Assembly: GCF_026230175.1 (NCBI RefSeq)
Contig: NZ_CP104208.1
Span: 3,224,001-3,288,000, forward strand
Direction of reading: 5' to 3'
Source of the DNA: Desulfovibrio mangrovi
GTDB lineage: Bacteria > Desulfobacterota > Desulfovibrionia > Desulfovibrionales > Desulfovibrionaceae
DNA length: 64,000 nt
The notes under the pieces are model-generated. The model saw nothing but the letters and a program-made list of their open reading frames with translations, was not told the origin of the DNA and did not search any database. Within the stretch, counting starts at the first letter, position 1. The number at the start of each line of letters is the position of its first letter. The position numbers were made by a program, and so were the translations under genes. Shown here in pieces: positions 1 to 64,000 of this stretch.

Positions 1-1069
1 AAACGGGTTGCCCCTGATAGCGGATGTCCATGAGTGCGGTGCGGATGCGCTGCGTCAGGCCGGCGGCCTCTGCCGCATCCACACTGCCGCGCGCAAAGCG
101 GTCGCGCCGGTGCAGGTAGATGCGTCCGGGGTCCAGCGCAAAGGCCTTGGTCGCGGGCGTTATGCCCGTGGCGTCCAGATCGTCGCAGGCTTCGGGGGGC
201 AGGGCGGTGTGCAGTAGGCCCATGTCGCGCAGCAGGGCGTTCACATCCACTTCCGTGATCAGGCGGGTGAAACCGTGGTCCGCCAAGGCCAGCAGACGCT
301 TGGGTTCCGGCAGTGCCTCGTAGCGGTCCAGCAGTTCGCCGATCAGCACATCCCATTCGGCCAGAAGCTCCATGCAGGGGCCATGCAGCGGGTGCAGGGC
401 ATCCTCCACGGCATCGAAGAGGAAATGGAAGAGCCGGTCTGTCTCCGTGAGCACGAATATGAAGCAGTTCCACGCAAGGTCCGGCCAGAGCATGTTCAGA
501 GCGTTGCGGCGGGATTTGACGGTGCGTCGCAGTTCCGAAAGCAGGTGCAGCGGTTCCTGCGCGGCGTGGGCGGTGTCCGCTTCCAGCAGATAGCCCTTGT
601 CGCGGAGCATGCCAGCCAGCATGGGCGGGAATACGGCACGCGACAGTTCTTCCGCCACGAAGCCGGAAATCAGCATGCCCTTGATGGGGCGCGCTGGATA
701 GGTGTTCGGCAGATTGATGCTGCGCGAGGAGAATCCGGCCTGTCCCAGCTTGTCGAAGAGCGTGGGAACCTGCACGTGCGCGAAATTGGTCAGTCCCATC
801 TCGTAGGTATGGGCGTGGATGCGGGTGAAGCCGAACACCCCGTGCTCCTCCGGTCCGGCGGCGGTCATGAAGCTGGTCCAGTTGACGGGCGAAAGCTCCG
901 GCAGTTCCGCTGTAATGGCGCGGGCGTGCGTGACGAGTCTGCCGAGGTTGGGGCAGGTGCCTCCGGCCACCAGCCGATGCGCGAGGCTGAGCGGAAGGCC
1001 GTCCAGCCCCAGCACGACAAGTCGGGGGTGTGCCTGCAGGGAATCGGTCGCGGAACTGAATGCTGTCAT
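1..1069 (-). CDS. alkaline phosphatase superfamily (phosphodiesterase/nucleotide pyrophosphatase-like) protein, C-terminus cut by window edge
   Basis: This reading frame runs off the left edge of the window, so at least the C-terminus is missing; 356 codons are visible. The N-terminus reads VVLGLDGLPLSL, which fits the first metal-binding Asp of the alkaline phosphatase superfamily. PVNWTSFMTA follows at about residues 60-70 and fits the nucleophile loop (Thr or Ser). DRLFHFLFD and a DHGF motif further on fit the later metal ligands. These proteins are usually metal-dependent phosphodiesterases or pyrophosphatases; the substrate cannot be told from sequence. The start is the ATG at 1069. No signal peptide is obvious, so a cytoplasmic enzyme is likely. 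It is divergent from the small gene at 1345. Confidence 0.8.
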   Translation of the reverse strand, partial: MTAFSSATDSLQAHPRLVVLGLDGLPLSLAHRLVAGGTCPNLGRLVTHARAITAELPELSPVNWTSFMTAAGPEEHGVFGFTRIHAHTYEMGLTNFAHVQVPTLFDKLGQAGFSSRSINLPNTYPARPIKGMLISGFVAEELSRAVFPPMLAGMLRDKGYLLEADTAHAAQEPLHLLSELRRTVKSRRNALNMLWPDLAWNCFIFVLTETDRLFHFLFDAVEDALHPLHGPCMELLAEWDVLIGELLDRYEALPEPKRLLALADHGFTRLITEVDVNALLRDMGLLHTALPPEACDDLDATGITPATKAFALDPGRIYLHRRDRFARGSVDAAEAAGLTQRIRTALMDIRYQGQPV

Positions 1070-1344
1070 GCCTGCGGGTGTAGCAAAAGGTTGATGGATG
1101 CGCCAGTTGCACTGGAGGCCCTTCTTTGGGGGCGCGCCATTGCGGACTTTGTGGCGGCAGGTCAATCCATTGAGATTGCAGATGAATTGACGCAGGGCTC
1201 CGGCGGGGTGTATATATGGGAGGACAGCCTTTCATTCCTTGCGAACAGGCAGCGGGAGGCGGTGTTCCGGCCTTGTGTCGCGGGGGCGACGACTGGCCGG
1301 AGACTTCGGCAGAAATCTTCGGGGGACGCCAAGGAGTATGATTG

Positions 1345-1776
1345 ATGGCCAAGCATGACTGCGAAGTGTTCGGACACATGCTGTACAGCTCCGAGCTCAG
1401 TTACAATGAGCTCTATGCCATTGAAGCCGATCTGATTGATGAGTTGCAGGCCGCGCTTGAGCGCATCAACGCCGAGCATATTGACCTTGTGGGGCTGGGA
1501 GACGCGCTGCGGATGCAGTGCGTTCTGACCGACTACGACGAGATCGTGTTTCACGAACTCTGCGATGCCGTGGCTGCCTTCCTGCCCAAAAAGGTGCAGG
1601 GCCGCCTGCTCTTTGTACATAAGGATCTCTCCATCGTGCATCTCTACTGCTTCATGGATGGCGGCTGGAAGGAGGCTGCGGTGGATATTTCGATGAAGGC
1701 CTGCCGCATCGGCGAAGAGATTGAGCCTGCCATCATGCGCACCGACCTGAACGGCGAATTGCCCGACGGCGGTTAG
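1345..1776 (+). CDS. conserved hypothetical protein, 143 aa
   Basis: I do not recognise a named family. The ATG at 1345 is chosen because AAGGAG (1331-1336) lies 8 bases upstream; a TTG three bases earlier is a worse fit. The protein is acidic and soluble, with no membrane segment, and its helix-rich first half (NELYAIEADLIDELQAALERI) is followed by an alternating hydrophobic segment (GRLLFVHKDLSIVHLYCFM). It stands alone between a divergent phosphodiesterase-like gene and tRNA-Leu. It is probably a genuine gene because of its good ribosome binding site and ordinary composition. The function is unknown. Confidence 0.7.
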   Translation: MAKHDCEVFGHMLYSSELSYNELYAIEADLIDELQAALERINAEHIDLVGLGDALRMQCVLTDYDEIVFHELCDAVAAFLPKKVQGRLLFVHKDLSIVHLYCFMDGGWKEAAVDISMKACRIGEEIEPAIMRTDLNGELPDGG

Positions 1777-1910
1777 CAGCGCGGCGAGGCAATCTGTTCG
1801 CCCTGTCTCCTGAACAGGGGCGACATGTGGGTTCTTTCCCGCTCCTCAGCTGCGATGCCCGAAAAATCACGCTTCCGAGTCGAAATAGGCCCTAAACAGG
1901 CCCGAAAAGG

Positions 1911-1940
1911 TTGACGCACTGACGCTCTCCATACTACGAA
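1911..1940 (+). promoter_or_regulatory. possible sigma-70 promoter of tRNA-Leu
   Basis: TTGACG at 1911-1916 matches a -35 element. A weak -10 lies just downstream (TACTAC at 1932 with a short 15-base spacer, or TACGAA at 1935 with an 18-base spacer). It lies about 20 bases before the tRNA, as expected for a tRNA promoter. The -10 assignment is uncertain. Confidence 0.4.
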
Positions 1941-1954
1941 GCGTCACTTCCCAC

Positions 1955-2041
1955 GCCCGGGTGGTGGAATTGGTAGACACAAGAGACTTAAAATCTCTCG
2001 GCCTTCGGGCTGTACGGGTTCAAGTCCCGTCCTGGGTACCA
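1955..2041 (+). tRNA. tRNA-Leu (anticodon UAA)
   Basis: The 87-base gene has a 7-bp acceptor stem (GCCCGGG with CCTGGGT, two G-U pairs), the D-loop sequence TGGTAGACAC, the anticodon loop ACTTAAAATCT with anticodon TAA, a long class II variable arm (TCGGCCTTCGGGCTG), and a T-arm with GGTTCAAGTCCC. The CCA end is encoded (2039-2041). The long variable arm and the TAA anticodon identify leucine. Confidence 0.97.
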
Positions 2042-2052
2042 AGGAATAACAT

Positions 2053-2089
2053 AGGCTTACGATCAAATTGATCGTAAGCCTTTAACTTT
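2053..2089 (+). terminator. hairpin after tRNA-Leu
   Basis: Fourteen-base arms (AGGCTTACGATCAA and TTGATCGTAAGCCT) around one central base form a near-perfect hairpin. A short T-containing stretch (TTTAACTTT) follows. It sits 11 bases past the tRNA, so a terminator or processing signal is likely. Confidence 0.65.
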
Positions 2090-2261
2090 GACTCGGTGCA
2101 ACGTCGCCAATATTTTTGTTTGAAAATGGAGGTCTGGTTAATTGCGCGATGGACTACTGACTTCGTAATCGCGACAAAGGTCAGTTTCTTTCGCAGTCTA
2201 TGATTTGACTAATTCCTCTTTCAAGGCCACCGTCAGGCACGCTCCCCCCCCAAAGAAGACG

Positions 2262-3293
2262 CTACACCAACCCCCAACTCATGGGAGTTCCGGCTTTTAT
2301 TGCGGATGTTGCAGCCTTGCCCAGTATCTGATCCAGATATCGCGGGGGCATGCCGTAGCCCGGCCTGATGGATCGTACGTTGTCAGGGGTAAAAACCTCG
2401 CCTGCCTTCATGTCTTTGACCACAAATAGCGAGCGACGAAATACGGTGCTTTCTTGCTGCTTTTCTGTCAGCTCGTAAGAGACTCGGCCGATCGCCTGCT
2501 CCACCGTCCGCACATCGTGCACCAGTTGCTTGAGTTCGTACGGTTCCATGCTGAAGGCTGCGTCCGGGCCGCCATCTGCACGGGCGAGCGTGAAGTGTTT
2601 TTCAATGACGGTTGCGCCAAGAGCCACTGCAGCTACCGCCACCGCGCTGCCCAGTGTATGATCCGAAAGGCCGACGGGGCATCCGAAGGCCTCGGCCATA
2701 TGCGGAATGGTGAGCAGGTTCGCTTCATTTGCAGGGGCGGGATAGGCAGAGGTGCATTTGAGCAGGGTCAGGTCTGTCGTGCCGTTCTCCCGCAACGTCC
2801 GGACGGCTTCGTCTATTTCGGCGAGCGAAGCCATGCCCGTGGATAGAATGACCGGCTTGCCCGTGCCGGCAACCTTTTTGAGCAACGGGATGTCCACCGC
2901 CTCAAACGAGGCTATCTTGTGTCTGGACACGCCGTATTTTTCCAGAAAATCAACAGCCGTTGCATCGAACGGCGTAGAAAAGCAGTCCATGCCCAAATCT
3001 TTTGCGCAGGCCATGAGGCGTGGCGTCCATTCCCACGGGGTATGCGCCTCTTGATAGAGATCGTGCAGCGTGCGGCCGTCCCACAGGGTGCCCTTTATGC
3101 GAAAGTATTCATTGTCGCAGGGGATGGTCATGGTGTCTGCGGTATACGTCTGCAGCTTCACTGCGTCAGCGCCAGCCTCGGCAGCGGCGCGGATGATGGC
3201 CTCCGCGCGTTCAACAGAGCCTTTGTGGTTGGCGGATACTTCCGCGATGATACATGTGCGGAGGGGTGAATTGCCGGTTGCAGGGGTGCTCAT
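2262..3293 (-). CDS. pseI: pseudaminic acid synthase PseI
   Basis: The 343-aa protein belongs to the NeuB/PseI family, which condenses phosphoenolpyruvate with the 2,4-diamino-2,4,6-trideoxy-altrose derivative to make pseudaminic acid. The N-terminal TIM barrel includes IIAEVSANHKGSVERA, DAVKLQTYTADTMT, STPFD, LSTGMASLAEI and VGLSDHTLGS, all typical of the family. The last 60 or so residues form a SAF (antifreeze-like) domain starting near RRSLFVVKDMKAGE. PseI rather than NeuB is supported by the surrounding pseB, pseC, pseF and pseG. It is the last gene of the operon and overlaps the upstream formyltransferase-like gene by 4 bases, so translation is probably coupled. Confidence 0.93.
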   Translation of the reverse strand: MSTPATGNSPLRTCIIAEVSANHKGSVERAEAIIRAAAEAGADAVKLQTYTADTMTIPCDNEYFRIKGTLWDGRTLHDLYQEAHTPWEWTPRLMACAKDLGMDCFSTPFDATAVDFLEKYGVSRHKIASFEAVDIPLLKKVAGTGKPVILSTGMASLAEIDEAVRTLRENGTTDLTLLKCTSAYPAPANEANLLTIPHMAEAFGCPVGLSDHTLGSAVAVAAVALGATVIEKHFTLARADGGPDAAFSMEPYELKQLVHDVRTVEQAIGRVSYELTEKQQESTVFRRSLFVVKDMKAGEVFTPDNVRSIRPGYGMPPRYLDQILGKAATSAIKAGTPMSWGLV

Positions 3294-3979
3294 GAATCAT
3301 TCTCTTTTACAGTGATGGTGACATCCGCTTCAATTTTCCCATGCCGCAAGGAGGCCTTTCTGAATTCCATTCTAAAGCGATCCGTTTCGAGAAATGCTGC
3401 GGGATAGCCCTCTGCATCAAGCATGCGGATGTGGTCGAACAGAGCCTCAAGAGAAGGGAGCTTGCTGATATTGCTTTGCTCCGGTTTCCGCCTTTCAAAG
3501 AACGTTGGCTCTCCGCTTTGGGGTACGGGCTGGGGCGAGGTGTCGATGATCTCGACGATCATCTCCTCCATGATCGATGCCGCCCGTAAAAAAATCTCTT
3601 CCGCACTTCCATGTAATGACAGCGGGCGCTTCATGTAAACCGGCCCGGCATCCACCTCTTCCGTGCAGCGCAGGGCAGACAACTTTGTCTCCGTGAAGCC
3701 TCTTTGTATCAGGTTCTGCAAAGGGCTGCCGCCGCGCCCGAATGGCAGGTCGGTCATATGAAAAATGATGGTTTCATAGCGGGACCATATGGTTTCCGGA
3801 ATGATCCATGACCAGTGGGGAACAAAAATGCTTCTGGGGTTTATGGCGTCAAAAGGGAACGCTCGCAGCTCCTCGGGGGTGGATACGGTGTAAAAGACAT
3901 GCCCCGTCGCCTGTTGAAGGCGGTGCGCCATGGATGAAAGCCACGGCCTTGATGCTGCCAGAACAAAGTTGTGTGGCAC
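3290..3979 (-). CDS. formyltransferase-like protein with altered active site (second formyltransferase)
   Basis: The start is taken as GTG at 3979, which shares one base with the TAG stop of the upstream gene and has AGGGGG just upstream; an ATG further upstream lies inside that gene. The resulting protein has 229 aa. The core FHMTDLPFGRGGSPLQNLI followed by EEVDAGPVYM matches the methionyl-tRNA/sugar formyltransferase fold (HxxxLPxxxG then DxG). His74 and Asp110 of the usual Asn-His-Asp triad are present, but the Asn position (two before the His) is Ile72. This may mean different chemistry, such as another acyl donor, or a non-catalytic role. It probably modifies the Pse precursor, because it lies between a deacetylase gene and pseI. 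Confidence 0.75.
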   Translation of the reverse strand: MPHNFVLAASRPWLSSMAHRLQQATGHVFYTVSTPEELRAFPFDAINPRSIFVPHWSWIIPETIWSRYETIIFHMTDLPFGRGGSPLQNLIQRGFTETKLSALRCTEEVDAGPVYMKRPLSLHGSAEEIFLRAASIMEEMIVEIIDTSPQPVPQSGEPTFFERRKPEQSNISKLPSLEALFDHIRMLDAEGYPAAFLETDRFRMEFRKASLRHGKIEADVTITVKENDS

Positions 3980-4692
3980 TATACCATCCCCCTGCACAGC
4001 ATGAATCCCTCTGCCGCGTTGCAACCGGACTGTGCTCCGCGCAGCTTTGCCAGATGGTGCACTCCCTCATGGCTTCTGGGGTGCGGAAACGGGCGCATCT
4101 CTGTTTCATAGGCGTGCAGCGCATTCATTTTTGCTTCCAGCGTGCCAGAGATATCAACAAACAGGTTGGGCACGAAGGGGGAATGTATGCTGCTTCCGGA
4201 GTATTCCGTGCTGGATGGAACCTCGAAGGCCATAATATTCTTCACATAGGCCCCCGGAAGAGGGCGGAACGCCGTCAGCACAGCATGGTGCGTCAGCCTG
4301 TGGTCAATGTTCAGATCGCCGAAATGGTGGGTGAATACTGTATCCGGTCTGATCTCATTACCTATTTCTTCAATGTATTTGACAAGTTCGATGAGGGGGA
4401 GGCTGTCAAAGCGATTGTCCGGAAATCCTGAAAAGCCTCTGTCGGCAGGGGTGATAACCTGAGAGATGCCAAGGATGTCTCCGGCGGTGCGGGCACTGGC
4501 AAAGGCGCGCTCTCTTTCACGGTCCGCCAATGGGCCTTGCTCGGATGCTATGCGGGCAAGCGGGCCTTCTCCCAACAGCAGCACGGAAACCCGCGTCCCT
4601 TGAGCCGCAAGGCGCGCCATGGTGCCCCCGCATCCGAGGATCTCGTCATCCGGATGGGCGGCAATTACCATCACATTCTGCCATGTCGTCAT
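3979..4692 (-). CDS. PIG-L (LmbE-like) family deacetylase
   Basis: The 237-aa protein carries the PIG-L zinc motif AHPDDE at residues 12-17 and the second motif HHFGDLNIDHRLTHH near residue 120, so both metal-binding sites look intact. Family members remove N-acetyl groups from amino sugars, for example GlcNAc-inositol or bacillithiol precursors. Here the substrate is probably an acetamido sugar of the pseudaminic-acid pathway, judging only from the position between two formyltransferase-like genes. AGGTGG precedes the ATG at 4692. About 93 non-coding bases separate it from the upstream formyltransferase gene, the largest gap in the operon. Deacetylases are not part of the standard PseBCHGIF pathway. 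Confidence 0.85.
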   Translation of the reverse strand: MTTWQNVMVIAAHPDDEILGCGGTMARLAAQGTRVSVLLLGEGPLARIASEQGPLADRERERAFASARTAGDILGISQVITPADRGFSGFPDNRFDSLPLIELVKYIEEIGNEIRPDTVFTHHFGDLNIDHRLTHHAVLTAFRPLPGAYVKNIMAFEVPSSTEYSGSSIHSPFVPNLFVDISGTLEAKMNALHAYETEMRPFPHPRSHEGVHHLAKLRGAQSGCNAAEGFMLCRGMV

Positions 4693-4785
4693 GAATCACC
4701 CACCTGCGTTTATCCTGTGCGTTACGTCTCTTATGCGCCTGAGAAGTCGAGTGGTCTTAATCGTATCGAGGTTCAACGACGCCAG

Positions 4786-5370
4786 CTAGCGTGTCTTTCT
4801 TGCACGTCCCAGCAGGGCTGATACGGGAGTATCCCAGCCCTTTTCCTTCAGCAACTCCATGAAGGGAGTCTTGTCCTTGGCGAGGTGGAAAGAGCCCGCT
4901 CCCCTCTGTGGCCTTGCCTCAATGCCGCCATCCAGCAAATCTCCGACATTCTCGATGAACAGGCGTTCCATCTCGCGCGAAAGCTTGTCGTAGGATGTTG
5001 CCAGCGTGTCTTTCGTGGTATCGATTTCGACCTGTTTCTGTAAAAGAATGTCGCCGGTATCAATGCCTTCATCAATTCGATGTATGGTAACGCCCCTTGG
5101 CGTTTCCTCAAGATATGACCATAGATTCGGATCGTATCCTCTGTTCCAGGGCAGGTACGAAATGTGAAGATTGATGAGCCTGCCTTGAAAAAAGTCTATC
5201 GCGTTTTTCTTGATAATCCGTTTGTATCGATAGCTTATTCCGAACTCAATAGCGTTGGCTTGCAGCCACGAAACAGTGAAGCCCCCTTCCGTTTGAAGGA
5301 CTTCATGCTTCAGCTCTGCAAGTGCGTTCTCAATTGCAGGGCAAGGGGGGCCTAAGAAAAGGATTTTCAC
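4786..5370 (-). CDS. sugar N-formyltransferase-like protein (candidate replacement for PseH)
   Basis: The 194-aa protein is a compact formyltransferase domain without the C-terminal OB domain of methionyl-tRNA formyltransferase. The whole catalytic triad is visible: Asn67 and His69 in INLHISYLPWNRG, and Asp104 in GIDTGDIL. Translation starts at GTG 5370, and GTGA overlaps the TGA stop of pseG. In the standard pathway PseH would N-acetylate the 4-amino group made by PseC. No acetyltransferase is found here, so formylation of that amino group using N10-formyl-tetrahydrofolate is the simplest inference. Sugar formyltransferases acting on dTDP- or UDP-4-amino sugars are known. The exact substrate is not proven by sequence. 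Confidence 0.8.
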   Translation of the reverse strand: MKILFLGPPCPAIENALAELKHEVLQTEGGFTVSWLQANAIEFGISYRYKRIIKKNAIDFFQGRLINLHISYLPWNRGYDPNLWSYLEETPRGVTIHRIDEGIDTGDILLQKQVEIDTTKDTLATSYDKLSREMERLFIENVGDLLDGGIEARPQRGAGSFHLAKDKTPFMELLKEKGWDTPVSALLGRARKTR

Positions 5371-6371
5371 GTTCCCAACACCTCAAGAACTGCTTGCGCA
5401 CCTGCGCAGCCTACCTGCGCAGCCATTGCCTTGCGTCTTTCATGATTGTTTGATTGCAGCATCCGGCCGAATGCCTCTCTGGAAAAGCGCGGAGCCAGAG
5501 TGCTTTCGGCCAGCTTTGCAACAATCCCCTTCTGGTTGTCGGCCACCTCGACAGTCAGAAAAGGCACCCGCAGGCAGCACAGCTCCCAACAGGTGCTGCC
5601 TCCTGCCGATATGCACAGGTCCGTATCCAGCAGCAGGGCGGGTATATCTTCCACATTCTGCAACAGCTCAATATCGGCAGGGCAGTCGCGCAGGCTGGCC
5701 CGAATGGTTTCTGCCGGCATGGCTCCGGTAATTACCCGTAATGTGCGCCCCTGCATCTCTGGTACACCTAAGCATGGCACCAGTTCACGCAAGTGTTCCG
5801 AAAAATCGCCGCCCCCAAGCGTGAGCAATATCTTCTGCGGGGTTTCCGGCAATTCTCTTGCGTCTGCCTTTGCACGGGCAGCGGCAAATTCGGGACGCAA
5901 GAGGAGGTAGCGTAGGCCGAGAAGTTTCTGCCCGATATTCCCCTTGTAGGCGTAGTCTTCTGCGCCAAGGTTCTGGTTCAGCAGTATGTCGCAATGGTAT
6001 TCGGGCAAATGGTTGTAGTCGTCAATGACCAGCAGCTTGTATCCGGCATTGCAGACCGCCTGCTGACAGGCGTGGTCAAAGTGGTAGCCGTCCAGCACCA
6101 CCCGGCAACGGCTCGCCTCCACGCCCTGTGCGGATAGTGCCAGATGCTGAAGGAGTGTTTCAGGATCTTCTTTTCCGTGAGGCTGTCCGTCCAGAAATAC
6201 GACTTCGAGGTTTTCCTTTGAAAGCCGTTCCCGCAACCAGCGGATGTCGATGCGACAGGCCATGCAGACATCAAGGCCTTGGGCCTTGGCGGCCAGAGCC
6301 AGTGCCATGCACCGCATGACATGTCCGGCTCCCATGTGCGGGGGTGCGTCGGCGCGGATGATCAACCGCAT
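5367..6371 (-). CDS. pseG: UDP-2,4-diacetamido-2,4,6-trideoxy-altrose hydrolase PseG
   Basis: The 334-aa protein starts at ATG 6371, overlapping the last base of the pseF stop (TGATG). The N-terminus RADAPPHMGAGHVMRCMALA is the characteristic PseG motif with the catalytic His in GxGHxxRC. The GT-B fold C-terminus carries LTLGGGDFSE and CISAGGSTCWELCCLRVP, a nucleotide-binding GGSTxWE motif. PseG releases UDP from the diamino sugar nucleotide before PseI acts. It would have to accept whatever acyl group the downstream formyltransferase installs at N4. Confidence 0.92.
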   Translation of the reverse strand: MRLIIRADAPPHMGAGHVMRCMALALAAKAQGLDVCMACRIDIRWLRERLSKENLEVVFLDGQPHGKEDPETLLQHLALSAQGVEASRCRVVLDGYHFDHACQQAVCNAGYKLLVIDDYNHLPEYHCDILLNQNLGAEDYAYKGNIGQKLLGLRYLLLRPEFAAARAKADARELPETPQKILLTLGGGDFSEHLRELVPCLGVPEMQGRTLRVITGAMPAETIRASLRDCPADIELLQNVEDIPALLLDTDLCISAGGSTCWELCCLRVPFLTVEVADNQKGIVAKLAESTLAPRFSREAFGRMLQSNNHERRKAMAAQVGCAGAQAVLEVLGT

Positions 6372-7078
6372 CAGCACAGCCCTTGGGATCTTGCGACTAA
6401 TTCGGCAAAGGCCCAATCCTCTTCCGTATCAATATCCACGGCAACGGATCGTGGCACAACGATGGCGCTCTTGCTCAAGGGAAGAAAGCTGGTGCCGCCT
6501 TCGCGCAGGAAGGCCTCCGTGGAGAACCAGTAGAAGAGTCCGAGATCATGGTATGACGGCTTGATGTCCTGTGTGCGGACAGAAACAAACTCGGGTTGGC
6601 GATAAAAGACTGTGCCGTCATCGCTGAATTGCAGCGAACGTTCTATGGGGTGGGCATACTCTGCAACAGCCATGACCAGTTCACAGCGTCTGGTTGACAG
6701 TTGCTCCAGCCCCTTCCGGAGAAACTGTGGCGTTACAAGCGCCGAAGTGCCGTACAGACAGCAGCAGTATTGCGGCAGCGTTCCGCTGCTCTGCCGCAGG
6801 CGCTGCAAGGCGTGAAGCAACACGTCTGCCGTTGTGGAAAAGTCATCGGCCAGGTGCGCCGGACGCAGAAAGGGGATTGAAGCGCCGCACGCTTCTGCCA
6901 CCCTGGCGATCTCTGCATCCTCAGTGGACATGATCACAGAGGAAAAAACGCCTGACTCCAGAGCCGCCCTTATGGGCCATTCGACCATCGGGCGTCCGCA
7001 AAAGGGCCGGATGTTCTTGCGCGGCACACGCTTTGACCCGCCACGGGCCATAACAATGCAAAGGGCGTTCTGCGTCAT
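6371..7078 (-). CDS. pseF: pseudaminic acid cytidylyltransferase PseF
   Basis: The 235-aa protein has the CMP-sialate synthetase family N-terminus ARGGSKRVPRKNIRPFCGRPMVEWPI, which binds CTP, followed by STEDAEIARVAEACGA and LRPAHLADDFSTTADV. It activates pseudaminic acid to the CMP-sugar used by glycosyltransferases, typically for flagellin or surface polysaccharide. It lies 3 bases after pseC and overlaps pseG by one base. The pathway assignment rests on the flanking pse genes; sequence alone could also fit legionaminic acid or sialic acid activation. Confidence 0.92.
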   Translation of the reverse strand: MTQNALCIVMARGGSKRVPRKNIRPFCGRPMVEWPIRAALESGVFSSVIMSTEDAEIARVAEACGASIPFLRPAHLADDFSTTADVLLHALQRLRQSSGTLPQYCCCLYGTSALVTPQFLRKGLEQLSTRRCELVMAVAEYAHPIERSLQFSDDGTVFYRQPEFVSVRTQDIKPSYHDLGLFYWFSTEAFLREGGTSFLPLSKSAIVVPRSVAVDIDTEEDWAFAELVARSQGLC

Positions 7079-7081
7079 CGT

Positions 7082-8194
7082 TTATTGTCTCTCAAGAAGC
7101 TGCACTACCCGTTCTATTTCGTCACGTTGCATTCCTGCCCACATGGGCAGGGTCAGAATCTCCGCATACGCAGCCTCCGCCACCGGGCAAAGGCCTTTCG
7201 CATAGCCCAGCTCCCGGTAGTACGGATGCAGGTAGACCGGGATGTAGTGGACGTTGACGCCAATCTGCGCGTCGCGCATCCGTTTGAAAACGGCATCCCG
7301 TTCAGGCGTGCGCACCACATACAGGTGATATGCATGCCGAACTCCATCGCGGCGGGCCAGAGGAGCAACTGCCGTGCCCGCAAAGGCTGCATCATACAGG
7401 GTGGCGAGAGCGTTTCGTATTTCTATCCAGCCATCAAGTTTCTTGAGCTGGCTGCTGCCAAGGGCGCATTGAAAGTCGGTGATCCGATAGTTGTACCCCA
7501 GCTCAACCATTTCATAATACCAGCCGCCCATCTTCTCGCGTTCTGCCGCCGTGGTGGTGATGCCGTGCCCTCTGAAGGCCCGCATGCGTGCAGCAAGGGC
7601 TGCATCGTTGGTGACAGCCATGCCGCCTTCGCCCGTGGTGATGTGCTTCACCGGATGGAAGCTGAAAACGGTCACATCTGCCAGCGTGCCCACCTTGCGG
7701 CCGTTGTATTCGCCGCCTATGGCGTGGCAGGCGTCCGCCACAAGCGCCAGTCCGTGCCTGTCAGCAATGCGGCGCAGCGCATCCCAGTTGCAGGGCTGAC
7801 CGGCGTAATCCACGCCTATGATGGCCTTGGTGCGGGGGGTAATGGCTGCTTCCACTGCCTGCGGGTCAATGAGAAGGGTGTCTGCCTCCACATCTGCGAA
7901 TACGGTATTTCCGCCGCAGTAGAGAACAGCATTGGACGTGGCGGCAAAGGTGATGGCGGGAACAATGACTTCATCCCCTTCCTTGATGCCCAAGGCATGC
8001 ATGGCCGCGTGCAGAGCCGCGGTTCCGCTGGAGACGGCCAAGCCGTGAGCCGTGCCGGTGTATGCACATATGTCAGATTCAAAGAGTTCCACCGCCGGAC
8101 CGGTGGTCAGAAAGTCAGAGCGCAGCGCCTGCACAACGGCTGCGATGTCCTCGTCGTCGATCATCTGGTGACCGTATGGCAGGAACGTATTCAT
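7082..8194 (-). CDS. pseC: UDP-4-amino-4,6-dideoxy-N-acetyl-L-altrosamine transaminase PseC
   Basis: The start is ATG 8194, one base after the pseB stop; a longer frame reaches into pseB. The 370-aa protein is a DegT/DnrJ/EryC1-type PLP aminotransferase. It begins MNTFLPYGHQMIDDEDIAAV and has the SSGTAALHAA phosphate-binding turn and the Schiff-base lysine in FSFHPVKHITTGEGG. PseC places the 4-amino group on the PseB product. That amino group is acetylated by PseH in known pathways. Here no PseH is present, which makes the downstream formyltransferase genes important. Confidence 0.93.
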   Translation of the reverse strand: MNTFLPYGHQMIDDEDIAAVVQALRSDFLTTGPAVELFESDICAYTGTAHGLAVSSGTAALHAAMHALGIKEGDEVIVPAITFAATSNAVLYCGGNTVFADVEADTLLIDPQAVEAAITPRTKAIIGVDYAGQPCNWDALRRIADRHGLALVADACHAIGGEYNGRKVGTLADVTVFSFHPVKHITTGEGGMAVTNDAALAARMRAFRGHGITTTAAEREKMGGWYYEMVELGYNYRITDFQCALGSSQLKKLDGWIEIRNALATLYDAAFAGTAVAPLARRDGVRHAYHLYVVRTPERDAVFKRMRDAQIGVNVHYIPVYLHPYYRELGYAKGLCPVAEAAYAEILTLPMWAGMQRDEIERVVQLLERQ

Positions 8195-8195
8195 A

Positions 8196-9179
8196 TTATT
8201 GCACGTCAAAGCCTTGCTTGCGCAGGATTGTCCTGAGTTCCGGCGCTGAAAGCCATGTTTCGTTCGTGCTGGAATTGTACTCAAAGCCATCGGCAACGGG
8301 CGTACCTTCCGGTCCCCGGTAGCGGAACGTTTCCGGCTTGATGACGTAGTAATCGCCGATATCGATGGTATGTCTGCTGTCTTCGGCGGTAATCATGGTT
8401 TCATGCAGCTTTTCACCGGGGCGTATGCCCACTTGGACCGTTTCCATTCCGGGGGCGATGGCTTCGGCAAGGTCGGTAATGCGCATGCTGGGAATTTTGG
8501 GAACAAAGACTTCTCCGCCTCCGGCCTGTTCAAAGGCGTTCAGCACCATTCTGACGCTTTCTTCGAGGGTGATCCAGAAGCGCGTCATGCGGTTGTCCGT
8601 GATGGACAGGGGGCCGCCCTCATCACGTCTCTGTATGAAAAACGGAATGACCGAACCGCGTGACCCCATGACGTTTCCGTAACGCACGACAGAGTAGACG
8701 GTGTCGCATCCTGTGAAGGCGTTGGCAGCCACAAAGAGCTTGTCGGAACACAGCTTGGTGGCACCGTAGAGATTGACCGGCGCAACAGCCTTGTCTGTGG
8801 AAAGGGCCACAACCTTTTGCACGCCAAGGTCTGCGGCGGCGTTGACGATGTTCTCTGCACCGTAAATGTTGGTGCGTATGCATTCCGTGGGGTTGTATTC
8901 GGCTGCGGGCACCTGCTTGAGCGCGGCTGCGTGTATGACATAGTCAACACCGCGAAAGGCCCGGTATAAGCGTTCCTTGTCCCGTACGTCGCCAATGAAG
9001 TAGCGCATGCAACGATACGTTTCGGGAGAGAACCGCTGAGCCATCTCAAACTGCTTCAGCTCGTCGCGGCTGAACACAATCAGGCGGTTGGGCTTGTATG
9101 ATTGCAAAACAAGCTCCACGCACTTCTTGCCGAAAGACCCGGTACCACCTGTAATGAGGATGGTTTTTCCATCAAACAT
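8196..9179 (-). CDS. pseB: UDP-N-acetylglucosamine 4,6-dehydratase (inverting) PseB
   Basis: The start is ATG 9179, with AAGAGGAC about 6 bases upstream; longer upstream coding is possible but looks non-native. The 327-aa protein is a short-chain dehydrogenase/reductase. It has the NAD(P) motif TGGTGSFG at residues 10-17, FSRDELKQFEM, LSTDKAVAPVNLYGATK (YxxxK) and the C-terminal FRYRGPEGTP region typical of PseB/FlaA1. It performs C5-inverting 4,6-dehydration of UDP-GlcNAc, the committed step to pseudaminic acid. It is the first gene of an eight-gene operon, and its promoter must lie in the 9180-9674 gap. Confidence 0.94.
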   Translation of the reverse strand: MFDGKTILITGGTGSFGKKCVELVLQSYKPNRLIVFSRDELKQFEMAQRFSPETYRCMRYFIGDVRDKERLYRAFRGVDYVIHAAALKQVPAAEYNPTECIRTNIYGAENIVNAAADLGVQKVVALSTDKAVAPVNLYGATKLCSDKLFVAANAFTGCDTVYSVVRYGNVMGSRGSVIPFFIQRRDEGGPLSITDNRMTRFWITLEESVRMVLNAFEQAGGGEVFVPKIPSMRITDLAEAIAPGMETVQVGIRPGEKLHETMITAEDSRHTIDIGDYYVIKPETFRYRGPEGTPVADGFEYNSSTNETWLSAPELRTILRKQGFDVQ

Positions 9180-9674
9180 GTAAACGTCCTCTTGTACGCC
9201 CTGTATCTTCAAAAAAACTCTGTGGTCTGACAGACGCTCGCTGCACGCCTCACGTGTCATACGCGCCCTTTGGGCCGCCGGTTCAGCAAGGATGGTGCGG
9301 GGATGGCGCAACGGTTCCTTGCCCTCAATCTGCGGAAACGTGCATTCCTCTGTCGTCATGTGCAGTATGGTTACCCTGAGGCAGGTTATCCAAAAAGTCC
9401 ATAGCTGCCATAACTTGAGGGCATTCGAGTATTGCCGTTTTCTGCTCGTCAGGCGTTACGAGTGGAGGCAGGAGAGCAACCAATGCATCAGGAAGGTGAG
9501 CCCTGTGGCTCACGTGTCCGTCCATTTGGTTGGCTGAAGCCCGCTCTCTGCTTGATGGAAACAATGCTGGCGTACCGGTCTGCCTGAGGGCGGAGATTAT
9601 TGCCCTGATGTTTATCCACGACAAAAGACGAGCCGCTCGGCCCGGCATGCGCATGGCGCGGTGAGGATGGTTGC
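9180..9674. other. intergenic region upstream of pseB
   Basis: This 495-base gap lies between pseB and the HEAT-receiver gene, both on the minus strand. It must hold the pseB promoter. I see no convincing -35/-10 or -24/-12 pair and no strong terminator. A 109-codon minus-strand frame (9325-9654) containing LPDALVALLPPLVTPDEQK exists, but it has no ribosome binding site and I do not call it a gene (about 20% chance it is real). Confidence 0.5.
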
Positions 9675-11309
9675 CTATCGTTTGGCGCGTTCGAGCAGTT
9701 TGCCCAGCCTGTTCTGGAGCATCTCCGGCGTGAAGGGCTTTGGTAGGAAGGACGACACGCCGCTTTTGCGGGCAAGAGTTGCCTGTGATCTGCCGGATTC
9801 CGTGGTGGCCATCAGCACGGGGGTGGTGGCGTACAGGGGCATGGCGCGGAGTTTTTCCGTGAACTGAATACCGTCCATGACGGGCATGTTCATGTCCACG
9901 ACGATAACGTCGAAGGTGCCATTAAGCGCCTCCACGATATCCAGCGCATCGCGTCCGTGTTCAGCGAGGGTGACGTCAAAGCCTATGATGGCACCATGGG
10001 TGCGGTAGAAGTTGCGCATGGCCGTGGAGTCGTCAATGGCGAGCAACTTTGGCCTGTCTGCTTCATCCCGGGGCATGCCCATGCGGATGGCGGCCTCGTC
10101 TTTACGGGCCAGTTCTCCTTGGCATTGTGCAAGGGCATCAAGAAAGACCTGCATGGTCTCCGTGTTTTTGCTTTTGAGAATAAGGCTGACGAGAATGCGG
10201 CCCGCTACGGGGTCTGCGTAGAGATGCGGGAAAAGTTTGACGGCATGCGCTTCCATGACGGCCTGCAGAATGCGTTGAGCCTGTTGATCTCGCGCGGCCA
10301 TGCGGTCGGTGATGATTTCGAGAAAGCGTTTCCCCACGACTGCCGAGGTAAGGGATTCCAGTGCGTGCACCACGGCCAGCAGGGTGGTCGGTTCCTGTTC
10401 TATCGGCAGGGCATCGGTAAGTGCCACAAGGCTTTTTACGCCCGGGGTACGCCCCAGCGCTTCATAGATGGCAAAGCCCACGTTGGGGTCGGAGGCTGCG
10501 CCCTGTTCCAGCGCGTTGATGAGCGGTTCGGCCGAGGCCTTGTGCGCGATGTCGCGCAGGGCATTGGCCGCCATGATGCGGCAGTCCTTGTCGGAATCGA
10601 GCAACGCCGGGCTTACATGCGGAATGGCTGTTACACCGCACTGGACAAAGGTTTCCTGAACGATTCGTCTGGCTTCGGGGTTGCGGTGGTGTATGAACCG
10701 CGCCAGTTCGCTAAGGGCAGGCGCGTGCGCGGATGCGCCGATGCGTCCGAGACCTTCGATGGCGGCCCAGGTGGTGATGTCGCAAACGGCGTAGCGTTCT
10801 TCGGTTTCATTGGCCGCAACGATGTCCGAGAGTGCGGGAATGCTCCCCGTATCTCCGAGCATGCCCAGATACTGTATGCACAGGGATGAGACCACGGGGT
10901 CTGCGTTGCGCATGTGGTCGCGGAAGACGGGAATGGCTTCCAGAGCCCCGATGCGGCCGAGGGCGGTCAGGGTCTCGTGCAGTGAGGCCGAATCCGATGT
11001 CTTGGAGAGCTGGTTGACCAGCACCGGAGCTGCCTCATCCAGCTGCATCTCGCCTGCAAGGTCCCTGCATAGTGCGGCAAATGGGAGATGCGGGTGCTCC
11101 AGACCGCTGATTATGCTCTCTGGGGCCTTCTGCAGCAGGGTGCGGATGGAATTGCGCACCATGGTGTCAGCGGCCGTGTCGCCCGTGGGCTCCTGAAACA
11201 GGGGCATGAGGGCGGCAAGGGCTTCTCCGGAAGGTTCGGTCTGCAGCTTGTGCAGGGCCTGAGCCTGTTCCAGAAAATCGAGGGCGCGGAAAGATTCTGC
11301 AAAGGACAT
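9675..11309 (-). CDS. HEAT-repeat protein fused to a CheY-like receiver domain
   Basis: Residues 1 to about 410 of this 544-aa protein consist of HEAT-like alpha-helical repeats (for example LTALGRIGALEAIPVFRDHM and LGMLGDTGSIPALSDIV). A receiver domain follows at about 420-540: KLLAIDDSTAMRNFYRTHG, the phosphoacceptor Asp in VIVVDMNMPVMDG, the Thr in MATTES and the Lys in FLPKPF. There is no output domain after the receiver, so the HEAT region is probably the protein-binding output. The next gene, cheX, encodes a probable phosphatase for receiver domains and lies 35 bases downstream in transcription terms reversed, that is, cheX is upstream of this gene in the same operon. A role in chemotaxis or motility signalling is inferred. 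Confidence 0.88.
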   Translation of the reverse strand: MSFAESFRALDFLEQAQALHKLQTEPSGEALAALMPLFQEPTGDTAADTMVRNSIRTLLQKAPESIISGLEHPHLPFAALCRDLAGEMQLDEAAPVLVNQLSKTSDSASLHETLTALGRIGALEAIPVFRDHMRNADPVVSSLCIQYLGMLGDTGSIPALSDIVAANETEERYAVCDITTWAAIEGLGRIGASAHAPALSELARFIHHRNPEARRIVQETFVQCGVTAIPHVSPALLDSDKDCRIMAANALRDIAHKASAEPLINALEQGAASDPNVGFAIYEALGRTPGVKSLVALTDALPIEQEPTTLLAVVHALESLTSAVVGKRFLEIITDRMAARDQQAQRILQAVMEAHAVKLFPHLYADPVAGRILVSLILKSKNTETMQVFLDALAQCQGELARKDEAAIRMGMPRDEADRPKLLAIDDSTAMRNFYRTHGAIIGFDVTLAEHGRDALDIVEALNGTFDVIVVDMNMPVMDGIQFTEKLRAMPLYATTPVLMATTESGRSQATLARKSGVSSFLPKPFTPEMLQNRLGKLLERAKR

Positions 11310-11348
11310 GCGGGCCTCCCTTGAGAGCAGCCTATCTCCGGCGACGGG

Positions 11349-11813
11349 TTATTCGAAGCAGAACTCTACGGTAAAGTCCCCGTTGGCAGTGGAGAAGGGG
11401 ATGGCCATTATCGGGCTTTTGGTCACGTGTGTGATGGAATGGTTGTCACCCATGATGACGGAAGGAGTGGCCCCCTGAAAGACCATGCCCATTTCGGCAA
11501 GGCCGGCACGGGCCTGCCCGGAAATCATGTTGGTGACTTCGCCCACGGCATCCTTGGTGTCTTGAATAAGGTCCTGAATGTCGTCGCCGAGCATGGCTTT
11601 GACAAGGGCGATGGCGCACTTCTTGGTAAAGGTGACCGAGATGCTTCCGTTCTTGTAGCCTGTAATGCCGATAACGGCGGAAACATCGCCCTGAGCTACC
11701 GTATTCTTTTTCACATAGGGCTTTCCGGGGACGGGATTGATACCTGCCATGGTGGAAAGAACATTGACGGTGGCGCTGATAAAGGGCTTTGCGACCTCGA
11801 TTCCGGTGCTCAT
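11349..11813 (-). CDS. cheX: CheX-family chemotaxis phosphatase
   Basis: The 154-aa protein (MSTGIEVAKPFISATVNVL) matches the CheC/CheX/FliY phosphatase family. The signature Glu and Asn are visible in GEVTNMISGQA, where ExxN inserts into the active site of phosphorylated CheY. A single signature is expected for CheX. The start at 11813 is chosen over a frame 6 codons longer because AAGGAG lies 9 bases upstream. It is probably co-transcribed with the HEAT-receiver gene, and that receiver is its most likely substrate, although other CheY proteins are also possible. Confidence 0.88.
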   Translation of the reverse strand: MSTGIEVAKPFISATVNVLSTMAGINPVPGKPYVKKNTVAQGDVSAVIGITGYKNGSISVTFTKKCAIALVKAMLGDDIQDLIQDTKDAVGEVTNMISGQARAGLAEMGMVFQGATPSVIMGDNHSITHVTKSPIMAIPFSTANGDFTVEFCFE

Positions 11814-11970
11814 CTGGAGGACTCCTTGCATTCCTGACAGTAGTAACTTGTTGCTGTATCTCGGCTAAATATCACGCAACATTCTTTCTGAGATAATACA
11901 TAAATCGTACTGTAGATGCCTGAGCCCGTAAAGTGAATTATTGTTTGCCTGTGCCCGTTGCCGGGGACTC

Positions 11971-12303
11971 CTACGCGGCCAGGCGGGGTGATGCGGACGC
12001 GGCATCTCCTACCGCTTCGATATTATTCCGGATGGACTCGCAGAGCCGGTTGTTGCCGCCGGTTTTTCGTTCAAGCACATCCAGCGCCGCGCGGAACAGT
12101 CTGGCCGCTTCAGGGTGCTTGCCCTGTGCCGCAAGAATGAGGGCAAGATTGTTCTGTATCTTGGCGGTGTATCCCTCCGCTCCCAATGCCGTGGCCTTGC
12201 GAAGGGCCTGATGCAGCATGAATTCGGCATTCATGTAATCTCCACGGCCCATGGCCTGCATGCCTTGCGTGTTGAGAGCTCCAATCTCCTTGGCTGCGCA
12301 CAT
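11971..12303 (-). CDS. small tetratricopeptide-repeat protein, 110 aa
   Basis: The protein contains about two TPR units: ALNTQGMQAMGRGDYMNAEFMLHQAL and KIQNNLALILAAQGKHPEAARLFRAAL, with the Gly, Ala and aromatic positions of the motif. It has no signal peptide or other domain. It follows the DUF2325 gene by 13 bases in the same direction, and the two likely form an operon under the Fur-like box. TPR proteins bind other proteins; the partner is unknown, but DUF2325 is a natural candidate. Confidence 0.85.
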   Translation of the reverse strand: MCAAKEIGALNTQGMQAMGRGDYMNAEFMLHQALRKATALGAEGYTAKIQNNLALILAAQGKHPEAARLFRAALDVLERKTGGNNRLCESIRNNIEAVGDAASASPRLAA

Positions 12304-12316
12304 AGTCTGTCTCCTT

Positions 12317-12601
12317 TTAGTGTTGTTGTTCCGGGTTGAGGCTGTTGCGTAATGTGGAAACCCCGCATGAGTGCACCATGCGCACGGGGATGTTCCGGGA
12401 TTTCGCGTAGCTGAGCACTTCCTTGCGGGCGGCGTGCGACACCTTGCTGGTGAATACGATAACCAGATCGGGGTAGCCCATCTGACTGGATATCTGGTTC
12501 TCCTTGCCTGTGAACACCTTCAGGTCGATTCCGCGTGCCTTTGCGGCATTGATATAATCCCGCCTGAGTCTGTCCATGCCGCCTATGAGTGTCGCGCACA
12601 T
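12317..12601 (-). CDS. DUF2325 domain protein
   Basis: The 94-aa protein begins MCATLIGGMDRLRRDYINAAKARG and continues with DLVIVFTSKVSHAARKEVLSYAKSRNIPVRMVHSCGVSTL. This is the DUF2325 pattern: a Rossmann-like half domain with a conserved HSxGxSSL-type end, seen here as HSCGVSTLR. The molecular role of DUF2325 is not established. The Cys residues at position 2 and in HSCG could bind metal, but that is speculation. A Fur-type palindrome lies 71 bases upstream of the start, suggesting iron-dependent control. Confidence 0.85.
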   Translation of the reverse strand: MCATLIGGMDRLRRDYINAAKARGIDLKVFTGKENQISSQMGYPDLVIVFTSKVSHAARKEVLSYAKSRNIPVRMVHSCGVSTLRNSLNPEQQH

Positions 12602-12671
12602 AGTGAATCCTGATGTTTTGAGGGTGAAAGGGGCAGATAGCTTTTCGCCTCCTCGTTATGAATGCTCTTAC

Positions 12672-12694
12672 TTGATAATGAATTTCATTGTCAA
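12672..12694. promoter_or_regulatory. Fur-type operator
   Basis: The core GATAATGAATTTCATTGTC (12674-12692) agrees with the classical Fur box at 15 of 19 positions. It extends to a 23-base inverted repeat (TTGA...TCAA) with one mismatched pair outside the centre. It lies in the divergent gap, 71 bases from the DUF2325 start and 134 bases from the DUF1007 start, so it could control either direction. Other Fur-family regulators use similar sites. Confidence 0.7.
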
Positions 12695-12827
12695 CCATAA
12701 AAGCCTGCTTTGCTCCGGAGCCGACTCCTGTTAGGTAGCGGAAGCGATCGGCGACGCCCCGGACACGTCTGTAAGGCGGTTTGGTCGCGTTGTGCGACAT
12801 AATGCTTCGGTATACGGAGATATTTTG

Positions 12828-13430
12828 ATGTTCAGACGGTTGAAACTGCATATGCGGTTCTGGTCCGTATTGCTTGCATGTGCCTGTCTTGTGTTGCCGG
12901 GCGTGGTGCCAAAGGCGGCTGCGCATCCCCATGTCTTTGTGGATGCGACCGTGGATTTTGTTTTTGGAGAAGACGGTCTTGCGGGGTTGAATGTTCGCTG
13001 GACCTTTGATGCCATGGCCAGCACGCAGTATCTGATGGATCTTGATGTAAACGGGGACGGCAAACTGACGGCGGAGGAATGGGCAACGCAGCGCGATGAT
13101 ATTGCCGTGTTTCTGGCCGAAGAGCGTTTCTTTACCCATGTGGCCGTGAACGGCCAGCCCGTGTTCATTCCGGCCATTCGCGATTTCGTGGCGACTTTCG
13201 AGAACGGCCAGTTGGAGTATTCATTCCACGCTCCTCTGAGTGTGCCGAATGGAGCCGATGTGTTGGTGGCCGTATTCGATCCTTCCTACTACACGGATTT
13301 TCAGGTCAGCGAAGAGAACATCCGCCTTTCCGGTCGTCCGGACGGGGCCTCCTTCTCGCTGGTCGACGCTCCTGATCTGGCCTTCTATGACGGTCAGATC
13401 ATCCCGCTGGCGGCCAAGGTGCAGTTCTGA
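12828..13430 (+). CDS. DUF1007 family periplasmic protein with EF-hand-like loop
   Basis: The start is ATG 12828 with CGGAGA upstream; the protein has 200 aa. A signal peptide is visible (LKLHMRFWSVLLACACLVLPGVVPKAAAHPHVFVD), leaving a mature N-terminus with HPHVF, typical of DUF1007. Residues near 68-79 form a canonical EF-hand loop (DVNGDGKLTAEE), suggesting calcium binding. DUF1007 genes are usually beside NicO/RcnA-type metal transporters, and here the next gene starts 2 bases after the stop. The HPH motif may bind the transported metal; this is inference. Confidence 0.88.
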   Translation: MFRRLKLHMRFWSVLLACACLVLPGVVPKAAAHPHVFVDATVDFVFGEDGLAGLNVRWTFDAMASTQYLMDLDVNGDGKLTAEEWATQRDDIAVFLAEERFFTHVAVNGQPVFIPAIRDFVATFENGQLEYSFHAPLSVPNGADVLVAVFDPSYYTDFQVSEENIRLSGRPDGASFSLVDAPDLAFYDGQIIPLAAKVQF

Positions 13431-13432
13431 TC

Positions 13433-14563
13433 ATGCGTATACAGCGATTGACGTTTTATTGTGCAGCGGCCTGCGTGGCGCTGCTGATGCTGGTATTTCC
13501 GGTGGCCCCCGCTGTTGACGGCAGTACCGCCGGAGGTTTGGGCTTTGTGACTGCGGCTGAGGCGAACCCTTTCACCAAAGGTGCTCGCGCCAGAGGCGCT
13601 GAGGCGTCTGCGGAGCAAGGGGGCGTAGCGCGGGTGCATGCGAATGCCACGGCCATGCCGCCACAGGCCGGGAGCATACAGCCGGTTTCTCCTCATGGCG
13701 CAGTGCCTGCTGTGCCGTCATCGTCTGCGGAGTTGTCCGGGGGCGAGGCTCCTGCTCGTGATGCTGGGTTTTTCGCCATGCCGTACACCCGCATGTTGCG
13801 AACCATTACCGCCGTGCAGAAGGAATTGCGTCAGAAATTGTCCGAACTGGGCAGGGATATTGCCGACAATCCGGGCGGAGAATCCTTCTGGCTGTTCATG
13901 GGACTTTCCTTTTTTTACGGCGTGGTGCACGCCCTTGGTCCCGGGCACGGCAAGGCAGTGGTCTTTTCCTATTTTCTGGGGAAGCGCGGCAGCGTGGCCC
14001 GCGGCTTTGCCATGGGACACCTGCTTTCGTTCGTTCATGCGTTTTCGGCCGTGGTGCTTGTGTTCGTTTTGCAATGGCTCATGGGGCGTCCTGATTCGCA
14101 GGGATTCGATGAGGCCAGAGGCGTGCTGCAGCATGTGAGCTACGGCCTTGTGGCGGCAATCGGATTGATCATGCTGGTGCATGCAGTGTATGAAACCGTA
14201 TCCGGCCGGCAGGCTGCGAGGGTTTGCTACGCTTCCGCACCGCAGGCGGGATACGGTGGCATTGCAGCCGTTTCGTTGCTGGCGGGGCTGGTGCCCTGTC
14301 CGGGGGCGGCACTGGTGCTGGCCTTCGCCCTGAGTCTTGGCCTGCCGTGGACCGGGCTGTTTGCCGTATTGGCTTTGGCCGTGGGAATGGGGCTGACAAC
14401 ATCGCTCTTTGGTGTGCTGAGCATTGTTTCGCGCAGCGCGCTTGTGCATGTGGCGGGCAGGGGGCCGAGGTTGCTTTCTGTTGCGTATAGCATGCTTGCC
14501 ATTGCAGGAGCATTGGGAATAACCCTGCTCGGGACGATGCTGTTCCTTACCGTGAAGTGCTGA
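13433..14563 (+). CDS. NicO/RcnA-type nickel/cobalt (divalent metal) transporter
   Basis: The 376-aa protein starts with a hydrophobic signal or anchor (YCAAACVALLMLVFPVAPAV), followed by about 100 variable, probably periplasmic residues, then about six membrane segments. The NicO family signatures are GVVHALGPGHGKAVVFSYFLG (about residue 160) and MGHLLSFVHAFSAVVLVF, with His residues lining the metal path, and a later SLLAGLVPCPGAALVL segment. It lacks the long His-rich loop of Escherichia coli RcnA. Whether it imports or exports cannot be told from sequence; the Fur-like box and the DUF1007 partner suggest metal homeostasis. Confidence 0.88.
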   Translation: MRIQRLTFYCAAACVALLMLVFPVAPAVDGSTAGGLGFVTAAEANPFTKGARARGAEASAEQGGVARVHANATAMPPQAGSIQPVSPHGAVPAVPSSSAELSGGEAPARDAGFFAMPYTRMLRTITAVQKELRQKLSELGRDIADNPGGESFWLFMGLSFFYGVVHALGPGHGKAVVFSYFLGKRGSVARGFAMGHLLSFVHAFSAVVLVFVLQWLMGRPDSQGFDEARGVLQHVSYGLVAAIGLIMLVHAVYETVSGRQAARVCYASAPQAGYGGIAAVSLLAGLVPCPGAALVLAFALSLGLPWTGLFAVLALAVGMGLTTSLFGVLSIVSRSALVHVAGRGPRLLSVAYSMLAIAGALGITLLGTMLFLTVKC

Positions 14564-14566
14564 CGC

Positions 14567-14596
14567 AAAAGGCCGCCCCTGAGGGCGGCCTTTTTA
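14567..14596. terminator. bidirectional rho-independent terminator
   Basis: Eight-base arms GGCCGCCC and GGGCGGCC around CTGA are flanked by AAAA on the left and TTTTT on the right. It serves the NicO gene and probably the convergent ferredoxin gene. Confidence 0.9.
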
Positions 14597-14615
14597 TTGT
14601 CTGTGACATGGGCAG

Positions 14616-14810
14616 CTATGCATCTTCCCATTTGATGCACTGCACGGGGCACGTGTTGATGGCGTCTTCCACGCAATCTGCTTTGGATTCGGCGTCGATG
14701 ACTTCTGCAAGCTCGTTGTCGCTGGACATCCTGAACGCTTCGGGGCAAAGTTCCACACACGATTCGCAGGCGATGCATTCATTGGGGTCAATTACCAGAA
14801 TCTTGGCCAT
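14616..14810 (-). CDS. [4Fe-4S] ferredoxin
   Basis: The 64-aa acidic protein has the single-cluster ligand set CIACESC plus CP (VELCPEAF) near residues 13-22, and a later Cys-Pro (NTCPVQCIKW). The CxxCxxC...CP arrangement matches Desulfovibrio ferredoxin I/II. Four Cys for one cluster are clear. Two additional Cys (in DCVEDAINTCP) match the positions of the former second cluster or a disulfide seen in the D. gigas protein. It could accept electrons from pyruvate:ferredoxin oxidoreductase and donate to Rnf, both encoded in this window. It is monocistronic. Confidence 0.93.
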   Translation of the reverse strand: MAKILVIDPNECIACESCVELCPEAFRMSSDNELAEVIDAESKADCVEDAINTCPVQCIKWEDA

Positions 14811-14934
14811 GGATTCCTCCAGTATTTGCCGGTACAGGGTGCAGAGGGGGTTATGATTCTGTACGGAGCTTATGCCTGTGTGGATTATGATGGCAAGGAT
14901 TAATTACTGACGTTCGTACTGAAAGGTGAAGAGC

Positions 14935-15573
14935 ATGGATTCCGGCGGAAAAATGGCAAAGGAGCATCTTGCGCGGGCGAAGGCGTATTTTCAGCGTCAC
15001 GACGTGATGCGTGCGCTGGAAGCCGTGGTGAACGCCCTGCAGATCATGCAGCGCGGTATCACGGGGCCGGACAAGACTGCTGCGGATTCGGCCCTGCGGG
15101 AGATGGTTGCCCAGCTTAACAGGACAGAGGAGATTTCCTCCCGTTTTCCCAAGGGCATTCCCTATAAGCCGGGCGTGGAAAAGCAGTTGCATGCTGTGTT
15201 CAATCAGTTGCTGCAGTCCATACGCATGGAGCAGGAGCGCGAAAGCTATACGCAGACGCTGGAGCGCAAGCAGAAGCTCGACAGGTTGCTCAATTACGGA
15301 CGCAAGCTGCTGGAAGCCGGCAAGGTGCAGGATGCGGAGGGAGCCTTTCAGGAAGCCGTCGAATGCTACGTGGATGAGCACGCGATGTTCCGCATGATGG
15401 GCGAGGCCTGTCTTGCGGTCAAACAGCCGCGTATGGCTGCGAAGTACCTGAAGCAGGCCGTAAAGGTCGACAAAGACCGCGTCCGTGTGGGGCAGTTGCT
15501 TGTCCGCGCGCTGGAAGAGAGCGGCAACATTCCGGCTGCCAGAAAGATGGAAGCCGAACTGAAGCTTTCCTGA
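14935..15573 (+). CDS. TPR-like helical repeat protein, 212 aa
   Basis: The ATG at 14935 follows AAAGGTGA; a GTG nine bases upstream is an alternative start. The N-terminus (AKEHLARAKAYFQRHDVMRALEAVVNAL) and the C-terminal half (LLEAGKVQDAEGAFQEAVECY, ACLAVKQPRMAAKYLKQAV, LVRALEESGNIPAARKMEAEL) are TPR-like, separated by a charged coiled-coil-like stretch around residues 85-120. There is no signal peptide or membrane segment. Function unknown; it is probably a scaffold. It is transcribed alone and followed by a clear terminator. Confidence 0.8.
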   Translation: MDSGGKMAKEHLARAKAYFQRHDVMRALEAVVNALQIMQRGITGPDKTAADSALREMVAQLNRTEEISSRFPKGIPYKPGVEKQLHAVFNQLLQSIRMEQERESYTQTLERKQKLDRLLNYGRKLLEAGKVQDAEGAFQEAVECYVDEHAMFRMMGEACLAVKQPRMAAKYLKQAVKVDKDRVRVGQLLVRALEESGNIPAARKMEAELKLS

Positions 15574-15589
15574 TCAACCAGATCATCCT

Positions 15590-15614
15590 ACGGCAGCCAT
15601 GAGCTGCCGTTTTT
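15590..15614 (+). terminator. rho-independent terminator
   Basis: Arms ACGGCAGC and GCTGCCGT surround a 5-base loop, followed by a T-run. It ends the TPR gene at 14935-15573. Confidence 0.88.
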
Positions 15615-15631
15615 CATGGACGGGACGGCCG

Positions 15632-15901
15632 TTACATATCCAGCAGGGCGGCAACGCGTTCAGGATCGAGCGTGTGCTGGCTCAGGCCGCCTTCGTTTCC
15701 GCTGCCCAGCAGCGACATGGCTGCGCCGTAGGCCATGTCCACTTCGTCGGCTGCCTCGGGTGGCAGGGTGGCTGCGGGTGACATTTCCTGAGCGGTGCCG
15801 CTTTTCTTTTCAAGCTTTCTCTGGGCGACTTCATTGCCCTTGCGCAGCATTTCCTCGAGCTTATCGAAGGGATCGGTACGGGTAATTCCGGTAACCTGCA
15901 T
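15632..15901 (-). CDS. small conserved hypothetical protein, 89 aa
   Basis: The start is the ATG at 15901, which has GGAGG 6 bases upstream; four further codons upstream are less likely coding. The protein reads MQVTGITRTDPFDKLEEMLRKGNEVAQRKLEKK, then a low-complexity middle rich in Ala, Pro and Glu, then DPERVAALLDM. The end pattern DPERVAALL resembles short proteins encoded near motility genes in this group, but I do not recognise a family. It is convergent with the TPR gene. No membrane segment is present. Confidence 0.65.
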   Translation of the reverse strand: MQVTGITRTDPFDKLEEMLRKGNEVAQRKLEKKSGTAQEMSPAATLPPEAADEVDMAYGAAMSLLGSGNEGGLSQHTLDPERVAALLDM

Positions 15902-16264
15902 GATTGCCTCCATGAAATAGTTGCCGTTGGGATATCATTCCGAGACGTTAGTCTGCCGGGAAGATGTTTCCGTGCTTTGTGTAATAAGCAAGAAGCGGGC
16001 GAAATCGAACATATTCCATAAAATAAGTAGGTTGTGTGTAAGTGTGGCTGGGTGCGGTAATTGTTTCCCGGCAGCGGTCGGGTGCGGATGCCCATGCCTT
16101 ATGCTGGAATCATTTATTGTTGCGGTATTATTGCTGAAATCTTCACAAAAAGAACATATTTGTAAAATCTGTTGTAAGTTTGCAGACGGCCTGCTATTGG
16201 GATAGCCCCGCCGGTGCGGCTTGGTGTCGCACCGTCATGACGTAAGGTATGGAGTTCGTTTCCG
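15902..16264. other. intergenic region before the TRAP transporter genes
   Basis: This stretch of 363 bases holds the divergent promoters of the small gene at 15632 and the TRAP genes. It is AT-rich around 15990-16180. No convincing gene for a TRAP binding protein and no clear operator are seen. Confidence 0.5.
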
Positions 16265-16783
16265 ATGGTACAAGCGATTATCCGTAAAATAGATGCCTTC
16301 ACGGAAGTGATTGGCAAGGCCACCATGGGACTGGCATTGCTGCTGGTTCTGCTGGTTATGGCAGACGTAGCCATGCGCTATGTGTTCAGCATCAGTTTTG
16401 CCGCTGTGCGCGAGCTGGAGTGGCATATGTATTCGATGCTGTTTCTTTTCGGCGGTGCCTACACCCTGCGCCACGACAGCCACGTGCGCGTGGATGTGGC
16501 CTACCAGCACTTCAGCCCGCGAAACCGCGCATTGATTAATGTGCTCGGCTGCCTCATCTTCCTGTTCCCCGGTTGCTTTCTGGTGATCAAGACCTCGGTC
16601 ATGTTCACCAAATTCAGCTGGATGATGGCCGAGCAATCGCCCGATCCGGGCGGTCTGCCCTTCCGCTGGTTCCTTAAGGGGTGCCTGCCCGTGGCCTTTG
16701 GTCTGCTTGCCCTGCAGGGCGTTTCCTTTTTCCTGAAGAATCTGCTTGTCCTTCTCGGCAAGGCAGAGCCCGAGGAGGCGTAA
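16265..16783 (+). CDS. dctQ: TRAP transporter small membrane subunit (DctQ type)
   Basis: The 172-aa protein has four predicted membrane segments (GLALLLVLLVMADVAMRYVF, WHMYSMLFLFGGAYTL, INVLGCLIFLFPGCFLVI, CLPVAFGLLALQGVSFFL) and the DctQ signature RELEWHMYSMLFLFGGAYTLRHDSHVRVDV. It pairs with the large subunit encoded 2 bases downstream. Together they form a sodium- or proton-driven importer of organic acids. No DctP-type periplasmic binding protein gene is adjacent, so the substrate is unknown. GGAG lies about 10 bases before the start. Confidence 0.93.
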   Translation: MVQAIIRKIDAFTEVIGKATMGLALLLVLLVMADVAMRYVFSISFAAVRELEWHMYSMLFLFGGAYTLRHDSHVRVDVAYQHFSPRNRALINVLGCLIFLFPGCFLVIKTSVMFTKFSWMMAEQSPDPGGLPFRWFLKGCLPVAFGLLALQGVSFFLKNLLVLLGKAEPEEA

Positions 16784-16785
16784 GA

Positions 16786-18141
16786 ATGGATCAGGCGCTT
16801 GCAGGCTGGCTTTTTGTCGGCATGACTTTCATGCTCATGCTTGGTTTTCCCGTGGCGTTCACACTGCTGGGCACGTCTCTGGTGTTTGGCGTCATCGGTT
16901 TCGGCTGGGATTTCTTCAACCTCATGCCCCTGCGCGTATGGGGCGTCATGAGCAACTTTACCTACACTGCCGTTCCCCTGTTCATCTTTATGGGGATGGC
17001 CATGGAGCGTTCCGGCATTGCCACCAAGCTCATCGAGTCCATGGGCACCATGCTCGGACGCGTGCGCGGTGGCATGGCCATTTCAGTCGTGCTGGTAGGT
17101 GCGTTGCTGGGGGCATCGACAGGCATCGTGGGCGCCACCGTGGTGACCATGGGGCTGCTTGCCCTGCCCACCATGATGCGCTGTGGCTATAAGAATACCC
17201 TTTCCACCGGTGTTATCGCCGCGTCCGGTACGCTTGGTCAGATCATTCCGCCTTCCATCATTCTCATTCTGCTGGGCGACATCATCGGCGTTCCGGTGGG
17301 TGATCTTTTTATCGGTGCGCTTGTCCCCGGCTTCATGCTGGTTCTGTTCTACATCATCTATATCATGATATATTCCAAGGTCTGGCCGGAAAATGTTCCT
17401 GCCGTGACCTGTGCCCCCAAATGCAAGCCCGGGGATCCCGGGTATGACGCCTGCGCCCTTGATCCCGACATGCCGAGCATGCGAGATCTCATGGCTGCCT
17501 TTCTGCCGCCTCTGTTCCTCATTCTGGCGGTGCTGGGTACCATTTTTGCGGGCATAGCCTCTCCCACGGAAGCCGCAGGGGTGGGCGCATTCGGTGCGCT
17601 TATTCTCAGCTACGTGAACGGCAAATTCAGCTGGCAGATGCTCAAGGAAGTCATGGAATCCACCATGCGCCTGACAAGCATGATCTTCATCATTCTTGTC
17701 GGCGCCACAGCGTTCGGTCTGGTTTTCCGCGGGCTCGGCGGCGACCACCTGGTGCGGGAATTCGTGCAGACGCTGCCCTTCGGCAAGTGGGGCGTGCTGG
17801 CGATCGTGATGTTCCTCATCTTCCTGATGGGATTCTTCCTCGACTTCATCGAGATCACCTTCATTCAGATTCCCGTTCTGGCGCCGATCATGATCGAGTC
17901 CGGCTTCGATCCCACCTGGCTCGCCCTGATTTTCGCCCTTAACCTGCAGACGTCCTTCCTTACGCCGCCTTTCGGGTTTTCGTTGTTCTACCTGAAGGGG
18001 GTCTGCCCGCCGCAGGTCTCCACACTGGATATCTACAAGGGGATTATTCCGTTCGTGCTCATCCAGTTGCTGGTGCTCGGCATCTGCGCCGCCTTCCCCG
18101 ACTTGCTGCTGTGGCTGCCGCAGATGGCTGCCGCACGGTAG
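16786..18141 (+). CDS. dctM: TRAP transporter large membrane subunit (DctM type)
   Basis: The start is ATG 16786 with GAGGAG upstream, giving 451 aa. About 12 hydrophobic segments are visible, with the DctM features PLFIFMGMAMERSGIATKLIESM, GASTGIVGATVVTMGLLALP, GTLGQIIPPSIILILLG and FGFSLFYLKGV. It provides the translocation path. An unusual hydrophilic insert around residues 205-235 (PENVPAVTCAPKCKPGDPGYDACALDPDMP) carries three Cys residues and lies between membrane segments; such an insert is found in a subset of DctM proteins. It is co-transcribed with dctQ and ends at a strong terminator. Confidence 0.93.
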   Translation: MDQALAGWLFVGMTFMLMLGFPVAFTLLGTSLVFGVIGFGWDFFNLMPLRVWGVMSNFTYTAVPLFIFMGMAMERSGIATKLIESMGTMLGRVRGGMAISVVLVGALLGASTGIVGATVVTMGLLALPTMMRCGYKNTLSTGVIAASGTLGQIIPPSIILILLGDIIGVPVGDLFIGALVPGFMLVLFYIIYIMIYSKVWPENVPAVTCAPKCKPGDPGYDACALDPDMPSMRDLMAAFLPPLFLILAVLGTIFAGIASPTEAAGVGAFGALILSYVNGKFSWQMLKEVMESTMRLTSMIFIILVGATAFGLVFRGLGGDHLVREFVQTLPFGKWGVLAIVMFLIFLMGFFLDFIEITFIQIPVLAPIMIESGFDPTWLALIFALNLQTSFLTPPFGFSLFYLKGVCPPQVSTLDIYKGIIPFVLIQLLVLGICAAFPDLLLWLPQMAAAR

Positions 18142-18164
18142 GCGCTGTTTTGTCTGAAAGATGA

Positions 18165-18199
18165 AGCCCCGCAACGGATGTTGCGGGGCTTTTGTTTTT
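18165..18199 (+). terminator. rho-independent terminator after dctM
   Basis: Eleven-base arms AGCCCCGCAAC and GTTGCGGGGCT surround GGAT, followed by TTTGTTTTT. It lies between the convergent dctM and chemoreceptor genes. Confidence 0.92.
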
Positions 18200-18219
18200 C
18201 CAGAGGAGGCTGGTCGGGA

Positions 18220-20031
18220 CTACTTCGCGTCTTCCTTCAGCGTGACGATGAGGCCGCTGAGCGCCTCTGCCTGCTGTGAAAGCTCGCGGATGTCTTCGTC
18301 AGATTCCACAACGCGCCGGGCGTTTTCCTGCGCGATGATGTTGATTTCATCAACACTGTGGGTGATCTCTTCGGAGGCTGCGGACTGCTCTTCGGAAGCT
18401 GTGGCAATGGACTGCACCTGACCGGCTGCTTCCTGTGCCATGCGCACAATCTCTTCAAGCAGCTTGCCGGATTCCAGCGAGAGCTCGGATGCCCCGTGTA
18501 TGGCGTTCACGGCTTCGTCCATGCCCTGCACGTTGAGGCGGGCAAGGCCCTGAATCGAATTGATGTTGTCGCCCACTTCCTTGGTGGCGCCCATGGTCTT
18601 TTCAGCCAGCTTGCGCACCTCGTCGGCCACCACTGCGAAGCCACGGCCCGCTTCGCCGGCACGGGCTGCTTCAATGGCGGCGTTCAGGGCCAGCAGGTTG
18701 GTCTGGTCGGCAATGTCGTTGATCACGTTCATCACGTGGCCGATGGCATCCGACTGTTCACCCAGCTTGTGCATGTTGCTCTTGAGTTCGTTGGTCAGGG
18801 TCTGCAGGTTGTTCATGGCGGAAACGGTCTTGGTTACCATTTCTGCTCCCTGCAGTGCCTTTTCCCGCGACTTTTCGGTTTGTTCGGCTGCCTCGCTGGC
18901 GTTACGCGCCACTTCCAGCACGGTGGCGTTCATTTCTTCCATGGCGGTGGCGGTTTCACTGATGCGGGACATCTGGTTGTCCGTGCCGCCGCGGATTTCA
19001 TCACTGCGGTTGGAAAGGTCCACAGTGGCCGTGTTGATGCGTTCCACTACACCTTCAAGGCGGCCTGCGGCGGTGAGCATACCTTCCTTGGTGGCCTGTT
19101 CGGCCTTGGCCATGGCTTCTTCCGCCTTGCGCAGGGCATCTCGGGCAATCTCTGTCTGTCTGTTGGCCTCTGCGCCCTTGACTTCCATGTCTTCAATGTT
19201 GGCCTTGAGCGTCTTCACCATGGTGCCCAGAGACAGTTGCAGTTGCGCCACTTCATCCTTGCCCTTGGGAGCGATCTGCACGTTGAGGTTGCCTTCAGCA
19301 ACGGCATTGGCTGCTGCGGTAGCCTCGCGCAGGGGGCGCGTGATGGAAAGGTTCATCGCAATGCTCAGCGGCAGAATACCGAAGATCATGATGGCGGCGA
19401 GAATGGCGACAGTGGTGTAGGTCGACGTGGAGACAATGTCACCGATCTTGTTTGCAATGCGCTGCTTTTCCACTTCCACGTTGTCAACGTAGACGCCGGT
19501 ACCTGCCCAGTAGTCCGTGCCGGGAATCATCATGGCGTAGCTGATCTTGGGTTGCGTGCCCATGTTCGGCTTGGGCCAGGTGTATTCGACAAAGCCGCCA
19601 CCGTCATGGGCCGCCCGGGCCAGTTCGCGGATGACGAATACGCCGTTGGGATCCTTGGCTGCGCCCTTGTCCTGTCCGACAGTGTCAGGACTCGCGGCGT
19701 GGGCGACTACCGTAGTGTCGCGGTAGACGAAATAGTAGCCGGACTTATCTGCTTCGTACCGGATGGAGTTTGTGGCCTTGCGGATGAGGTCGTCCCGTTG
19801 GTCTTCCGGGGCGGCAGAGATCATTGTGTTTATGGTGCTCACAAACGTGAGGGTTGCCAGTTGCAATCTGGCCTTGTGGTCCTTGAGCATGACCGTTTGT
19901 GTTTCGGTCACGCCTATGTTTGCCACCTTGTCTGTGAGTTGTACGAATACAGCAACCGTTGCACTGATGAACAAAGCCATCAGGATGATCAGTGCAATGA
20001 TTCTGCTGCCTATGGGAATATTTCTGAACAT
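18220..20031 (-). CDS. methyl-accepting chemotaxis protein with Cache-type sensor (MCP1)
   Basis: The start is ATG 20031 ([14 protein letters not shown]) preceded by AAGGAGG; the protein has 603 aa. Order of domains: membrane segment about 9-31, periplasmic single-Cache domain ([41 protein letters not shown]) to about 185, second membrane segment ([19 protein letters not shown]), HAMP to about 275, then the MCP signalling domain with hairpin tip [42 protein letters not shown]. There is no C-terminal CheR/CheB tether pentapeptide. The ligand is unknown. Its closest relative is the next gene. A sigma-28-like promoter lies about 100 bases upstream. Confidence 0.95.
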
Positions 20032-20130
20032 TGTCGCCTCCTTGGATAAATGTGTCTGCCAACGCCCCCCGTGGCATTTGGAACAGCTCTCCATCCGGCC
20101 CCCTATTCCTTTCCGAATGGTTATGTAGTC

Positions 20131-20157
20131 ATATCGGCGGATTAAGGATTACCGTTA
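20131..20157 (-). promoter_or_regulatory. sigma-28 (FliA)-type promoter of MCP1
   Basis: Read on the minus strand, GCCGATAT (20138-20131) matches the sigma-28 -10 element GCCGATAA at 7 of 8 positions. TAACGGTA, 11 bases upstream, matches the -35 element TAAAGTTT at 5 of 8. The distance to the MCP1 start (about 100 bases) is reasonable. Confidence 0.65.
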
Positions 20158-20391
20158 TATCGTGTAAGGAAAAAATGTATCTACTTTTTAACAACAGGAG
20201 GAGGCAGTAGATGTTGCAGGTATGGAGTGTTTGCAAAGACACTGTTGGTGGAGTGGTTAATCATGCAGTTTATCCTTTCACGACTTATGGTCAGACCAAT
20301 TTGTATGCCTGGCAGGGGTGCTAATGAGACTTACTATATTTATATGGCTTCGAGCTGGTCGTTTCAAGAGAAAATGCTGTGAGTATATGTA

Positions 20392-20430
20392 TAAAAAACC
20401 CCCGCCTTCCTCTGGAGGGCGGGGTTTTTG
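20392..20430. terminator. bidirectional terminator at the gap between chemoreceptors
   Basis: AAAAAACCCCCGCC and GGGCGGGGTTTTT form a GC-rich stem with A and T tails. It terminates MCP2 from the upstream side of the minus-strand gap and can work in both directions. Confidence 0.85.
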
Positions 20431-20449
20431 GTGGTTCTTTGCAGTACTG

Positions 20450-22264
20450 CTATTTAGCGTCTGCCTTCAGGGAATGAATAAGGCTGCTCAATTCATTCGC
20501 TTCTTCAGCTAGTTGCTGGATGTCTCTGTCCGATTCGGCAACGCGATGGGCGTTCTCGTTCGCTATCTGGTTGATTTCGTCAACGCTGCTGGTGATCTGT
20601 TCAGATGCGGCGGATTGTTGTTCGGCTGCAGTGGCGATGGACTGTACCTGCATGGCTGCATCCTGCGCCATGGAAACGATTTCATACAGCATCTGGCCGG
20701 ACTGGTTAGAAAGATCCGTGGCTCCGTTGATGGCATTCACGGCTTCGTCCATGCCGTCCACGTTGGCCTTGGCAAGGCCCTGGATGGACTTGATGCTTTC
20801 GCCCACTTCCTTGGTTGCGCCCATGGTCTTTTCAGCCAGTTTGCGCACTTCATCGGCAACCACGGCGAACCCGCGTCCTGCGTCACCGGCGCGCGCAGCT
20901 TCGATGGCAGCGTTCAGAGCCAGCAGGTTGGTCTGGTCTGCAATGTCGTTAATGACGTTCATGACCTGACCAATGGCTACGGACTGTTCGCCAAGCTTGT
21001 GCATGTTCCCTTTGAGGTTCGTCGTAAGGGTTTGCAGGTCGTTCATGGACTTTACGGTGTCCGATACCACGGTCGAGCCCTGCAGGGCTTTTTCACGTGA
21101 TTTTTCAGTCTGGTCGGCGGCTTCGCCGGCATTGCGGGCCACTTCCAGCACTGTGGCATTCATTTCTTCCATGGCGGTGGCGGTTTCACTGATGCGGGAC
21201 ATCTGATTCTCGGTACCGCGTCTGATCTCATCACTGCGCGTGGCAAGGTCATTGGTGGCGTGCGAAATGCGGGAAACAACCCCCTCGAGTCGACCGGCGG
21301 CGGTGAGCATGCCTTCTCTCGTGGCTTTCTCGGCCTGCAGCATGGCGTCTTCAGCGCGCTTGGCCGCTTCGCGGGCGGATTGCGCCTGCCGGTTGGCTTC
21401 TTCCTCTTTGGCGGCCATGTCCTGAATGTTTCGTTTCAGGGTTGCCACCATTTCATTGAGGGACTGCTGAAGGTTGGAGACTTCGTCCCTGCCCTTGGTG
21501 TTCAGCTGTACATCCAGATTGCCGTGGGCCACGGCATCGGCAGCGGCGGTAGCTTCCCGCAACGGACGGACAATGGAGGCGATGAGGGTAAGGCTGAACG
21601 GCAGCACCAGAATCAGGAAGACAGCGGCCAGCGTGCCGAGGGTCCATGTGGTCTTGGTGGTGACGATGTCACTGATTTTGGACTCGATGCGGGCCTTTTC
21701 CATGTCCACGTTGTCGACATAGATGCCGGTTCCGATCCAGCTGTCAGTGCCGGGAATGAGATTGGCGTATCCCAGCTTGAGGGTCTGGCCTGCGCCGGGC
21801 TTATCCCAGAAGTAGGTGACGAACCCGCCGCCGTCATGCGCGGCCTTGTTCAGTTCGCGTACCAGATACACACCATTGGGGTCCTTGAGGTCCTTGAGAT
21901 CCTTGCCTTCAAGTTCCTTCTTGGGAGGCAACACCTGAACTGTGGTATTTTCATACACGAAGTAGTAGCCGGAGTTGTCATCCTCGAAGCGGAATTTGTC
22001 GATTGACTTGCGGATGATCTCCAGTTGCTCTTCCTTTGTGGGCGCGTCTGCTATGAGTACGCCCAGCGCTTCGGCAATCGTGTCTGTAGCGAGCTTCAGG
22101 CGTCGCTTGTGATCCTCCAGCATTACGTTCTGGGTTTCCTGCAGCTCTGCCTGCGAAACTTCCGCCGTGAGGCGGATGAACGCAAAAATGCTGATCGCCA
22201 TGAACAGCGTCATGAAGATGAGCAGGGATAATACACGTTTGCCAATGGTGATGCTGCGTAACAT
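20450..22264 (-). CDS. methyl-accepting chemotaxis protein with Cache-type sensor (MCP2)
   Basis: The 604-aa protein has the same architecture as MCP1: membrane segment ([20 protein letters not shown]), single-Cache domain ([46 protein letters not shown]), second membrane segment, HAMP and an MCP signalling domain with the same hairpin tip. The signalling regions are nearly the same as in MCP1, while the sensor ligand pocket differs ([19 protein letters not shown] against [18 protein letters not shown]), so the pair looks like a tandem duplication with sensor divergence. There is no C-terminal tether. The ligand is unknown, perhaps a small organic acid as for many Cache receptors. Confidence 0.95.
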
Positions 22265-22295
22265 AGAACTCTCCTGCCGGGATTAGAAGGTTGTG

Positions 22296-22314
22296 CCGCA
22301 TTATAACTATGCGG
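22296..22314 (-). promoter_or_regulatory. perfect -10 (TATAAT) inside an inverted repeat upstream of MCP2
   Basis: Minus-strand TATAAT (22305-22300) lies inside the inverted repeat CCGCAT-N7-ATGCGG, 36 to 50 bases upstream of the MCP2 start. The repeat could be an operator overlapping the promoter. The -35 is not clear. Confidence 0.4.
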
Positions 22315-22357
22315 TAGCGATGCAAATAATGCAAGTGGTTGTGCTGCCTAGGGGCGC

Positions 22358-22386
22358 AAAAAAGGACCGCACACACGGTGCGTCCT
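22358..22386 (-). terminator. terminator at the end of the lactate gene block
   Basis: On the minus strand AGGACGCAC and GTGCGGTCCT (one bulge) form a stem followed by TTTTTT. It follows the DRTGG-domain gene and ends the por-lldP-dld-pta-ackA block. Confidence 0.85.
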
Positions 22387-22422
22387 GAATACATGCCGGT
22401 CCGGCTCAGCGTTAGGTAGGGT

Positions 22423-23478
22423 CTAGAGGGCCTGCGTAATGTGCTGCAGGTCGAGCACGCTGTTCACAAGCGCGGCCGCCCGTTCGATTTTCACCAACTC
22501 GCGCAATTTCTGACTGGCGAGAATGGTCTCCATCTGCTTGGCCACGGTGTAGGTGTCGTCCTTCACCTGAATGACGGGCACGCCCTTCTGCTCGGAGCGG
22601 GCTCTGACCAGTTCGTTGGGTGCGATGTTGCCTGTGAGAATGAGGCAGGGGCAATCGCCTTCGAGGGCGACCAGTTGCAGGTCGGTGCGGTCGCCGCCGA
22701 CAATGGTGGCGGAGTTCCGCTGGCGGCGGAAATAGGTCATGAAGTTTTCCACCTGCATGGTGCCGATGAGAAAATCTTCTATGATGCGCTGGGACTGGGC
22801 GTTGCCGGAAATGATCTTGCCACCGAGACGCCATGCCAGTTCGGAAGCCTTGATGGCGTTGAGCAGCGGATCGCGCGGAATGATGCCCAGCACCTTGATG
22901 TCCTGCTCGCTCAGATAGGGCACCAGAATTTCGACCGCATCGCGCATGAAGAGTTCCGGTACGTCATTGAAGAGAACACCCAGCAGGGAGTCGCCAAGGC
23001 ATTCTCGAATGCTGAGCACGGCGTCGTAATGCAGGGTGTTGTCGAAGCGGTCCACGAGGATGGTCTTGAGCCCGAGGGCACGGACGATGGAGACGCCATC
23101 CACCCCACGGTGCTTGCCGCGGTGCAGGAAGGAGCCGCTGCCGCAGACGAGCATGACGTCCTTGTCGCGGGAAAGCCGTTCATAGGCCGCACGGATGCGT
23201 TCCATGCAATTTTCCGGCTGGATGAGACGCGTTGCCCGCAGATTCTGGGGAATGATGACGGGAGTCAGTTCGTCCGGTGCGGCGTCCAGACCAAGGACTT
23301 CGCGAATGAGCATGGCGTCTTCATCGCCGATGATCTCATCCACGGTGACGGGCAGTGCGCCAACCGGCTTCATGTAACCGACGCGAAGGCCCTGCTTTTG
23401 CAGTGCCAGCCCAAGGGCAAGGGCGGTGATGTTCTTGCCTGCAAACGCGCTGGTGGAGCCTATGTAGATGCCTGTCAT
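22423..23478 (-). CDS. BioD-like/DRTGG domain protein of the lactate gene block
   Basis: The 351-aa protein has an N-terminal P-loop-type domain related to dethiobiotin synthetase (GIYIGSTSAFAGKNITALALGLALQKQGLRVGYMKPVGA), then a DRTGG domain at about 210-320 (VENFMTYFRRQRNSATIVGGDRTDLQLVAL, ILTGNIAPNELVRARSEQKGVPVI). This two-domain unit is the same as the N-terminal regulatory half of the Pta encoded nearby, without the catalytic domain. D. vulgaris has a homologue (DVU3031) at the same place. It might sense a nucleotide or adjust Pta activity; no function is established. It follows ackA after a terminator-like hairpin. Confidence 0.85.
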   Translation of the reverse strand: MTGIYIGSTSAFAGKNITALALGLALQKQGLRVGYMKPVGALPVTVDEIIGDEDAMLIREVLGLDAAPDELTPVIIPQNLRATRLIQPENCMERIRAAYERLSRDKDVMLVCGSGSFLHRGKHRGVDGVSIVRALGLKTILVDRFDNTLHYDAVLSIRECLGDSLLGVLFNDVPELFMRDAVEILVPYLSEQDIKVLGIIPRDPLLNAIKASELAWRLGGKIISGNAQSQRIIEDFLIGTMQVENFMTYFRRQRNSATIVGGDRTDLQLVALEGDCPCLILTGNIAPNELVRARSEQKGVPVIQVKDDTYTVAKQMETILASQKLRELVKIERAAALVNSVLDLQHITQAL

Positions 23479-23550
23479 GGAGTTCCTCCCGTATGGACAA
23501 GGGGTTGCGCCGGAGTAATGCGGTTGATTGAGCGTTCTGTCAAGTCGGAC

Positions 23551-23585
23551 GAAAACGGGGCAGGGTTGTGTTCAACCCCGCCCCG
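23551..23585 (-). terminator. hairpin with T-tract between ackA and the DRTGG gene
   Basis: On the minus strand CGGGGCGGGGTTG and CAACCCTGCCCCG (13-base arms, one mismatch) enclose a 4-base loop, followed by TTTTC. It lies about 25 bases after the ackA stop, so it can reduce expression of the downstream gene. Confidence 0.75.
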
Positions 23586-23610
23586 CAACATGTCTCAAAC
23601 CCAGGTGATG

Positions 23611-24816
23611 TTAGCCCTTGAGGACTTCCATGGTCGCCTGAGCGATTTCGAGTTCTTCGTTGGTGGGGATGACCAGCACCTGCACCTTGCCGCCCTTGCT
23701 GATGGAGCGGGCAACACCGCGGCGGGTGTTGTTTTCTTCGATATCGATTTCGATGCCGAGGTGTTCCATGTCCTTGCAGACTTCTGCACGCATGAATTCG
23801 TCGTTTTCGCCGATACCGGCGGTGAAGATAACTGCGTCAACTTCGCCTACAACGGCCATGAAGGCACCGATGTACTTCTTGATGCGATAGGACATCATTT
23901 CAAATGCGAGCTGAGCCTTTTCGTTACCTTCCTGACGTGCGGAATGGATGTCACGCATGTCGTTCATGCCGCAGATGCCCTTGAGGCCGGACTGCTTGTT
24001 CATGACGTTGTCCATCTCGGCAGCGGAGATACCGGTCTTTTCCATGACGAAGGGCACGATGGCGGGATCGATGTCGCCGCAACGGGTACCCATCATCAGA
24101 CCCTCGAGCGGGGTCAGACCCATGGTGGTGTCCACGCACTTGCCGTTCTTGACGGCGCACATGGAGCAGCCGTTGCCGAGGTGGCAGGTGATGATGTTCA
24201 GTTCGTCCAGGGGCTTACCGAGGAACTTTGCAGCCTGCTTGGTCACATAGCGGTGCGAGGTGCCGTGGAACCCGTAGCGACGTACCTGCAGGTCTTCGTA
24301 CATGGAGTACGGAAGGGGGTAGAGGAACGCCTTCTTGGGCATGGTCTGATGGAATTCGGTGTCGAATACGCCAACAGAGGGCACGCCGGGGAAGAGTTCT
24401 TCAGCCACTTCGATGCCTGCAAGGTTTGCAGGGTTGTGCAGGGGGCCGAGGGGGAAGTATTCGCGGATAACGTCCTTGGCCCAGTCGTTGATCTTGAGAG
24501 ACTTGGTGATCTTTTCGCCGCCGAGCAGAACGCGGTGGCCAATGGCGTAGATTTCGGACTTGTCCTTGATAACACCGTTTTCGCTGTCGGTGATCAGGTC
24601 AACTACGCGCTTCATGCCGGCAACGTGGTTTGCAAATTCTTCGTTGATGGCGATCTTCTTTTCAGCATCGGTGTCGGGATGGATCTTGTGGGTCAGTTTC
24701 CCGTTGGCTTCACCAATGCGCTCAACAAGGCCGGAGCACAGAGAGGTCTCAGTCTCCATGTTGATGAGCTGATATTTGATAGAAGAAGAGCCGGAGTTGA
24801 TAACGAGTACGTTCAT
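23611..24816 (-). CDS. ackA: acetate kinase
   Basis: The 401-aa protein has the ASKHA-fold signatures of acetate kinase: NVLVINSGSSSIKYQL at the N-terminus, YGFHGTSHRYVTKQA with the catalytic His region, ITCHLGNGCSMCAVKNGKCVDTTMGLTPLEGLMMGTRCGDIDPAI, and IFTAGIGENDEFMR near the C-terminus. It converts acetyl phosphate and ADP to acetate and ATP, the substrate-level ATP yield of lactate oxidation. Length is normal for the family. It lies 23 bases after pta, in the same operon segment, and a terminator hairpin follows. Confidence 0.97.
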   Translation of the reverse strand: MNVLVINSGSSSIKYQLINMETETSLCSGLVERIGEANGKLTHKIHPDTDAEKKIAINEEFANHVAGMKRVVDLITDSENGVIKDKSEIYAIGHRVLLGGEKITKSLKINDWAKDVIREYFPLGPLHNPANLAGIEVAEELFPGVPSVGVFDTEFHQTMPKKAFLYPLPYSMYEDLQVRRYGFHGTSHRYVTKQAAKFLGKPLDELNIITCHLGNGCSMCAVKNGKCVDTTMGLTPLEGLMMGTRCGDIDPAIVPFVMEKTGISAAEMDNVMNKQSGLKGICGMNDMRDIHSARQEGNEKAQLAFEMMSYRIKKYIGAFMAVVGEVDAVIFTAGIGENDEFMRAEVCKDMEHLGIEIDIEENNTRRGVARSISKGGKVQVLVIPTNEELEIAQATMEVLKG

Positions 24817-24839
24817 GGTGGTTTGGTTCCTTGCGGACT

Positions 24840-26954
24840 CTATACGAGTCCCTTTTCAGCCTGCGCCTGTATGGCGGTAATGGCTACGGTGTTCACGATA
24901 TCGGGTACCGTGCAGCCGCGGGAGAGGTCGTTAACGGGCTTGTTAAGACCCTGCAGCACGGGGCCGATTGCCACTGCATTTGCCGCACGCTGAACAGCCT
25001 TGTAGGTGTTGTTGCCGGTGTTCAGGTCCGGGAAGATGAAGACGGTCGCCTTGCCTGCTACCTCGGAGTTGGGCAGCTTGGTGGCGGCTACGTCTGCATC
25101 GATGGCTGCGTCGTACTGGAGTGGGCCTTCCAGCAGCAGCTCGGGGGCACGTTCCTTGGCAATGCGGGTGGCTTCGATGACCTTTTCCACGTCAGCACCC
25201 TTGCCGGAAGAGCCGGTGGAATATGATAGCATGGCTATGCGCGGGTCAACCCCAAAAATGCGGGCCGTCTCACAAGAGCTGATGGCGATTTCCGCCAACT
25301 GCTCGGAAGTGGGATTGGGATTCACTGCGCAGTCGCCGAATACCAGCACGCGGTCCTTCAGGCACATCAGGAAGACCGAGGACACGATGGATGCGGTGGG
25401 CTTGGTCTTGATGAACTCGAATGCGGGACGAATGGTGTGGGCGGTGGTGTTGATAGCGCCGGAAACCATGCCGTCGGCGTCATCCTGCTTAACCATCATG
25501 GTGCCGTAGTAGGTGGGGTCGGACATGGCGTCGCGCGCCTGTTCCATGCTGATGCCCTTCTTCTTGCGGAACTCGAAGTAGGCTTCAACGTACTTCTCGA
25601 AATTGGGCGACAGCTCGGGCTGAATGATCTGGATATCGCCAAGGTCGAGACCAAGCTCGGAGATCTTCTTGCCGATTTCATCGGCATTACCCAGCAGGAT
25701 GATTTTGGCAACGCCGCGGCGGTCGAGGATTTCGGCTGCACGCAGGATGCGTTCTTCAGCGCCTTCGGGCAGGACAATGCGCATCTTGTTGCGCTTGGCC
25801 TTTTCGATGAGGTTGAACTCGAACATCTTGGGCGTGACGCGGGTGGACTTGCGGCCGATGACGCGCTTGGCGATTTCGGCAGTGTCCACGCATTTTTCGA
25901 ATACGCCGAGGGCGGTGTTGATCTTGCGTTCGTTTTCAGGGTCGATCTTGCCGTACAGGTCGTTGAGGATCTGCGTGGTAAGATAGGTGTGTTCCTTGAC
26001 GGAAAGAACCGGAACCGGAACGCCGGTCCAGCCTTCGATCAGGCGGTGCACGTTGGGCGCGGGCTGCAGGCCACCGGTGAGCACGATGCCGGAAATGTCG
26101 GGGTAGGCGTTGGAAAGACGGGTGGCAAGCGTGGCAATGATGATGTCGCTGCGGTCACCGGGGGTGATGATCAGGCTGCCGGGGTTCACGTAGTCGAGGA
26201 AGTTGCCGATCTGCATGGCGGCGATGAGGTAGTCGTCCACCAGGGTGTCCAGACGGCCGTGACCGTAAAGAACGGTACCCTTCAGCCACTTCTTCACGTC
26301 GTTCATGGTGGGCTTGCCCAGAGTGGGCTCGTCCGGAATGACGTACACCGCAAGGGGGTTGGTGCAGCGGGTCTTGCATTCGAGAGAGTTGATGATCTGC
26401 TCGGCGCTGACGCTGTCCTTGTCCGCACGGTTGATGATGGCCGAAACGATGTCCAGCCCCTTTTCCTCGAGGGAATCAATGGTCAGCTGGGTGGAGCCGA
26501 TGATTTCATCGGTGCTCTTGCCCTGACCGTTGGCGATGACCACCACGGGGCAGCCAAGGTTCGCGGCGATGTCGGCGTTCAGGTCGAACTCGAACGCGGC
26601 GTCCTTGCCCAGGAAGTCGGTGCCTTCACACAGTACGAAGTCGTAGTTGTCTGCGAGCTTCTTGTACTTGTTCAGGATGTTGTCGAGAAGGGTGGCGTGC
26701 TGGCCGTGATTAATGAGTTCACGGGCTTCGTTCAGCGAGTAGGCGTAGGTATCCTCGTAAGGAATATCCAGCCCGAAGTGGGTGAGGATCAGGTTGATGT
26801 CATGATCCCGAACGTCACGGTTGGGGTTGTTGATGATGGGCCTGAAGAAGGCGACTTTACGGATATCCCTGAGCAGTAGCTGCATCATGCCCAGTACGAC
26901 GGCGGATTTGCCGCTCTTGGACTCCGTGGCTGTAATGTACAGGTTGTTGGACAC
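24840..26954 (-). CDS. pta: phosphate acetyltransferase (long form with BioD-like and DRTGG domains)
   Basis: The start is taken as GTG 26954 (SNNLYITATESKSGKSAVVLG), 6 bases after AAGGAGC; an ATG 27 bases further upstream lacks a good site. The 704-aa protein has an N-terminal P-loop-like domain (to about 210), a DRTGG domain (about 215-330, PGDRSDIIIATLA) and the catalytic PTA domain from about 380 (KAKRNKMRIVLPEGAEERIL, SYSTGSSGKGADVEKVIEAT, NTGNNTYKAVQRAANAVAIGPVLQGL). It makes acetyl phosphate from acetyl-CoA. A terminator-like hairpin separates it from the upstream Fe-S gene, so it may have its own promoter. Confidence 0.96.
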   Translation of the reverse strand: MSNNLYITATESKSGKSAVVLGMMQLLLRDIRKVAFFRPIINNPNRDVRDHDINLILTHFGLDIPYEDTYAYSLNEARELINHGQHATLLDNILNKYKKLADNYDFVLCEGTDFLGKDAAFEFDLNADIAANLGCPVVVIANGQGKSTDEIIGSTQLTIDSLEEKGLDIVSAIINRADKDSVSAEQIINSLECKTRCTNPLAVYVIPDEPTLGKPTMNDVKKWLKGTVLYGHGRLDTLVDDYLIAAMQIGNFLDYVNPGSLIITPGDRSDIIIATLATRLSNAYPDISGIVLTGGLQPAPNVHRLIEGWTGVPVPVLSVKEHTYLTTQILNDLYGKIDPENERKINTALGVFEKCVDTAEIAKRVIGRKSTRVTPKMFEFNLIEKAKRNKMRIVLPEGAEERILRAAEILDRRGVAKIILLGNADEIGKKISELGLDLGDIQIIQPELSPNFEKYVEAYFEFRKKKGISMEQARDAMSDPTYYGTMMVKQDDADGMVSGAINTTAHTIRPAFEFIKTKPTASIVSSVFLMCLKDRVLVFGDCAVNPNPTSEQLAEIAISSCETARIFGVDPRIAMLSYSTGSSGKGADVEKVIEATRIAKERAPELLLEGPLQYDAAIDADVAATKLPNSEVAGKATVFIFPDLNTGNNTYKAVQRAANAVAIGPVLQGLNKPVNDLSRGCTVPDIVNTVAITAIQAQAEKGLV

Positions 26955-27034
26955 TGTTAGGCTCCTTGCATATCCAGACACACAAAGCCGGACGCGATAC
27001 CGGCTGTAACGAATCGGGACCCATTCCCGAAACG

Positions 27035-27075
27035 AAAAAGCGCCCGCCCCCTCTCAGAGGAACGGGCGCATTTTT
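27035..27075 (-). terminator. terminator hairpin between the Fe-S subunit gene and pta
   Basis: Arms GCGCCCG and CGGGCGC enclose an inner stem CCTC-TCA-GAGG; on the minus strand TTTTTC follows. The plus-strand side also carries a T-run. It begins directly after the stop of the Fe-S gene. Confidence 0.85.
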
Positions 27076-27080
27076 ACATA

Positions 27081-28370
27081 TTAGAGCGTTTCCGCGTATA
27101 TCTCAATGCTATGTTTCACTGCGACACTGTCATTGTTCTGGGACAGCATGTCAGTGATCTGCATCATGCACGCGGGGCAACCGGTGGAGAGCACCTTTGC
27201 GCCGGAGGCGACGATGTTCTCGCGCTTGCGTTCGCCGATCTTCTTGGACAGATCGTAGTGGTACAGGTTGAAGGTACCGCCGCAACCGCAGCAACGATCC
27301 GCTTCGCTCATTTCCACCAGTTCATAGTTGGGGTTCATGCGGATGAGATCGCGGGGCTGGGAAGCAACCTTCAGGCTCTTCTTCAGGTGGCAGGAGTCAT
27401 GGAAGGTGACCTTGGTGCCGCCCTTGGGAGCCTCGGTGGGCTTCACGCCCAGCACGTCCACGACGAACTGGTTAATGTCCATGGCCTTCTTGGAGATCTT
27501 GGCGATCTTGTCCTGCACTTCCTTGGGATACTCGGCCGAGAACTGGGGCCAGAGTTCGTGAATGGTGGAGATGCAGGAGCCGCAGGGGGCCACGATATAG
27601 TCGTAGTTGCCGTCGCCGAAGATGTTCACGTTGAACTTGACCATCTTGTCGTAGGCAACGCGGTCACCGGCAGACAGGGCGGGAATGCCGCAGCACGCCT
27701 GAGCGGAGGGCATCCACACGCCTACGCCGTGGTGACGGAAGACCTTCAGGCAGGCTTCGCCGGCCTTGGTGTACATCTTGTCGGCCACGCAGCCGGGGTA
27801 GAACAGGACACGGATGCCGGACTTGCCGGCGGGGGTGTCGATGGTTCCGTACTTGCTGTGCAGGGACTGCTTGGCAAGCGGGGAGAAGTGGCGGTCGCCG
27901 ATGACGGGCGACAGGAACTTCGAGCAGGAGGAACCGAGCAGTTCGTTGGCCTGGCTGGTGAACAGCCCCTGGAACTTGGAACCGAAGTCAAGAAGGGCGT
28001 TGAACAGCTTGGGGTTGCCCACCATGCCGCGCAGAATGGCCTTTTTGACCGGGGAAAGCCCCATATAGGTGTTCACGATGGTGCGGCCCTGGAGGAAGAT
28101 GTCCATGATGCGCACGCCGGAAGGACAGTTGGCCGCACAGGAACCGCAGAGCAGGCAGCGGTTCAGACGTTCCTGAACGCCTTCGGCGTCCTTGATCATC
28201 TCGTGGGCGAGGTTTTCCAGCAGGGCGATCTTGCCGCGGGTAACGTCGGATTCGCGCATGGTTTCGGCGAATACAGGGCAGACAGCCTGACACATGCCGC
28301 ACTTCATGCAGGCAACCATCAGGTCATCCAGTTCCTCGAGCATCTTTGCAAGTTTATTCAGATCGGCCAT
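27081..28370 (-). CDS. Fe-S subunit of lactate dehydrogenase (GlcF/CCG-domain protein)
   Basis: The 429-aa protein has two [4Fe-4S] motifs at the N-terminus (CMKCGMCQAVCP and CLLCGSCAANCP) and two CCG domains (PGCVADKMYTKAGEACLKVF...CCGIPA and SCHLKKSL...CCGCGGTFNLYHYDLS). This is the pattern of GlcF and the iron-sulfur partner of FAD-linked lactate/glycolate dehydrogenases. It would pass electrons from the flavin subunit to the membrane or to heterodisulfide-like partners. It lies 3 bases after dld. D. vulgaris has the same pair, DVU3027-DVU3028. No membrane segment is present. Confidence 0.93.
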   Translation of the reverse strand: MADLNKLAKMLEELDDLMVACMKCGMCQAVCPVFAETMRESDVTRGKIALLENLAHEMIKDAEGVQERLNRCLLCGSCAANCPSGVRIMDIFLQGRTIVNTYMGLSPVKKAILRGMVGNPKLFNALLDFGSKFQGLFTSQANELLGSSCSKFLSPVIGDRHFSPLAKQSLHSKYGTIDTPAGKSGIRVLFYPGCVADKMYTKAGEACLKVFRHHGVGVWMPSAQACCGIPALSAGDRVAYDKMVKFNVNIFGDGNYDYIVAPCGSCISTIHELWPQFSAEYPKEVQDKIAKISKKAMDINQFVVDVLGVKPTEAPKGGTKVTFHDSCHLKKSLKVASQPRDLIRMNPNYELVEMSEADRCCGCGGTFNLYHYDLSKKIGERKRENIVASGAKVLSTGCPACMMQITDMLSQNNDSVAVKHSIEIYAETL

Positions 28371-28373
28371 GAT

Positions 28374-29762
28374 TTACCTCCCAGCGATGATCTTGCCGGG
28401 GTTCAGAATATTCTTCGGGTCAATGGCCTTCTTCATATTCAGGGAGTACTCGATGGTGGCGCGGGAAGTTTCCTTCTCCATCCACTTGGACTTTGCCATG
28501 CCGATGCCGTGTTCGCCGGACAGGGTGCCCTTCAGGGACAGAGCGGTGTCGAAGATTTCGTCAACGGCTTCTTCCACGCGGTGGTATTCCTTGGCATCAC
28601 GCTTGTCGCAGAGAATGGTGGGGTGCAGGTTGCCGTCGCCAGCGTGGCCGAAGGTACCGATCTGAATGTCGTACTTCTTTGCGATGTTGTTGATGGCGGC
28701 AACCATGGCCGGGATCTGGGAACGCGGCACGGTGGCGTCTTCAAGCACGGTGGTGGGACGGGCGCGGGCAAGGGATGGCAGCGCGTTGCGGCGTGCTTCC
28801 CACAGCTTCAGCTTTTCAGCGGCGTCCTTGGCTACCACGATCTTGGTGGCACCGCTCTTTTCGAGCACCTTTACCACGGTAGCGGCTTCGTCTTCAACCT
28901 GTGCGGGGTGACCGTCAACTTCGATCAGCAGGATGGCTGCGGATTCAACGGGCAGACCGGCCTTGGTGTAGTCTTCAACGTAGCGCATGCAGGCCTGGTC
29001 CATGAATTCCAGGGTACAGGGCACAACATGTGCGGCGATGATGCCTGCAACTGCGGCAGAGGCCTTGTTCACGTCGTCGAACACGGCCATCATGGCCTTG
29101 GAGGCTGCCGGAGGAGGAGTAAGCTTGAGGATGATTTCGTTGAATACGCCGAGGGTGCCTTCGGAAGCAGCCATCAGACCGGCAAGGTTGTAGCCGGTGA
29201 CGCACTTGACGGTGCGGGAGCCGGTCTTCACCAGTTCGCCGTTCACGTCGAAGAAGTCCAGACCCATGACGTAGTCCTTGGTCACGCCGTACTTCAGACC
29301 GCGCAGACCGCCGGCGTTTTCGGCAACGTTACCACCGATGGTGGAAACAGCCTGAGAGCCCGGATCCGGGGGGTAGAAGAGGCCGCGCTTGGCTACCTCT
29401 GCCGCGAACTTGGCGGTAACAACGCCGGGCTCAACAACGGCGTACAGGTCTTCTTCGTTGATTTCCAGAATCTTGTTCATCCCGTTGGTCAGGATGACGA
29501 TGCCGTCGCGCTTGTCCGGGATGGTGCCACCGGAAAGGTTGGTGCCTGCGCCGCGAACGGTGATGGGGTTGTTGTTCTCGTTACACAGGGCAACAACCTT
29601 GCCGAGCTGCTCAGAATTGGTCGGGCGAACAACCAATGCAGGGACAACAGGTTCAAGCACGGCAGAGTCGTAAGAGTAAGACTGACGGTCGGCTTCGGAA
29701 TTGAAGACGTTTTCGTCGCCTACGATGGACTTAAATTCTTTGACAAGAGATTCACTGAGCAT
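28374..29762 (-). CDS. dld: FAD-linked lactate dehydrogenase (GlcD/Dld family)
   Basis: The 462-aa protein has the vanillyl-alcohol-oxidase-type FAD domain (residues about 40-180: PALVVRPTNSEQLGKVVALCNENNNPITVRGAGTNLSGGTIP, PPDPGSQAVSTIGGNVAENAGG) and the C-terminal FAD-linked oxidase domain (GTFGHAGDGNLHPTIL, SGEHGIGMAKSKWM). GEHGIG is a conserved family motif near the active site. Homologues oxidise D-lactate or glycolate to the 2-oxoacid. In Desulfovibrio the DVU3027 protein is linked to D-lactate oxidation. Substrate stereochemistry is inferred from this similarity. Confidence 0.9.
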   Translation of the reverse strand: MLSESLVKEFKSIVGDENVFNSEADRQSYSYDSAVLEPVVPALVVRPTNSEQLGKVVALCNENNNPITVRGAGTNLSGGTIPDKRDGIVILTNGMNKILEINEEDLYAVVEPGVVTAKFAAEVAKRGLFYPPDPGSQAVSTIGGNVAENAGGLRGLKYGVTKDYVMGLDFFDVNGELVKTGSRTVKCVTGYNLAGLMAASEGTLGVFNEIILKLTPPPAASKAMMAVFDDVNKASAAVAGIIAAHVVPCTLEFMDQACMRYVEDYTKAGLPVESAAILLIEVDGHPAQVEDEAATVVKVLEKSGATKIVVAKDAAEKLKLWEARRNALPSLARARPTTVLEDATVPRSQIPAMVAAINNIAKKYDIQIGTFGHAGDGNLHPTILCDKRDAKEYHRVEEAVDEIFDTALSLKGTLSGEHGIGMAKSKWMEKETSRATIEYSLNMKKAIDPKNILNPGKIIAGR

Positions 29763-29840
29763 GGAGAACTGCCTCCAAAAGGGCGGTTAAGGTCTGCGCT
29801 TGCCTGCCTCGACATCCGGCAACGGGAGACAGGGGCGGTG

Positions 29841-29882
29841 AGAAAAAACGGAGCAACTTACTTTCAGGTGAGCCGCTCCGTT
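29841..29882 (-). terminator. terminator-like hairpin upstream of dld
   Basis: On the minus strand AACGGAGC and GCTCCGTT pair around about 20 bases, followed by TTTTCTC. It lies after lldP and about 80 bases before the dld start, which suggests partial termination or attenuation. Confidence 0.7.
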
Positions 29883-29916
29883 TACCATGTGTCTGGATAG
29901 CAAAACCCTTTCAAGC

Positions 29917-29950
29917 GCCGGGAGCGGGTATCGCGCATCCCGCTCCCGGC
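29917..29950 (-). other. intercistronic hairpin after lldP
   Basis: A perfect 12-base inverted repeat (GCCGGGAGCGGG and CCCGCTCCCGGC) around a 10-base loop lies about 15 bases past the lldP stop. There is no T-tract, so mRNA 3'-end protection or processing is more likely than termination. Confidence 0.75.
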
Positions 29951-29963
29951 AAGTGACGGGGGA

Positions 29964-31652
29964 TTAGAACAGAGTCGGGAAGAACACGAAGCACATCAGG
30001 GAGGCGATGATGCCAACCACAGCGGCGTACAGCAGGAAGGGCCATACGGTGCGCTTCAGGATGGTGCCTTCCATGCCGGACAGACCGACAACGGCGCAGG
30101 CAGCCACGATGTTGTGGATACAAACCATGTTACCGGCGCCACCGCCAACAACCTGAGCTGCCACAATGATCTGGCGGGGCAGTTCGAGCTGCTGAGCTAC
30201 GCCCCACTGGAATTCAGCGAAGAGCAGGTCGGATACGGTGTTGGAACCGGTGATGAAGGCGCCGAGGCCACCCACAACGGAGGCGAACATGGGCCATGCG
30301 TTACCAACCAGGCCGGAAACTGCCTTGGCAAGTTCCAGAGGCATGGAAGCCAGGCCATTGGGGTTGGTGCCGGACAGACGGAAGATGGACACCAGGGCAA
30401 CAGCGAAGAGCAGTGCGATGGTGGGGTTCTTCATCTTGGCAAAGGATTCGGTCCATGCCTGCTTTGCCTTGGCGCCGCTCATGCCGTGCAGCGGAATGGT
30501 CAGCAGTGCTACGAGCATGAAGGGAATGGTGCCGGGCAGGTACAGGTAGGCGATGGAGTTGTTGATTTCGGGGTGACCCAGGAAGCCTGCGTCGAAGGTC
30601 AGCTTCACACCAGCGAGCATACCCTTGAGGCCCAGATCGGGAATACGGGTGATAACGAGGATGGCACCGATCAGAACGTAGGGCAGCCATGCCTTGAACT
30701 GGGACATGTGAGCCTTGAATTCCTTGGTGTCGGCAACGGAGATGTCGCCGGTCCACTCGGGATCCCAGTTCTTGTGGTCGCCGAAGGTCCAAACCTGCTC
30801 AGGTACGCAGAAGCCCTTCTGTGCACCGAGAACCACGATACCGAGGCCGACAAGACCACCGATAAGGGAGGGGAACTCGGGGCCTACCAGCCATGCGAAG
30901 GCGAAGTAGGGGATAACGAAGGCTACGGCTGCGAATACGCAGAACTTCCAAGCCTTGAAGCCGTCAGACCAGCTGCGGTTGGGGCCGAAGAAGCGGGTGA
31001 TGAAGCCCAGCATGAAGATGGGCAGAATGAAGGCCATCACGCCGTGGAAGATGGTGGCCCACTGACCGATAATCATGTTGAACTGTTCGGGAGAAGCGAA
31101 GTTCAGGCCGGGTACGCCGGAAGCAACGGCTTCCTTTACCAGAGGCTGAACGTACTTCAGGCCGAGAATGATGGGGGTACCAACAGCACCGAAGGATACG
31201 GGGAAGGAGTTGAAAACAAGGCAGATAACGGCTGCTGCGAGGGGCGGGAAGCCCAGGGAGAGCAGCAGGGGAGCTGCAAGAGCAGCAGGAGTACCGAAAC
31301 CTGCGGCACCTTCGATGAAGGCTGCGAACAGGTAGCCGATGATGATCGCCTGAACGCGATGGTCACCGGAAATCTGCTGCATGCCGTACTGAATGGTTTC
31401 CATGCCGCCGCTGTACTGCAGGGTGTACAGGATCAGGATGGCACCGAAAACAATGATGAGAACGCTTACTGCGGTGATCGCACCATGGAAGGACATGGCG
31501 GCGATGGTGCTTACATCGATGCCCCAGCCAACCATTGCACCGAGGACGGCACATGCCCAGGCAATGGGCATGGCTTTGGTAGCAGGCCAACGCAGGCCAA
31601 CCATCAGGATCAGAGCTGCCAGAATGGGCAGCATGGCAAACAAAGCCAACAT
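29964..31652 (-). CDS. lldP: L-lactate permease (LctP family)
   Basis: The start is ATG 31652 ([17 protein letters not shown]), with AGAGGAGC 5 bases upstream; a longer frame adds 12 unlikely residues. The 562-aa protein has about 12-14 membrane segments. It carries the LctP features [66 protein letters not shown] and [21 protein letters not shown]. It imports lactate with protons. It follows por, which encodes the next enzyme needed after lactate oxidation, and hairpins lie on both sides. Confidence 0.95.
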
Positions 31653-31678
31653 AAAACGCTCCTCTTTGAGGTTTTTCA

Positions 31679-31705
31679 GTGACGTCAAACCACCTAAAAC
31701 GTCAC
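31679..31705 (-). other. inverted repeat in the lldP leader
   Basis: GTGACGT and ACGTCAC (7-base arms, 13-base spacer) lie just upstream of the lldP ribosome binding site and could fold in the transcript. A regulatory role is only a suggestion. Confidence 0.4.
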
Positions 31706-31720
31706 CCCAGGTTAAGGGGC

Positions 31721-31748
31721 CCGGGGGAGGCTTCCGCTCCTCCCCCGG
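31721..31748 (-). other. intercistronic hairpin between por and lldP
   Basis: Ten-base arms CCGGGGGAGG and CCTCCCCCGG enclose an 8-base loop. It lies about 30 bases past the por stop and has no T-tract, so it probably affects mRNA stability or processing. Confidence 0.75.
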
Positions 31749-31777
31749 ACTCCGGGCTTATCACTTAAGGTCGGGCG

Positions 31778-35464
<3,687 letters not shown>

Positions 35465-35584
35465 TCATGCTGTCCCGGTTGCCATTTCCAGGCAGTGATC
35501 GTGTATGATCATCAGCATCGGGTGCGAGTTTTTTCCCCGTCTCGCCCCCAGCGGTTGGTTGGCTGTGAAACCGGATTTTGCCTT

Positions 35585-35600
35585 AACAAGAACTATGCCA
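35585..35600 (-). promoter_or_regulatory. sigma-54 (-24/-12) promoter of the por operon
   Basis: Minus-strand TGGCATAGTTCTTGTT matches the consensus TGGCACG-N4-TTGC well: TGGCA is perfect, spacing is right and TTG is present, but the -12 reads GT instead of GC. Transcription would begin near 35574, giving a leader of about 145 bases. It fits the NtrC-type regulator encoded just upstream. Confidence 0.65.
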
Positions 35601-35684
35601 TTGTGCGCGATATAAAAATGGTTTGTTATTCCCCCGTGTTACCTCCTTTGCCAATAGAACGATCATTGGTGGGTCGTATGTGTT

Positions 35685-35702
35685 TGTCTGAAAAAAAAGA
35701 CA
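35685..35702. promoter_or_regulatory. activator site 1 (inverted repeat) upstream of the por promoter
   Basis: TGTCTGAAAAAAAAGACA is an 18-base inverted repeat (arms TGTCT/AGACA) about 107 bases upstream of the -12 element. It shares its layout with site 2. It is the likely binding site of the adjacent sigma-54 activator. Confidence 0.7.
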
Positions 35703-35789
35703 CCCTGCTTCTGGTAAGAGATAGTTGTCCCGAAAAACGGCTTTGCCTCAGGCCTAAACCGTGTGGGTGCTCAAACCGAGTCTGCTGAG

Positions 35790-35807
35790 AGTCTGAAAAA
35801 ACAGACT
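35790..35807. promoter_or_regulatory. activator site 2 (inverted repeat) upstream of the por promoter
   Basis: AGTCTGAAAAAACAGACT is a perfect 18-base palindrome (6-base arms). Its centre is 105 bases, ten helical turns, from that of site 1, so both would face the same side of the DNA. Confidence 0.72.
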
Positions 35808-35923
35808 TGTCACCGGTGAATGCTGTTTCATATAACAAAATGAGTGCACAAACAATAGCTAAACAAGCCCCGGTTGCCCAAGGCTGGCTGGCGTGCCGAA
35901 TACTACACTATACTGCCCCAAAA

Positions 35924-37438
35924 TTACAGGCTGATATTATTCTTTTTCAGCAGGGCATAGAAATGGGACCGTGAAAGGCCCGAAAGACGTACAATCTCCT
36001 GCACGTTCCCCTCTGTTTGCGCAATAATGGCCTCAATATACTTGCGTTCCATCAAATTCTTGAAGTCCTTCAACTCGGGAAGCGGGCCCTGAAGCAGGGT
36101 ATCCGCGCAGGCCTCAATGTCCATTTTTTCAGACATGGCCGCTTCAGCTGCGTCACCCTGCAAGGCTCCTGCACGTATTGGGGCGGGAGTTTCCGGTTCT
36201 GAACGGTCACTCCGGGGCTGCACATCGGTGCGGCCGCCGCAAGGGGAACCGCCGCGGGCGAGGTTGGCTTTGGCAATCTTGATGCGCAGATCCTGCGGCA
36301 GATGCATGGCATAGAGCATGGACTCCATGCCCGAGGCCACAAAGGCGCGTTCCAGCACGTTGAACAATTCGCGCACGTTGCCGGGCCACTCGTAGTTTGA
36401 GAGCATGGTGAAGAAGTCGGACGAAAACCCCTTGTTGGGCACTCCGTACTGCTCGCACAGCCTGTTGACGTGGAACATGGCCAGCGGCTTTACGTCCTCG
36501 CAGCGCAGACGCAACGGGGGCAACTCTATGTGCATGGTCTTCAGGCGGAAAAGCAGGTCCTTTCGGAATTCGCCACGCTCCACCATTTCATCCAGATTCT
36601 TGTTGGTGGCCGAAATGAGGCGGAAATCACTTTTCACTTCCTGGGTACCGCCCACAGGGCGGAAGACGCGTTCCTGCAGGAAGCGGAGGAATGATTTCTG
36701 AATGGACAGCGGCATTTCCCCCACTTCGTCGAGGAACAGGGTGCCCTTGTCGGCCACTTTGACCAGCCCGTCCTGATCCTGCTGCGCGCCGGTAAAGGCG
36801 CCCTTCTTGTGCCCGAACAGCGTGGATTCCACGAGGGTTTCCGTCAATGAGGCACAGTCCACTACTACGAAGCGGTTGTTTCTGCGCAGGCTGTTGGCAT
36901 GCACGGTGCGGGCAGTGAGTTCCTTGCCGGTACCGGTTTCGCCGGTGAGGAGCACGTTGGCGTCCGTCATGGCGGCCTGTGCAACCAGGTTGAAACAGTT
37001 GCGCATGGCGTCGCTGGAACCGATGACGTTTTCGAGGTTCAGTGCCACAGGCGCGGAGCCCTTGCTCTGCTTTTCTTCGCGGTACTGCAGGGCACGCTTG
37101 AGGGTCAGCGTCGTCTGCTTGATGGGGGTGGGTTTGACCAGAAAGTCCCATACGCCGCCCTGAATGGCGAGTTCGGCACCGTCGGGGTCGCCCTCGCCTG
37201 TGAGGATGATCACTTCTGGGGCATCCGGTGTGCTGCGTATCTGCGGCAGGGCGGTTAGTCCGTTGCCGTCGGGCAGACGGATATCCAGAAACACCACGTC
37301 AAAGGCTTCCTCTTGGATGGCTTTCAGGCCGTCGGCAATGGTGTGCGCGGCACGGCATTGAAAGTTCAGGCGGGCCAGAAGGCTCTGGATGGTCTCACAG
37401 ATGTGTCTGTCGTCATCGATAACAAGGATGTTGGGCAT
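35924..37438 (-). CDS. lurR: NtrC-family sigma-54-dependent response regulator (LurR-like)
   Basis: The start is ATG 37438 (MPNILVIDDDRHICETIQSLL); the longer frame adds 23 unlikely residues. Order in 504 aa: receiver (about 1-120, phosphoacceptor Asp in DVVFLDIRLPDG), AAA+ ATPase (about 150-380, Walker A GETGTGKE, sigma-54 contact loop GAFTGA, SLVDE-type Walker B region) and a Fis-type helix-turn-helix at the C-terminus (IVRLSGLSRSHFYALLKKNN). It matches DVU3023 of D. vulgaris, reported as the LurR regulator of lactate genes. It most likely activates por through the two sites in the 35429-35923 gap. Confidence 0.9.
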   Translation of the reverse strand: MPNILVIDDDRHICETIQSLLARLNFQCRAAHTIADGLKAIQEEAFDVVFLDIRLPDGNGLTALPQIRSTPDAPEVIILTGEGDPDGAELAIQGGVWDFLVKPTPIKQTTLTLKRALQYREEKQSKGSAPVALNLENVIGSSDAMRNCFNLVAQAAMTDANVLLTGETGTGKELTARTVHANSLRRNNRFVVVDCASLTETLVESTLFGHKKGAFTGAQQDQDGLVKVADKGTLFLDEVGEMPLSIQKSFLRFLQERVFRPVGGTQEVKSDFRLISATNKNLDEMVERGEFRKDLLFRLKTMHIELPPLRLRCEDVKPLAMFHVNRLCEQYGVPNKGFSSDFFTMLSNYEWPGNVRELFNVLERAFVASGMESMLYAMHLPQDLRIKIAKANLARGGSPCGGRTDVQPRSDRSEPETPAPIRAGALQGDAAEAAMSEKMDIEACADTLLQGPLPELKDFKNLMERKYIEAIIAQTEGNVQEIVRLSGLSRSHFYALLKKNNISL

Positions 37439-37581
37439 GGTGTTCGGGCGGGTTACGAAATGTTGTGGCGCTGCAGGTACTCTTCGAGACTTTGGTGGTA
37501 CTGTCACTCATCATCAACGGAAACGCTGTTTTTGTCCAGTGTCTGCAGCCCTCTGCGGGCGGAAGAGACGCGGACAACGGG

Positions 37582-40500
37582 TTACTGTGCTGTCTGTTTT
37601 CCCAGAATCCTGTGAATGGCATCCGCCAGCGTGACCTTGTTGTAAGGTTTGTTGATAATGCTGCGGATGGCCGGAATGGCACCTGCACCCTGGGATGCTA
37701 CATCGCGTCCCGAGACGAGGATGATGGGAACACCGGTGGCAATTACGGCGGCTTCCTCCGCAAGTTCAAGTCCGTTGATGTCAGGCATGTCGAAGTCCGT
37801 GATGATCAGATCCCACGCCTGCGGTTCGCTGCGCAGCAGTGCAAGGGCGTCGCGCGGGTGTCCTGCGGCATGAACGGAGTAGCCCAGACTTTCCAGTACG
37901 CGCGGAATGGTGTCCAGCTGGTCTTCGTCGTCCTCCACGAACAGGATGCGGCCTGCACCGGCCACAGGCGTGCCATGGGGACCGTCGTCCGGGGCTTCCA
38001 GCTGCTCTATACCGGGGAGGTATATCTCAAAGGCGGTGCGCTGGTTCGGTTTGCTGTTGACCAAAATGCCACCCCGGTGCGCCTTGACTATGCCGTGGAC
38101 CACGGCCAGTCCCAGACCGGTGCCTTCGGTCTTGCCCTTGGTGGTGAAGAAGGGGTCGAATATTTTGTCCAGTATTTCCGGAGGAATGCCGGGGCCATTG
38201 TCTGCAACGGTAATCATGAAATAGTTGCCTGCCATCACGTTGAGCAGCTTGGCATCTTCATCTTCCAGCCGGACGAGATCAAGGCTGAGCTCAAGGAATC
38301 CGCCCTGTTCCCGTAGCGCCTGAAAGGCGTTGGTGCACAGGTTCATCACCACCTGATGAATCTGGGTCGGGTCGGCATGGGTGATGGCCGGAAACATCGG
38401 CAGGCGTTCGCGGATTTCGATATTTCGCGGCATGGAGGCCTTGATGAGGCCCGAGGCTTCCGTAAGCACCTCGTTCAGGTTGGTGCTCATGAAGCCTTCC
38501 AGCGAAGGACGGCTGAAGGTGAGGATTTGCTTCACCAGTTGGCTGCCGCGCTGGGCTGCCTTGAGCGCCCGCACCATGTCGCTCCAGGTGAGCGAATCAT
38601 CGTCAATGTCGGTCAACGCCAGCTCAACGGAGTTGATGATCGACGTGAGGATGTTGTTGAAGTCGTGGGAAATGCCGCCGGCCAGCGTGCCGATAGCTTC
38701 CATCTTCTGGGACTGCAGCAACTGGCGTTCCAGGTTGATGCGTTGCGTGATGTCTTCCGCCGCCGTAAGCAGGCCCACGACCTCGCCGTCATCGCCGTGC
38801 AGGGGCACGCGGTTGGTTTCCAGCCATACCTCGCCGCCGTTGGGGCCGGAGATGGAAAGCCGCGTCTGATACTGGGGGTTGTTGTCCGCCATAACCTTGG
38901 CTTCGGCATCGAACAGGGTCAGCGCCTCGTCGGGGTTGGGGAAGATGTCCTTGTTGGTTTTGCCGATGAGCGCATCGGTCTCTGTAACGCCGAAGAAGTT
39001 CATGAAGGACTTGTTGGCGCCCAGATAGCGTAGCGTTCTGTCTTTCCACGAAACCAGCTGGGGAATGTTGTCCAGCACCAGCTGGAGCATGCGCTCCGAC
39101 TCGCGGCGGGCTTTTTCGGCCCGTTTGCGCTTGGTCACGTTTTCGGCAAAGCCTTCCAGCAGATCCACATTGCCTAACCTGTCGCGGATGATTCGGATGG
39201 AAATGTTGGCGATGAGCGGGGCTCCGTCGCGTGTGGTAAAGGCCTTTTCAAAGGTCCGGATTTCTTCGCTTGTGCCGGATTCGTCTGTCAGCTTCAATTC
39301 GCTGATGAACAGGCGGGGCACCTCGGGCACGCTTTGCAGCAGGGCTTGCGGCGAGTCGTAGCCTGCCATCTGGGCAAGGGCGGGGTTGATGTCCACAAGG
39401 TCGCCGTCCGGCTTGATACGGAAAATGCCGAGGGGGGAGTTTTCAAAGATGGAACGGTATTTCTCTTCCGCTGCGCGCAGGCTGTCTTCAGCCTTCTTGC
39501 GATCCGTGAAGTCGAAGATGATGCCCACGAGACCGGCAATTTCCTTTCTCGCGTTGATGTTGGTTGCCTTGTGCAGGATGATGTTGTGCGGCAGGCCGCC
39601 CAGTACCCCGCTGGCCGGAGTGATGGTCTGCTCGTAGATCTCCACCCCTGGTTCGCGCAGCAGTACGCTGTCCACCGAGTCATGCAGCTGCGACAGGCCC
39701 AGTCCCTGCAACTGCCATTCGTTCCGGTTGAGAATCTCTGCACGCGAGACGTTGAAGAAGCGTTCGAAGGCAACGTTGCATTCCTGATACCGTCCGTACT
39801 TGTCCTTGGAGTAGAGAGGGATGGGGATGGTATCCATGAGCAGCCGCAGAAAGGAGAGCTGGTCCTTGATCTTCTGTTCAACTGACCGTTTCTCCAGTAC
39901 GTTCATAACCAGCAGCACCAGCGTGACGGTCAGGATGACGAGACTGACGATGATGGTCCAGAAGACCTGTTTGTTCAGTTCGTAGAAGCGGCTGGGCGCG
40001 TTGATGACGATGGAGCCTTCCGGCAGCTTGCGTTCGCTTACGTGCATACGTTTGAGCTCGTTGTAGTCGAACTCCCAGGGCTCGTCGCTGTGCTTGACCA
40101 CGGGAATGTCCTGCGGGCGGGTGCCGGAAAGCACCTCAAGGGCCAGCCGTGCGGCAGCAGCGCCGTGCGCCTCGCCGGAAAGCAGCTTGCCGCCCACGAT
40201 GCCGTAGCCGAGCAGAAAGGCCCAGTTGGAGTAGAGCGGTGCGTTGGTGTTGGCGCGTACCTTTTGCAGCAGTTCTTGTGCCGAATAGAATTGGCCGTCG
40301 ATGTCGCGGTACATGGGGATGAAGTAGAAGAAGGTTTCCGGTCCGGCCTGTCGCACCCAATTGAGCATCTGGTCGAGATTGTATTCGTCCCAGAATTCGA
40401 TCCGCAGCTGGTCCTTGAAGGCGGGCAGAGCCTGTTCAATCTGGGTGCGGATGGCCTTGCCGGTAACCGACTGGTCGCCGATGACCACCATGCGGTGCAT

Positions 40501-41019
40501 GCCGGGATGCAGGCGCATGGCTGTTTCCAGATTGGCGGGAACGTCAAAGCTCTCGATGACGCCGGTGATGTTGCGTCCTTCTATGGTTTGGGGGGCGAAG
40601 TCGTTAACCCCGCAGAAGATAACCGGAACGCCGGGGAAGAGTTCCTCCCCATATTGCAGGATGAAGTCGTAGGCGATGTTGTCGGAAACGATAATGGCGT
40701 CAAAGCGTTTGTCCATGAACTTGTCACGGTAAAGACGGACAAGTGTTTGCACGGTTTCCTCGTAATGGAACTTCTTGGAGTCCATGTACTCGACCTGCAG
40801 CACGATGGCGTAGTCGCTTTGTTCCAGAGTATCCTTGATGCCCGTGAAAATGTTGTCAGACCATGAGTACCCGTTGTGGTACGAGTTCAGGAACAGAATG
40901 TTCTTGCGTATCTTCTGAGCGGCGGCCGGTGCCGGTGCGAGCACGGACAGAAAGAGCAGTATGACGGCCAGTGCTGCTGCGATGCCTGCGGGAACTCTCT
41001 GGGGGCGGACTCTTGTCAC
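37582..41019 (-). CDS. lurS: hybrid histidine kinase with periplasmic substrate-binding-like sensor (LurS-like)
   Basis: The 1145-aa protein has a signal peptide ([28 protein letters not shown]), a periplasmic ABC-type substrate-binding-like domain (about 36-330: [26 protein letters not shown]), a membrane segment ([23 protein letters not shown]), three PAS domains (about 390-770), the kinase core with phospho-His in [17 protein letters not shown] lid [22 protein letters not shown], and a C-terminal receiver ([14 protein letters not shown]). It lies just upstream of the regulator gene and probably controls it. The ligand may be lactate or another organic acid, which is not proven. In D. vulgaris DVU3022 occupies the same place. 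Confidence 0.9.
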
Positions 41020-41144
41020 ATGGGCCTCTGTACAACGGGGTTATAGTGGTGTCTGGGTGCTCAGACAGGCGATTCGGGCAAAAAAATATACCGTAGAGGT
41101 TCTGAGCGGGAACGCCTCTCCCTGTCGCCGGAGGGGCAGCCCTG

Positions 41145-41462
41145 TTATGACTTCTCGGTTTCTGCGGGGGATGATTCGTCTGCTTCGTCAAGCAGGCGTT
41201 CCGCTTCGGCGCAGGCTTCTTCCCATCCGCATCCGGTTATTCTATCGCAAATGCTTTCTCCGGCATAGCGGGCGGCGGCGCAAATCTGTGTGCGAATTTC
41301 GTGGGCATGATCCCGTATCCATTCCAGTCCGTGGCGGTTGTACCGCTCGGCAATGCCGTAGAGGATGGCGTTGTACAGGTGCAGCTTGGTTGCAGGAATC
41401 CTGTCCACGCCTATCAGCGTTATGACCTCCCACGGGAGATCAAGCTTTTCGAGTGTGCCCAT
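41145..41462 (-). CDS. hypothetical protein, 105 aa
   Basis: The start is placed at ATG 41462 (MGTLEKLDLPWEVITLIGVDRIPATKLHLYNAILYGIAERYNRHG); no clear ribosome binding site is visible, so a different start is possible. The protein ends in an acidic tail (EAERLLDEADESSPAETEKS) and has four Cys in the middle (ICAAARYAGESICDRITGCGWEEAC). I do not recognise a family. It is transcribed away from the HDOD pair and is about 125 bases downstream of the kinase start region, on the same strand but not obviously in that operon. Confidence 0.55.
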   Translation of the reverse strand: MGTLEKLDLPWEVITLIGVDRIPATKLHLYNAILYGIAERYNRHGLEWIRDHAHEIRTQICAAARYAGESICDRITGCGWEEACAEAERLLDEADESSPAETEKS

Positions 41463-41641
41463 GTGTCTATGTCGCGTGTGGTCGTGTGTTGCTTGATTGG
41501 CGGAAGTGACCGGCGCCCCCTGCCGGAGTCTTTCCGTACAAGGCATTATTGAAGCAGCACTATGGACTCGTCAAGTGACTTGCACGCGCGCGGTGCTGGT
41601 CTGTCGTGAGTCTGGGAGCTCGAAAGGGGGGCAGCGACAAG

Positions 41642-41657
41642 GCTACAAAATTGTAGC
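41642..41657. promoter_or_regulatory. palindrome upstream of the membrane-protein/HDOD genes
   Basis: GCTACAA-AA-TTGTAGC is a perfect 7-base inverted repeat 40 bases upstream of the 41697 start. It is an operator candidate. The outer bases (CAAGG...CCTTG) also pair imperfectly. Confidence 0.4.
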
Positions 41658-41696
41658 TACCTTGCCTTGCAGGGTATTTCCTGTAAATATGTGGGC

Positions 41697-42170
41697 ATGA
41701 ACAGCTCTATTGTAACAGAGAAGAACAGGGAAGAGTTTCGCTACATGCTCTCCGTGCTGGGCAGCGAGGCCGAGGTGTGGAAAAGCCTGCAGGCGCAGTT
41801 TGCCGTCTTGCACCAACGCACGCAGGCTGTGTTCGGCATCGGCGCGCTGGCCGTTTCCGTCACGGGCTTTTCCGGTCATCGCATAGTAGCGGCCGGACCC
41901 TGGAGCGGTTATCCGCTCATCATCGGACTGGTGTTCGTTCTTCTCAGCCTTGCTGTGGCCTTGTCCGGCGTTGTGCGGCTGCACTGGATTTCCGAGCTTC
42001 GCGGCGAGACCACTGCAGAGGGGCTGGCTCTGGTTATCGCCATGCGCAATCGCAAAACCCGCTTTTTTCTGCTGTCGTTGAAGATCGTGCTGTTCGGGCT
42101 GGTCTGGTACGTTTTTGCCGTGGCGGTGTATCTGATGCGGGCGTCGCTCGGGCAGATTCCGATCATATGA
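41697..42170 (+). CDS. small membrane protein, 157 aa
   Basis: The start is ATG 41697 (MNSSIVTEKNREEFRYMLSVLG); a longer frame adds 10 residues. An N-terminal soluble stretch of about 45 residues is followed by three membrane segments: TQAVFGIGALAVSVTGFSG, PLIIGLVFVLLSLAVALSGVV and FFLLSLKIVLFGLVWYVFAVAVYL. It resembles small integral membrane proteins of unknown function. It ends 9 bases before the HDOD gene, so the two probably form an operon, perhaps a signalling pair. Family not recognised. Confidence 0.7.
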   Translation: MNSSIVTEKNREEFRYMLSVLGSEAEVWKSLQAQFAVLHQRTQAVFGIGALAVSVTGFSGHRIVAAGPWSGYPLIIGLVFVLLSLAVALSGVVRLHWISELRGETTAEGLALVIAMRNRKTRFFLLSLKIVLFGLVWYVFAVAVYLMRASLGQIPII

Positions 42171-42179
42171 GGATGATGT

Positions 42180-43250
42180 ATGGGGTTTTCCGATAAGCCG
42201 TTTCGAAATGCCGCGGAACATGGTGTCGATCAGGCGACCATGGACCGCGTCGTGAGCCTTTGTGACAGGCGGTTCCGCTATGCGGAGAGCGACCACCCTG
42301 TTTCCGGGGTTCTGTACGATATGGCTTTGCGCTGGTGCCTGCGCAATGTGTCCCAGTGTATCGCAATTCCTTCATCGCGCCCGGAGCAGGTAAAGGATAC
42401 CGACCACGGTCCTGTTGACCCGCTGGATGTACTGCAGGGGGAGATGAAGCTTCCTTCGCTGCCGCAGATGGTCACTGAGCTTCAGAAGGTCATCAATGAT
42501 CCGGAGAGTTCCGCCAGCGACGTGGCTGCCGTGGTCAGCCGGGACGCAGGATTGTCAGCTTTCCTGCTCCGGTTGGTGAACAGCGCCTACTACAGTTTTC
42601 CTTCCCAGATAGACACGATTTCTCGGGCCGTAACCGTGGTGGGTACCAAACAACTCAGCAACATGGCGCTGGGTGTTGCTGTCATGGATATGTTCGGCGA
42701 TGCCGGGAAAGGACGTTTTGACATCAAGGCGTTCTGGAAGCACTCCATCGCCGTGGGTATCATCTCCCAGCGACTTGCGGAACGCGCAGGACTCCCGGAA
42801 CCTGAGCGGTATTTCGTGTGCGGTCTGTTGCATGACCTTGGCCGCGCGGCCCTGTTTACGGCGCGGCCGGTAAAGGCTGCCGTCATCATGCAGTTGGCGT
42901 TGGAAAAGGGGATTCCCCTGTATGCCGCGGAAGCTGAGGTGGTCGGCTTTGACCATGCCAAGCTGGGTGGCATGATGCTGCGGAAATGGAACTTTCCCTT
43001 CTCCGTTACCATGGGCGTTCTGCATCACCATCTTCCCGAGAAATCGGAGAAGTTCATGGAACCCAACATCGTCCACGTAGCGGACATCATGGCCAAGGCC
43101 ATAGGTCTTACCGCCACTGCCGAGCAACTGGTTCCTCCTCTCAGTGAGGTGGCATGGAAGCGGATGGGGCTTTCCGCCGCAGATTTGCTTGCCGTGGAGG
43201 AAGGACTGGATGCTCTGCTGAACGAGATGTTCAGCGTCCTTCTGCAGTAG
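42180..43250 (+). CDS. HDOD-domain signalling protein
   Basis: The 356-aa protein has an N-terminal 75-residue variable region and an HDOD domain (about 85-290). Visible features are LPSLPQMVTELQKVINDPESSASDVAAVVSRDAGLSAFLLRLVNSAYYSFPSQIDTISRAV, GLLHDLGRAALF and VLHHHLPEKS. HDOD is related to HD-type phosphohydrolases; here HDLG and HHH retain some metal ligands, but family members often lack activity and act in signalling (for example c-di-GMP-linked). No output domain follows, so protein interaction is likely. It is in an operon with the membrane protein. Confidence 0.85.
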   Translation: MGFSDKPFRNAAEHGVDQATMDRVVSLCDRRFRYAESDHPVSGVLYDMALRWCLRNVSQCIAIPSSRPEQVKDTDHGPVDPLDVLQGEMKLPSLPQMVTELQKVINDPESSASDVAAVVSRDAGLSAFLLRLVNSAYYSFPSQIDTISRAVTVVGTKQLSNMALGVAVMDMFGDAGKGRFDIKAFWKHSIAVGIISQRLAERAGLPEPERYFVCGLLHDLGRAALFTARPVKAAVIMQLALEKGIPLYAAEAEVVGFDHAKLGGMMLRKWNFPFSVTMGVLHHHLPEKSEKFMEPNIVHVADIMAKAIGLTATAEQLVPPLSEVAWKRMGLSAADLLAVEEGLDALLNEMFSVLLQ

Positions 43251-43524
43251 CTGTCGTTGTTTTCCGACCCCTGTTGCAGGGGCTTGCCGCTTTTTCCTTT
43301 CGCTCTCTTCACGTGTCAAAACTTCCGTTTCATCTTCTGCCCCAGTTCTGCACTTGGCTTGGTTTGTTGTGTCCTTTGTGTCTTTTATTTTAGGTTGTTA
43401 CAGGCAATTGCAGTCTTGCTTTCATGCGTGGGCAGAGCTGGCTTTCATTCTGGCAAGGGCTTTGCAGAGACAGGGGCATACGACAACAACATGGCGCTGC
43501 GGCGTCTGTGATAAGGAGGAAGCC

Positions 43525-43875
43525 ATGCTGTTTTTACTCGGTGGTAACGACAAGAAGTCCCGCAAGGCGGAAGCCCCCCGCACGGAAAATATGGAAGTGG
43601 TGAAAGAGTTGTTTATGACGGGACGTTTTCCCGTGGTCACTACGGAATCTGTGGAAGGAAGGGCTCTGGGCAAGGTGCTGGGTCTGGTTGTCTGTCGCGG
43701 GTATGACTCGGACGAAGCCTTCTTCGGCATGGCTGCCCGCGCGGTGAACAAGGGCGCGCAGGCCATCATCGGCTACAAGGAAAACGTGGCCTTCCATCCT
43801 GACGGAAGTAAATATTTCTGCTGCTACGGCACTGCCGTGCAGTTCGAGAAGCCCAAGAAAGCCATCACGGTCTAA
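43525..43875 (+). CDS. YbjQ/UPF0145-like heavy-metal-binding-fold protein
   Basis: The start is ATG 43525, with a strong AAGGAGG 5 bases upstream. The 116-aa protein has a charged N-terminus followed by VVTTESVEGRALGKVLGLVVCRGYD, AARAVNKGAQAIIGYKENVAF and YFCCYGTAVQFEKP. These match the YbjQ pattern (TTxxVEG...LG.V...A...GAdAvvG....YGTAV). YbjQ proteins form pentamers of unknown role. A CC pair replaces the usual hydrophobic pair before YGTAV and might bind metal. It is monocistronic; a terminator lies about 170 bases downstream. Confidence 0.75.
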   Translation: MLFLLGGNDKKSRKAEAPRTENMEVVKELFMTGRFPVVTTESVEGRALGKVLGLVVCRGYDSDEAFFGMAARAVNKGAQAIIGYKENVAFHPDGSKYFCCYGTAVQFEKPKKAITV

Positions 43876-44046
43876 TTGGTGCTATTCGGGTATCGTGCTG
43901 AATCAGGCAGAGCCGGAGACGTGAAGGAGCTGCACAACTTCTTCTGACGGGTACGCAAGGGTGTCATTAAGATGACATATGCCATCCGTTCCGGTTATCA
44001 AATTTGGGAGCTGGCCTCCTGATTCGCAATACGCCGTATGTGGTTT

Positions 44047-44076
44047 GAACCGTCCCCGCAAGGGGGCGGTTCTTTT
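44047..44076 (+). terminator. rho-independent terminator
   Basis: GAACCG-T-CCCC and GGGG-G-CGGTTC surround the loop GCAA, followed by TCTTTTG. It serves the YbjQ-like gene. Confidence 0.8.
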
Positions 44077-44198
44077 GTATTGGCGGCCAGTGGGAGTTTG
44101 GGGGGGGCTTGCTGGTTCCGCTTGCTGTAGACGCGCAAGCCAGACCAACAGGTAACGCCAGGGAGATAAAACCTCTCTGAAAAGTCATATCAGGAAAG

Positions 44199-44228
44199 CA
44201 AAAAGGCCGCCCCGGGGGGCGGCCTTTC
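44199..44228 (-). terminator. terminator after apbE (end of the rnf operon)
   Basis: Ten-base arms (AAAGGCCGCC and GGCGGCCTTT) on the minus strand are followed by a T-run (TTTTTG). It lies 20 bases past the apbE stop, ending the cytochrome-rnf-apbE operon. Confidence 0.88.
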
Positions 44229-44248
44229 GTATTGCTATGCCGTTCAGT

Positions 44249-45262
44249 CTAGGCCCAGCGAGAGGTGGTGAACTGCTCACCGGTCTTGGACACGATGAGT
44301 GCTTCACGCCCGGGCAGGCTGTTGACGAACTGCAGGCCCTTGCGGGTCTGCATGATGCTGACTGCGGTAGCCAGCGCGTCTGCTTCCATGACGGTGGGAG
44401 CGGTAACGGACACGGATGCCACGTTGTTGGGGCTCTTGCCGGACACGGGGCTGACGAGGTGGGAGTACATACGCTTCTTGTCGTAGAAGACTTCGTACCC
44501 GCCGGAGGTGGCAATGGCACCGGTGTTCATGGTGATCACGGTGGGGTAGTTGCCGTTCTTGGCGGGGTCTTCAATGGCGATGGTCCAGGGGGTGCCCTTG
44601 GACTTTTCACCCATGGTGCGGATGTCGCCACCGGCGTTGATCATGTGGTTCACGGCACCGTGTGCTGCGAGCACGGCGGAAGCCTTGTCCACGATGTAGC
44701 CCTTGGCGATGCCGTCCAGCGTGATGCCCATGCCTTCGCGGTCCAGACGGACGCTGCGACCGGAAAGCTTCAGGTTCTGCTGGCCCACCAGAGACAGTGC
44801 ATGTTCGAACTCGTCCTTGGTCAGGTCGAGCGCGCCGTTCAGGTTCTGTTTGGTGCGGAACAGGTCCACCACAGGCAGTACCGTCACGTCGAAGGCGTTG
44901 TCGGAAAGGCTGCCGAAACGCTTGGAACGATCCATGACCTCGGCGAGTTCGGCGGGAATGCCGGAAACCTTGCCGTCCCTGTTCAGCACGGACACGGGAG
45001 AGGAGGCGTCAAAGCGGGAGAACACGGCTTCAAGGCGTTTGATTTCCTCGAAGGCGCGACCCACGGCTTCCTCGCCCAGCTGCTTGGAGGGATGCAGGGC
45101 GGAGATGGTGACAATGGTACCCATCATCAGACGGGTCTGGTGCACCGAGTATTCCTTGCCGACGCGGGCAGCTTCGGAAACCACGGGGAGCACGCCGTTG
45201 ACGGCGGCACCGAGGCCGAGCATGCCGCATGCCTTGAGGAACTGGCGACGATTGGTATTCAT
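44249..45262 (-). CDS. apbE: FAD:protein FMN transferase ApbE
   Basis: The 337-aa protein has a Tat-type signal (NRRQFLKACGMLGLGAAVNG) and a mature ApbE domain: HQTRLMMGTIVTI, EVFSRFDASSPVSVLNRDGK, GGDIRTMGEKSKGTPWTIAIEDPAKN and NTGAIATSGGYEVFYDKKRMYSHLVSP. Family members attach FMN to a Thr in RnfG and RnfD (SGAT-type motif), and RnfG here has the motif SGATISS. It is the last gene of the rnf operon, 14 bases after rnfB, which strongly supports a role in Rnf maturation. The twin Arg indicates export in folded form. Confidence 0.92.
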   Translation of the reverse strand: MNTNRRQFLKACGMLGLGAAVNGVLPVVSEAARVGKEYSVHQTRLMMGTIVTISALHPSKQLGEEAVGRAFEEIKRLEAVFSRFDASSPVSVLNRDGKVSGIPAELAEVMDRSKRFGSLSDNAFDVTVLPVVDLFRTKQNLNGALDLTKDEFEHALSLVGQQNLKLSGRSVRLDREGMGITLDGIAKGYIVDKASAVLAAHGAVNHMINAGGDIRTMGEKSKGTPWTIAIEDPAKNGNYPTVITMNTGAIATSGGYEVFYDKKRMYSHLVSPVSGKSPNNVASVSVTAPTVMEADALATAVSIMQTRKGLQFVNSLPGREALIVSKTGEQFTTSRWA

Positions 45263-45275
45263 GCTCTTCGCTCCT

Positions 45276-46157
45276 TTAGGCGTTGGCTTGGGGTTGCTGT
45301 TCAGGGGCGGCAGCTGCAGCGGCGGCAGCGGCTTCAGCCTTGAGCGTCACGCTGTTGTGGCACATGAGGCGCAGGATGCTACGCGGACATGCGTCCACAC
45401 AGGCTTCTTCACACTCGGGGCCGTAAGCGAGACAGGCCGCGTGGTCGATCCTGATGTTGCCTTCCGCATTGGAGATGGCCTGAGCAGGACACTTCTTCAC
45501 GCACTTGCCGCAGTTGATGCAGCCAGCTTCACACACGTTCATGACGTCCTTCATCTTGTCCAGCGTGGAGCAGAAGACCTGAACGCGTGCGCGGCGGGGA
45601 ATCATTTCCAGAATCTTGTTGGGGCAGACGCCTACGCATGCGCCACAGGCGACGCACTTGTCGGGATCAATCTGCACCAGCCCGTTTTCAAGGTACATGG
45701 CGTTGAAGTTACAAACCTTCACGCAGTCCCCGAAACCGAGACAGGAGTACTTACATGCATCGGGGCCGTCTTCCAGCTGTGCGGAAGCCGCACAGGAATC
45801 AAGGCCCTGATATTCATATTTTTTCTTAACCTTGCCCTCATCCTTCACGCAGCGGCGGAAGGAAATCTGGGGATCTGCGCTACCGGCAGCCTTTCCGGCA
45901 AGCTCGGCAACACGGGCGGATACTTCAGGACCGCCGGCGCAGCACAGGCCCGCGGAAACCGAGGGGTCCTGAATAACGGCTGCGGCGTAGGCATCACAGC
46001 CTGCGAATCCGCAACCGCCGCAGTTGGCGCCCGGCAGCGCTTCGGAAACGGCTTCCACTCTGGGGTCTTCTTCCACGTAGAACACGCGGGAAGCCACGGA
46101 AAGCACGACCGAGGCGATGAAGCCCAGTGCGAGCAGAGAAAGTACAGATGTCAGCAT
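45276..46157 (-). CDS. rnfB: Rnf complex iron-sulfur subunit RnfB
   Basis: The 293-aa protein has an N-terminal membrane anchor (LTSVLSLLALGFIASVVLSVASRVFY), the RnfB Fe-S domain (GANCGGCGFAGCDAYAAAVI near residue 45), the conserved CKYSCLGFGDCVKVCNF segment, and ferredoxin-type motifs CVACGACVGVCP and CINCGKCVKKCP with an additional CLAYGPECEEACVDACP. The last 20 residues are Ala-rich. RnfB is thought to accept electrons from ferredoxin. It lies between rnfA and apbE, 14 bases before apbE. The extra C-terminal Cys set makes it longer than the 190-aa proteobacterial type. Confidence 0.94.
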   Translation of the reverse strand: MLTSVLSLLALGFIASVVLSVASRVFYVEEDPRVEAVSEALPGANCGGCGFAGCDAYAAAVIQDPSVSAGLCCAGGPEVSARVAELAGKAAGSADPQISFRRCVKDEGKVKKKYEYQGLDSCAASAQLEDGPDACKYSCLGFGDCVKVCNFNAMYLENGLVQIDPDKCVACGACVGVCPNKILEMIPRRARVQVFCSTLDKMKDVMNVCEAGCINCGKCVKKCPAQAISNAEGNIRIDHAACLAYGPECEEACVDACPRSILRLMCHNSVTLKAEAAAAAAAAAPEQQPQANA

Positions 46158-46230
46158 AATGCTTATCCTTCTGGGTTTGCCCCCTTGGCGGGGGTCAATT
46201 ACCTCTGGTCCCTGTTTGCCAGTGGACCAC

Positions 46231-46806
46231 CTAGATCATGCCTGCAAACGCCATAAACGACATGGACATAATGCCTGCCAGCACCAGAGCGGCGGGAACG
46301 CCTTTCATGGACAGGGGCAGACGGGATATTTCCAGTCGTTCGCGGATGGCTGCGAGCAGAATCAGCGCCAGCATGAAGCCGAGGCCGGTGGCAAAGGAAT
46401 AGTAGGTGGACGTACCGAGGTCGAAGCCTTCACGCTGTACCACGATGGCCACGCCGAGCACGGCGCAGTTGGTCGTGATGAGCGGCAGGAAGATGCCGAG
46501 CGAGCTGTACAGGGGAGGAACGGCCTTCTTCAGGAACATTTCCACCAGCTGAACCAGCGCTGCAATGACCAGAATGAACATGATGGTCTGCAGGTAGTCC
46601 AGTCCCAGGGGCACAAGCACGTTGTACTGAATGAGCCAGGTAATGGGGGTGGCGATGATCATAACGAAGATAACCGCCGCGCCCATGCCGATGGACACGC
46701 CCTTTTCCTTGGAGCAGCCAAGGTAGGGACACTGACCCAGGTACTGAGCCAAAACGACGTTGTTGACGAAGACCGCGGATATGAGAAGCAGGAAGTATTC
46801 CATCAT
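46231..46806 (-). CDS. rnfA: Rnf complex membrane subunit RnfA
   Basis: The 191-aa protein has six membrane segments and the RnfA/NqrE signature FVNNVVLAQYLGQCPYLGCSKEK near the N-terminus and TNCAVLGVAIVVQREGF in the middle; Cys in both may form the membrane [2Fe-2S] site. It is a homologue of RnfE with opposite topology. It ends with a hairpin (TGGTCC...GGACCA) before rnfB, an intergenic gap of 73 bases. It lies 13 bases after rnfE. Confidence 0.95.
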   Translation of the reverse strand: MMEYFLLLISAVFVNNVVLAQYLGQCPYLGCSKEKGVSIGMGAAVIFVMIIATPITWLIQYNVLVPLGLDYLQTIMFILVIAALVQLVEMFLKKAVPPLYSSLGIFLPLITTNCAVLGVAIVVQREGFDLGTSTYYSFATGLGFMLALILLAAIRERLEISRLPLSMKGVPAALVLAGIMSMSFMAFAGMI

Positions 46807-46819
46807 GACTTAGTACCTC

Positions 46820-47494
46820 CTAATCCCTGCCCATGGCGCAACCGCGACAGGATTCGCAGCCGGGCATGGGGTTTTCAGCGGGCTTTTCGCCACGGCGCAT
46901 GGCCTTGCGGATGCTCATCAGGTTCATGCCGGCCAGAATCAGCCCCAGCGAAACGAAGGCGCCGGGTGCTTCCACCATGAAGTGGACGGGCTGGAAGCTC
47001 GGTCCGAACAGGGTGTGGCCGAACAGGGTGCCGTAGCCGAGCACTTCGCGCAGCGCGCCGAGGAAGGTCAGGGAGGCGGTGAAGCCGATACCCATGCCCA
47101 GACCGTCGGCAAGGGAGGGAAGAACGCTGTTCTTGCCTGCAAATGCTTCTGCGCGGCCGAGGATAAGACAGTTAACAACGATAAGGGGCACGAAGATGCC
47201 CAATTGCTGGTAGAGAGGATAGGTGTATGCCTGCATGAGCAATTCCACCGCAACAACGAGTGATGCAGCGATGGCGATGTAACAGGCGATACGCACCTTC
47301 TTGGGAATGATGTTACGAATCAGCGAAATAACGACGTTGGACAGGGCAAGAACGAAGATAACCGCAAGTCCCATCCCGAGGCCGTTGTTGGCAGATTTCG
47401 TAACGGCAAGCGTGGGGCACAGTCCCAGCATAAGCCGGAACGGGGGCAGTTCAGCCCACAGGCCCTTGGAAAACTCTTTCCACATGCTGGCCAT
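46820..47494 (-). CDS. rnfE: Rnf complex membrane subunit RnfE
   Basis: The 224-aa protein has six membrane segments and the RnfE/NqrD features LMLGLCPTLAVTKSANNGLGMGLAV and FVPLIVVNCLILGRAEAFAGKN. The two Cys (in LCPTLAVT and VNCLILGR) are conserved with RnfA. A Cys-rich C-terminal tail (MPGCESCRGCAMGRD) with four Cys is unusual and could bind metal or extra Fe-S. It is the fifth gene of the operon after rnfG. Confidence 0.94.
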   Translation of the reverse strand: MASMWKEFSKGLWAELPPFRLMLGLCPTLAVTKSANNGLGMGLAVIFVLALSNVVISLIRNIIPKKVRIACYIAIAASLVVAVELLMQAYTYPLYQQLGIFVPLIVVNCLILGRAEAFAGKNSVLPSLADGLGMGIGFTASLTFLGALREVLGYGTLFGHTLFGPSFQPVHFMVEAPGAFVSLGLILAGMNLMSIRKAMRRGEKPAENPMPGCESCRGCAMGRD

Positions 47495-47523
47495 TGTATT
47501 CTCCTTTATCGGTTCACGACCGG

Positions 47524-48102
47524 CTATTTCCAGGTGCCCGTAGCTTCGGACTTGATCGCCTGATACACCTTGGCAGCGTTCTGAACGGCAGTCACAACGC
47601 CGGTGGAGGAGATGGTCGCACCGGAAAGTGCGTCAATCTGTCCACCCTTGGACTTCAGTTCCACAACCATGGGCTGCTTCTTGAACTGCTTGGTGAATCG
47701 GGGGTCCGCAACCACGGTGCCGAGACCGGGAGTTTCCTTCATGGTCGTAACGCCGATACCGGTGAGGGTGTCGTTTTCCACGTTAAAACCAACGATAACG
47801 CCAATGTCACCACCAAAGCCGCCGCCGAAGTCTTCCAGGGCGATGGCAACGAGCTTTCCGTCCTTGAGGGCGGGAAACACGTTGATCTCTTTGCCGGTAA
47901 CGGGGTTCGTGAACTTCTTGCGATCTGCAATGGGGTCGTTATCCGTACCGGTCAGTACCTGCTTGATGGCCGGACCCTGCACATAGGTGAGAACCTGGTT
48001 CTCAATGGCGGGGGCGGTCAGCTGCTTGAGGTAGGACAGGCCGAAGCCGGAAAGACCACAGATTGCGGAAAGCACAACGATCATCTTGATTATTTCACGC
48101 AT
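47524..48102 (-). CDS. rnfG: Rnf complex FMN-binding subunit RnfG
   Basis: The 192-aa protein has one N-terminal membrane segment (IIKMIVVLSAICGLSGFGLSYL) and a periplasmic FMN-binding domain. The covalent FMN motif is IDALSGATISSTGV at about residues 157-170, where Thr is flavinylated by ApbE. The GVTTMKETPGLGTVVADPRF stretch is family-typical. It follows rnfD by 3 bases. It is a periplasmic electron-transfer subunit. Confidence 0.95.
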   Translation of the reverse strand: MREIIKMIVVLSAICGLSGFGLSYLKQLTAPAIENQVLTYVQGPAIKQVLTGTDNDPIADRKKFTNPVTGKEINVFPALKDGKLVAIALEDFGGGFGGDIGVIVGFNVENDTLTGIGVTTMKETPGLGTVVADPRFTKQFKKQPMVVELKSKGGQIDALSGATISSTGVVTAVQNAAKVYQAIKSEATGTWK

Positions 48103-48105
48103 GGC

Positions 48106-49065
48106 TTACCTCGCTCCGAACGGTTTGGGCTTGATGAGGTCCACCAGCGGGCTGACCATGTTGGCGAGGAGAACTGCAAACATGACGCCGTCGGGATATT
48201 TGCCGTAGGTCCGGATGAGGATGACCAGCACGCCGCCGATGAGGCCGTATACCAGACGGGATACGTTGCCGTTGGGCGAGGAGGAGGTGTCCGTCATCAG
48301 GAAGAAGGCTGCCAGCATGGTGGAGCCGGTCAGCAGGTGGAACACGGGGCTCGCGTATACGGTGGGGTCAATGGCGTAATACAGGCTGCCAAGGCCCAGC
48401 ACACCGATGAGGAAGCCCGCGGGAATCTGCCAGCGGATGGTTCCGCGCACGATCAGGTAGATGCCGCCGATGAGCAGCGCGCCCACCTGCATTGCGCCAA
48501 GAGCGCCAAGCTGGTCGCCGGAGATCAGCGAAGGAATGCTGAAGGTGCTCACCTGTGCAGCGCCAAAGTACTTGAGCTGGGTGAGCGGGTTCACCATTTC
48601 GGTGTTCAGCATGGTCGCATCCGGGTCAACGAACAGCGGCCAGGAAACGCGGCAGAAAGCCCAGCCCACGGCGGGGCCGACAACCGGAGAACCGCCCAGT
48701 TCGCCGTACAGGGTCTTGCCCATGAGGATGGTCACGGCAGAACCGCACATGACGAGCCACCAGGGAGCACCTGCAGGAATGAGGAAGGCGAAGAGCAGGC
48801 CGTATACTACGGCGTGCAGGTCGTCTACCACCACTTCCCGGTTCATGGCGCGGAAGGAGAGGTATTCCACAACAACGGCGGTGGAGACGGACAGCGCCAT
48901 GACGCGGGCCGCTTCCATGCCGTACCAGTACAGCGCGCCGACAACGGCAGGCGCCAGAGCGATGAGGATATTGCGCATCATGCCCTGAATGCTCGTGCCG
49001 CAATGATAATGGGGTGCGGCACCTACAGCCAGGAACGGCGCGGTAGGCAATGCTTCTTTAGACAT
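48106..49065 (-). CDS. rnfD: Rnf complex membrane subunit RnfD
   Basis: The start is ATG 49065, sharing one base with the rnfC stop (TAATG); a longer frame starts inside rnfC. The 319-aa protein has about nine membrane segments (NILIALAPAVVGALYWYG, LVMCGSAVTILMGKTLYGELGG). The FMN site normally written SGAT reads TGST here (LLTGSTMLAAFFLMTDTSSSP), keeping the Thr. It is translationally coupled to rnfC. Confidence 0.94.
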   Translation of the reverse strand: MSKEALPTAPFLAVGAAPHYHCGTSIQGMMRNILIALAPAVVGALYWYGMEAARVMALSVSTAVVVEYLSFRAMNREVVVDDLHAVVYGLLFAFLIPAGAPWWLVMCGSAVTILMGKTLYGELGGSPVVGPAVGWAFCRVSWPLFVDPDATMLNTEMVNPLTQLKYFGAAQVSTFSIPSLISGDQLGALGAMQVGALLIGGIYLIVRGTIRWQIPAGFLIGVLGLGSLYYAIDPTVYASPVFHLLTGSTMLAAFFLMTDTSSSPNGNVSRLVYGLIGGVLVILIRTYGKYPDGVMFAVLLANMVSPLVDLIKPKPFGAR

Positions 49066-50246
49066 TATGCAGCCCCCTCTGCACCCTGCAGGGAGCAGGC
49101 GCTGACCTGGGCTTCCTTGAGGGCGATCTGATGTTTGCCGAGTCTGATCAGCTGCAGCATGGGACGGCGTGCCGGACAGTAGTACGCACACAGGCCGCAT
49201 TCCATACAGACGTCAATGCCCTGAGCGGCGCACTGATCATACTCACGGAACTCGATGTAACGGGTAATGAGGTTGGGCATTATCCGCGAGGGGCAGTGCA
49301 GAACACATTCGCCGCAGCTGATGCACTGCTTGTTGGTCACGGGAGCGAAGGTTCCTGCCTTGATGAGGAAGAGACCCTGCGTGTCCTTGCCGATGCCGCG
49401 CATCAGGTCGGAGGTGGCGGTGCCGCGCATGGGGCCGCCGAGGATGACCATGTCGCCGTCGGCGATGGTGTGTCCTGCGTGCTCCAGCACTGTGCTTACA
49501 GGGGTACCGATGGTAACCATGTAGTTCTCGCCCTGCACGCTGACCACGGTCTTGGTGAGGGGCAGGCCGCTCTGGGCGACCAGGCCGAGGTTGAACACGG
49601 TATGCAGGGGCAACACCCGCACGCCGGTGCTCTTTTCGCTGCCCGTGGCCTTGGCGATGATGAGCTCGTCAAGGCTGTTGGGATACATCGGCTTCACGGC
49701 AACATTGGTGAGGCCGGAGAGAGAAGCGGAGGAACCGTCAGCACAGGCCAGCATGAACCTGCTGGCGGGAGACAGCTTCTTCAGCACGGCGAGGCCTGCT
49801 TCGACAGTTGCCTTGTACTGGCCCAGCAGGGAATCAGCAAAGGTGATGCCGGGCTCGGGGTTCAGTCCGTTAATAATAAGGGTATCGCACTTCTTGATCA
49901 GGGGGCGGATGTCCACGCCCAGACCTTTGAGTGCGGCAGCAAGCGCATCGCCGGAAAGGGCGGATACGTCAACGGTTTCTACGGAAGCGGGTTCAGCGGG
50001 TTCCTGAGCGGCGATAACAATGCAGTCTGCGGTGATTTCAGTCACCACACCGGCGATGCCGGCATGCATGTTACCCGTCTTGGCATTCTTGTGGTCGGCC
50101 ACAAGCGTACCGGGAGCCACCTCGGCCTTCTTCTTTACGGTCTTGGTTTCATGACCGGAAAGAGGAATGCGAAGTTCGGCGGGAACAGGGCCGTCCTGGA
50201 AGCTACCCTTGTCTCCGTAGTTCAGAGAGAAAACAGCATTACTCAT
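49065..50246 (-). CDS. rnfC: Rnf complex soluble NADH-linked subunit RnfC
   Basis: The 393-aa protein has the N-terminal RnfC-type barrel (PAELRIPLSGHETKTVKKKAEVAPGTLVADHK), a Rossmann-like/flavin domain (GINPEPGITFADSLL type region, here NGLNPEPGITFADSLLGQYK) and two [4Fe-4S] motifs (CISCGECVLHCPSRIMPN and CMECGLCAYYCPARRP). It lies between the decaheme cytochrome gene (9 bases upstream) and rnfD. In this complex electrons may pass to NAD or to the cytochrome. Confidence 0.95.
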   Translation of the reverse strand: MSNAVFSLNYGDKGSFQDGPVPAELRIPLSGHETKTVKKKAEVAPGTLVADHKNAKTGNMHAGIAGVVTEITADCIVIAAQEPAEPASVETVDVSALSGDALAAALKGLGVDIRPLIKKCDTLIINGLNPEPGITFADSLLGQYKATVEAGLAVLKKLSPASRFMLACADGSSASLSGLTNVAVKPMYPNSLDELIIAKATGSEKSTGVRVLPLHTVFNLGLVAQSGLPLTKTVVSVQGENYMVTIGTPVSTVLEHAGHTIADGDMVILGGPMRGTATSDLMRGIGKDTQGLFLIKAGTFAPVTNKQCISCGECVLHCPSRIMPNLITRYIEFREYDQCAAQGIDVCMECGLCAYYCPARRPMLQLIRLGKHQIALKEAQVSACSLQGAEGAA

Positions 50247-50255
50247 ATTGCTCTC

Positions 50256-51023
50256 CTAACGGAAGTGACACTGGTTGCACTCGCCCTTCTTGTAGGGACC
50301 GGCATCCTGTTTTTCATGACAACCCATGCAGCTTGCGTGAAGTGCGTTCATCCGGTTGGGGATGACTTCGGTCACGGCCTTGTCGGTATGGCAGGAGGTA
50401 CACTTGGTGAACTCCTTGCTCATCTGGCCGGCCTTGAGCGCTTCCTTCTGGTCCACGGAACCGTGGCACTTGCTGCAGCCCTGGAGCTTTTCCGCAAACA
50501 TGTCTTCGTGGCAGGACTGACACTTCACGTGCACGGCATCGCGCAGGGCAAGCATTTTGCCGTCTGCTTCGTCCTGATGGCAGTCCGCGCAGTTGGCGGG
50601 TTCAGGCTCGATGTTGGTGTCTTCGTGGTGGCAATCCGTGCAGGAGGCGATATCCTCATGCATCTTGTGACCCCAGTCGTAGTCCTTGTCGAACTCGACG
50701 TGGTGGCAGGTCGCGCACTGGAGGTCCTTGGTAAAGGAAGTCTGATGCTCCTTCACCCAGGCATCGGTGACGTTGGCCCCATGGCACTGACCGCAGGAGA
50801 GAGGTTCCATATCTCCGGCTACGGTCTCATGGTGACAGGTTTCACAGGCTGCGCCGTAATCCCTGGTGTGGACCACATGATTGAAGACCACCTTTCCGCC
50901 TGCGTTGTCGAGCAGGATACGGACGGGGGTCGCTTCCGACTGGGTCGGGGTCATGTAGCCGAAAAGGGCGACGGCTGCCAGAATACCGGTCAGCACGGCG
51001 ATGGGAAAGTATCTCTTTGGCAA
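50256..51023 (-). CDS. decaheme c-type cytochrome of the Rnf operon
   Basis: The 255-aa protein has ten CxxCH heme motifs: CETCH, CGQCH, CATCH, CTDCH, CADCH, CQSCH, CSKCH, CTSCH, CMGCH and CNQCH. The N-terminal hydrophobic segment (YFPIAVLTGILAAVALFGYMT) is a signal or anchor. It begins with TTG at 51023 after GAGGAAGGTG. D. vulgaris has a multiheme cytochrome at the same place (DVU2791). It probably exchanges electrons between Rnf and the periplasmic cytochrome pool. Domain pattern: class III-like modules in tandem, with His-rich CHH pairs as axial ligands. Confidence 0.94.
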   Translation of the reverse strand: MPKRYFPIAVLTGILAAVALFGYMTPTQSEATPVRILLDNAGGKVVFNHVVHTRDYGAACETCHHETVAGDMEPLSCGQCHGANVTDAWVKEHQTSFTKDLQCATCHHVEFDKDYDWGHKMHEDIASCTDCHHEDTNIEPEPANCADCHQDEADGKMLALRDAVHVKCQSCHEDMFAEKLQGCSKCHGSVDQKEALKAGQMSKEFTKCTSCHTDKAVTEVIPNRMNALHASCMGCHEKQDAGPYKKGECNQCHFR

Positions 51024-51399
51024 GGTACACCTTCCTCGAAACTTGGTGTTAAACCTAACTGTACGAAATGCGAAAGATATCTGTTGGCGTCGATTGCTTT
51101 AGACCATTTTGGGAATTTTGAAAAGATCGAAGGGTTTTTTGTGTGGTCACTCATTAACTCGGCAGTAATAGCCTTTTTTCAGAGGGTTAGCTCGTGAGTG
51201 AGTGCTCAAATCTTGGAAAATGTGCCATAAATTTTTATAATTTTGTGAAAATAAAGGATGTTGTTACGCAGGAAAAGGTCGTTTTGGCGCTCTGCGGCAG
51301 AGGGGGGAAGGTACATTCTGTTGCTTCGTTCGTGGCGTAACCCGCGAGGATCTGTTATCGTGTGGAAAAAAGCTGAACACAGGTGCCGGTGGAACAGAC
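51024..51399. other. divergent promoter region of the rnf operon and the GGDEF-EAL gene
   Basis: This 376-base region is AT-rich in its right part (51060-51270). It must hold both promoters. I see no clear -35/-10, -24/-12 or Rex/FNR palindrome, only a TTGTGAAAATAA half-site near 51242. The TTG-start cytochrome gene has AGGAAGG directly upstream. Confidence 0.5.
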
Positions 51400-54300
51400 A
51401 TGAACGTAACGAAACCTCCTAAGGGTTCCCGCCAGAAAGGGGCGGATGCCAGTCGTCAGGAGCGTAGCTCTGGAGCTGACGTGAACGTGTCGCGCAGCCT
51501 TTGCGAAACAGGGGACGAAGCGACTTGTTTCGGCAATTTCATGGATTATGCCCTGACGGACGCCATGCTCGACAACTCCCTGGCCATGATGTTCATCAAG
51601 GGCAGGGACAGGCGATATCTTTCCGTGAACAAGGCGTATGCATCACTCTTCGGCAAGGATAGGCAGGATCTGGTGGGGCTGACTGCGCGGGATCTGCTTC
51701 CTCCGGACGCTCTTGCAAGCAACGAAGCGGAAGATGACGAGATTTTTGCCACAGGTCGCCCCAGCTACCGCATGCAGGCATACCCGAACGAAGGTATGCT
51801 GCGGCATTTCGAAACCGCCAAGCTGCCGCTGCTTAATACAGACGGGGAAGTAGGGGCAATCTGCTTTTTCGGCGTCGAGGTGACTGACAGGCAACGAGCC
51901 TTTCAGGAGCTGCAGGAGCAGACGACGCGCCTTCAGGGAATACTCAACAACACGCAGTCCATTGTGCATATCGTGGATCGCGACGGACGCTTCATCCTTG
52001 CCAACAAACGTACGGCCAGTCTCTGGCATACCTCTGAAGAGCTCATTGCCGGAACAACCTACTACGACCACTTTGACAGCGAGACGGCCTGCTGGCTGGA
52101 AAGCGTGAACAGGCAGGTCATGGCTGATGGCTCCGTATGGGAAGGGGAGTTGGAGCTGTCCACCCCTGACGGCCGTTTGAATTTTGCCGTACACAAGTTT
52201 CCGGTGTTCTCTGCCGATGGTTCCATAACGTCGGTTGGAACCGTCGCGCACGACATAACCACTTTGAAGCATGCTGAAATCATTTTGAAGCAGCATGTGG
52301 AAGAGGTGGAGCGGCAGGTTGAGGCCAGAACGGCCGAGTTGCGGCAGGAGGTCGTCGAGAGAAAGGCGACCGAAGAGGCGCTTAAAGATTCCCTGACCCG
52401 CTTCCAGACACTCTTCGAACTTGCACCGGATGCGGTCTACCTGCAGTCCGGCGAGGGGGTGATATTGGACTGCAACGTTGCCGCGGAGGCAGTGTTCGGT
52501 TTTGCCCGTGAAGAGATGGTGGGTATGCCCGCCAGGAACCTGTGGAACGTCGGGGATGATGAGGCACATGGCTGGCTGTGCGGCGGATGCGGTGTGCAGG
52601 GAGACGGCTGTGAAACTGATGCCGTCCGGAAAAACGGGGAGGTGTTTCCCGTTGAGGTGCAGTGCCGGGGCATTGCCATATCCGGCGCTGATGTTCTGAT
52701 GGTTGTTGTACGGGACATTTCCGAGCGCAAGCAGGCCGAACAGCAACTCAAGCTGTTTCAGAGGGTGTTTGAAGGTGCCCTTGAAGGGATAACCATTACG
52801 GATGCATCAGGGTCCATTGTTGCCGTGAACGAGGCATTTACCCATATTACGGGCTATACTGCCGAGGAAGCGGTGGGACAGAATCCGCGCATCCTCAAGT
52901 CGGACAGGCATCCCGCCGCATTTTATGAGGATATGTGGCGGCAGTTGACCACATCGGGCACGTGGGAAGGCGAGATATGGAACCGCAGAAAGGGGGGCGA
53001 AGCATATCCGGAATGGCTCGCCATAAGTGCCATCCGCGACGGGCAAGGCAGCATTCGGCACTATGTTGCCGTGTTCCACGACATTTCGGAAATGAAGGAG
53101 AAGGAGCGGCAGATTCATTTTCAGGCGTATCATGACGCCCTCACCGGTCTTCCCAACCGTGCCCTGCTCAAGGACCGCATATCCATGTCCATCTCCCATG
53201 CGGACCGTTTTGGTTCCATGGTGGCCATTCTGTTCATTGATCTGGATAACTTCAAGAATATCAACGATTCTCTCGGGCACGCCGTGGGGGATGATTTTCT
53301 GAAGCTGGTGGGGAAGGAATTGCGCGGGCTGCTGCGGGCGCAGGATACCATATCGCGCCTTGGGGGCGATGAGTTCGTCATCATGCTGGAAGACGTGACG
53401 GACGAGGCCGCCGTGGTGCACCTTGCAGAACGGATTGCCAAGCATTTTGAGCAAAGTCTGACTGTTGCGGGCTACGACCTTTTCGTCACCATGTCCATCG
53501 GGGTTGCACTCTATCCCCATGACGGTTCTGATCCGGACGGGCTCATTCAGAGTGCCGACCTTGCCATGTATCAGGCCAAGGAGCAGGGCAAGAACAGAAT
53601 TCGCCTCTATACGCCGTATTTGAACGAACGGGTGCAGCGGCGTCTGCAGTTGGAGTCCGACATTCGCAAGGGGCTTCAGGAAGGCGCATTCCTTGTGCAT
53701 TATCAGCCCAAGGTGGACATCCGCAGCGGCAGCTATACGGGCATGGAAGCCCTGCTGCGCTGGGAACATCCCGAGGGCCTGCTGCTCTCGCCGGGTGACT
53801 TTCTCGGCGTGGCGGAAGAAACGGGCCTTGTCGTGCAGATGGGGGAACTGGTTATGGAGGAGGCCTGCAAAATGACCCAGCGGCTGGTCAAAGCTGGCAT
53901 CGCTCCTTTGAGGTGTTCTGTGAACCTGTCGCCGCAACAGTTCCAGCAGCCGAACCTGCTGCGTCGCATAGACGAAATACTGCGGGATACGGGGCTTGAT
54001 CCGAGGCTTCTTGAGCTGGAAATTACCGAGACAACACTTATTAAGGACATTCCGCAGACCTCCAACAAGCTCCGTCAGCTGGCGGAAAAGGGTATTTCCA
54101 TTTCGGTTGACGATTTCGGTTCGGGGTACTCATCGCTCTATTATCTCAAGTACTTCCCGATCAATACGCTCAAGATAGACCGTTCGTTCATCACCGGTCT
54201 TCCCGATGAGTCCAACGATGCAGCCATTGTTGCGACCATTATTGCCATGGCGGAGCACATGAACCTGCGTGTCATAGCTGAAGGGGTGGAAAACGAGGCG

Positions 54301-54414
54301 CAATTGGCCTTTCTGCTGCTGCAGGGGTGTGACGAGATTCAAGGCTATTTGTTCGGCAAGCCCATGCCGGAAGACGAGTTCATCAAACACATTACCAAGC
54401 CGCCTCGCCTGTAA
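51400..54414 (+). CDS. PAS-GGDEF-EAL cyclic-di-GMP turnover protein
   Basis: The 1004-aa protein has no signal peptide and starts with a charged, disordered N-terminus. Four PAS-type domains follow, to about residue 560 (for example DNSLAMMFIKGRDRRYLSVNKAYASLFG, LFELAPDAVYLQSGEGVILDCN), with coiled-coil linkers (VEEVERQVEARTAELRQEVVERKA). The GGDEF domain (about 570-740) has an intact RLGGDEFVIML. The EAL domain (about 750-1000) has EALLRW, the ETT motif and DDFGSGYSSL, so both cyclase and phosphodiesterase sites look functional. It is likely a cytoplasmic redox- or ligand-sensing enzyme and is transcribed divergently from the Rnf operon. Confidence 0.94.
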   Translation: MNVTKPPKGSRQKGADASRQERSSGADVNVSRSLCETGDEATCFGNFMDYALTDAMLDNSLAMMFIKGRDRRYLSVNKAYASLFGKDRQDLVGLTARDLLPPDALASNEAEDDEIFATGRPSYRMQAYPNEGMLRHFETAKLPLLNTDGEVGAICFFGVEVTDRQRAFQELQEQTTRLQGILNNTQSIVHIVDRDGRFILANKRTASLWHTSEELIAGTTYYDHFDSETACWLESVNRQVMADGSVWEGELELSTPDGRLNFAVHKFPVFSADGSITSVGTVAHDITTLKHAEIILKQHVEEVERQVEARTAELRQEVVERKATEEALKDSLTRFQTLFELAPDAVYLQSGEGVILDCNVAAEAVFGFAREEMVGMPARNLWNVGDDEAHGWLCGGCGVQGDGCETDAVRKNGEVFPVEVQCRGIAISGADVLMVVVRDISERKQAEQQLKLFQRVFEGALEGITITDASGSIVAVNEAFTHITGYTAEEAVGQNPRILKSDRHPAAFYEDMWRQLTTSGTWEGEIWNRRKGGEAYPEWLAISAIRDGQGSIRHYVAVFHDISEMKEKERQIHFQAYHDALTGLPNRALLKDRISMSISHADRFGSMVAILFIDLDNFKNINDSLGHAVGDDFLKLVGKELRGLLRAQDTISRLGGDEFVIMLEDVTDEAAVVHLAERIAKHFEQSLTVAGYDLFVTMSIGVALYPHDGSDPDGLIQSADLAMYQAKEQGKNRIRLYTPYLNERVQRRLQLESDIRKGLQEGAFLVHYQPKVDIRSGSYTGMEALLRWEHPEGLLLSPGDFLGVAEETGLVVQMGELVMEEACKMTQRLVKAGIAPLRCSVNLSPQQFQQPNLLRRIDEILRDTGLDPRLLELEITETTLIKDIPQTSNKLRQLAEKGISISVDDFGSGYSSLYYLKYFPINTLKIDRSFITGLPDESNDAAIVATIIAMAEHMNLRVIAEGVENEAQLAFLLLQGCDEIQGYLFGKPMPEDEFIKHITKPPRL

Positions 54415-54547
54415 GTCTCGTGTCATGAACAAGCCCCCTGAAGACAATGCCAGCGGTGGGGCAGGTGTTGACTACTATCATGCTGATAATCCATACTATT
54501 ATGATGGGGTACAGTGTTCGCCAACTTGCCGCTGAAAGGGGTACGGC

Positions 54548-55204
54548 ATGATTGCAACTCGTCGTCATCATGGAGCATTATTCCATCTTCTTTCCCATCA
54601 TTTGGGGGGAAGGGGGGCGACTGCTGTGCGCGGCATGTGGCGGGCAGTGCTCCTGTCCCTGGCTTTTCTGTTTGTGGGCAGCGCTGCCACCTTTGCTGGA
54701 GAGACTGGGGCTCCGGCTATTTTCGGCATCAGGTTGCACGACTCCGTCGGGCAGGTCGGGGCTGAGTTTCCCCATGTGCAGATCGGGCGTTATGCCACCC
54801 GCGCGGGGGAGGAGTTGGGTCGCAGGCTGTATACGCAGCAGGGTTACGCTGATGGCGGTTTTTTTCAGGTGCTGTTTGCGCCTGATGAGCTTGGCGGAGG
54901 GGTGTGGTCCGTTACGCAAAATACCCGGGCGCACGTGCCGGGGCAAAAGGCCGATGCGTTATTGGCAGATTACGTGGCAGAATACGGACCGTACGAGCTG
55001 TTGTGCAGCGAGCTATTTCCCGGGCACGCGGTGTACCATGTCTACTGGTTTGAAGCGCCGCCGGATTGCTCGGTTCCCGGAGTGCGGCCGAATAAGCCCT
55101 ATCTGTATCTGAATCTGGTGACCGGGAAGTGGACGGAGGCGTTCCTTGTACTCGCAGACCCTGCCTTGGGGGAGGCGACACGAGCTTTCGCAATGAGAGA
55201 GTAG
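54548..55204 (+). CDS. secreted protein of unknown function, 218 aa
   Basis: The start at ATG 54548 is supported by GAAAGGGG 7 bases upstream. The signal peptide core is MWRAVLLSLAFLFVGSAATFAGETGA, preceded by about 28 basic residues, unusually long; a start at the internal ATG (MWRAV) would give a more normal signal. The mature part (about 165 aa) has no recognised domain; features are IFGIRLHDSVGQVGAEFPHVQIGRY and a Cys pair (LLCSEL ... PDCSVP). A convergent MucR-like gene lies downstream, separated by a terminator. Function unknown. Confidence 0.7.
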   Translation: MIATRRHHGALFHLLSHHLGGRGATAVRGMWRAVLLSLAFLFVGSAATFAGETGAPAIFGIRLHDSVGQVGAEFPHVQIGRYATRAGEELGRRLYTQQGYADGGFFQVLFAPDELGGGVWSVTQNTRAHVPGQKADALLADYVAEYGPYELLCSELFPGHAVYHVYWFEAPPDCSVPGVRPNKPYLYLNLVTGKWTEAFLVLADPALGEATRAFAMRE

Positions 55205-55262
55205 TACAGTTGCTGTACTGTTGTGGCGCTGTGAAATTATGTTGTGCGACTGCTGTAAAAAG

Positions 55263-55286
55263 AAAAAGGCATACATGATGCCTTTT
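55263..55286. terminator. bidirectional terminator between the secreted-protein gene and mucR
   Basis: AAAAGGCAT and ATGCCTTTT arms around ACATG form a stem with A and T tails, usable in both directions. Confidence 0.8.
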
Positions 55287-55310
55287 CAGAAAAGTGATAG
55301 AGTCAGGAGG

Positions 55311-55703
55311 TTAGTCCTGATTGCGACGTTCCCATAATTTCATATCTTTCATCTTCTTGCGGCGTTCGCGCTGCAGAGACTTGCAAACCAGCGGGGTCCC
55401 CTTCTTGTAGCCGCACTTCTCTCGGTACTCTTCGACGGTGAGACCATGCGTGGCAAGGTGCTTTTTAGTCAGTATCTTGAAAGACTTGCCGCACTCAACG
55501 CAGGTGATGGTCTTTTCCTTGATGGCTTTTTTGGGATCCATTTCAACGGAGTCTGCATCATCGCCTATGGCACAGCCTTCGCTGATTGCCTTGATACCAT
55601 CTGCCAGCTTCTTGACCATTGTGGTGATTTCTTCTTCCGTCATGGTCCGGACGCTGGCCTGCGCCTTCACGATTTCAAGGGCTTCCTTCAGGTAGTTTTC
55701 CAT
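55311..55703 (-). CDS. mucR: MucR/Ros-type zinc-finger regulator
   Basis: The 130-aa protein has the Ros/MucR zinc-finger region CVECGKSFKILTKKHLATHGLTVEEYREKCGYKKGTPLVCKSL near the C-terminus: a CxxC pair followed by two His four residues apart. The N-terminal half (EEITTMVKKLADGIKAI) is helical. MucR proteins bind AT-rich DNA and repress or silence genes, similar to H-NS. Desulfovibrio genomes carry several. A 594-base AT-rich gap lies upstream of this gene and could be an autoregulated or silenced region. Confidence 0.88.
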   Translation of the reverse strand: MENYLKEALEIVKAQASVRTMTEEEITTMVKKLADGIKAISEGCAIGDDADSVEMDPKKAIKEKTITCVECGKSFKILTKKHLATHGLTVEEYREKCGYKKGTPLVCKSLQRERRKKMKDMKLWERRNQD

Positions 55704-56297
55704 TATCCTACTCCTTCGGATCGGGCAGTCACATGAGTCCCGTATATGTGTAAGGGAGTGAAGCGACTCCGGCGTTTTATTTCAGAAAACATCGAAAAGC
55801 GCAATGAATTTTTGATAAGACTGTAACTGGTAATAGATTGAAAGAATTAATGTCTGTTAAATTGGAATAAAAGAATCTAATTGGGGATGAGATACGGTTA
55901 TTGCCATTGAAATTTGTTTCCGTGAGTGAGAATACCGTTGCTGATTTGGGGGTATAACGATTTCATACATCGTTTAATGTGGATTGTTGTGCTGTGTTAT
56001 GTGTTGGTATGCAGTATTTGTTGTGTGTTTTTGCGGATAATTGAAATCGGTAGCGTTGCAATGCGGTTCAGATGCGCCTCTTTGCATGTCTGAAGATGCG
56101 GAAGGGGCAATAGGTGTGCTGAGATTTTACTCTTATTTATCAGAGCATTGTGATGTTTTCTCGCTCTTTTGTCCTGTGCGCGTACCGGTCTCGGGAGCTG
56201 TTGGTCCCCGTCGGGCACAGGGGGGCAGATGGACCTTTGGCGGCAAAATGCGTACAAGGGGATTCTCCTGTTAAAGTCAGAATCGGAGCCGAGCTAT
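55704..56297. other. AT-rich non-coding region
   Basis: This stretch of 594 bases is clearly AT-richer than its neighbours, especially from 55800 to 56050 (many TTTGTT and AAAT tracts). Apart from the mucR promoter expected near 55704-55760 I see no gene, no repeat and no clear terminator. It could carry binding sites for MucR or be a remnant of transferred DNA. Confidence 0.55.
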
Positions 56298-56546
56298 ATG
56301 AAGTACATCATGTTTGAGGATTTTTCAGGCCAGCCTGTTCCCTTCATTTTTCCCCAGCGGGTGGACCATGCTGATATGCGCGAGCAGATGCCCTATACCA
56401 AGGTGCTTTCTGCCGGGTATGTGATCATGGAGAAAGGGGAGTTTACCTGTTTCGGCAGCAGTTCGGAGCTGCAGGCTTCCGCCCAGCCCGAGGATGCTGA
56501 AATCATTGCCCGCAAGTTTTCCCGCAGAGGTGATATTCCCGCATGA
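56298..56546 (+). CDS. small conserved hypothetical protein upstream of cbiA, 82 aa
   Basis: The start is ATG 56298 (MKYIMFEDFSGQPVPFIFPQRVDHADMREQMPYTKVLSAGYVIM) with GGAG about 9 bases upstream. The protein is soluble, has one Cys and no recognised domain. Its stop overlaps the cbiA start by 4 bases (56543-56546), which means tight translational coupling. A function linked to cobalamin synthesis or use is possible, but this rests only on position. The N-terminal phrase FEDFSGQPVPFIFPQRVDHADM resembles small proteins in related genomes. Confidence 0.7.
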   Translation: MKYIMFEDFSGQPVPFIFPQRVDHADMREQMPYTKVLSAGYVIMEKGEFTCFGSSSELQASAQPEDAEIIARKFSRRGDIPA

Positions 56547-57919
56547 CCAGACTGCTTGTCGTTGGCGGCACGCACAGCGGATGCGGCAAGACCCTTGTCA
56601 GCCTTGCGCTTATGTCGGCCCTTGTGCGCCGTGGCCTGAGGGTGCAGTCCTTCAAGGTGGGGCCGGACTTTATCGACCCCGGGCATCATGAGCTGGTTAC
56701 CGGACGTCCGGGGCACAATCTGGACGGCTGGATGACGGACTCCGCGACCGTTCAGGATATTTTCACCCGCCATACCATTCACGCGCCAGAGGTGCCTGAT
56801 GTCGCCATCATCGAAGGTGTCATGGGGCTTCACGACGGCGCTTCGGGCAGCAGCGATGCCGGCTCCACGGCAGAGATCGCCAAATGGCTGAACGCTCCGG
56901 TACTGCTCGTTGCCGATGCGCGTTCCATGGCCCGCTCCGCAGCCGCCTTGGTGCAGGGATATGCAGCCTTTGATCCCGACCTTTCCTTTGCGGGGGTGGT
57001 GTTCAACAGGGTGGGCAGCGAAAACCATTCCTCATTGCTGGCCGAAGCCATGCAGATTTATTGTCCGGACATTCACCTTGCCGGATGCCTGCAGCGGGAT
57101 GATGCACTGGCCGTGCCCTCGCGCCATCTCGGTCTGATCACGGCGCAGGAGCATCCCTTGTCGCCGGAACGGCGGGAGGCCATGGCCGACTGGATAGAGA
57201 GCGGTATGGATATTCCCGCCTTTTTGTCCCTGTTGCCGCAGTTGCATCCCGGATTGCCCCGCATTGCTCCCAAGGTGTCTGTTCGCGCCCGCATCGGCGT
57301 GGCCCGTGATGCCGCTTTCTGTTTCTATTACTCGGACAACCTACGCCTTTTGGAAGAGGCAGGGGCCGAGTTGTGTTATTTTTCGCCCCTGACGGATGAA
57401 GCGTTGCCCGAAGGCGTGAACGGCCTCTACTTCGGAGGAGGATACCCCGAAGTGCATGCGGAGGCGTTGGCAGACAACAACGCCATGCGGCAGGCCGTTC
57501 GTCGTTTTTCCGAGAGTGGCAGCCCCGTCTATGCGGAATGTGGCGGATTCATGTATCTGATGCAGGGACTGCGCACCGCTGCGGGGACGCTGCTGCCCAT
57601 GTGCGGTTGTTTTGCCATGCAATGCCGCATGGATGTGCGCTTCCGTGCGCTCGGTTACCGCGAGATTACGACCATGGCTCCTTCCATTATGGGGGAACCG
57701 TGGACCGTGGCGCGGGGGCACGAATTCCATTACTCGCATATTATTGAAGAAGACCCCGAGGCTCTGGCCATCTATAAGCTGCGAGACCGGCGGGATTGGC
57801 GTGCCCAGTCTGAAGGATTTGTTCGCAAGAATACGCTGGGCTCGTATGTTCACCTCCACTTTGCCTCCAATCCGGGGCTGGCAACGGCATTTGTGAACGC
57901 CTGCGCCAACGCCGGATAA
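56543..57919 (+). CDS. cbiA: cobyrinic acid a,c-diamide synthase
   Basis: The 458-aa protein has an N-terminal ATP-binding BioD-like domain (RLLVVGGTHSGCGKTLVSLALMSALVRRG, FKVGPDFIDPGHHELVTGRPGHNLDGWM, EGVMGLHDGASGSSDAGSTAEIAKWL) and a C-terminal glutamine amidotransferase domain (GLYFGGGYPEVHAEALADNNAMRQAV, catalytic Cys in VYAECGGFMYL, His in HEFHYSHI). It amidates the a and c side chains of cobyrinic acid, using glutamine. It overlaps the 82-aa gene and is followed 12 bases later by cbiC. Synonyms include cobB in the aerobic pathway. Confidence 0.95.
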   Translation: MTRLLVVGGTHSGCGKTLVSLALMSALVRRGLRVQSFKVGPDFIDPGHHELVTGRPGHNLDGWMTDSATVQDIFTRHTIHAPEVPDVAIIEGVMGLHDGASGSSDAGSTAEIAKWLNAPVLLVADARSMARSAAALVQGYAAFDPDLSFAGVVFNRVGSENHSSLLAEAMQIYCPDIHLAGCLQRDDALAVPSRHLGLITAQEHPLSPERREAMADWIESGMDIPAFLSLLPQLHPGLPRIAPKVSVRARIGVARDAAFCFYYSDNLRLLEEAGAELCYFSPLTDEALPEGVNGLYFGGGYPEVHAEALADNNAMRQAVRRFSESGSPVYAECGGFMYLMQGLRTAAGTLLPMCGCFAMQCRMDVRFRALGYREITTMAPSIMGEPWTVARGHEFHYSHIIEEDPEALAIYKLRDRRDWRAQSEGFVRKNTLGSYVHLHFASNPGLATAFVNACANAG

Positions 57920-57931
57920 GGGATACCCTCT

Positions 57932-58573
57932 GTGACGACTCTGCAACCGTATTTTGCGCCGGACACCATCGAGGCGCGTTCGTTCGAGATCATCGATTCC
58001 GAAGTCCCCGAGCCCCGTCCCTTTACCGGGCACCTGTGGGAGATTGCCCGCAGGCTCATCCATACCTCGGCGGACTTTGACCTGCTGAACCATCTGACCA
58101 TTCATCCTGCTGCGGTGGCCGCAGGGCTGGCAGCTCTTCGCAGTGGCTGCACTGTGTTCACGGATACGGAAATGGCCCGTTCCGGCATTCCGCTCCGTCG
58201 CATGGAACCTTTGGGGTGCAGAGTACAGTGCCTGTTGAACAGGCCGGATGTGGTGGCGGCTGCCAAGGCCAACGGCACCACCCGCGCTCATGCCGCCATG
58301 GACGCCGTACGCGCCGAGCTTGGCGGCAGCATCATGGCCATAGGTAACGCCCCCACGGCGCTTATCCGGCTCATGGAGCATCTGGATGCGGGTGGCGAGG
58401 CCCCCGCGCTTGTCATCGGCATGCCGGTCGGCTTTGTGAACGCAGCGGAATCCAAGGAGCTGTTGGTGGGCCAGAGTGTCGTGCCCTTCATTGCCATACG
58501 CGGACGCAAGGGCGGTTCGCCCCTTGCCGCGGCTACGGTCAACGCACTGGCGGAAATTGCGCTGCGAGGCTGA
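57932..58573 (+). CDS. cbiC: precorrin-8X/cobalt-precorrin-8 methylmutase
   Basis: The 213-aa protein (GTG start 57932) has the CbiC/CobH signatures: RSFEIIDSEV, ARRLIHTSADFDLLNHL (with the active-site His), DTEMARSGIP, IGNAPTALIRL, IGMPVGFVNAAESKELL and IRGRKGGSPLAAATVNAL. It moves a methyl group from C11 to C12. The gene is coupled with cbiA. Other cobalamin genes are not in the window, so the pathway is split over the genome. A terminator follows. Confidence 0.95.
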   Translation: MTTLQPYFAPDTIEARSFEIIDSEVPEPRPFTGHLWEIARRLIHTSADFDLLNHLTIHPAAVAAGLAALRSGCTVFTDTEMARSGIPLRRMEPLGCRVQCLLNRPDVVAAAKANGTTRAHAAMDAVRAELGGSIMAIGNAPTALIRLMEHLDAGGEAPALVIGMPVGFVNAAESKELLVGQSVVPFIAIRGRKGGSPLAAATVNALAEIALRG

Positions 58574-58617
58574 GCATGTGTCTGAACGCTGCCGACCATT
58601 GTGCAGCGAGAGTAACC

Positions 58618-58655
58618 AAAAAAACAGAACGGCCCTTACGGGCCGTTCGTTTTTT
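58618..58655 (+). terminator. rho-independent terminator after cbiC
   Basis: Nine-base arms GAACGGCCC and GGGCCGTTC around a 4-base loop are flanked by an A-run and followed by GTTTTTT. Confidence 0.9.
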
Positions 58656-58732
58656 CCGGCGGGGGCACCGGAAGTTAGGGAGTTCCGGATTTGAGGAGAT
58701 GAACTTTCGAAATTTCGGGGCTTCCACCCGCG

Positions 58733-58759
58733 GGGTGGGGGGCCGTGGCCCCGCCACCC
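58733..58759. repeat. GC-rich inverted repeat (REP-like hairpin)
   Basis: GGGTGGGGGGCC and GGCCCC-G-CCACCC form a long hairpin with a GT loop and one bulge, in otherwise ordinary intergenic DNA. It resembles small palindromic intergenic repeats (REP-like). No second copy was seen in this window. Confidence 0.5.
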
Positions 58760-58809
58760 GGACGCGTTGAGGAGATGGGGGTGTGTGGTTCAGGAGGTTC
58801 CAATGCGTA

Positions 58810-59004
58810 TTACTGAGTATGTGTGGGGTGTTCAGCGTTCGGGGTGAGGTGGCGGCCGGTTTCAAGCCACCACCTCATGAGGAGTCGAACAGATTGCCGT
58901 TGGGTCTCGGGTGAGTTGGCAATGCGGTTCTGTATATAGTCAATCATGGCAGTCACTTCATGATTGGTGCAAGGGGATTGGGTATATGATGAATTGCGTT
59001 GCAT
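58810..59004 (-). CDS. possible small protein, 64 aa
   Basis: An ATG at 59004 has GGAGCACAT directly upstream. The predicted protein ends in MIDYIQNRIANSPETQRQSVRLLMRWWLETG and is not similar to anything I recognise. Base composition is more AT-rich than neighbours. It may be spurious. Confidence 0.35.
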   Translation of the reverse strand: MQRNSSYTQSPCTNHEVTAMIDYIQNRIANSPETQRQSVRLLMRWWLETGRHLTPNAEHPTHTQ

Positions 59005-59180
59005 ATGTGCTCCGTTGTTGTGTGCTATAGAGCATGGACCGTGCCAAGTGCTGAAAGTGAATAAAAACAGCTGGTAATGTGTTTTGGCTGTTGTAGGGTT
59101 GTGCAATTGGTCGTGCAAAGAGTTGCGCATGTAGTGAAAATGCTTGCACCATTGCATTAACTACGGGCGGTTGCACAGGC

Positions 59181-59270
59181 CTGTTCCGGCCTGCTTCGAC
59201 CTGCTTTGATCTGTTGCGACTCTTTACGATCGGTTGTGATCAGTCGTAGCCGGCTGCGACAGGTTGCCTC
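59181..59270. repeat. degenerate 10-bp tandem repeat upstream of the MnmM-like gene
   Basis: Nine consecutive decamers (for example CTGTTCCGGC, CTGCTTCGAC, CTGCTTTGAT, CTGTTGCGAC, CGGTTGTGAT, CGGCTGCGAC) follow a loose consensus CTGYTKCGAY. The period equals one helical turn. The block ends 49 bases before the downstream start. Biological role unknown. Confidence 0.6.
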
Positions 59271-59319
59271 GCCGCGTGCCATGGCGTAGGAAGCCTGCAT
59301 GTACAGTGAAGGAAAATGG

Positions 59320-59928
59320 ATGAGACCGGCGATACTTGCTCCCATACTGGATTTGACCAAGCAATTCGTGCAGCAGGCCATGGCGCTAGAGGTTGACGGA
59401 GAGGCGGCTCAAGCTGCCGTCGCCGTGGACGGCACCGTGGGCAACGGTCACGATACCTTGTTTCTGGCGGAGCTGGCCGGACCGGAGGGGCATGTATACG
59501 GTTTTGACGTGCAGGCTTCCGCATTGTCCAATGCGCGTGAGCGCCTTGCCTCTGCAGGGGTTGAAGAGCGCGTCACGCTGTTTCACGCCGGACATGAAGA
59601 GGCCCGCCTGCTGATTCCGGCCCCCATGCACGGGCAGGTGCGCGTGGCCATGTTCAATCTTGGCTATCTGCCCGGAGGCGACAAGACCATCGTCACACAG
59701 CCGGAGGCGACAATTACCGCGCTGGAATCCGTGTTTGCCATGCTGCGTCCTCACGGCATCATCACCGTGCACGTTTATACCGGACATGCGGGCGGGGCGA
59801 ATGAAGGGGAAATCGTGCTGCAATGGGCATCTTCACTGCCATGGAATAGCTGCCGCGTTGCACGTTATGATTTTTGTAACAAGGCTCGGAACGGCGAGGC
59901 GTTGCTCGTCATTGAACGCCTCACCTGA
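59320..59928 (+). CDS. MnmM/YtqB-like class I SAM methyltransferase
   Basis: The start at 59320 (MRPAILAPILDLTKQFV) is preferred because GAAGGA lies 6 bases upstream; a start 21 bases earlier is possible. The 202-aa protein has the SAM motif VDGTVGNGHDTLFLAELAG, the acidic motif II GFDVQ and the catalytic/substrate motif FNLGYLPGGDK, which is typical of the YtqB (rRNA_methylase-like) family. In Bacillus subtilis and relatives YtqB/MnmM methylates the aminomethyl group of mnm5U34 in tRNA. Its function here is inferred from that similarity. Confidence 0.8.
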   Translation: MRPAILAPILDLTKQFVQQAMALEVDGEAAQAAVAVDGTVGNGHDTLFLAELAGPEGHVYGFDVQASALSNARERLASAGVEERVTLFHAGHEEARLLIPAPMHGQVRVAMFNLGYLPGGDKTIVTQPEATITALESVFAMLRPHGIITVHVYTGHAGGANEGEIVLQWASSLPWNSCRVARYDFCNKARNGEALLVIERLT

Positions 59929-60024
59929 TTGGCGGCGCGTGTTGACATACATGCCATAAAGCCGGCACATTTCCGGCTTTCACGGTATGCATTGCCGTTA
60001 CCAGTTTCACGCAGGAGACAGCGG

Positions 60025-60294
60025 ATGAGCTCTGAGAAGGTATGGCCCGATATCACTGACGACGATCTATGGCTTGCCGTGCAGGCCGACATTGAGGCCC
60101 AGTATCCGGGTCGGTTTACGATGGAGTATGTGCGCGACGCCTTTGAGCGCACCTGCGATAAGTATGATGACTACGTGCCTCTGGACCGGTTCATGAAAAA
60201 AGTGCGCATGGTCTGTCTGTGGGAGCGCCCGCTTGTTCCCCACAAGATTCTGTTTCCGGAGGATTTTCCGGATGATGAGCAGGAACAGTCCTAG
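60025..60294 (+). CDS. conserved hypothetical protein, 89 aa
   Basis: The start is ATG 60025 with CAGGAG 7 bases upstream. The protein reads MSSEKVWPDITDDDLWLAVQADIEAQYPGRFTMEYVRDAFERTC and continues with an acidic tail. It is probably a helical soluble protein; I do not recognise a family. A terminator follows directly, so it is transcribed alone. It lies between the MnmM-like and radical SAM genes without clear link to either. Confidence 0.7.
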   Translation: MSSEKVWPDITDDDLWLAVQADIEAQYPGRFTMEYVRDAFERTCDKYDDYVPLDRFMKKVRMVCLWERPLVPHKILFPEDFPDDEQEQS

Positions 60295-60314
60295 GTTTCT
60301 TACCTTGTTCACAT

Positions 60315-60337
60315 GACCGCCTTCGGGCGGTCTTTTT
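60315..60337 (+). terminator. rho-independent terminator
   Basis: GACCGCC and GGCGGTC around the stable loop TTCG are followed by TTTTT. Confidence 0.92.
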
Positions 60338-60495
60338 GTGTGCTGTTCCACGTATCAGCGGAATGAATGAATCCTGTCCGCATTCATAGAGAGGATAAAT
60401 GCTCTGGATAATCGGCAGGCTCTCGGTATAGTGTGGGCGGCATGCCGGAGGCGCAACGCCTTGCCCCGGCAGGAAGATACAGGAACGGAGGCATA

Positions 60496-61407
60496 ATGAT
60501 TCAGGCCAGATCTCAGGCATGGCAGTGCACACCTGCGGGAGAGCCCCGCGGATTCATCGAACCGGAAACTTTGCGGGAATTGTGGTTTCATACCGGCACC
60601 AACTGCAACCTTTCGTGTTCCTTCTGTCTTGAAGGGGCAGGACCGGGCGTTGCGCGGCTGGATGAAATGACGTTGGAAGACGCTGCGCCGTATATGGAAA
60701 CGGCCGTGCGACTGGGCGTGGGGCGTTTCTGCTTCACCGGCGGAGAACCCTTCATGGCTTCAGGCTTTCCGGCAATGCTGGAGTATGCGGCCAGCCTGCG
60801 CCCGTGTCTGGTGCTGACCAATGCCACCCGTCCCCTTTCCGGCGCTCTCGGTTCCATTGCCCACCTGGCCCATGGCCGCAATGCTGTGTCCTTCCGTGTC
60901 AGCCTTGATCATCCCGATCCGGAGCGTCATGATGCCGCGCGCGGCAAGGGCAGCTTCGACAGAGCCCTTCGCGGGCTTTCTGCCCTGTATACGCTGGGCT
61001 TTGGCGTTTCGGTTGCCCGTCATGCCGACAAGGAAGAAGACGCCGCGGCAGTATCCCGCCGGTATGCCGCGCTGTTCCGGAAGGCTGGTTTGCCTGAGAA
61101 CCTGACCCTTGTGGCTTTCCCCGATCTGGGGCGTCCGGAAACGTCTCCCGAAGTTCCCCAGATCTCCGCCGACTGCATGACCCGCTACCACACGGCGGAA
61201 AGCCGTTCCCGCTTCATGTGCGCCTTCAGCAAGATGATGGTGAAGCGCAATGGCGAGATGCAGGTGCTGCCCTGCACGCTGGTGGACGATGACGCTGAGT
61301 ATTATTTCGGAAACGACCTTGAGGCAGTCATGCGTGAGCCTGTGAGTCTGCGACATCACCGCTGCTTCAGTTGTTTTGCCTTTGGCGCATCCTGCAGCGA
61401 ATCCTGA
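60496..61407 (+). CDS. radical SAM enzyme of unknown function
   Basis: The start is ATG 60496 with GGAGG 4 bases upstream. The 303-aa protein has the radical SAM cluster motif CNLSCSFC (CxxxCxxC) near residue 37, followed by the GGEP-like motif FTGGEPFMASG. The C-terminus has further Cys (CAFSKMMVKRNGEMQVLPCTL and CFSCFAFGASCSES), compatible with a SPASM- or twitch-type auxiliary cluster. SPASM enzymes often modify peptides, but no obvious peptide gene adjoins. It is monocistronic with a terminator. The substrate is unknown. Confidence 0.85.
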   Translation: MIQARSQAWQCTPAGEPRGFIEPETLRELWFHTGTNCNLSCSFCLEGAGPGVARLDEMTLEDAAPYMETAVRLGVGRFCFTGGEPFMASGFPAMLEYAASLRPCLVLTNATRPLSGALGSIAHLAHGRNAVSFRVSLDHPDPERHDAARGKGSFDRALRGLSALYTLGFGVSVARHADKEEDAAAVSRRYAALFRKAGLPENLTLVAFPDLGRPETSPEVPQISADCMTRYHTAESRSRFMCAFSKMMVKRNGEMQVLPCTLVDDDAEYYFGNDLEAVMREPVSLRHHRCFSCFAFGASCSES

Positions 61408-61445
61408 TCCTGCCGCTCTGTCCTGCTCTGCACAGCATCTTCACG

Positions 61446-61480
61446 GCTTCCGGAGGGTACCCCCCTTCGGAAGCTTTTTT
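61446..61480 (+). terminator. rho-independent terminator after the radical SAM gene
   Basis: GCTTCCGGAGGG and CCCTTCGGAAGC (one G-T pair) around a short loop are followed by TTTTTT. Confidence 0.88.
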
Positions 61481-61664
61481 ATGCAGCCTGTCAGGGGAGG
61501 GACGGATGTACCATTTGCGCAACGTCGTTCGTATGCTGCATCGATTTGCATGGGGGATGCGTGGTGCATTACCGGAGGGGTTCCTTTCACCTCTCGGGCA
61601 TGATAGGAGTTAGGTAACCTGTGAATTCCTTTGCCCGGCTTTCCAATATGCCACGGAGGTGCTC

Positions 61665-62759
61665 ATGTCCCGATTTGCCCTGCCCATGTACCGGCATCCT
61701 GACTTTTCTGTTCCCGAGCTGCGCGATGCGCCGGTCGCGCGTTTTGAACCGTGCCAGCGCGACGGCGTGGCTCCGGCCGACTATCACGCCACGGCCATCT
61801 ATCCGGAGTATGTGCAGACCGCCAGAGGGAAGTGGATACTGCTCAGGCATTCCCGCATGGACTGCGTCATCCGCAAGGTGAACGATACGCTGGAGGTGGT
61901 GGAGTTCCGACGTCTCAAGGTGGGCGATCTTGTGGCTGTTGGGCGTCGGGAGAATGGGGAAGACGGCATCTACGTGCACACCACCGGTTTTGCCAGCGGT
62001 GGCGGGGAATCGTGCGAGACGTTCGCTTTTCGTACCTCCACGAGCAGGGAAACGTCTTTCTCCATAGATTATGATACGCTGTACGATATTCTGCGCCACG
62101 ACAGGGAAAACGGATTCATTCTCTGGGTGGGCGGCCCTGCGGTGATTTTTGATTCCGACGCGCGCAAGGCTTTTGCCTCGCTTGTGGACAAGGGGTACGT
62201 GCACGGACTGTTGGCAGGCAATGCGCTGGCTACCCATGATCTTGAAGGTGCGCTGTATGAGACCGCGTTGGGGCAGGGCATCTATTCCAAGAAGCAGGCA
62301 AGCATGGGGCATTATCACCATCTGGATGCCATAAACGCCATCAAGGGCTACGGCTCCATAGAGCAGGCCGTGCATCAGGGCGGCGTGCGCGATGGCGTGA
62401 TGCGCGCCGTGGTGGAGAACAAGGTGGATTACGTGCTTGCCGGGTCCATACGCGACGATGGCCCCCTTCCCGGCGTGGTGGGTGACGTGTACGCCGCGCA
62501 GGATTGCATGCGTGCGCTGGCCCGCAAGGCCACAACGGTCATTGCCATGGCCACGCAGCTGCACACCATTGCCACCGGCAACATGACGCCTTCCTATCAG
62601 GTGCTGGAAGACGGCAGCGTACGCCCCGTCTATTTCTTCATTGTGGACATGTCCGAATTTGCGGCGGGCAAGCTGGCGGATCGCGGTTCGCTGACCGCCC
62701 ATGCCATTCTGACCAACGTGCAGGACTTCATCGTGAACCTGAACAGGGCGTTGGACTGA
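61665..62759 (+). CDS. archaeal-type ornithine cyclodeaminase-like protein (TIGR00300/LOR-SDH family)
   Basis: The start is ATG 61665 with GGAGG upstream; the protein has 364 aa. The conserved stretches are FILWVGGPAVIFDSDARKAF, VHGLLAGNALATHDLEGALYETALG, GHYHHLDAINAIKGYGSIEQAV and YVLAGSIRDDGPLPGVVGDVYAAQDCM, then IAMATQLHTIATGNM and DMSEFAAGKLADRGS. These match the family of archaeal ornithine cyclodeaminases, which is not related to the mu-crystallin type and is also found as the C-terminal half of cyanobacterial AgrE. It may convert ornithine to proline plus ammonia. Substrate inferred from family. Confidence 0.82.
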   Translation: MSRFALPMYRHPDFSVPELRDAPVARFEPCQRDGVAPADYHATAIYPEYVQTARGKWILLRHSRMDCVIRKVNDTLEVVEFRRLKVGDLVAVGRRENGEDGIYVHTTGFASGGGESCETFAFRTSTSRETSFSIDYDTLYDILRHDRENGFILWVGGPAVIFDSDARKAFASLVDKGYVHGLLAGNALATHDLEGALYETALGQGIYSKKQASMGHYHHLDAINAIKGYGSIEQAVHQGGVRDGVMRAVVENKVDYVLAGSIRDDGPLPGVVGDVYAAQDCMRALARKATTVIAMATQLHTIATGNMTPSYQVLEDGSVRPVYFFIVDMSEFAAGKLADRGSLTAHAILTNVQDFIVNLNRALD

Positions 62760-62783
62760 GAGCGCGGCGTTTTCGCATGACGC

Positions 62784-62822
62784 AAAAAAGGGCGGAGTCT
62801 TTCGACTCCGCCCTTATCTTTT
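62784..62822. terminator. bidirectional terminator between the cyclodeaminase-like gene and cheV
   Basis: Twelve-base arms AAGGGCGGAGTC and GACTCCGCCCTT around TTTC are flanked by AAAAAA on the left and ATCTTTT on the right. It works best for the minus-strand cheV. Confidence 0.9.
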
Positions 62823-62825
62823 CCG

Positions 62826-63773
62826 TTATTCCTGCTGGGCGGCCTGTATCAGTGCCAGTGCCCGCTGCGCAAGGTGCGTGACCTCGGGTTTGGAAACCTG
62901 ATCATCTGCGCCCACGGCATCGCCCTTGTGGCGCAGCTTGTCGGTGATGAGCGATGAGAACAGGATGACCGGCAATTTTTTGAGATGCGGATCTTCCTTG
63001 ATGCGTTTGCAGAGGTTGTGGCCGTCCATGCTGGGCATTTCGATGTCCGAAACCATGACCTGCACGAAGTCGGTAATGCTGCGGCCTTCTGCTTCCGCCT
63101 TGGCTTTGAGTTCGGAAATCCTGTCCCATGCCTCGCGGCCGTTGGTCATGGCTTCCACGTCAAAGTTGGCTTTTTCCATCAGGTCGCGCAGCATCTCGCG
63201 GATGAGGCCGGAGTCGTCCGCAATGATGGCGCGGTAGCGCGCATTGGCGGACCAGTCGATGGCTTCGTCAAGGCGCAGGCCGAGTGCGGGGTTCAAGTCA
63301 GCCACGATCTTTTCGAGGTCGAGCAGGAAGATGATGCGCTTGTCGATCTTCACCACGCCGGTGATGGAGTAGTTGCTGAGCGAGGCCACGTACTTGTTCG
63401 GGGGTTCCACTTCCTCCCAGCTGATGCGGTGGATGCGGTTGACGCCCGAAACAAGAAAGGCGGTGCAGACGTTGTTGAACTCCGTGACGATAACCTTGGG
63501 TGGTTCCACCTCGCCCCGGTTCTTGTTCAGCCATTTGGAAAGATCCACCAGCGGAATGATGTGGTTACGCAGGTTGAAGGCGCCAAGCACGCTTTTGTGC
63601 TGTCCTTCCGGCAGTTCGGTTACGGAGGGCATGCGGATGATTTCCAGTACCTTGGCCACGTTCACGCCGTAGTACCCGCGATAGGTTTCGTTGCCGACCT
63701 CAACCTCATCAAGGAAGAACTCGACTATTTCCAGTTCATTCGTGCCGGATTCCAGCAGAATGTTCGTCTGCAT
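62826..63773 (-). CDS. cheV: CheV chemotaxis coupling protein (CheW-receiver fusion)
   Basis: The 315-aa protein has an N-terminal CheW domain (about 20-165; YYGVNVAKVLEIIRMPSVTELPEGQHKSVLGAFNLRNHIIPLVDLSKWL) and a C-terminal receiver (about 185-310; IIADDSGLIREMLRDLM, phosphoacceptor Asp in VMVSDIEMPSMDG, Lys in QVSKPE). It links receptors to CheA and can be phosphorylated. It belongs to the motility-related theme of the window (two receptors, CheX, HEAT-receiver). It is transcribed toward the terminator with the ispH fragment further upstream. Confidence 0.95.
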   Translation of the reverse strand: MQTNILLESGTNELEIVEFFLDEVEVGNETYRGYYGVNVAKVLEIIRMPSVTELPEGQHKSVLGAFNLRNHIIPLVDLSKWLNKNRGEVEPPKVIVTEFNNVCTAFLVSGVNRIHRISWEEVEPPNKYVASLSNYSITGVVKIDKRIIFLLDLEKIVADLNPALGLRLDEAIDWSANARYRAIIADDSGLIREMLRDLMEKANFDVEAMTNGREAWDRISELKAKAEAEGRSITDFVQVMVSDIEMPSMDGHNLCKRIKEDPHLKKLPVILFSSLITDKLRHKGDAVGADDQVSKPEVTHLAQRALALIQAAQQE

Positions 63774-63870
63774 ATTCCCTCCCGTACCCTGAGATCAATG
63801 TGTCAAAACGGTTGTTACGGATTGCTCCGGTTGTGTCATCGACGTCGGATGCTTGTACGCCGTACTGTAA

Positions 63871-64000
63871 CTATAGTGCTTCCAGCTTTTTTTGCATAGC
63901 GTCAATTATGTGTTTTGGGGTGGAAGCTCCGGCCGTGAGGCCCACAACCTTGGCTCCCTTGAGCTGTTCGGGATCGAGTTCTTCCGGCGTTTCCACATGC
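63871..64000 (-). CDS. ispH: 4-hydroxy-3-methylbut-2-enyl diphosphate reductase IspH (C-terminal end, cut by window edge)
   Basis: Only the last 42 codons plus stop are in the window: HVETPEELDPEQLKGAKVVG, then LTAGASTPKHIIDAMQKKLEAL. The motif ETPEEL...VGLTAGASTP..II is the conserved C-terminus of IspH (LytB), with SxxP and the last active-site Ser. IspH makes isopentenyl and dimethylallyl diphosphates. The start lies beyond position 64000. The 97-base gap to cheV shows no special signal. Confidence 0.9.
   Translation of the reverse strand, partial: HVETPEELDPEQLKGAKVVGLTAGASTPKHIIDAMQKKLEAL

What the first reader, a model, noticed from the sequence alone, without database searches (positions are those of the whole stretch)
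2262..9179. Pseudaminic-acid operon without PseH, carrying two formyltransferases and a deacetylase
PseB, PseC, PseF, PseG and PseI are all present in a coupled operon, but there is no GNAT-type PseH. Between PseG and PseI lie a formyltransferase with a full Asn-His-Asp triad, a PIG-L deacetylase and a second formyltransferase-like protein. Formyl would replace acetyl at the former 4-amino group (C7 of pseudaminic acid), and the deacetylase could free the C5 nitrogen for a second acyl change. N-formyl pseudaminic acids exist in some bacterial glycans, but this three-gene combination is unusual.
Basis: partly seen in the sequence, partly recalled or inferred. Interest (0 to 1): 0.75.

Follow-up and report, generated by a model that had tools for sequence, protein, structure and literature searches.

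The report
Double-formylated pseudaminic acid sugar operon
This bacterial operon makes a sialic-acid-like surface sugar in which a known enzyme (PseJ) puts a formyl group where most such pathways put acetyl, and a little-described but widespread enzyme pair probably also exchanges the sugar's other acetyl group, perhaps for a second formyl.

Summary
PseB, PseC, PseF, PseG and PseI pass their curated cut-offs. Neither a PseH model nor a profile of neighbouring PseH-like GNATs finds a full-length PseH in the one-contig 3.95 Mb genome. The 194-aa formyltransferase matches PseJ, a solved enzyme (6ci2/6ci4), with the Asn-His-Asp triad. It takes PseH's place, so this half is known.

The less known half is the PIG-L deacetylase plus the second formyltransferase-like protein (FT2, nearest structure 1zgh). 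This pair recurs in PseI clusters of many phyla: PIG-L accompanies FT2 in 77 of the 80 loci examined (of 526 found), and the three misses lie on short or cut contigs. In the order, PIG-L is in 8 of 8 PseI clusters with FT2 and 3 of 46 without. The pair occurs with GNAT, PseJ or other enzymes in the C7 slot, so it most likely acts at C5: deacetylation, then re-acylation, probably formylation. FT2 and a sister family (FT3) keep His and Asp, but the catalytic Asn was absent in every aligned row, so formyl transfer by FT2 is not secure. The three-gene set is uncommon, not unique: I saw it in three other genomes.

Verdict: new variant of a known kind. Predicted product: 5,7-di-N-formyl-pseudaminic acid, untested.

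The parts
8196..9179 (-). PseB, UDP-GlcNAc 4,6-dehydratase (5-inverting)
   Evidence: TIGR03589 500.3 bits, cut-off 407.75; ATG at 9179
7082..8194 (-). PseC, C4 aminotransferase
   Evidence: TIGR03588 459.1 bits, cut-off 423.5
6371..7078 (-). PseF, CMP-pseudaminic acid synthetase
   Evidence: TIGR03584 258.7 bits, cut-off 205.7
5367..6371 (-). PseG, UDP-sugar hydrolase (no GNAT fused)
   Evidence: TIGR03590 181.3 bits, cut-off 153.55; ATG 6371 overlaps the PseF stop
4786..5370 (-). PseJ (FT1), formyltransferase expected to formylate the C4 amine of the PseC product (future C7)
   Evidence: phmmer to PDB 6ci2/6ci4 'formyltransferase PseJ' E 1.6e-48 over residues 2-192; N, H, D present
4693..4785 (-). 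93-bp spacer between PseJ and PIG-L; possible remnant of a PseH N-terminus (weak)
   Evidence: 12-residue match to the syntenic region of L158, reached by 4 of 2000 shuffles; not significant against a set of 65 GNATs
3979..4692 (-). PIG-L/LmbE-type N-deacetylase, the only PIG-L match of the genome
   Evidence: PF02585 82.4 bits; HPDD and H131 invariant in 12 of 12 rows aligned; only match in the genome
3290..3979 (-). FT2, formyltransferase-fold protein without the catalytic Asn; GTG start
2262..3293 (-). PseI, pseudaminic acid synthase
   Evidence: TIGR03586 497.3 bits, cut-off 340.25

Best explanation
The operon makes a doubly altered pseudaminic acid. Shown by sequence: the complete PseB-C-G-I-F backbone, no PseH, a PseJ, a PIG-L with its motif intact, and an Asn-less formyltransferase-fold protein FT2. 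Inferred: PseB and PseC make UDP-4-amino-4,6-dideoxy-L-AltNAc; PseJ formylates its 4-amine from N10-formyl-THF instead of PseH acetylating it; PIG-L removes the N-acetyl that came from GlcNAc (hexose C2, future C5); FT2 re-acylates that amine, most likely with formyl; PseG, PseI and PseF then give CMP-Pse5Fo7Fo. The stage at which PIG-L and FT2 act is open. The likely target is flagellin, through the one Maf-type protein found in the genome, or another surface glycan.
Against: FT2 lacks the catalytic Asn in 90 of 90 rows, so formyl transfer is not assured. 11 of 80 loci have no recognised C7 enzyme within 1 kb of PseG or FT2 (L017, L020, L021, L024, L026, L027, L044, L053, L058, L076, L096): L021 has a GNAT further off, L020 is a 5.9-kb contig, L017 and L026 have a methyltransferase there and L024 an ATP-grasp protein; FT2 could act at C7 in some. 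One genome (G231) has the pair with no Pse genes within about 8 kb, while its PseI cluster lies elsewhere and has FT3. PIG-L occurs without FT2 in 3 of 46 clusters, so the coupling is not absolute. The GNATs are called PseH-type by position; only 14 of 80 genomes pass the PseH model's cut-off. There are no biochemical or mass data. That PseJ acts on the PseC product is recalled, not read.
Confidence: 0.5

Rival explanations
1. PIG-L frees the C5 amine, but FT2 attaches something other than formyl, or uses another donor: the formyltransferase fold with His and Asp but no Asn has been recruited for different acyl chemistry.
For: Asn absent in 90 of 90 FT2 rows and 22 of 22 rows of the sister family FT3, while the triad-type rows keep it 9 of 9; FT2 and FT3 form one clade apart from PseJ and the one Fmt used (support 0.984); where FT2 is missing, PIG-L adjoins methyltransferase or WbqC-like genes in 3 of 3 clusters.
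Against: FT2 still matches formyltransferase profiles (TIGR00460 E 1.7e-8), keeps the His and the Asp, and its model superposes on folate-dependent formyltransferases; I saw no sign of another donor, but did not look for one beyond family and fold searches.
Confidence: 0.25
2. The pair acts on something other than the Pse biosynthetic intermediate, such as a sugar of the glycan carrier or a different amino sugar, and the operon's Pse is simply Pse5Ac7Fo.
For: One orphan pair without Pse genes nearby (G231); PIG-L enzymes act on many N-acetyl sugars (general knowledge).
Against: 72 of 80 loci carry PseI, 73 PseG, and 77 at least one of the two on the fetched stretch; in the window the pair sits inside the operon and FT2 overlaps PseI by 4 bases; it recurs in many phyla.
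Confidence: 0.15
3. PIG-L and FT2 remodel C7 rather than C5: PIG-L removes an acetyl from C7 and FT2 formylates it, with PseJ doing the same job directly.
For: 11 of 80 loci show no recognised C7 enzyme near PseG or FT2.
Against: 69 of 80 loci have a separate acetyl- or formyltransferase-type gene within 1 kb of PseG or FT2; with PseJ present, as in the window, no C7 acetyl would be there to remove.
Confidence: 0.1

Closest known systems
PseJ (PDB 6ci2, 6ci4, 6ci5, 6edk)
   Same: FT1 matches it over residues 2-192, E 1.6e-48; N-H-D triad
   Different: No difference in kind found. The source organism and the published activity on the PseC product are recalled; the paper is not held
1zgh, deposited as methionyl-tRNA formyltransferase of Clostridium thermocellum
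   Different: The deposited name does not fit FT2, which lacks the Asn while the genome has a separate Fmt-like gene. I found no function in print for this family in the searches made
5-N-formyl-legionaminic acid pathway of Halorubrum sp. PV6 (PMC6137143)
   Same: Formyl on the C5 nitrogen of a nonulosonic acid; a possible formyltransferase gene in the cluster
   Different: Legionaminic, not pseudaminic; the gene gave a 953-bp RT-PCR product, longer than FT2; the word deacetylase does not occur in the main text
7-N-formyl-Pse of Pseudoalteromonas distincta KMM 638 and of P. aeruginosa 1244 pilin
   Same: 7-N-formyl-Pse is a known natural sugar (reference title seen; formyl on N7 seen in passages)
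   Different: C5 carries acetyl in the first; 3-hydroxybutyryl in the second (recalled)
Aeromonas flagellin glycosylation islands with deacetylase genes beside pse genes (PMC7874193)
   Same: Deacetylase genes between pseF and pseG, or pseH and pseI, and in one strain a GlcNAc-PI de-N-acetylase next to pseI (passages)
   Different: No word beginning with formyl occurs in the main text

Membership tests
Pseudaminic acid (CMP-Pse) pathway | PseB, PseC, PseG, PseI, PseF equivalogs | tested here: met
   All five over their NCBIfam cut-offs
Pseudaminic acid (CMP-Pse) pathway | PseH GNAT acetyltransferase (canonical Pse5Ac7Ac) | tested here: not met
   TIGR03585 21.4 bits of 93.1; order-specific GNAT profile at most 18.5 bits, partial
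PseJ | Full-length similarity to solved PseJ, nearer than to other formyltransferases | tested here: met
   E 1.6e-48; next best the linear gramicidin synthase subunit A, E 8e-32
PseJ | Asn-His-Asp catalytic triad | tested here: met
   INLH and DTGD in the window; 9 of 9 rows, which hold the window twice and L065, not PseJ-like
PseJ | Formylates UDP-4-amino-4,6-dideoxy-L-AltNAc | not testable with these tools
   Needs an enzyme assay
Methionyl-tRNA formyltransferase (the Pfam/PDB label of FT2) | Over the TIGR00460 cut-off | tested here: not met
   33.9 bits of 201.5
Methionyl-tRNA formyltransferase (the Pfam/PDB label of FT2) | Catalytic Asn two residues before His | tested here: not met
   Ile in the window; Asn 0 of 90 rows; the genome's own Fmt-like protein has INVH
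N10-formyl-THF-dependent formyltransferase fold | Fold | tested here: met
N10-formyl-THF-dependent formyltransferase fold | Conserved His and Asp of the active site | tested here: met
   90 of 90 rows each
PIG-L/LmbE deacetylase | HPDD and the downstream His metal ligands | tested here: met
   H13-P14-D15-D16 and H131 invariant in 12 of 12 rows; that these bind the metal is recalled
PIG-L/LmbE deacetylase | Deacetylates a Pse intermediate | not testable with these tools
   Needs an enzyme assay

The most novel reading that the evidence does not exclude
PIG-L and FT2 form a widespread, undescribed C5 acyl-exchange cassette of pseudaminic acid synthesis. FT2 and its sister FT3 are a new class of sugar formyltransferase that works without the canonical Asn. 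With PseJ the cassette makes 5,7-di-N-formyl-pseudaminic acid, a nonulosonic acid that I recall from no glycan.
Probability: 0.4. Interest if true: 0.65.

Novelty: new variant of a known kind. Interest (0 to 1): 0.5.

Why it matters
Relatives of FT2 are numerous (526 stretches in a collection of 84,980 species; of the 80 examined, 72 have PseI on the fetched stretch) and where I saw a label it read 'methionyl-tRNA formyltransferase'. They would gain a testable role: exchange of the C5 acyl group of pseudaminic acid. That would help to predict C5 and C7 substituents of bacterial sialic-acid-like sugars from gene order, and it poses a clean enzymology question: how a formyltransferase fold works without its Asn.

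Tried and rejected
PseH absence by TIGR03585 alone was judged insufficient: only 14 of 80 FT2-bearing genomes pass that cut-off, although 54 of 80 loci carry a GNAT within 1 kb of PseG or FT2. I therefore repeated it with an order-specific profile A3. I ran no separate positive control for A3.

PseH relic in the window's spacer 4693-4785: a 12-residue match to L158 that 4 of 2000 shuffles reach, but against 65 other GNATs 280 of 300 shuffles reach the best score. Kept only as a weak hint; the L158 target was chosen after reading both stretches.

Searches with FT2 of the plasmid collection (2 records: a Synechococcus plasmid at 50% identity and Nonomuraea at 26%) and the phage collection (none) gave no organism with a Pse structure known to me. 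The 274-Da flagellin sugar of Shewanella oneidensis as a lead: the paper's main text has no word beginning with formyl or deacetyl; dropped. A Pseudoalteromonas distincta genome paper: unrelated formyl and deacetylase terms; dropped. The Clostridium and Vibrionaceae nonulosonic-acid papers have no formyl term.

Rows not counted as PseJ: L065 (nearer the dTDP-4-amino-4,6-dideoxyglucose formyltransferase profile, 127 bits; still counted among the 3 triad formyltransferases); weak FT1 hits in L168 (46 bits) and L095 (54 bits); G271 (200 bits) on a 6.4-kb contig without PseI, and weaker whole-genome hits such as G191 at 116 bits. Counts by gene order use HMMs built here from the same loci and hand-set score limits, and only genes on the FT2 (or PseI) strand. 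The fold search with FT2 showed a shared fold but, as its notes say, a fold shows no function; PseJ itself was not among the rows shown.
Full report
1. What is there. Eight genes run on the minus strand from 9179 to 2262: PseB, PseC, PseF, PseG, FT1, PIG-L, FT2, PseI. The five backbone enzymes pass their NCBIfam equivalog cut-offs. Four of seven junctions overlap by 1 or 4 bases, two have gaps of 1 and 3 bases; only FT1 and PIG-L are further apart, by 93 bp. The operon's G+C (0.565) is like that of the window beyond it (0.574); FT1 is lowest at 0.501.

2. PseH is absent. The genome is one contig of 3,947,083 bases, 99.96% complete. TIGR03585 gives at best 21.4 bits against a cut-off of 93.1; 13 of 14 control genomes also give a hit at E 0.001 or better, one of them over the cut-off. 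Because that model is insensitive (14 of 80 FT2-bearing genomes over the cut-off, against 54 of 80 loci with a GNAT within 1 kb of PseG or FT2), I built a profile from 13 PseH-like GNATs of the same order; its best hit here is a partial match of 18.5 bits. I ran no separate positive control for that profile.

3. FT1 is PseJ. It matches PDB 6ci2 and 6ci4, 'formyltransferase PseJ', over residues 2-192 at E 1.6e-48; the next best are chains of linear gramicidin synthase subunit A, from E 8e-32. Asn, His and Asp are all present. That PseJ formylates the PseC product I recall from a 2018 ACS Chem Biol paper, which the library does not hold. The order is very probably Desulfovibrionales: two genomes of the same family have contig lengths equal to those of Desulfovibrio cuneatus and a Desulfovibrio MAG. 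There, 5 of 54 PseI clusters have a PseJ-type gene: L157 (the window), L158, L159, L161, L162. So the C7-formyl half of the finding is a new member of a known kind.

5. The pair is independent of the C7 enzyme. Within 1 kb of PseG or FT2 in the 80 loci: GNAT only 45, GNAT plus FT3 9, FT3 only 12, triad formyltransferase 3 (L056 and L059 PseJ-like, L065 not), none 11. FT3 is another formyltransferase-fold family; in 12 of its 21 loci it comes directly after PseG, in 7 after PseG and a GNAT, and in L036 and L089 otherwise. Since the C4 amine (C7) seems to be served separately in 69 of 80, the pair most likely works on the other nitrogen, the GlcNAc-derived N-acetyl (C5). In the three order clusters with PIG-L but no FT2 the gene next to PIG-L is a methyltransferase (L185, L174) or a WbqC-family protein (L210), as if PIG-L frees an amine that different partners then decorate.

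6. The weak point. In FT2 the catalytic His and Asp are present in 90 of 90 aligned rows and the Asn in none; in FT3 the same holds for 22 of 22; triad-type rows have all three in 9 of 9 (rows include the window twice in FT2 and FT1, two further genomes twice in FT2, and L065 in FT1). FT2 and FT3 together form a clade (support 0.984; FT2 alone 0.789) apart from PseJ and the single Fmt used. Thus formyl transfer by FT2 is an inference from fold, remaining residues and company.

7. Precedent and print. 5-N-formyl-legionaminic acid is known from Halorubrum sp. PV6, with a possible formyltransferase gene (953-bp RT-PCR product) and no mention of a deacetylase in the main text (PMC6137143, passages). 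Pse with 5-N-lactyl and 7-N-acetyl is reported from Psychrobacter marincola (PMC7281560, abstract and passages), whose reference list names 7-formamido-Pse of Pseudoalteromonas distincta. Aeromonas flagellin islands hold deacetylase genes beside pse genes (PMC7874193, passages). Geobacillus islands of types II-IV have PseC, F, G and I but no PseH, and two type III strains have a formyltransferase gene (PMC5109656, passages), perhaps a PseJ. I found no paper that describes PIG-L and FT2 together in Pse clusters; the searches were made, in an open-licence library only, and of the long listings I opened only the papers named.

8. How special is this operon. PseJ, PIG-L and FT2 together occur in the window and in L158 among the 54 order clusters and in L056 and L059 among the 80 distant loci. 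In L158 pseJ ends in a perfect (AG)28 tract and is followed by a GNAT reading frame that starts out of frame, which looks like a PseH beside PseJ that is either decaying or switched. In the window the spacer at the same place has a 12-residue resemblance to it, statistically weak.

9. Use of the sugar. The genome has one PF01973 (MptE-like; Maf by recall) protein at 711 kb, compatible with flagellin glycosylation, and weaker PseI-family matches elsewhere that look like other nonulosonate synthases, so it may make more than one such sugar. Which surface structure carries this Pse was not tested.

10. Verdict. Observation confirmed; interpretation partly supported; C7 formylation by PseJ very likely (about 0.9); C5 exchange by PIG-L and FT2 likely (about 0.6); formyl as the new C5 group a little under even (about 0.45).

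Noticed in passing
L158:7821-7876 and 7882-8349 (G045, same family): Perfect (AG)28 tract at the 3' end of pseJ, followed by a PseH-like GNAT frame that is out of frame at its start: a possible phase switch or a decaying pseH.
   Followed up: partly
L067:9260-9982, L057:4963-5652 and 19 other of 80 loci: FT3: a second Asn-less formyltransferase-fold family near PseG, without a GNAT within 1 kb in 12 of 21 loci; for the one member searched the nearest solved proteins score about 43 bits.
   Followed up: partly
L167:7818-9216 (G231): FT2 and PIG-L as an isolated pair without Pse genes in the 18 kb fetched; the genome's PseI cluster (L213) has FT3 instead.
   Followed up: partly
L185:9931-10920, L174:9794-10477, L210:9173-9907: In the 3 order clusters with PIG-L but no FT2, a methyltransferase or a WbqC-family protein adjoins PIG-L.
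   Followed up: partly
L017:8511-9281, L026:9179-9979, L024:8567-9517: Clusters without a recognised C7 enzyme near PseG or FT2 carry a methyltransferase or an ATP-grasp protein between PseG and the pair.
   Followed up: partly
window 9675-11309 and 11349-11831: HEAT-repeat plus response-regulator protein and a CheX next to the Pse operon.
   Followed up: no
G000:C1:711328-711837: The only PF01973 (MptE/Maf-type) match of the genome, far from the Pse operon.
   Followed up: no
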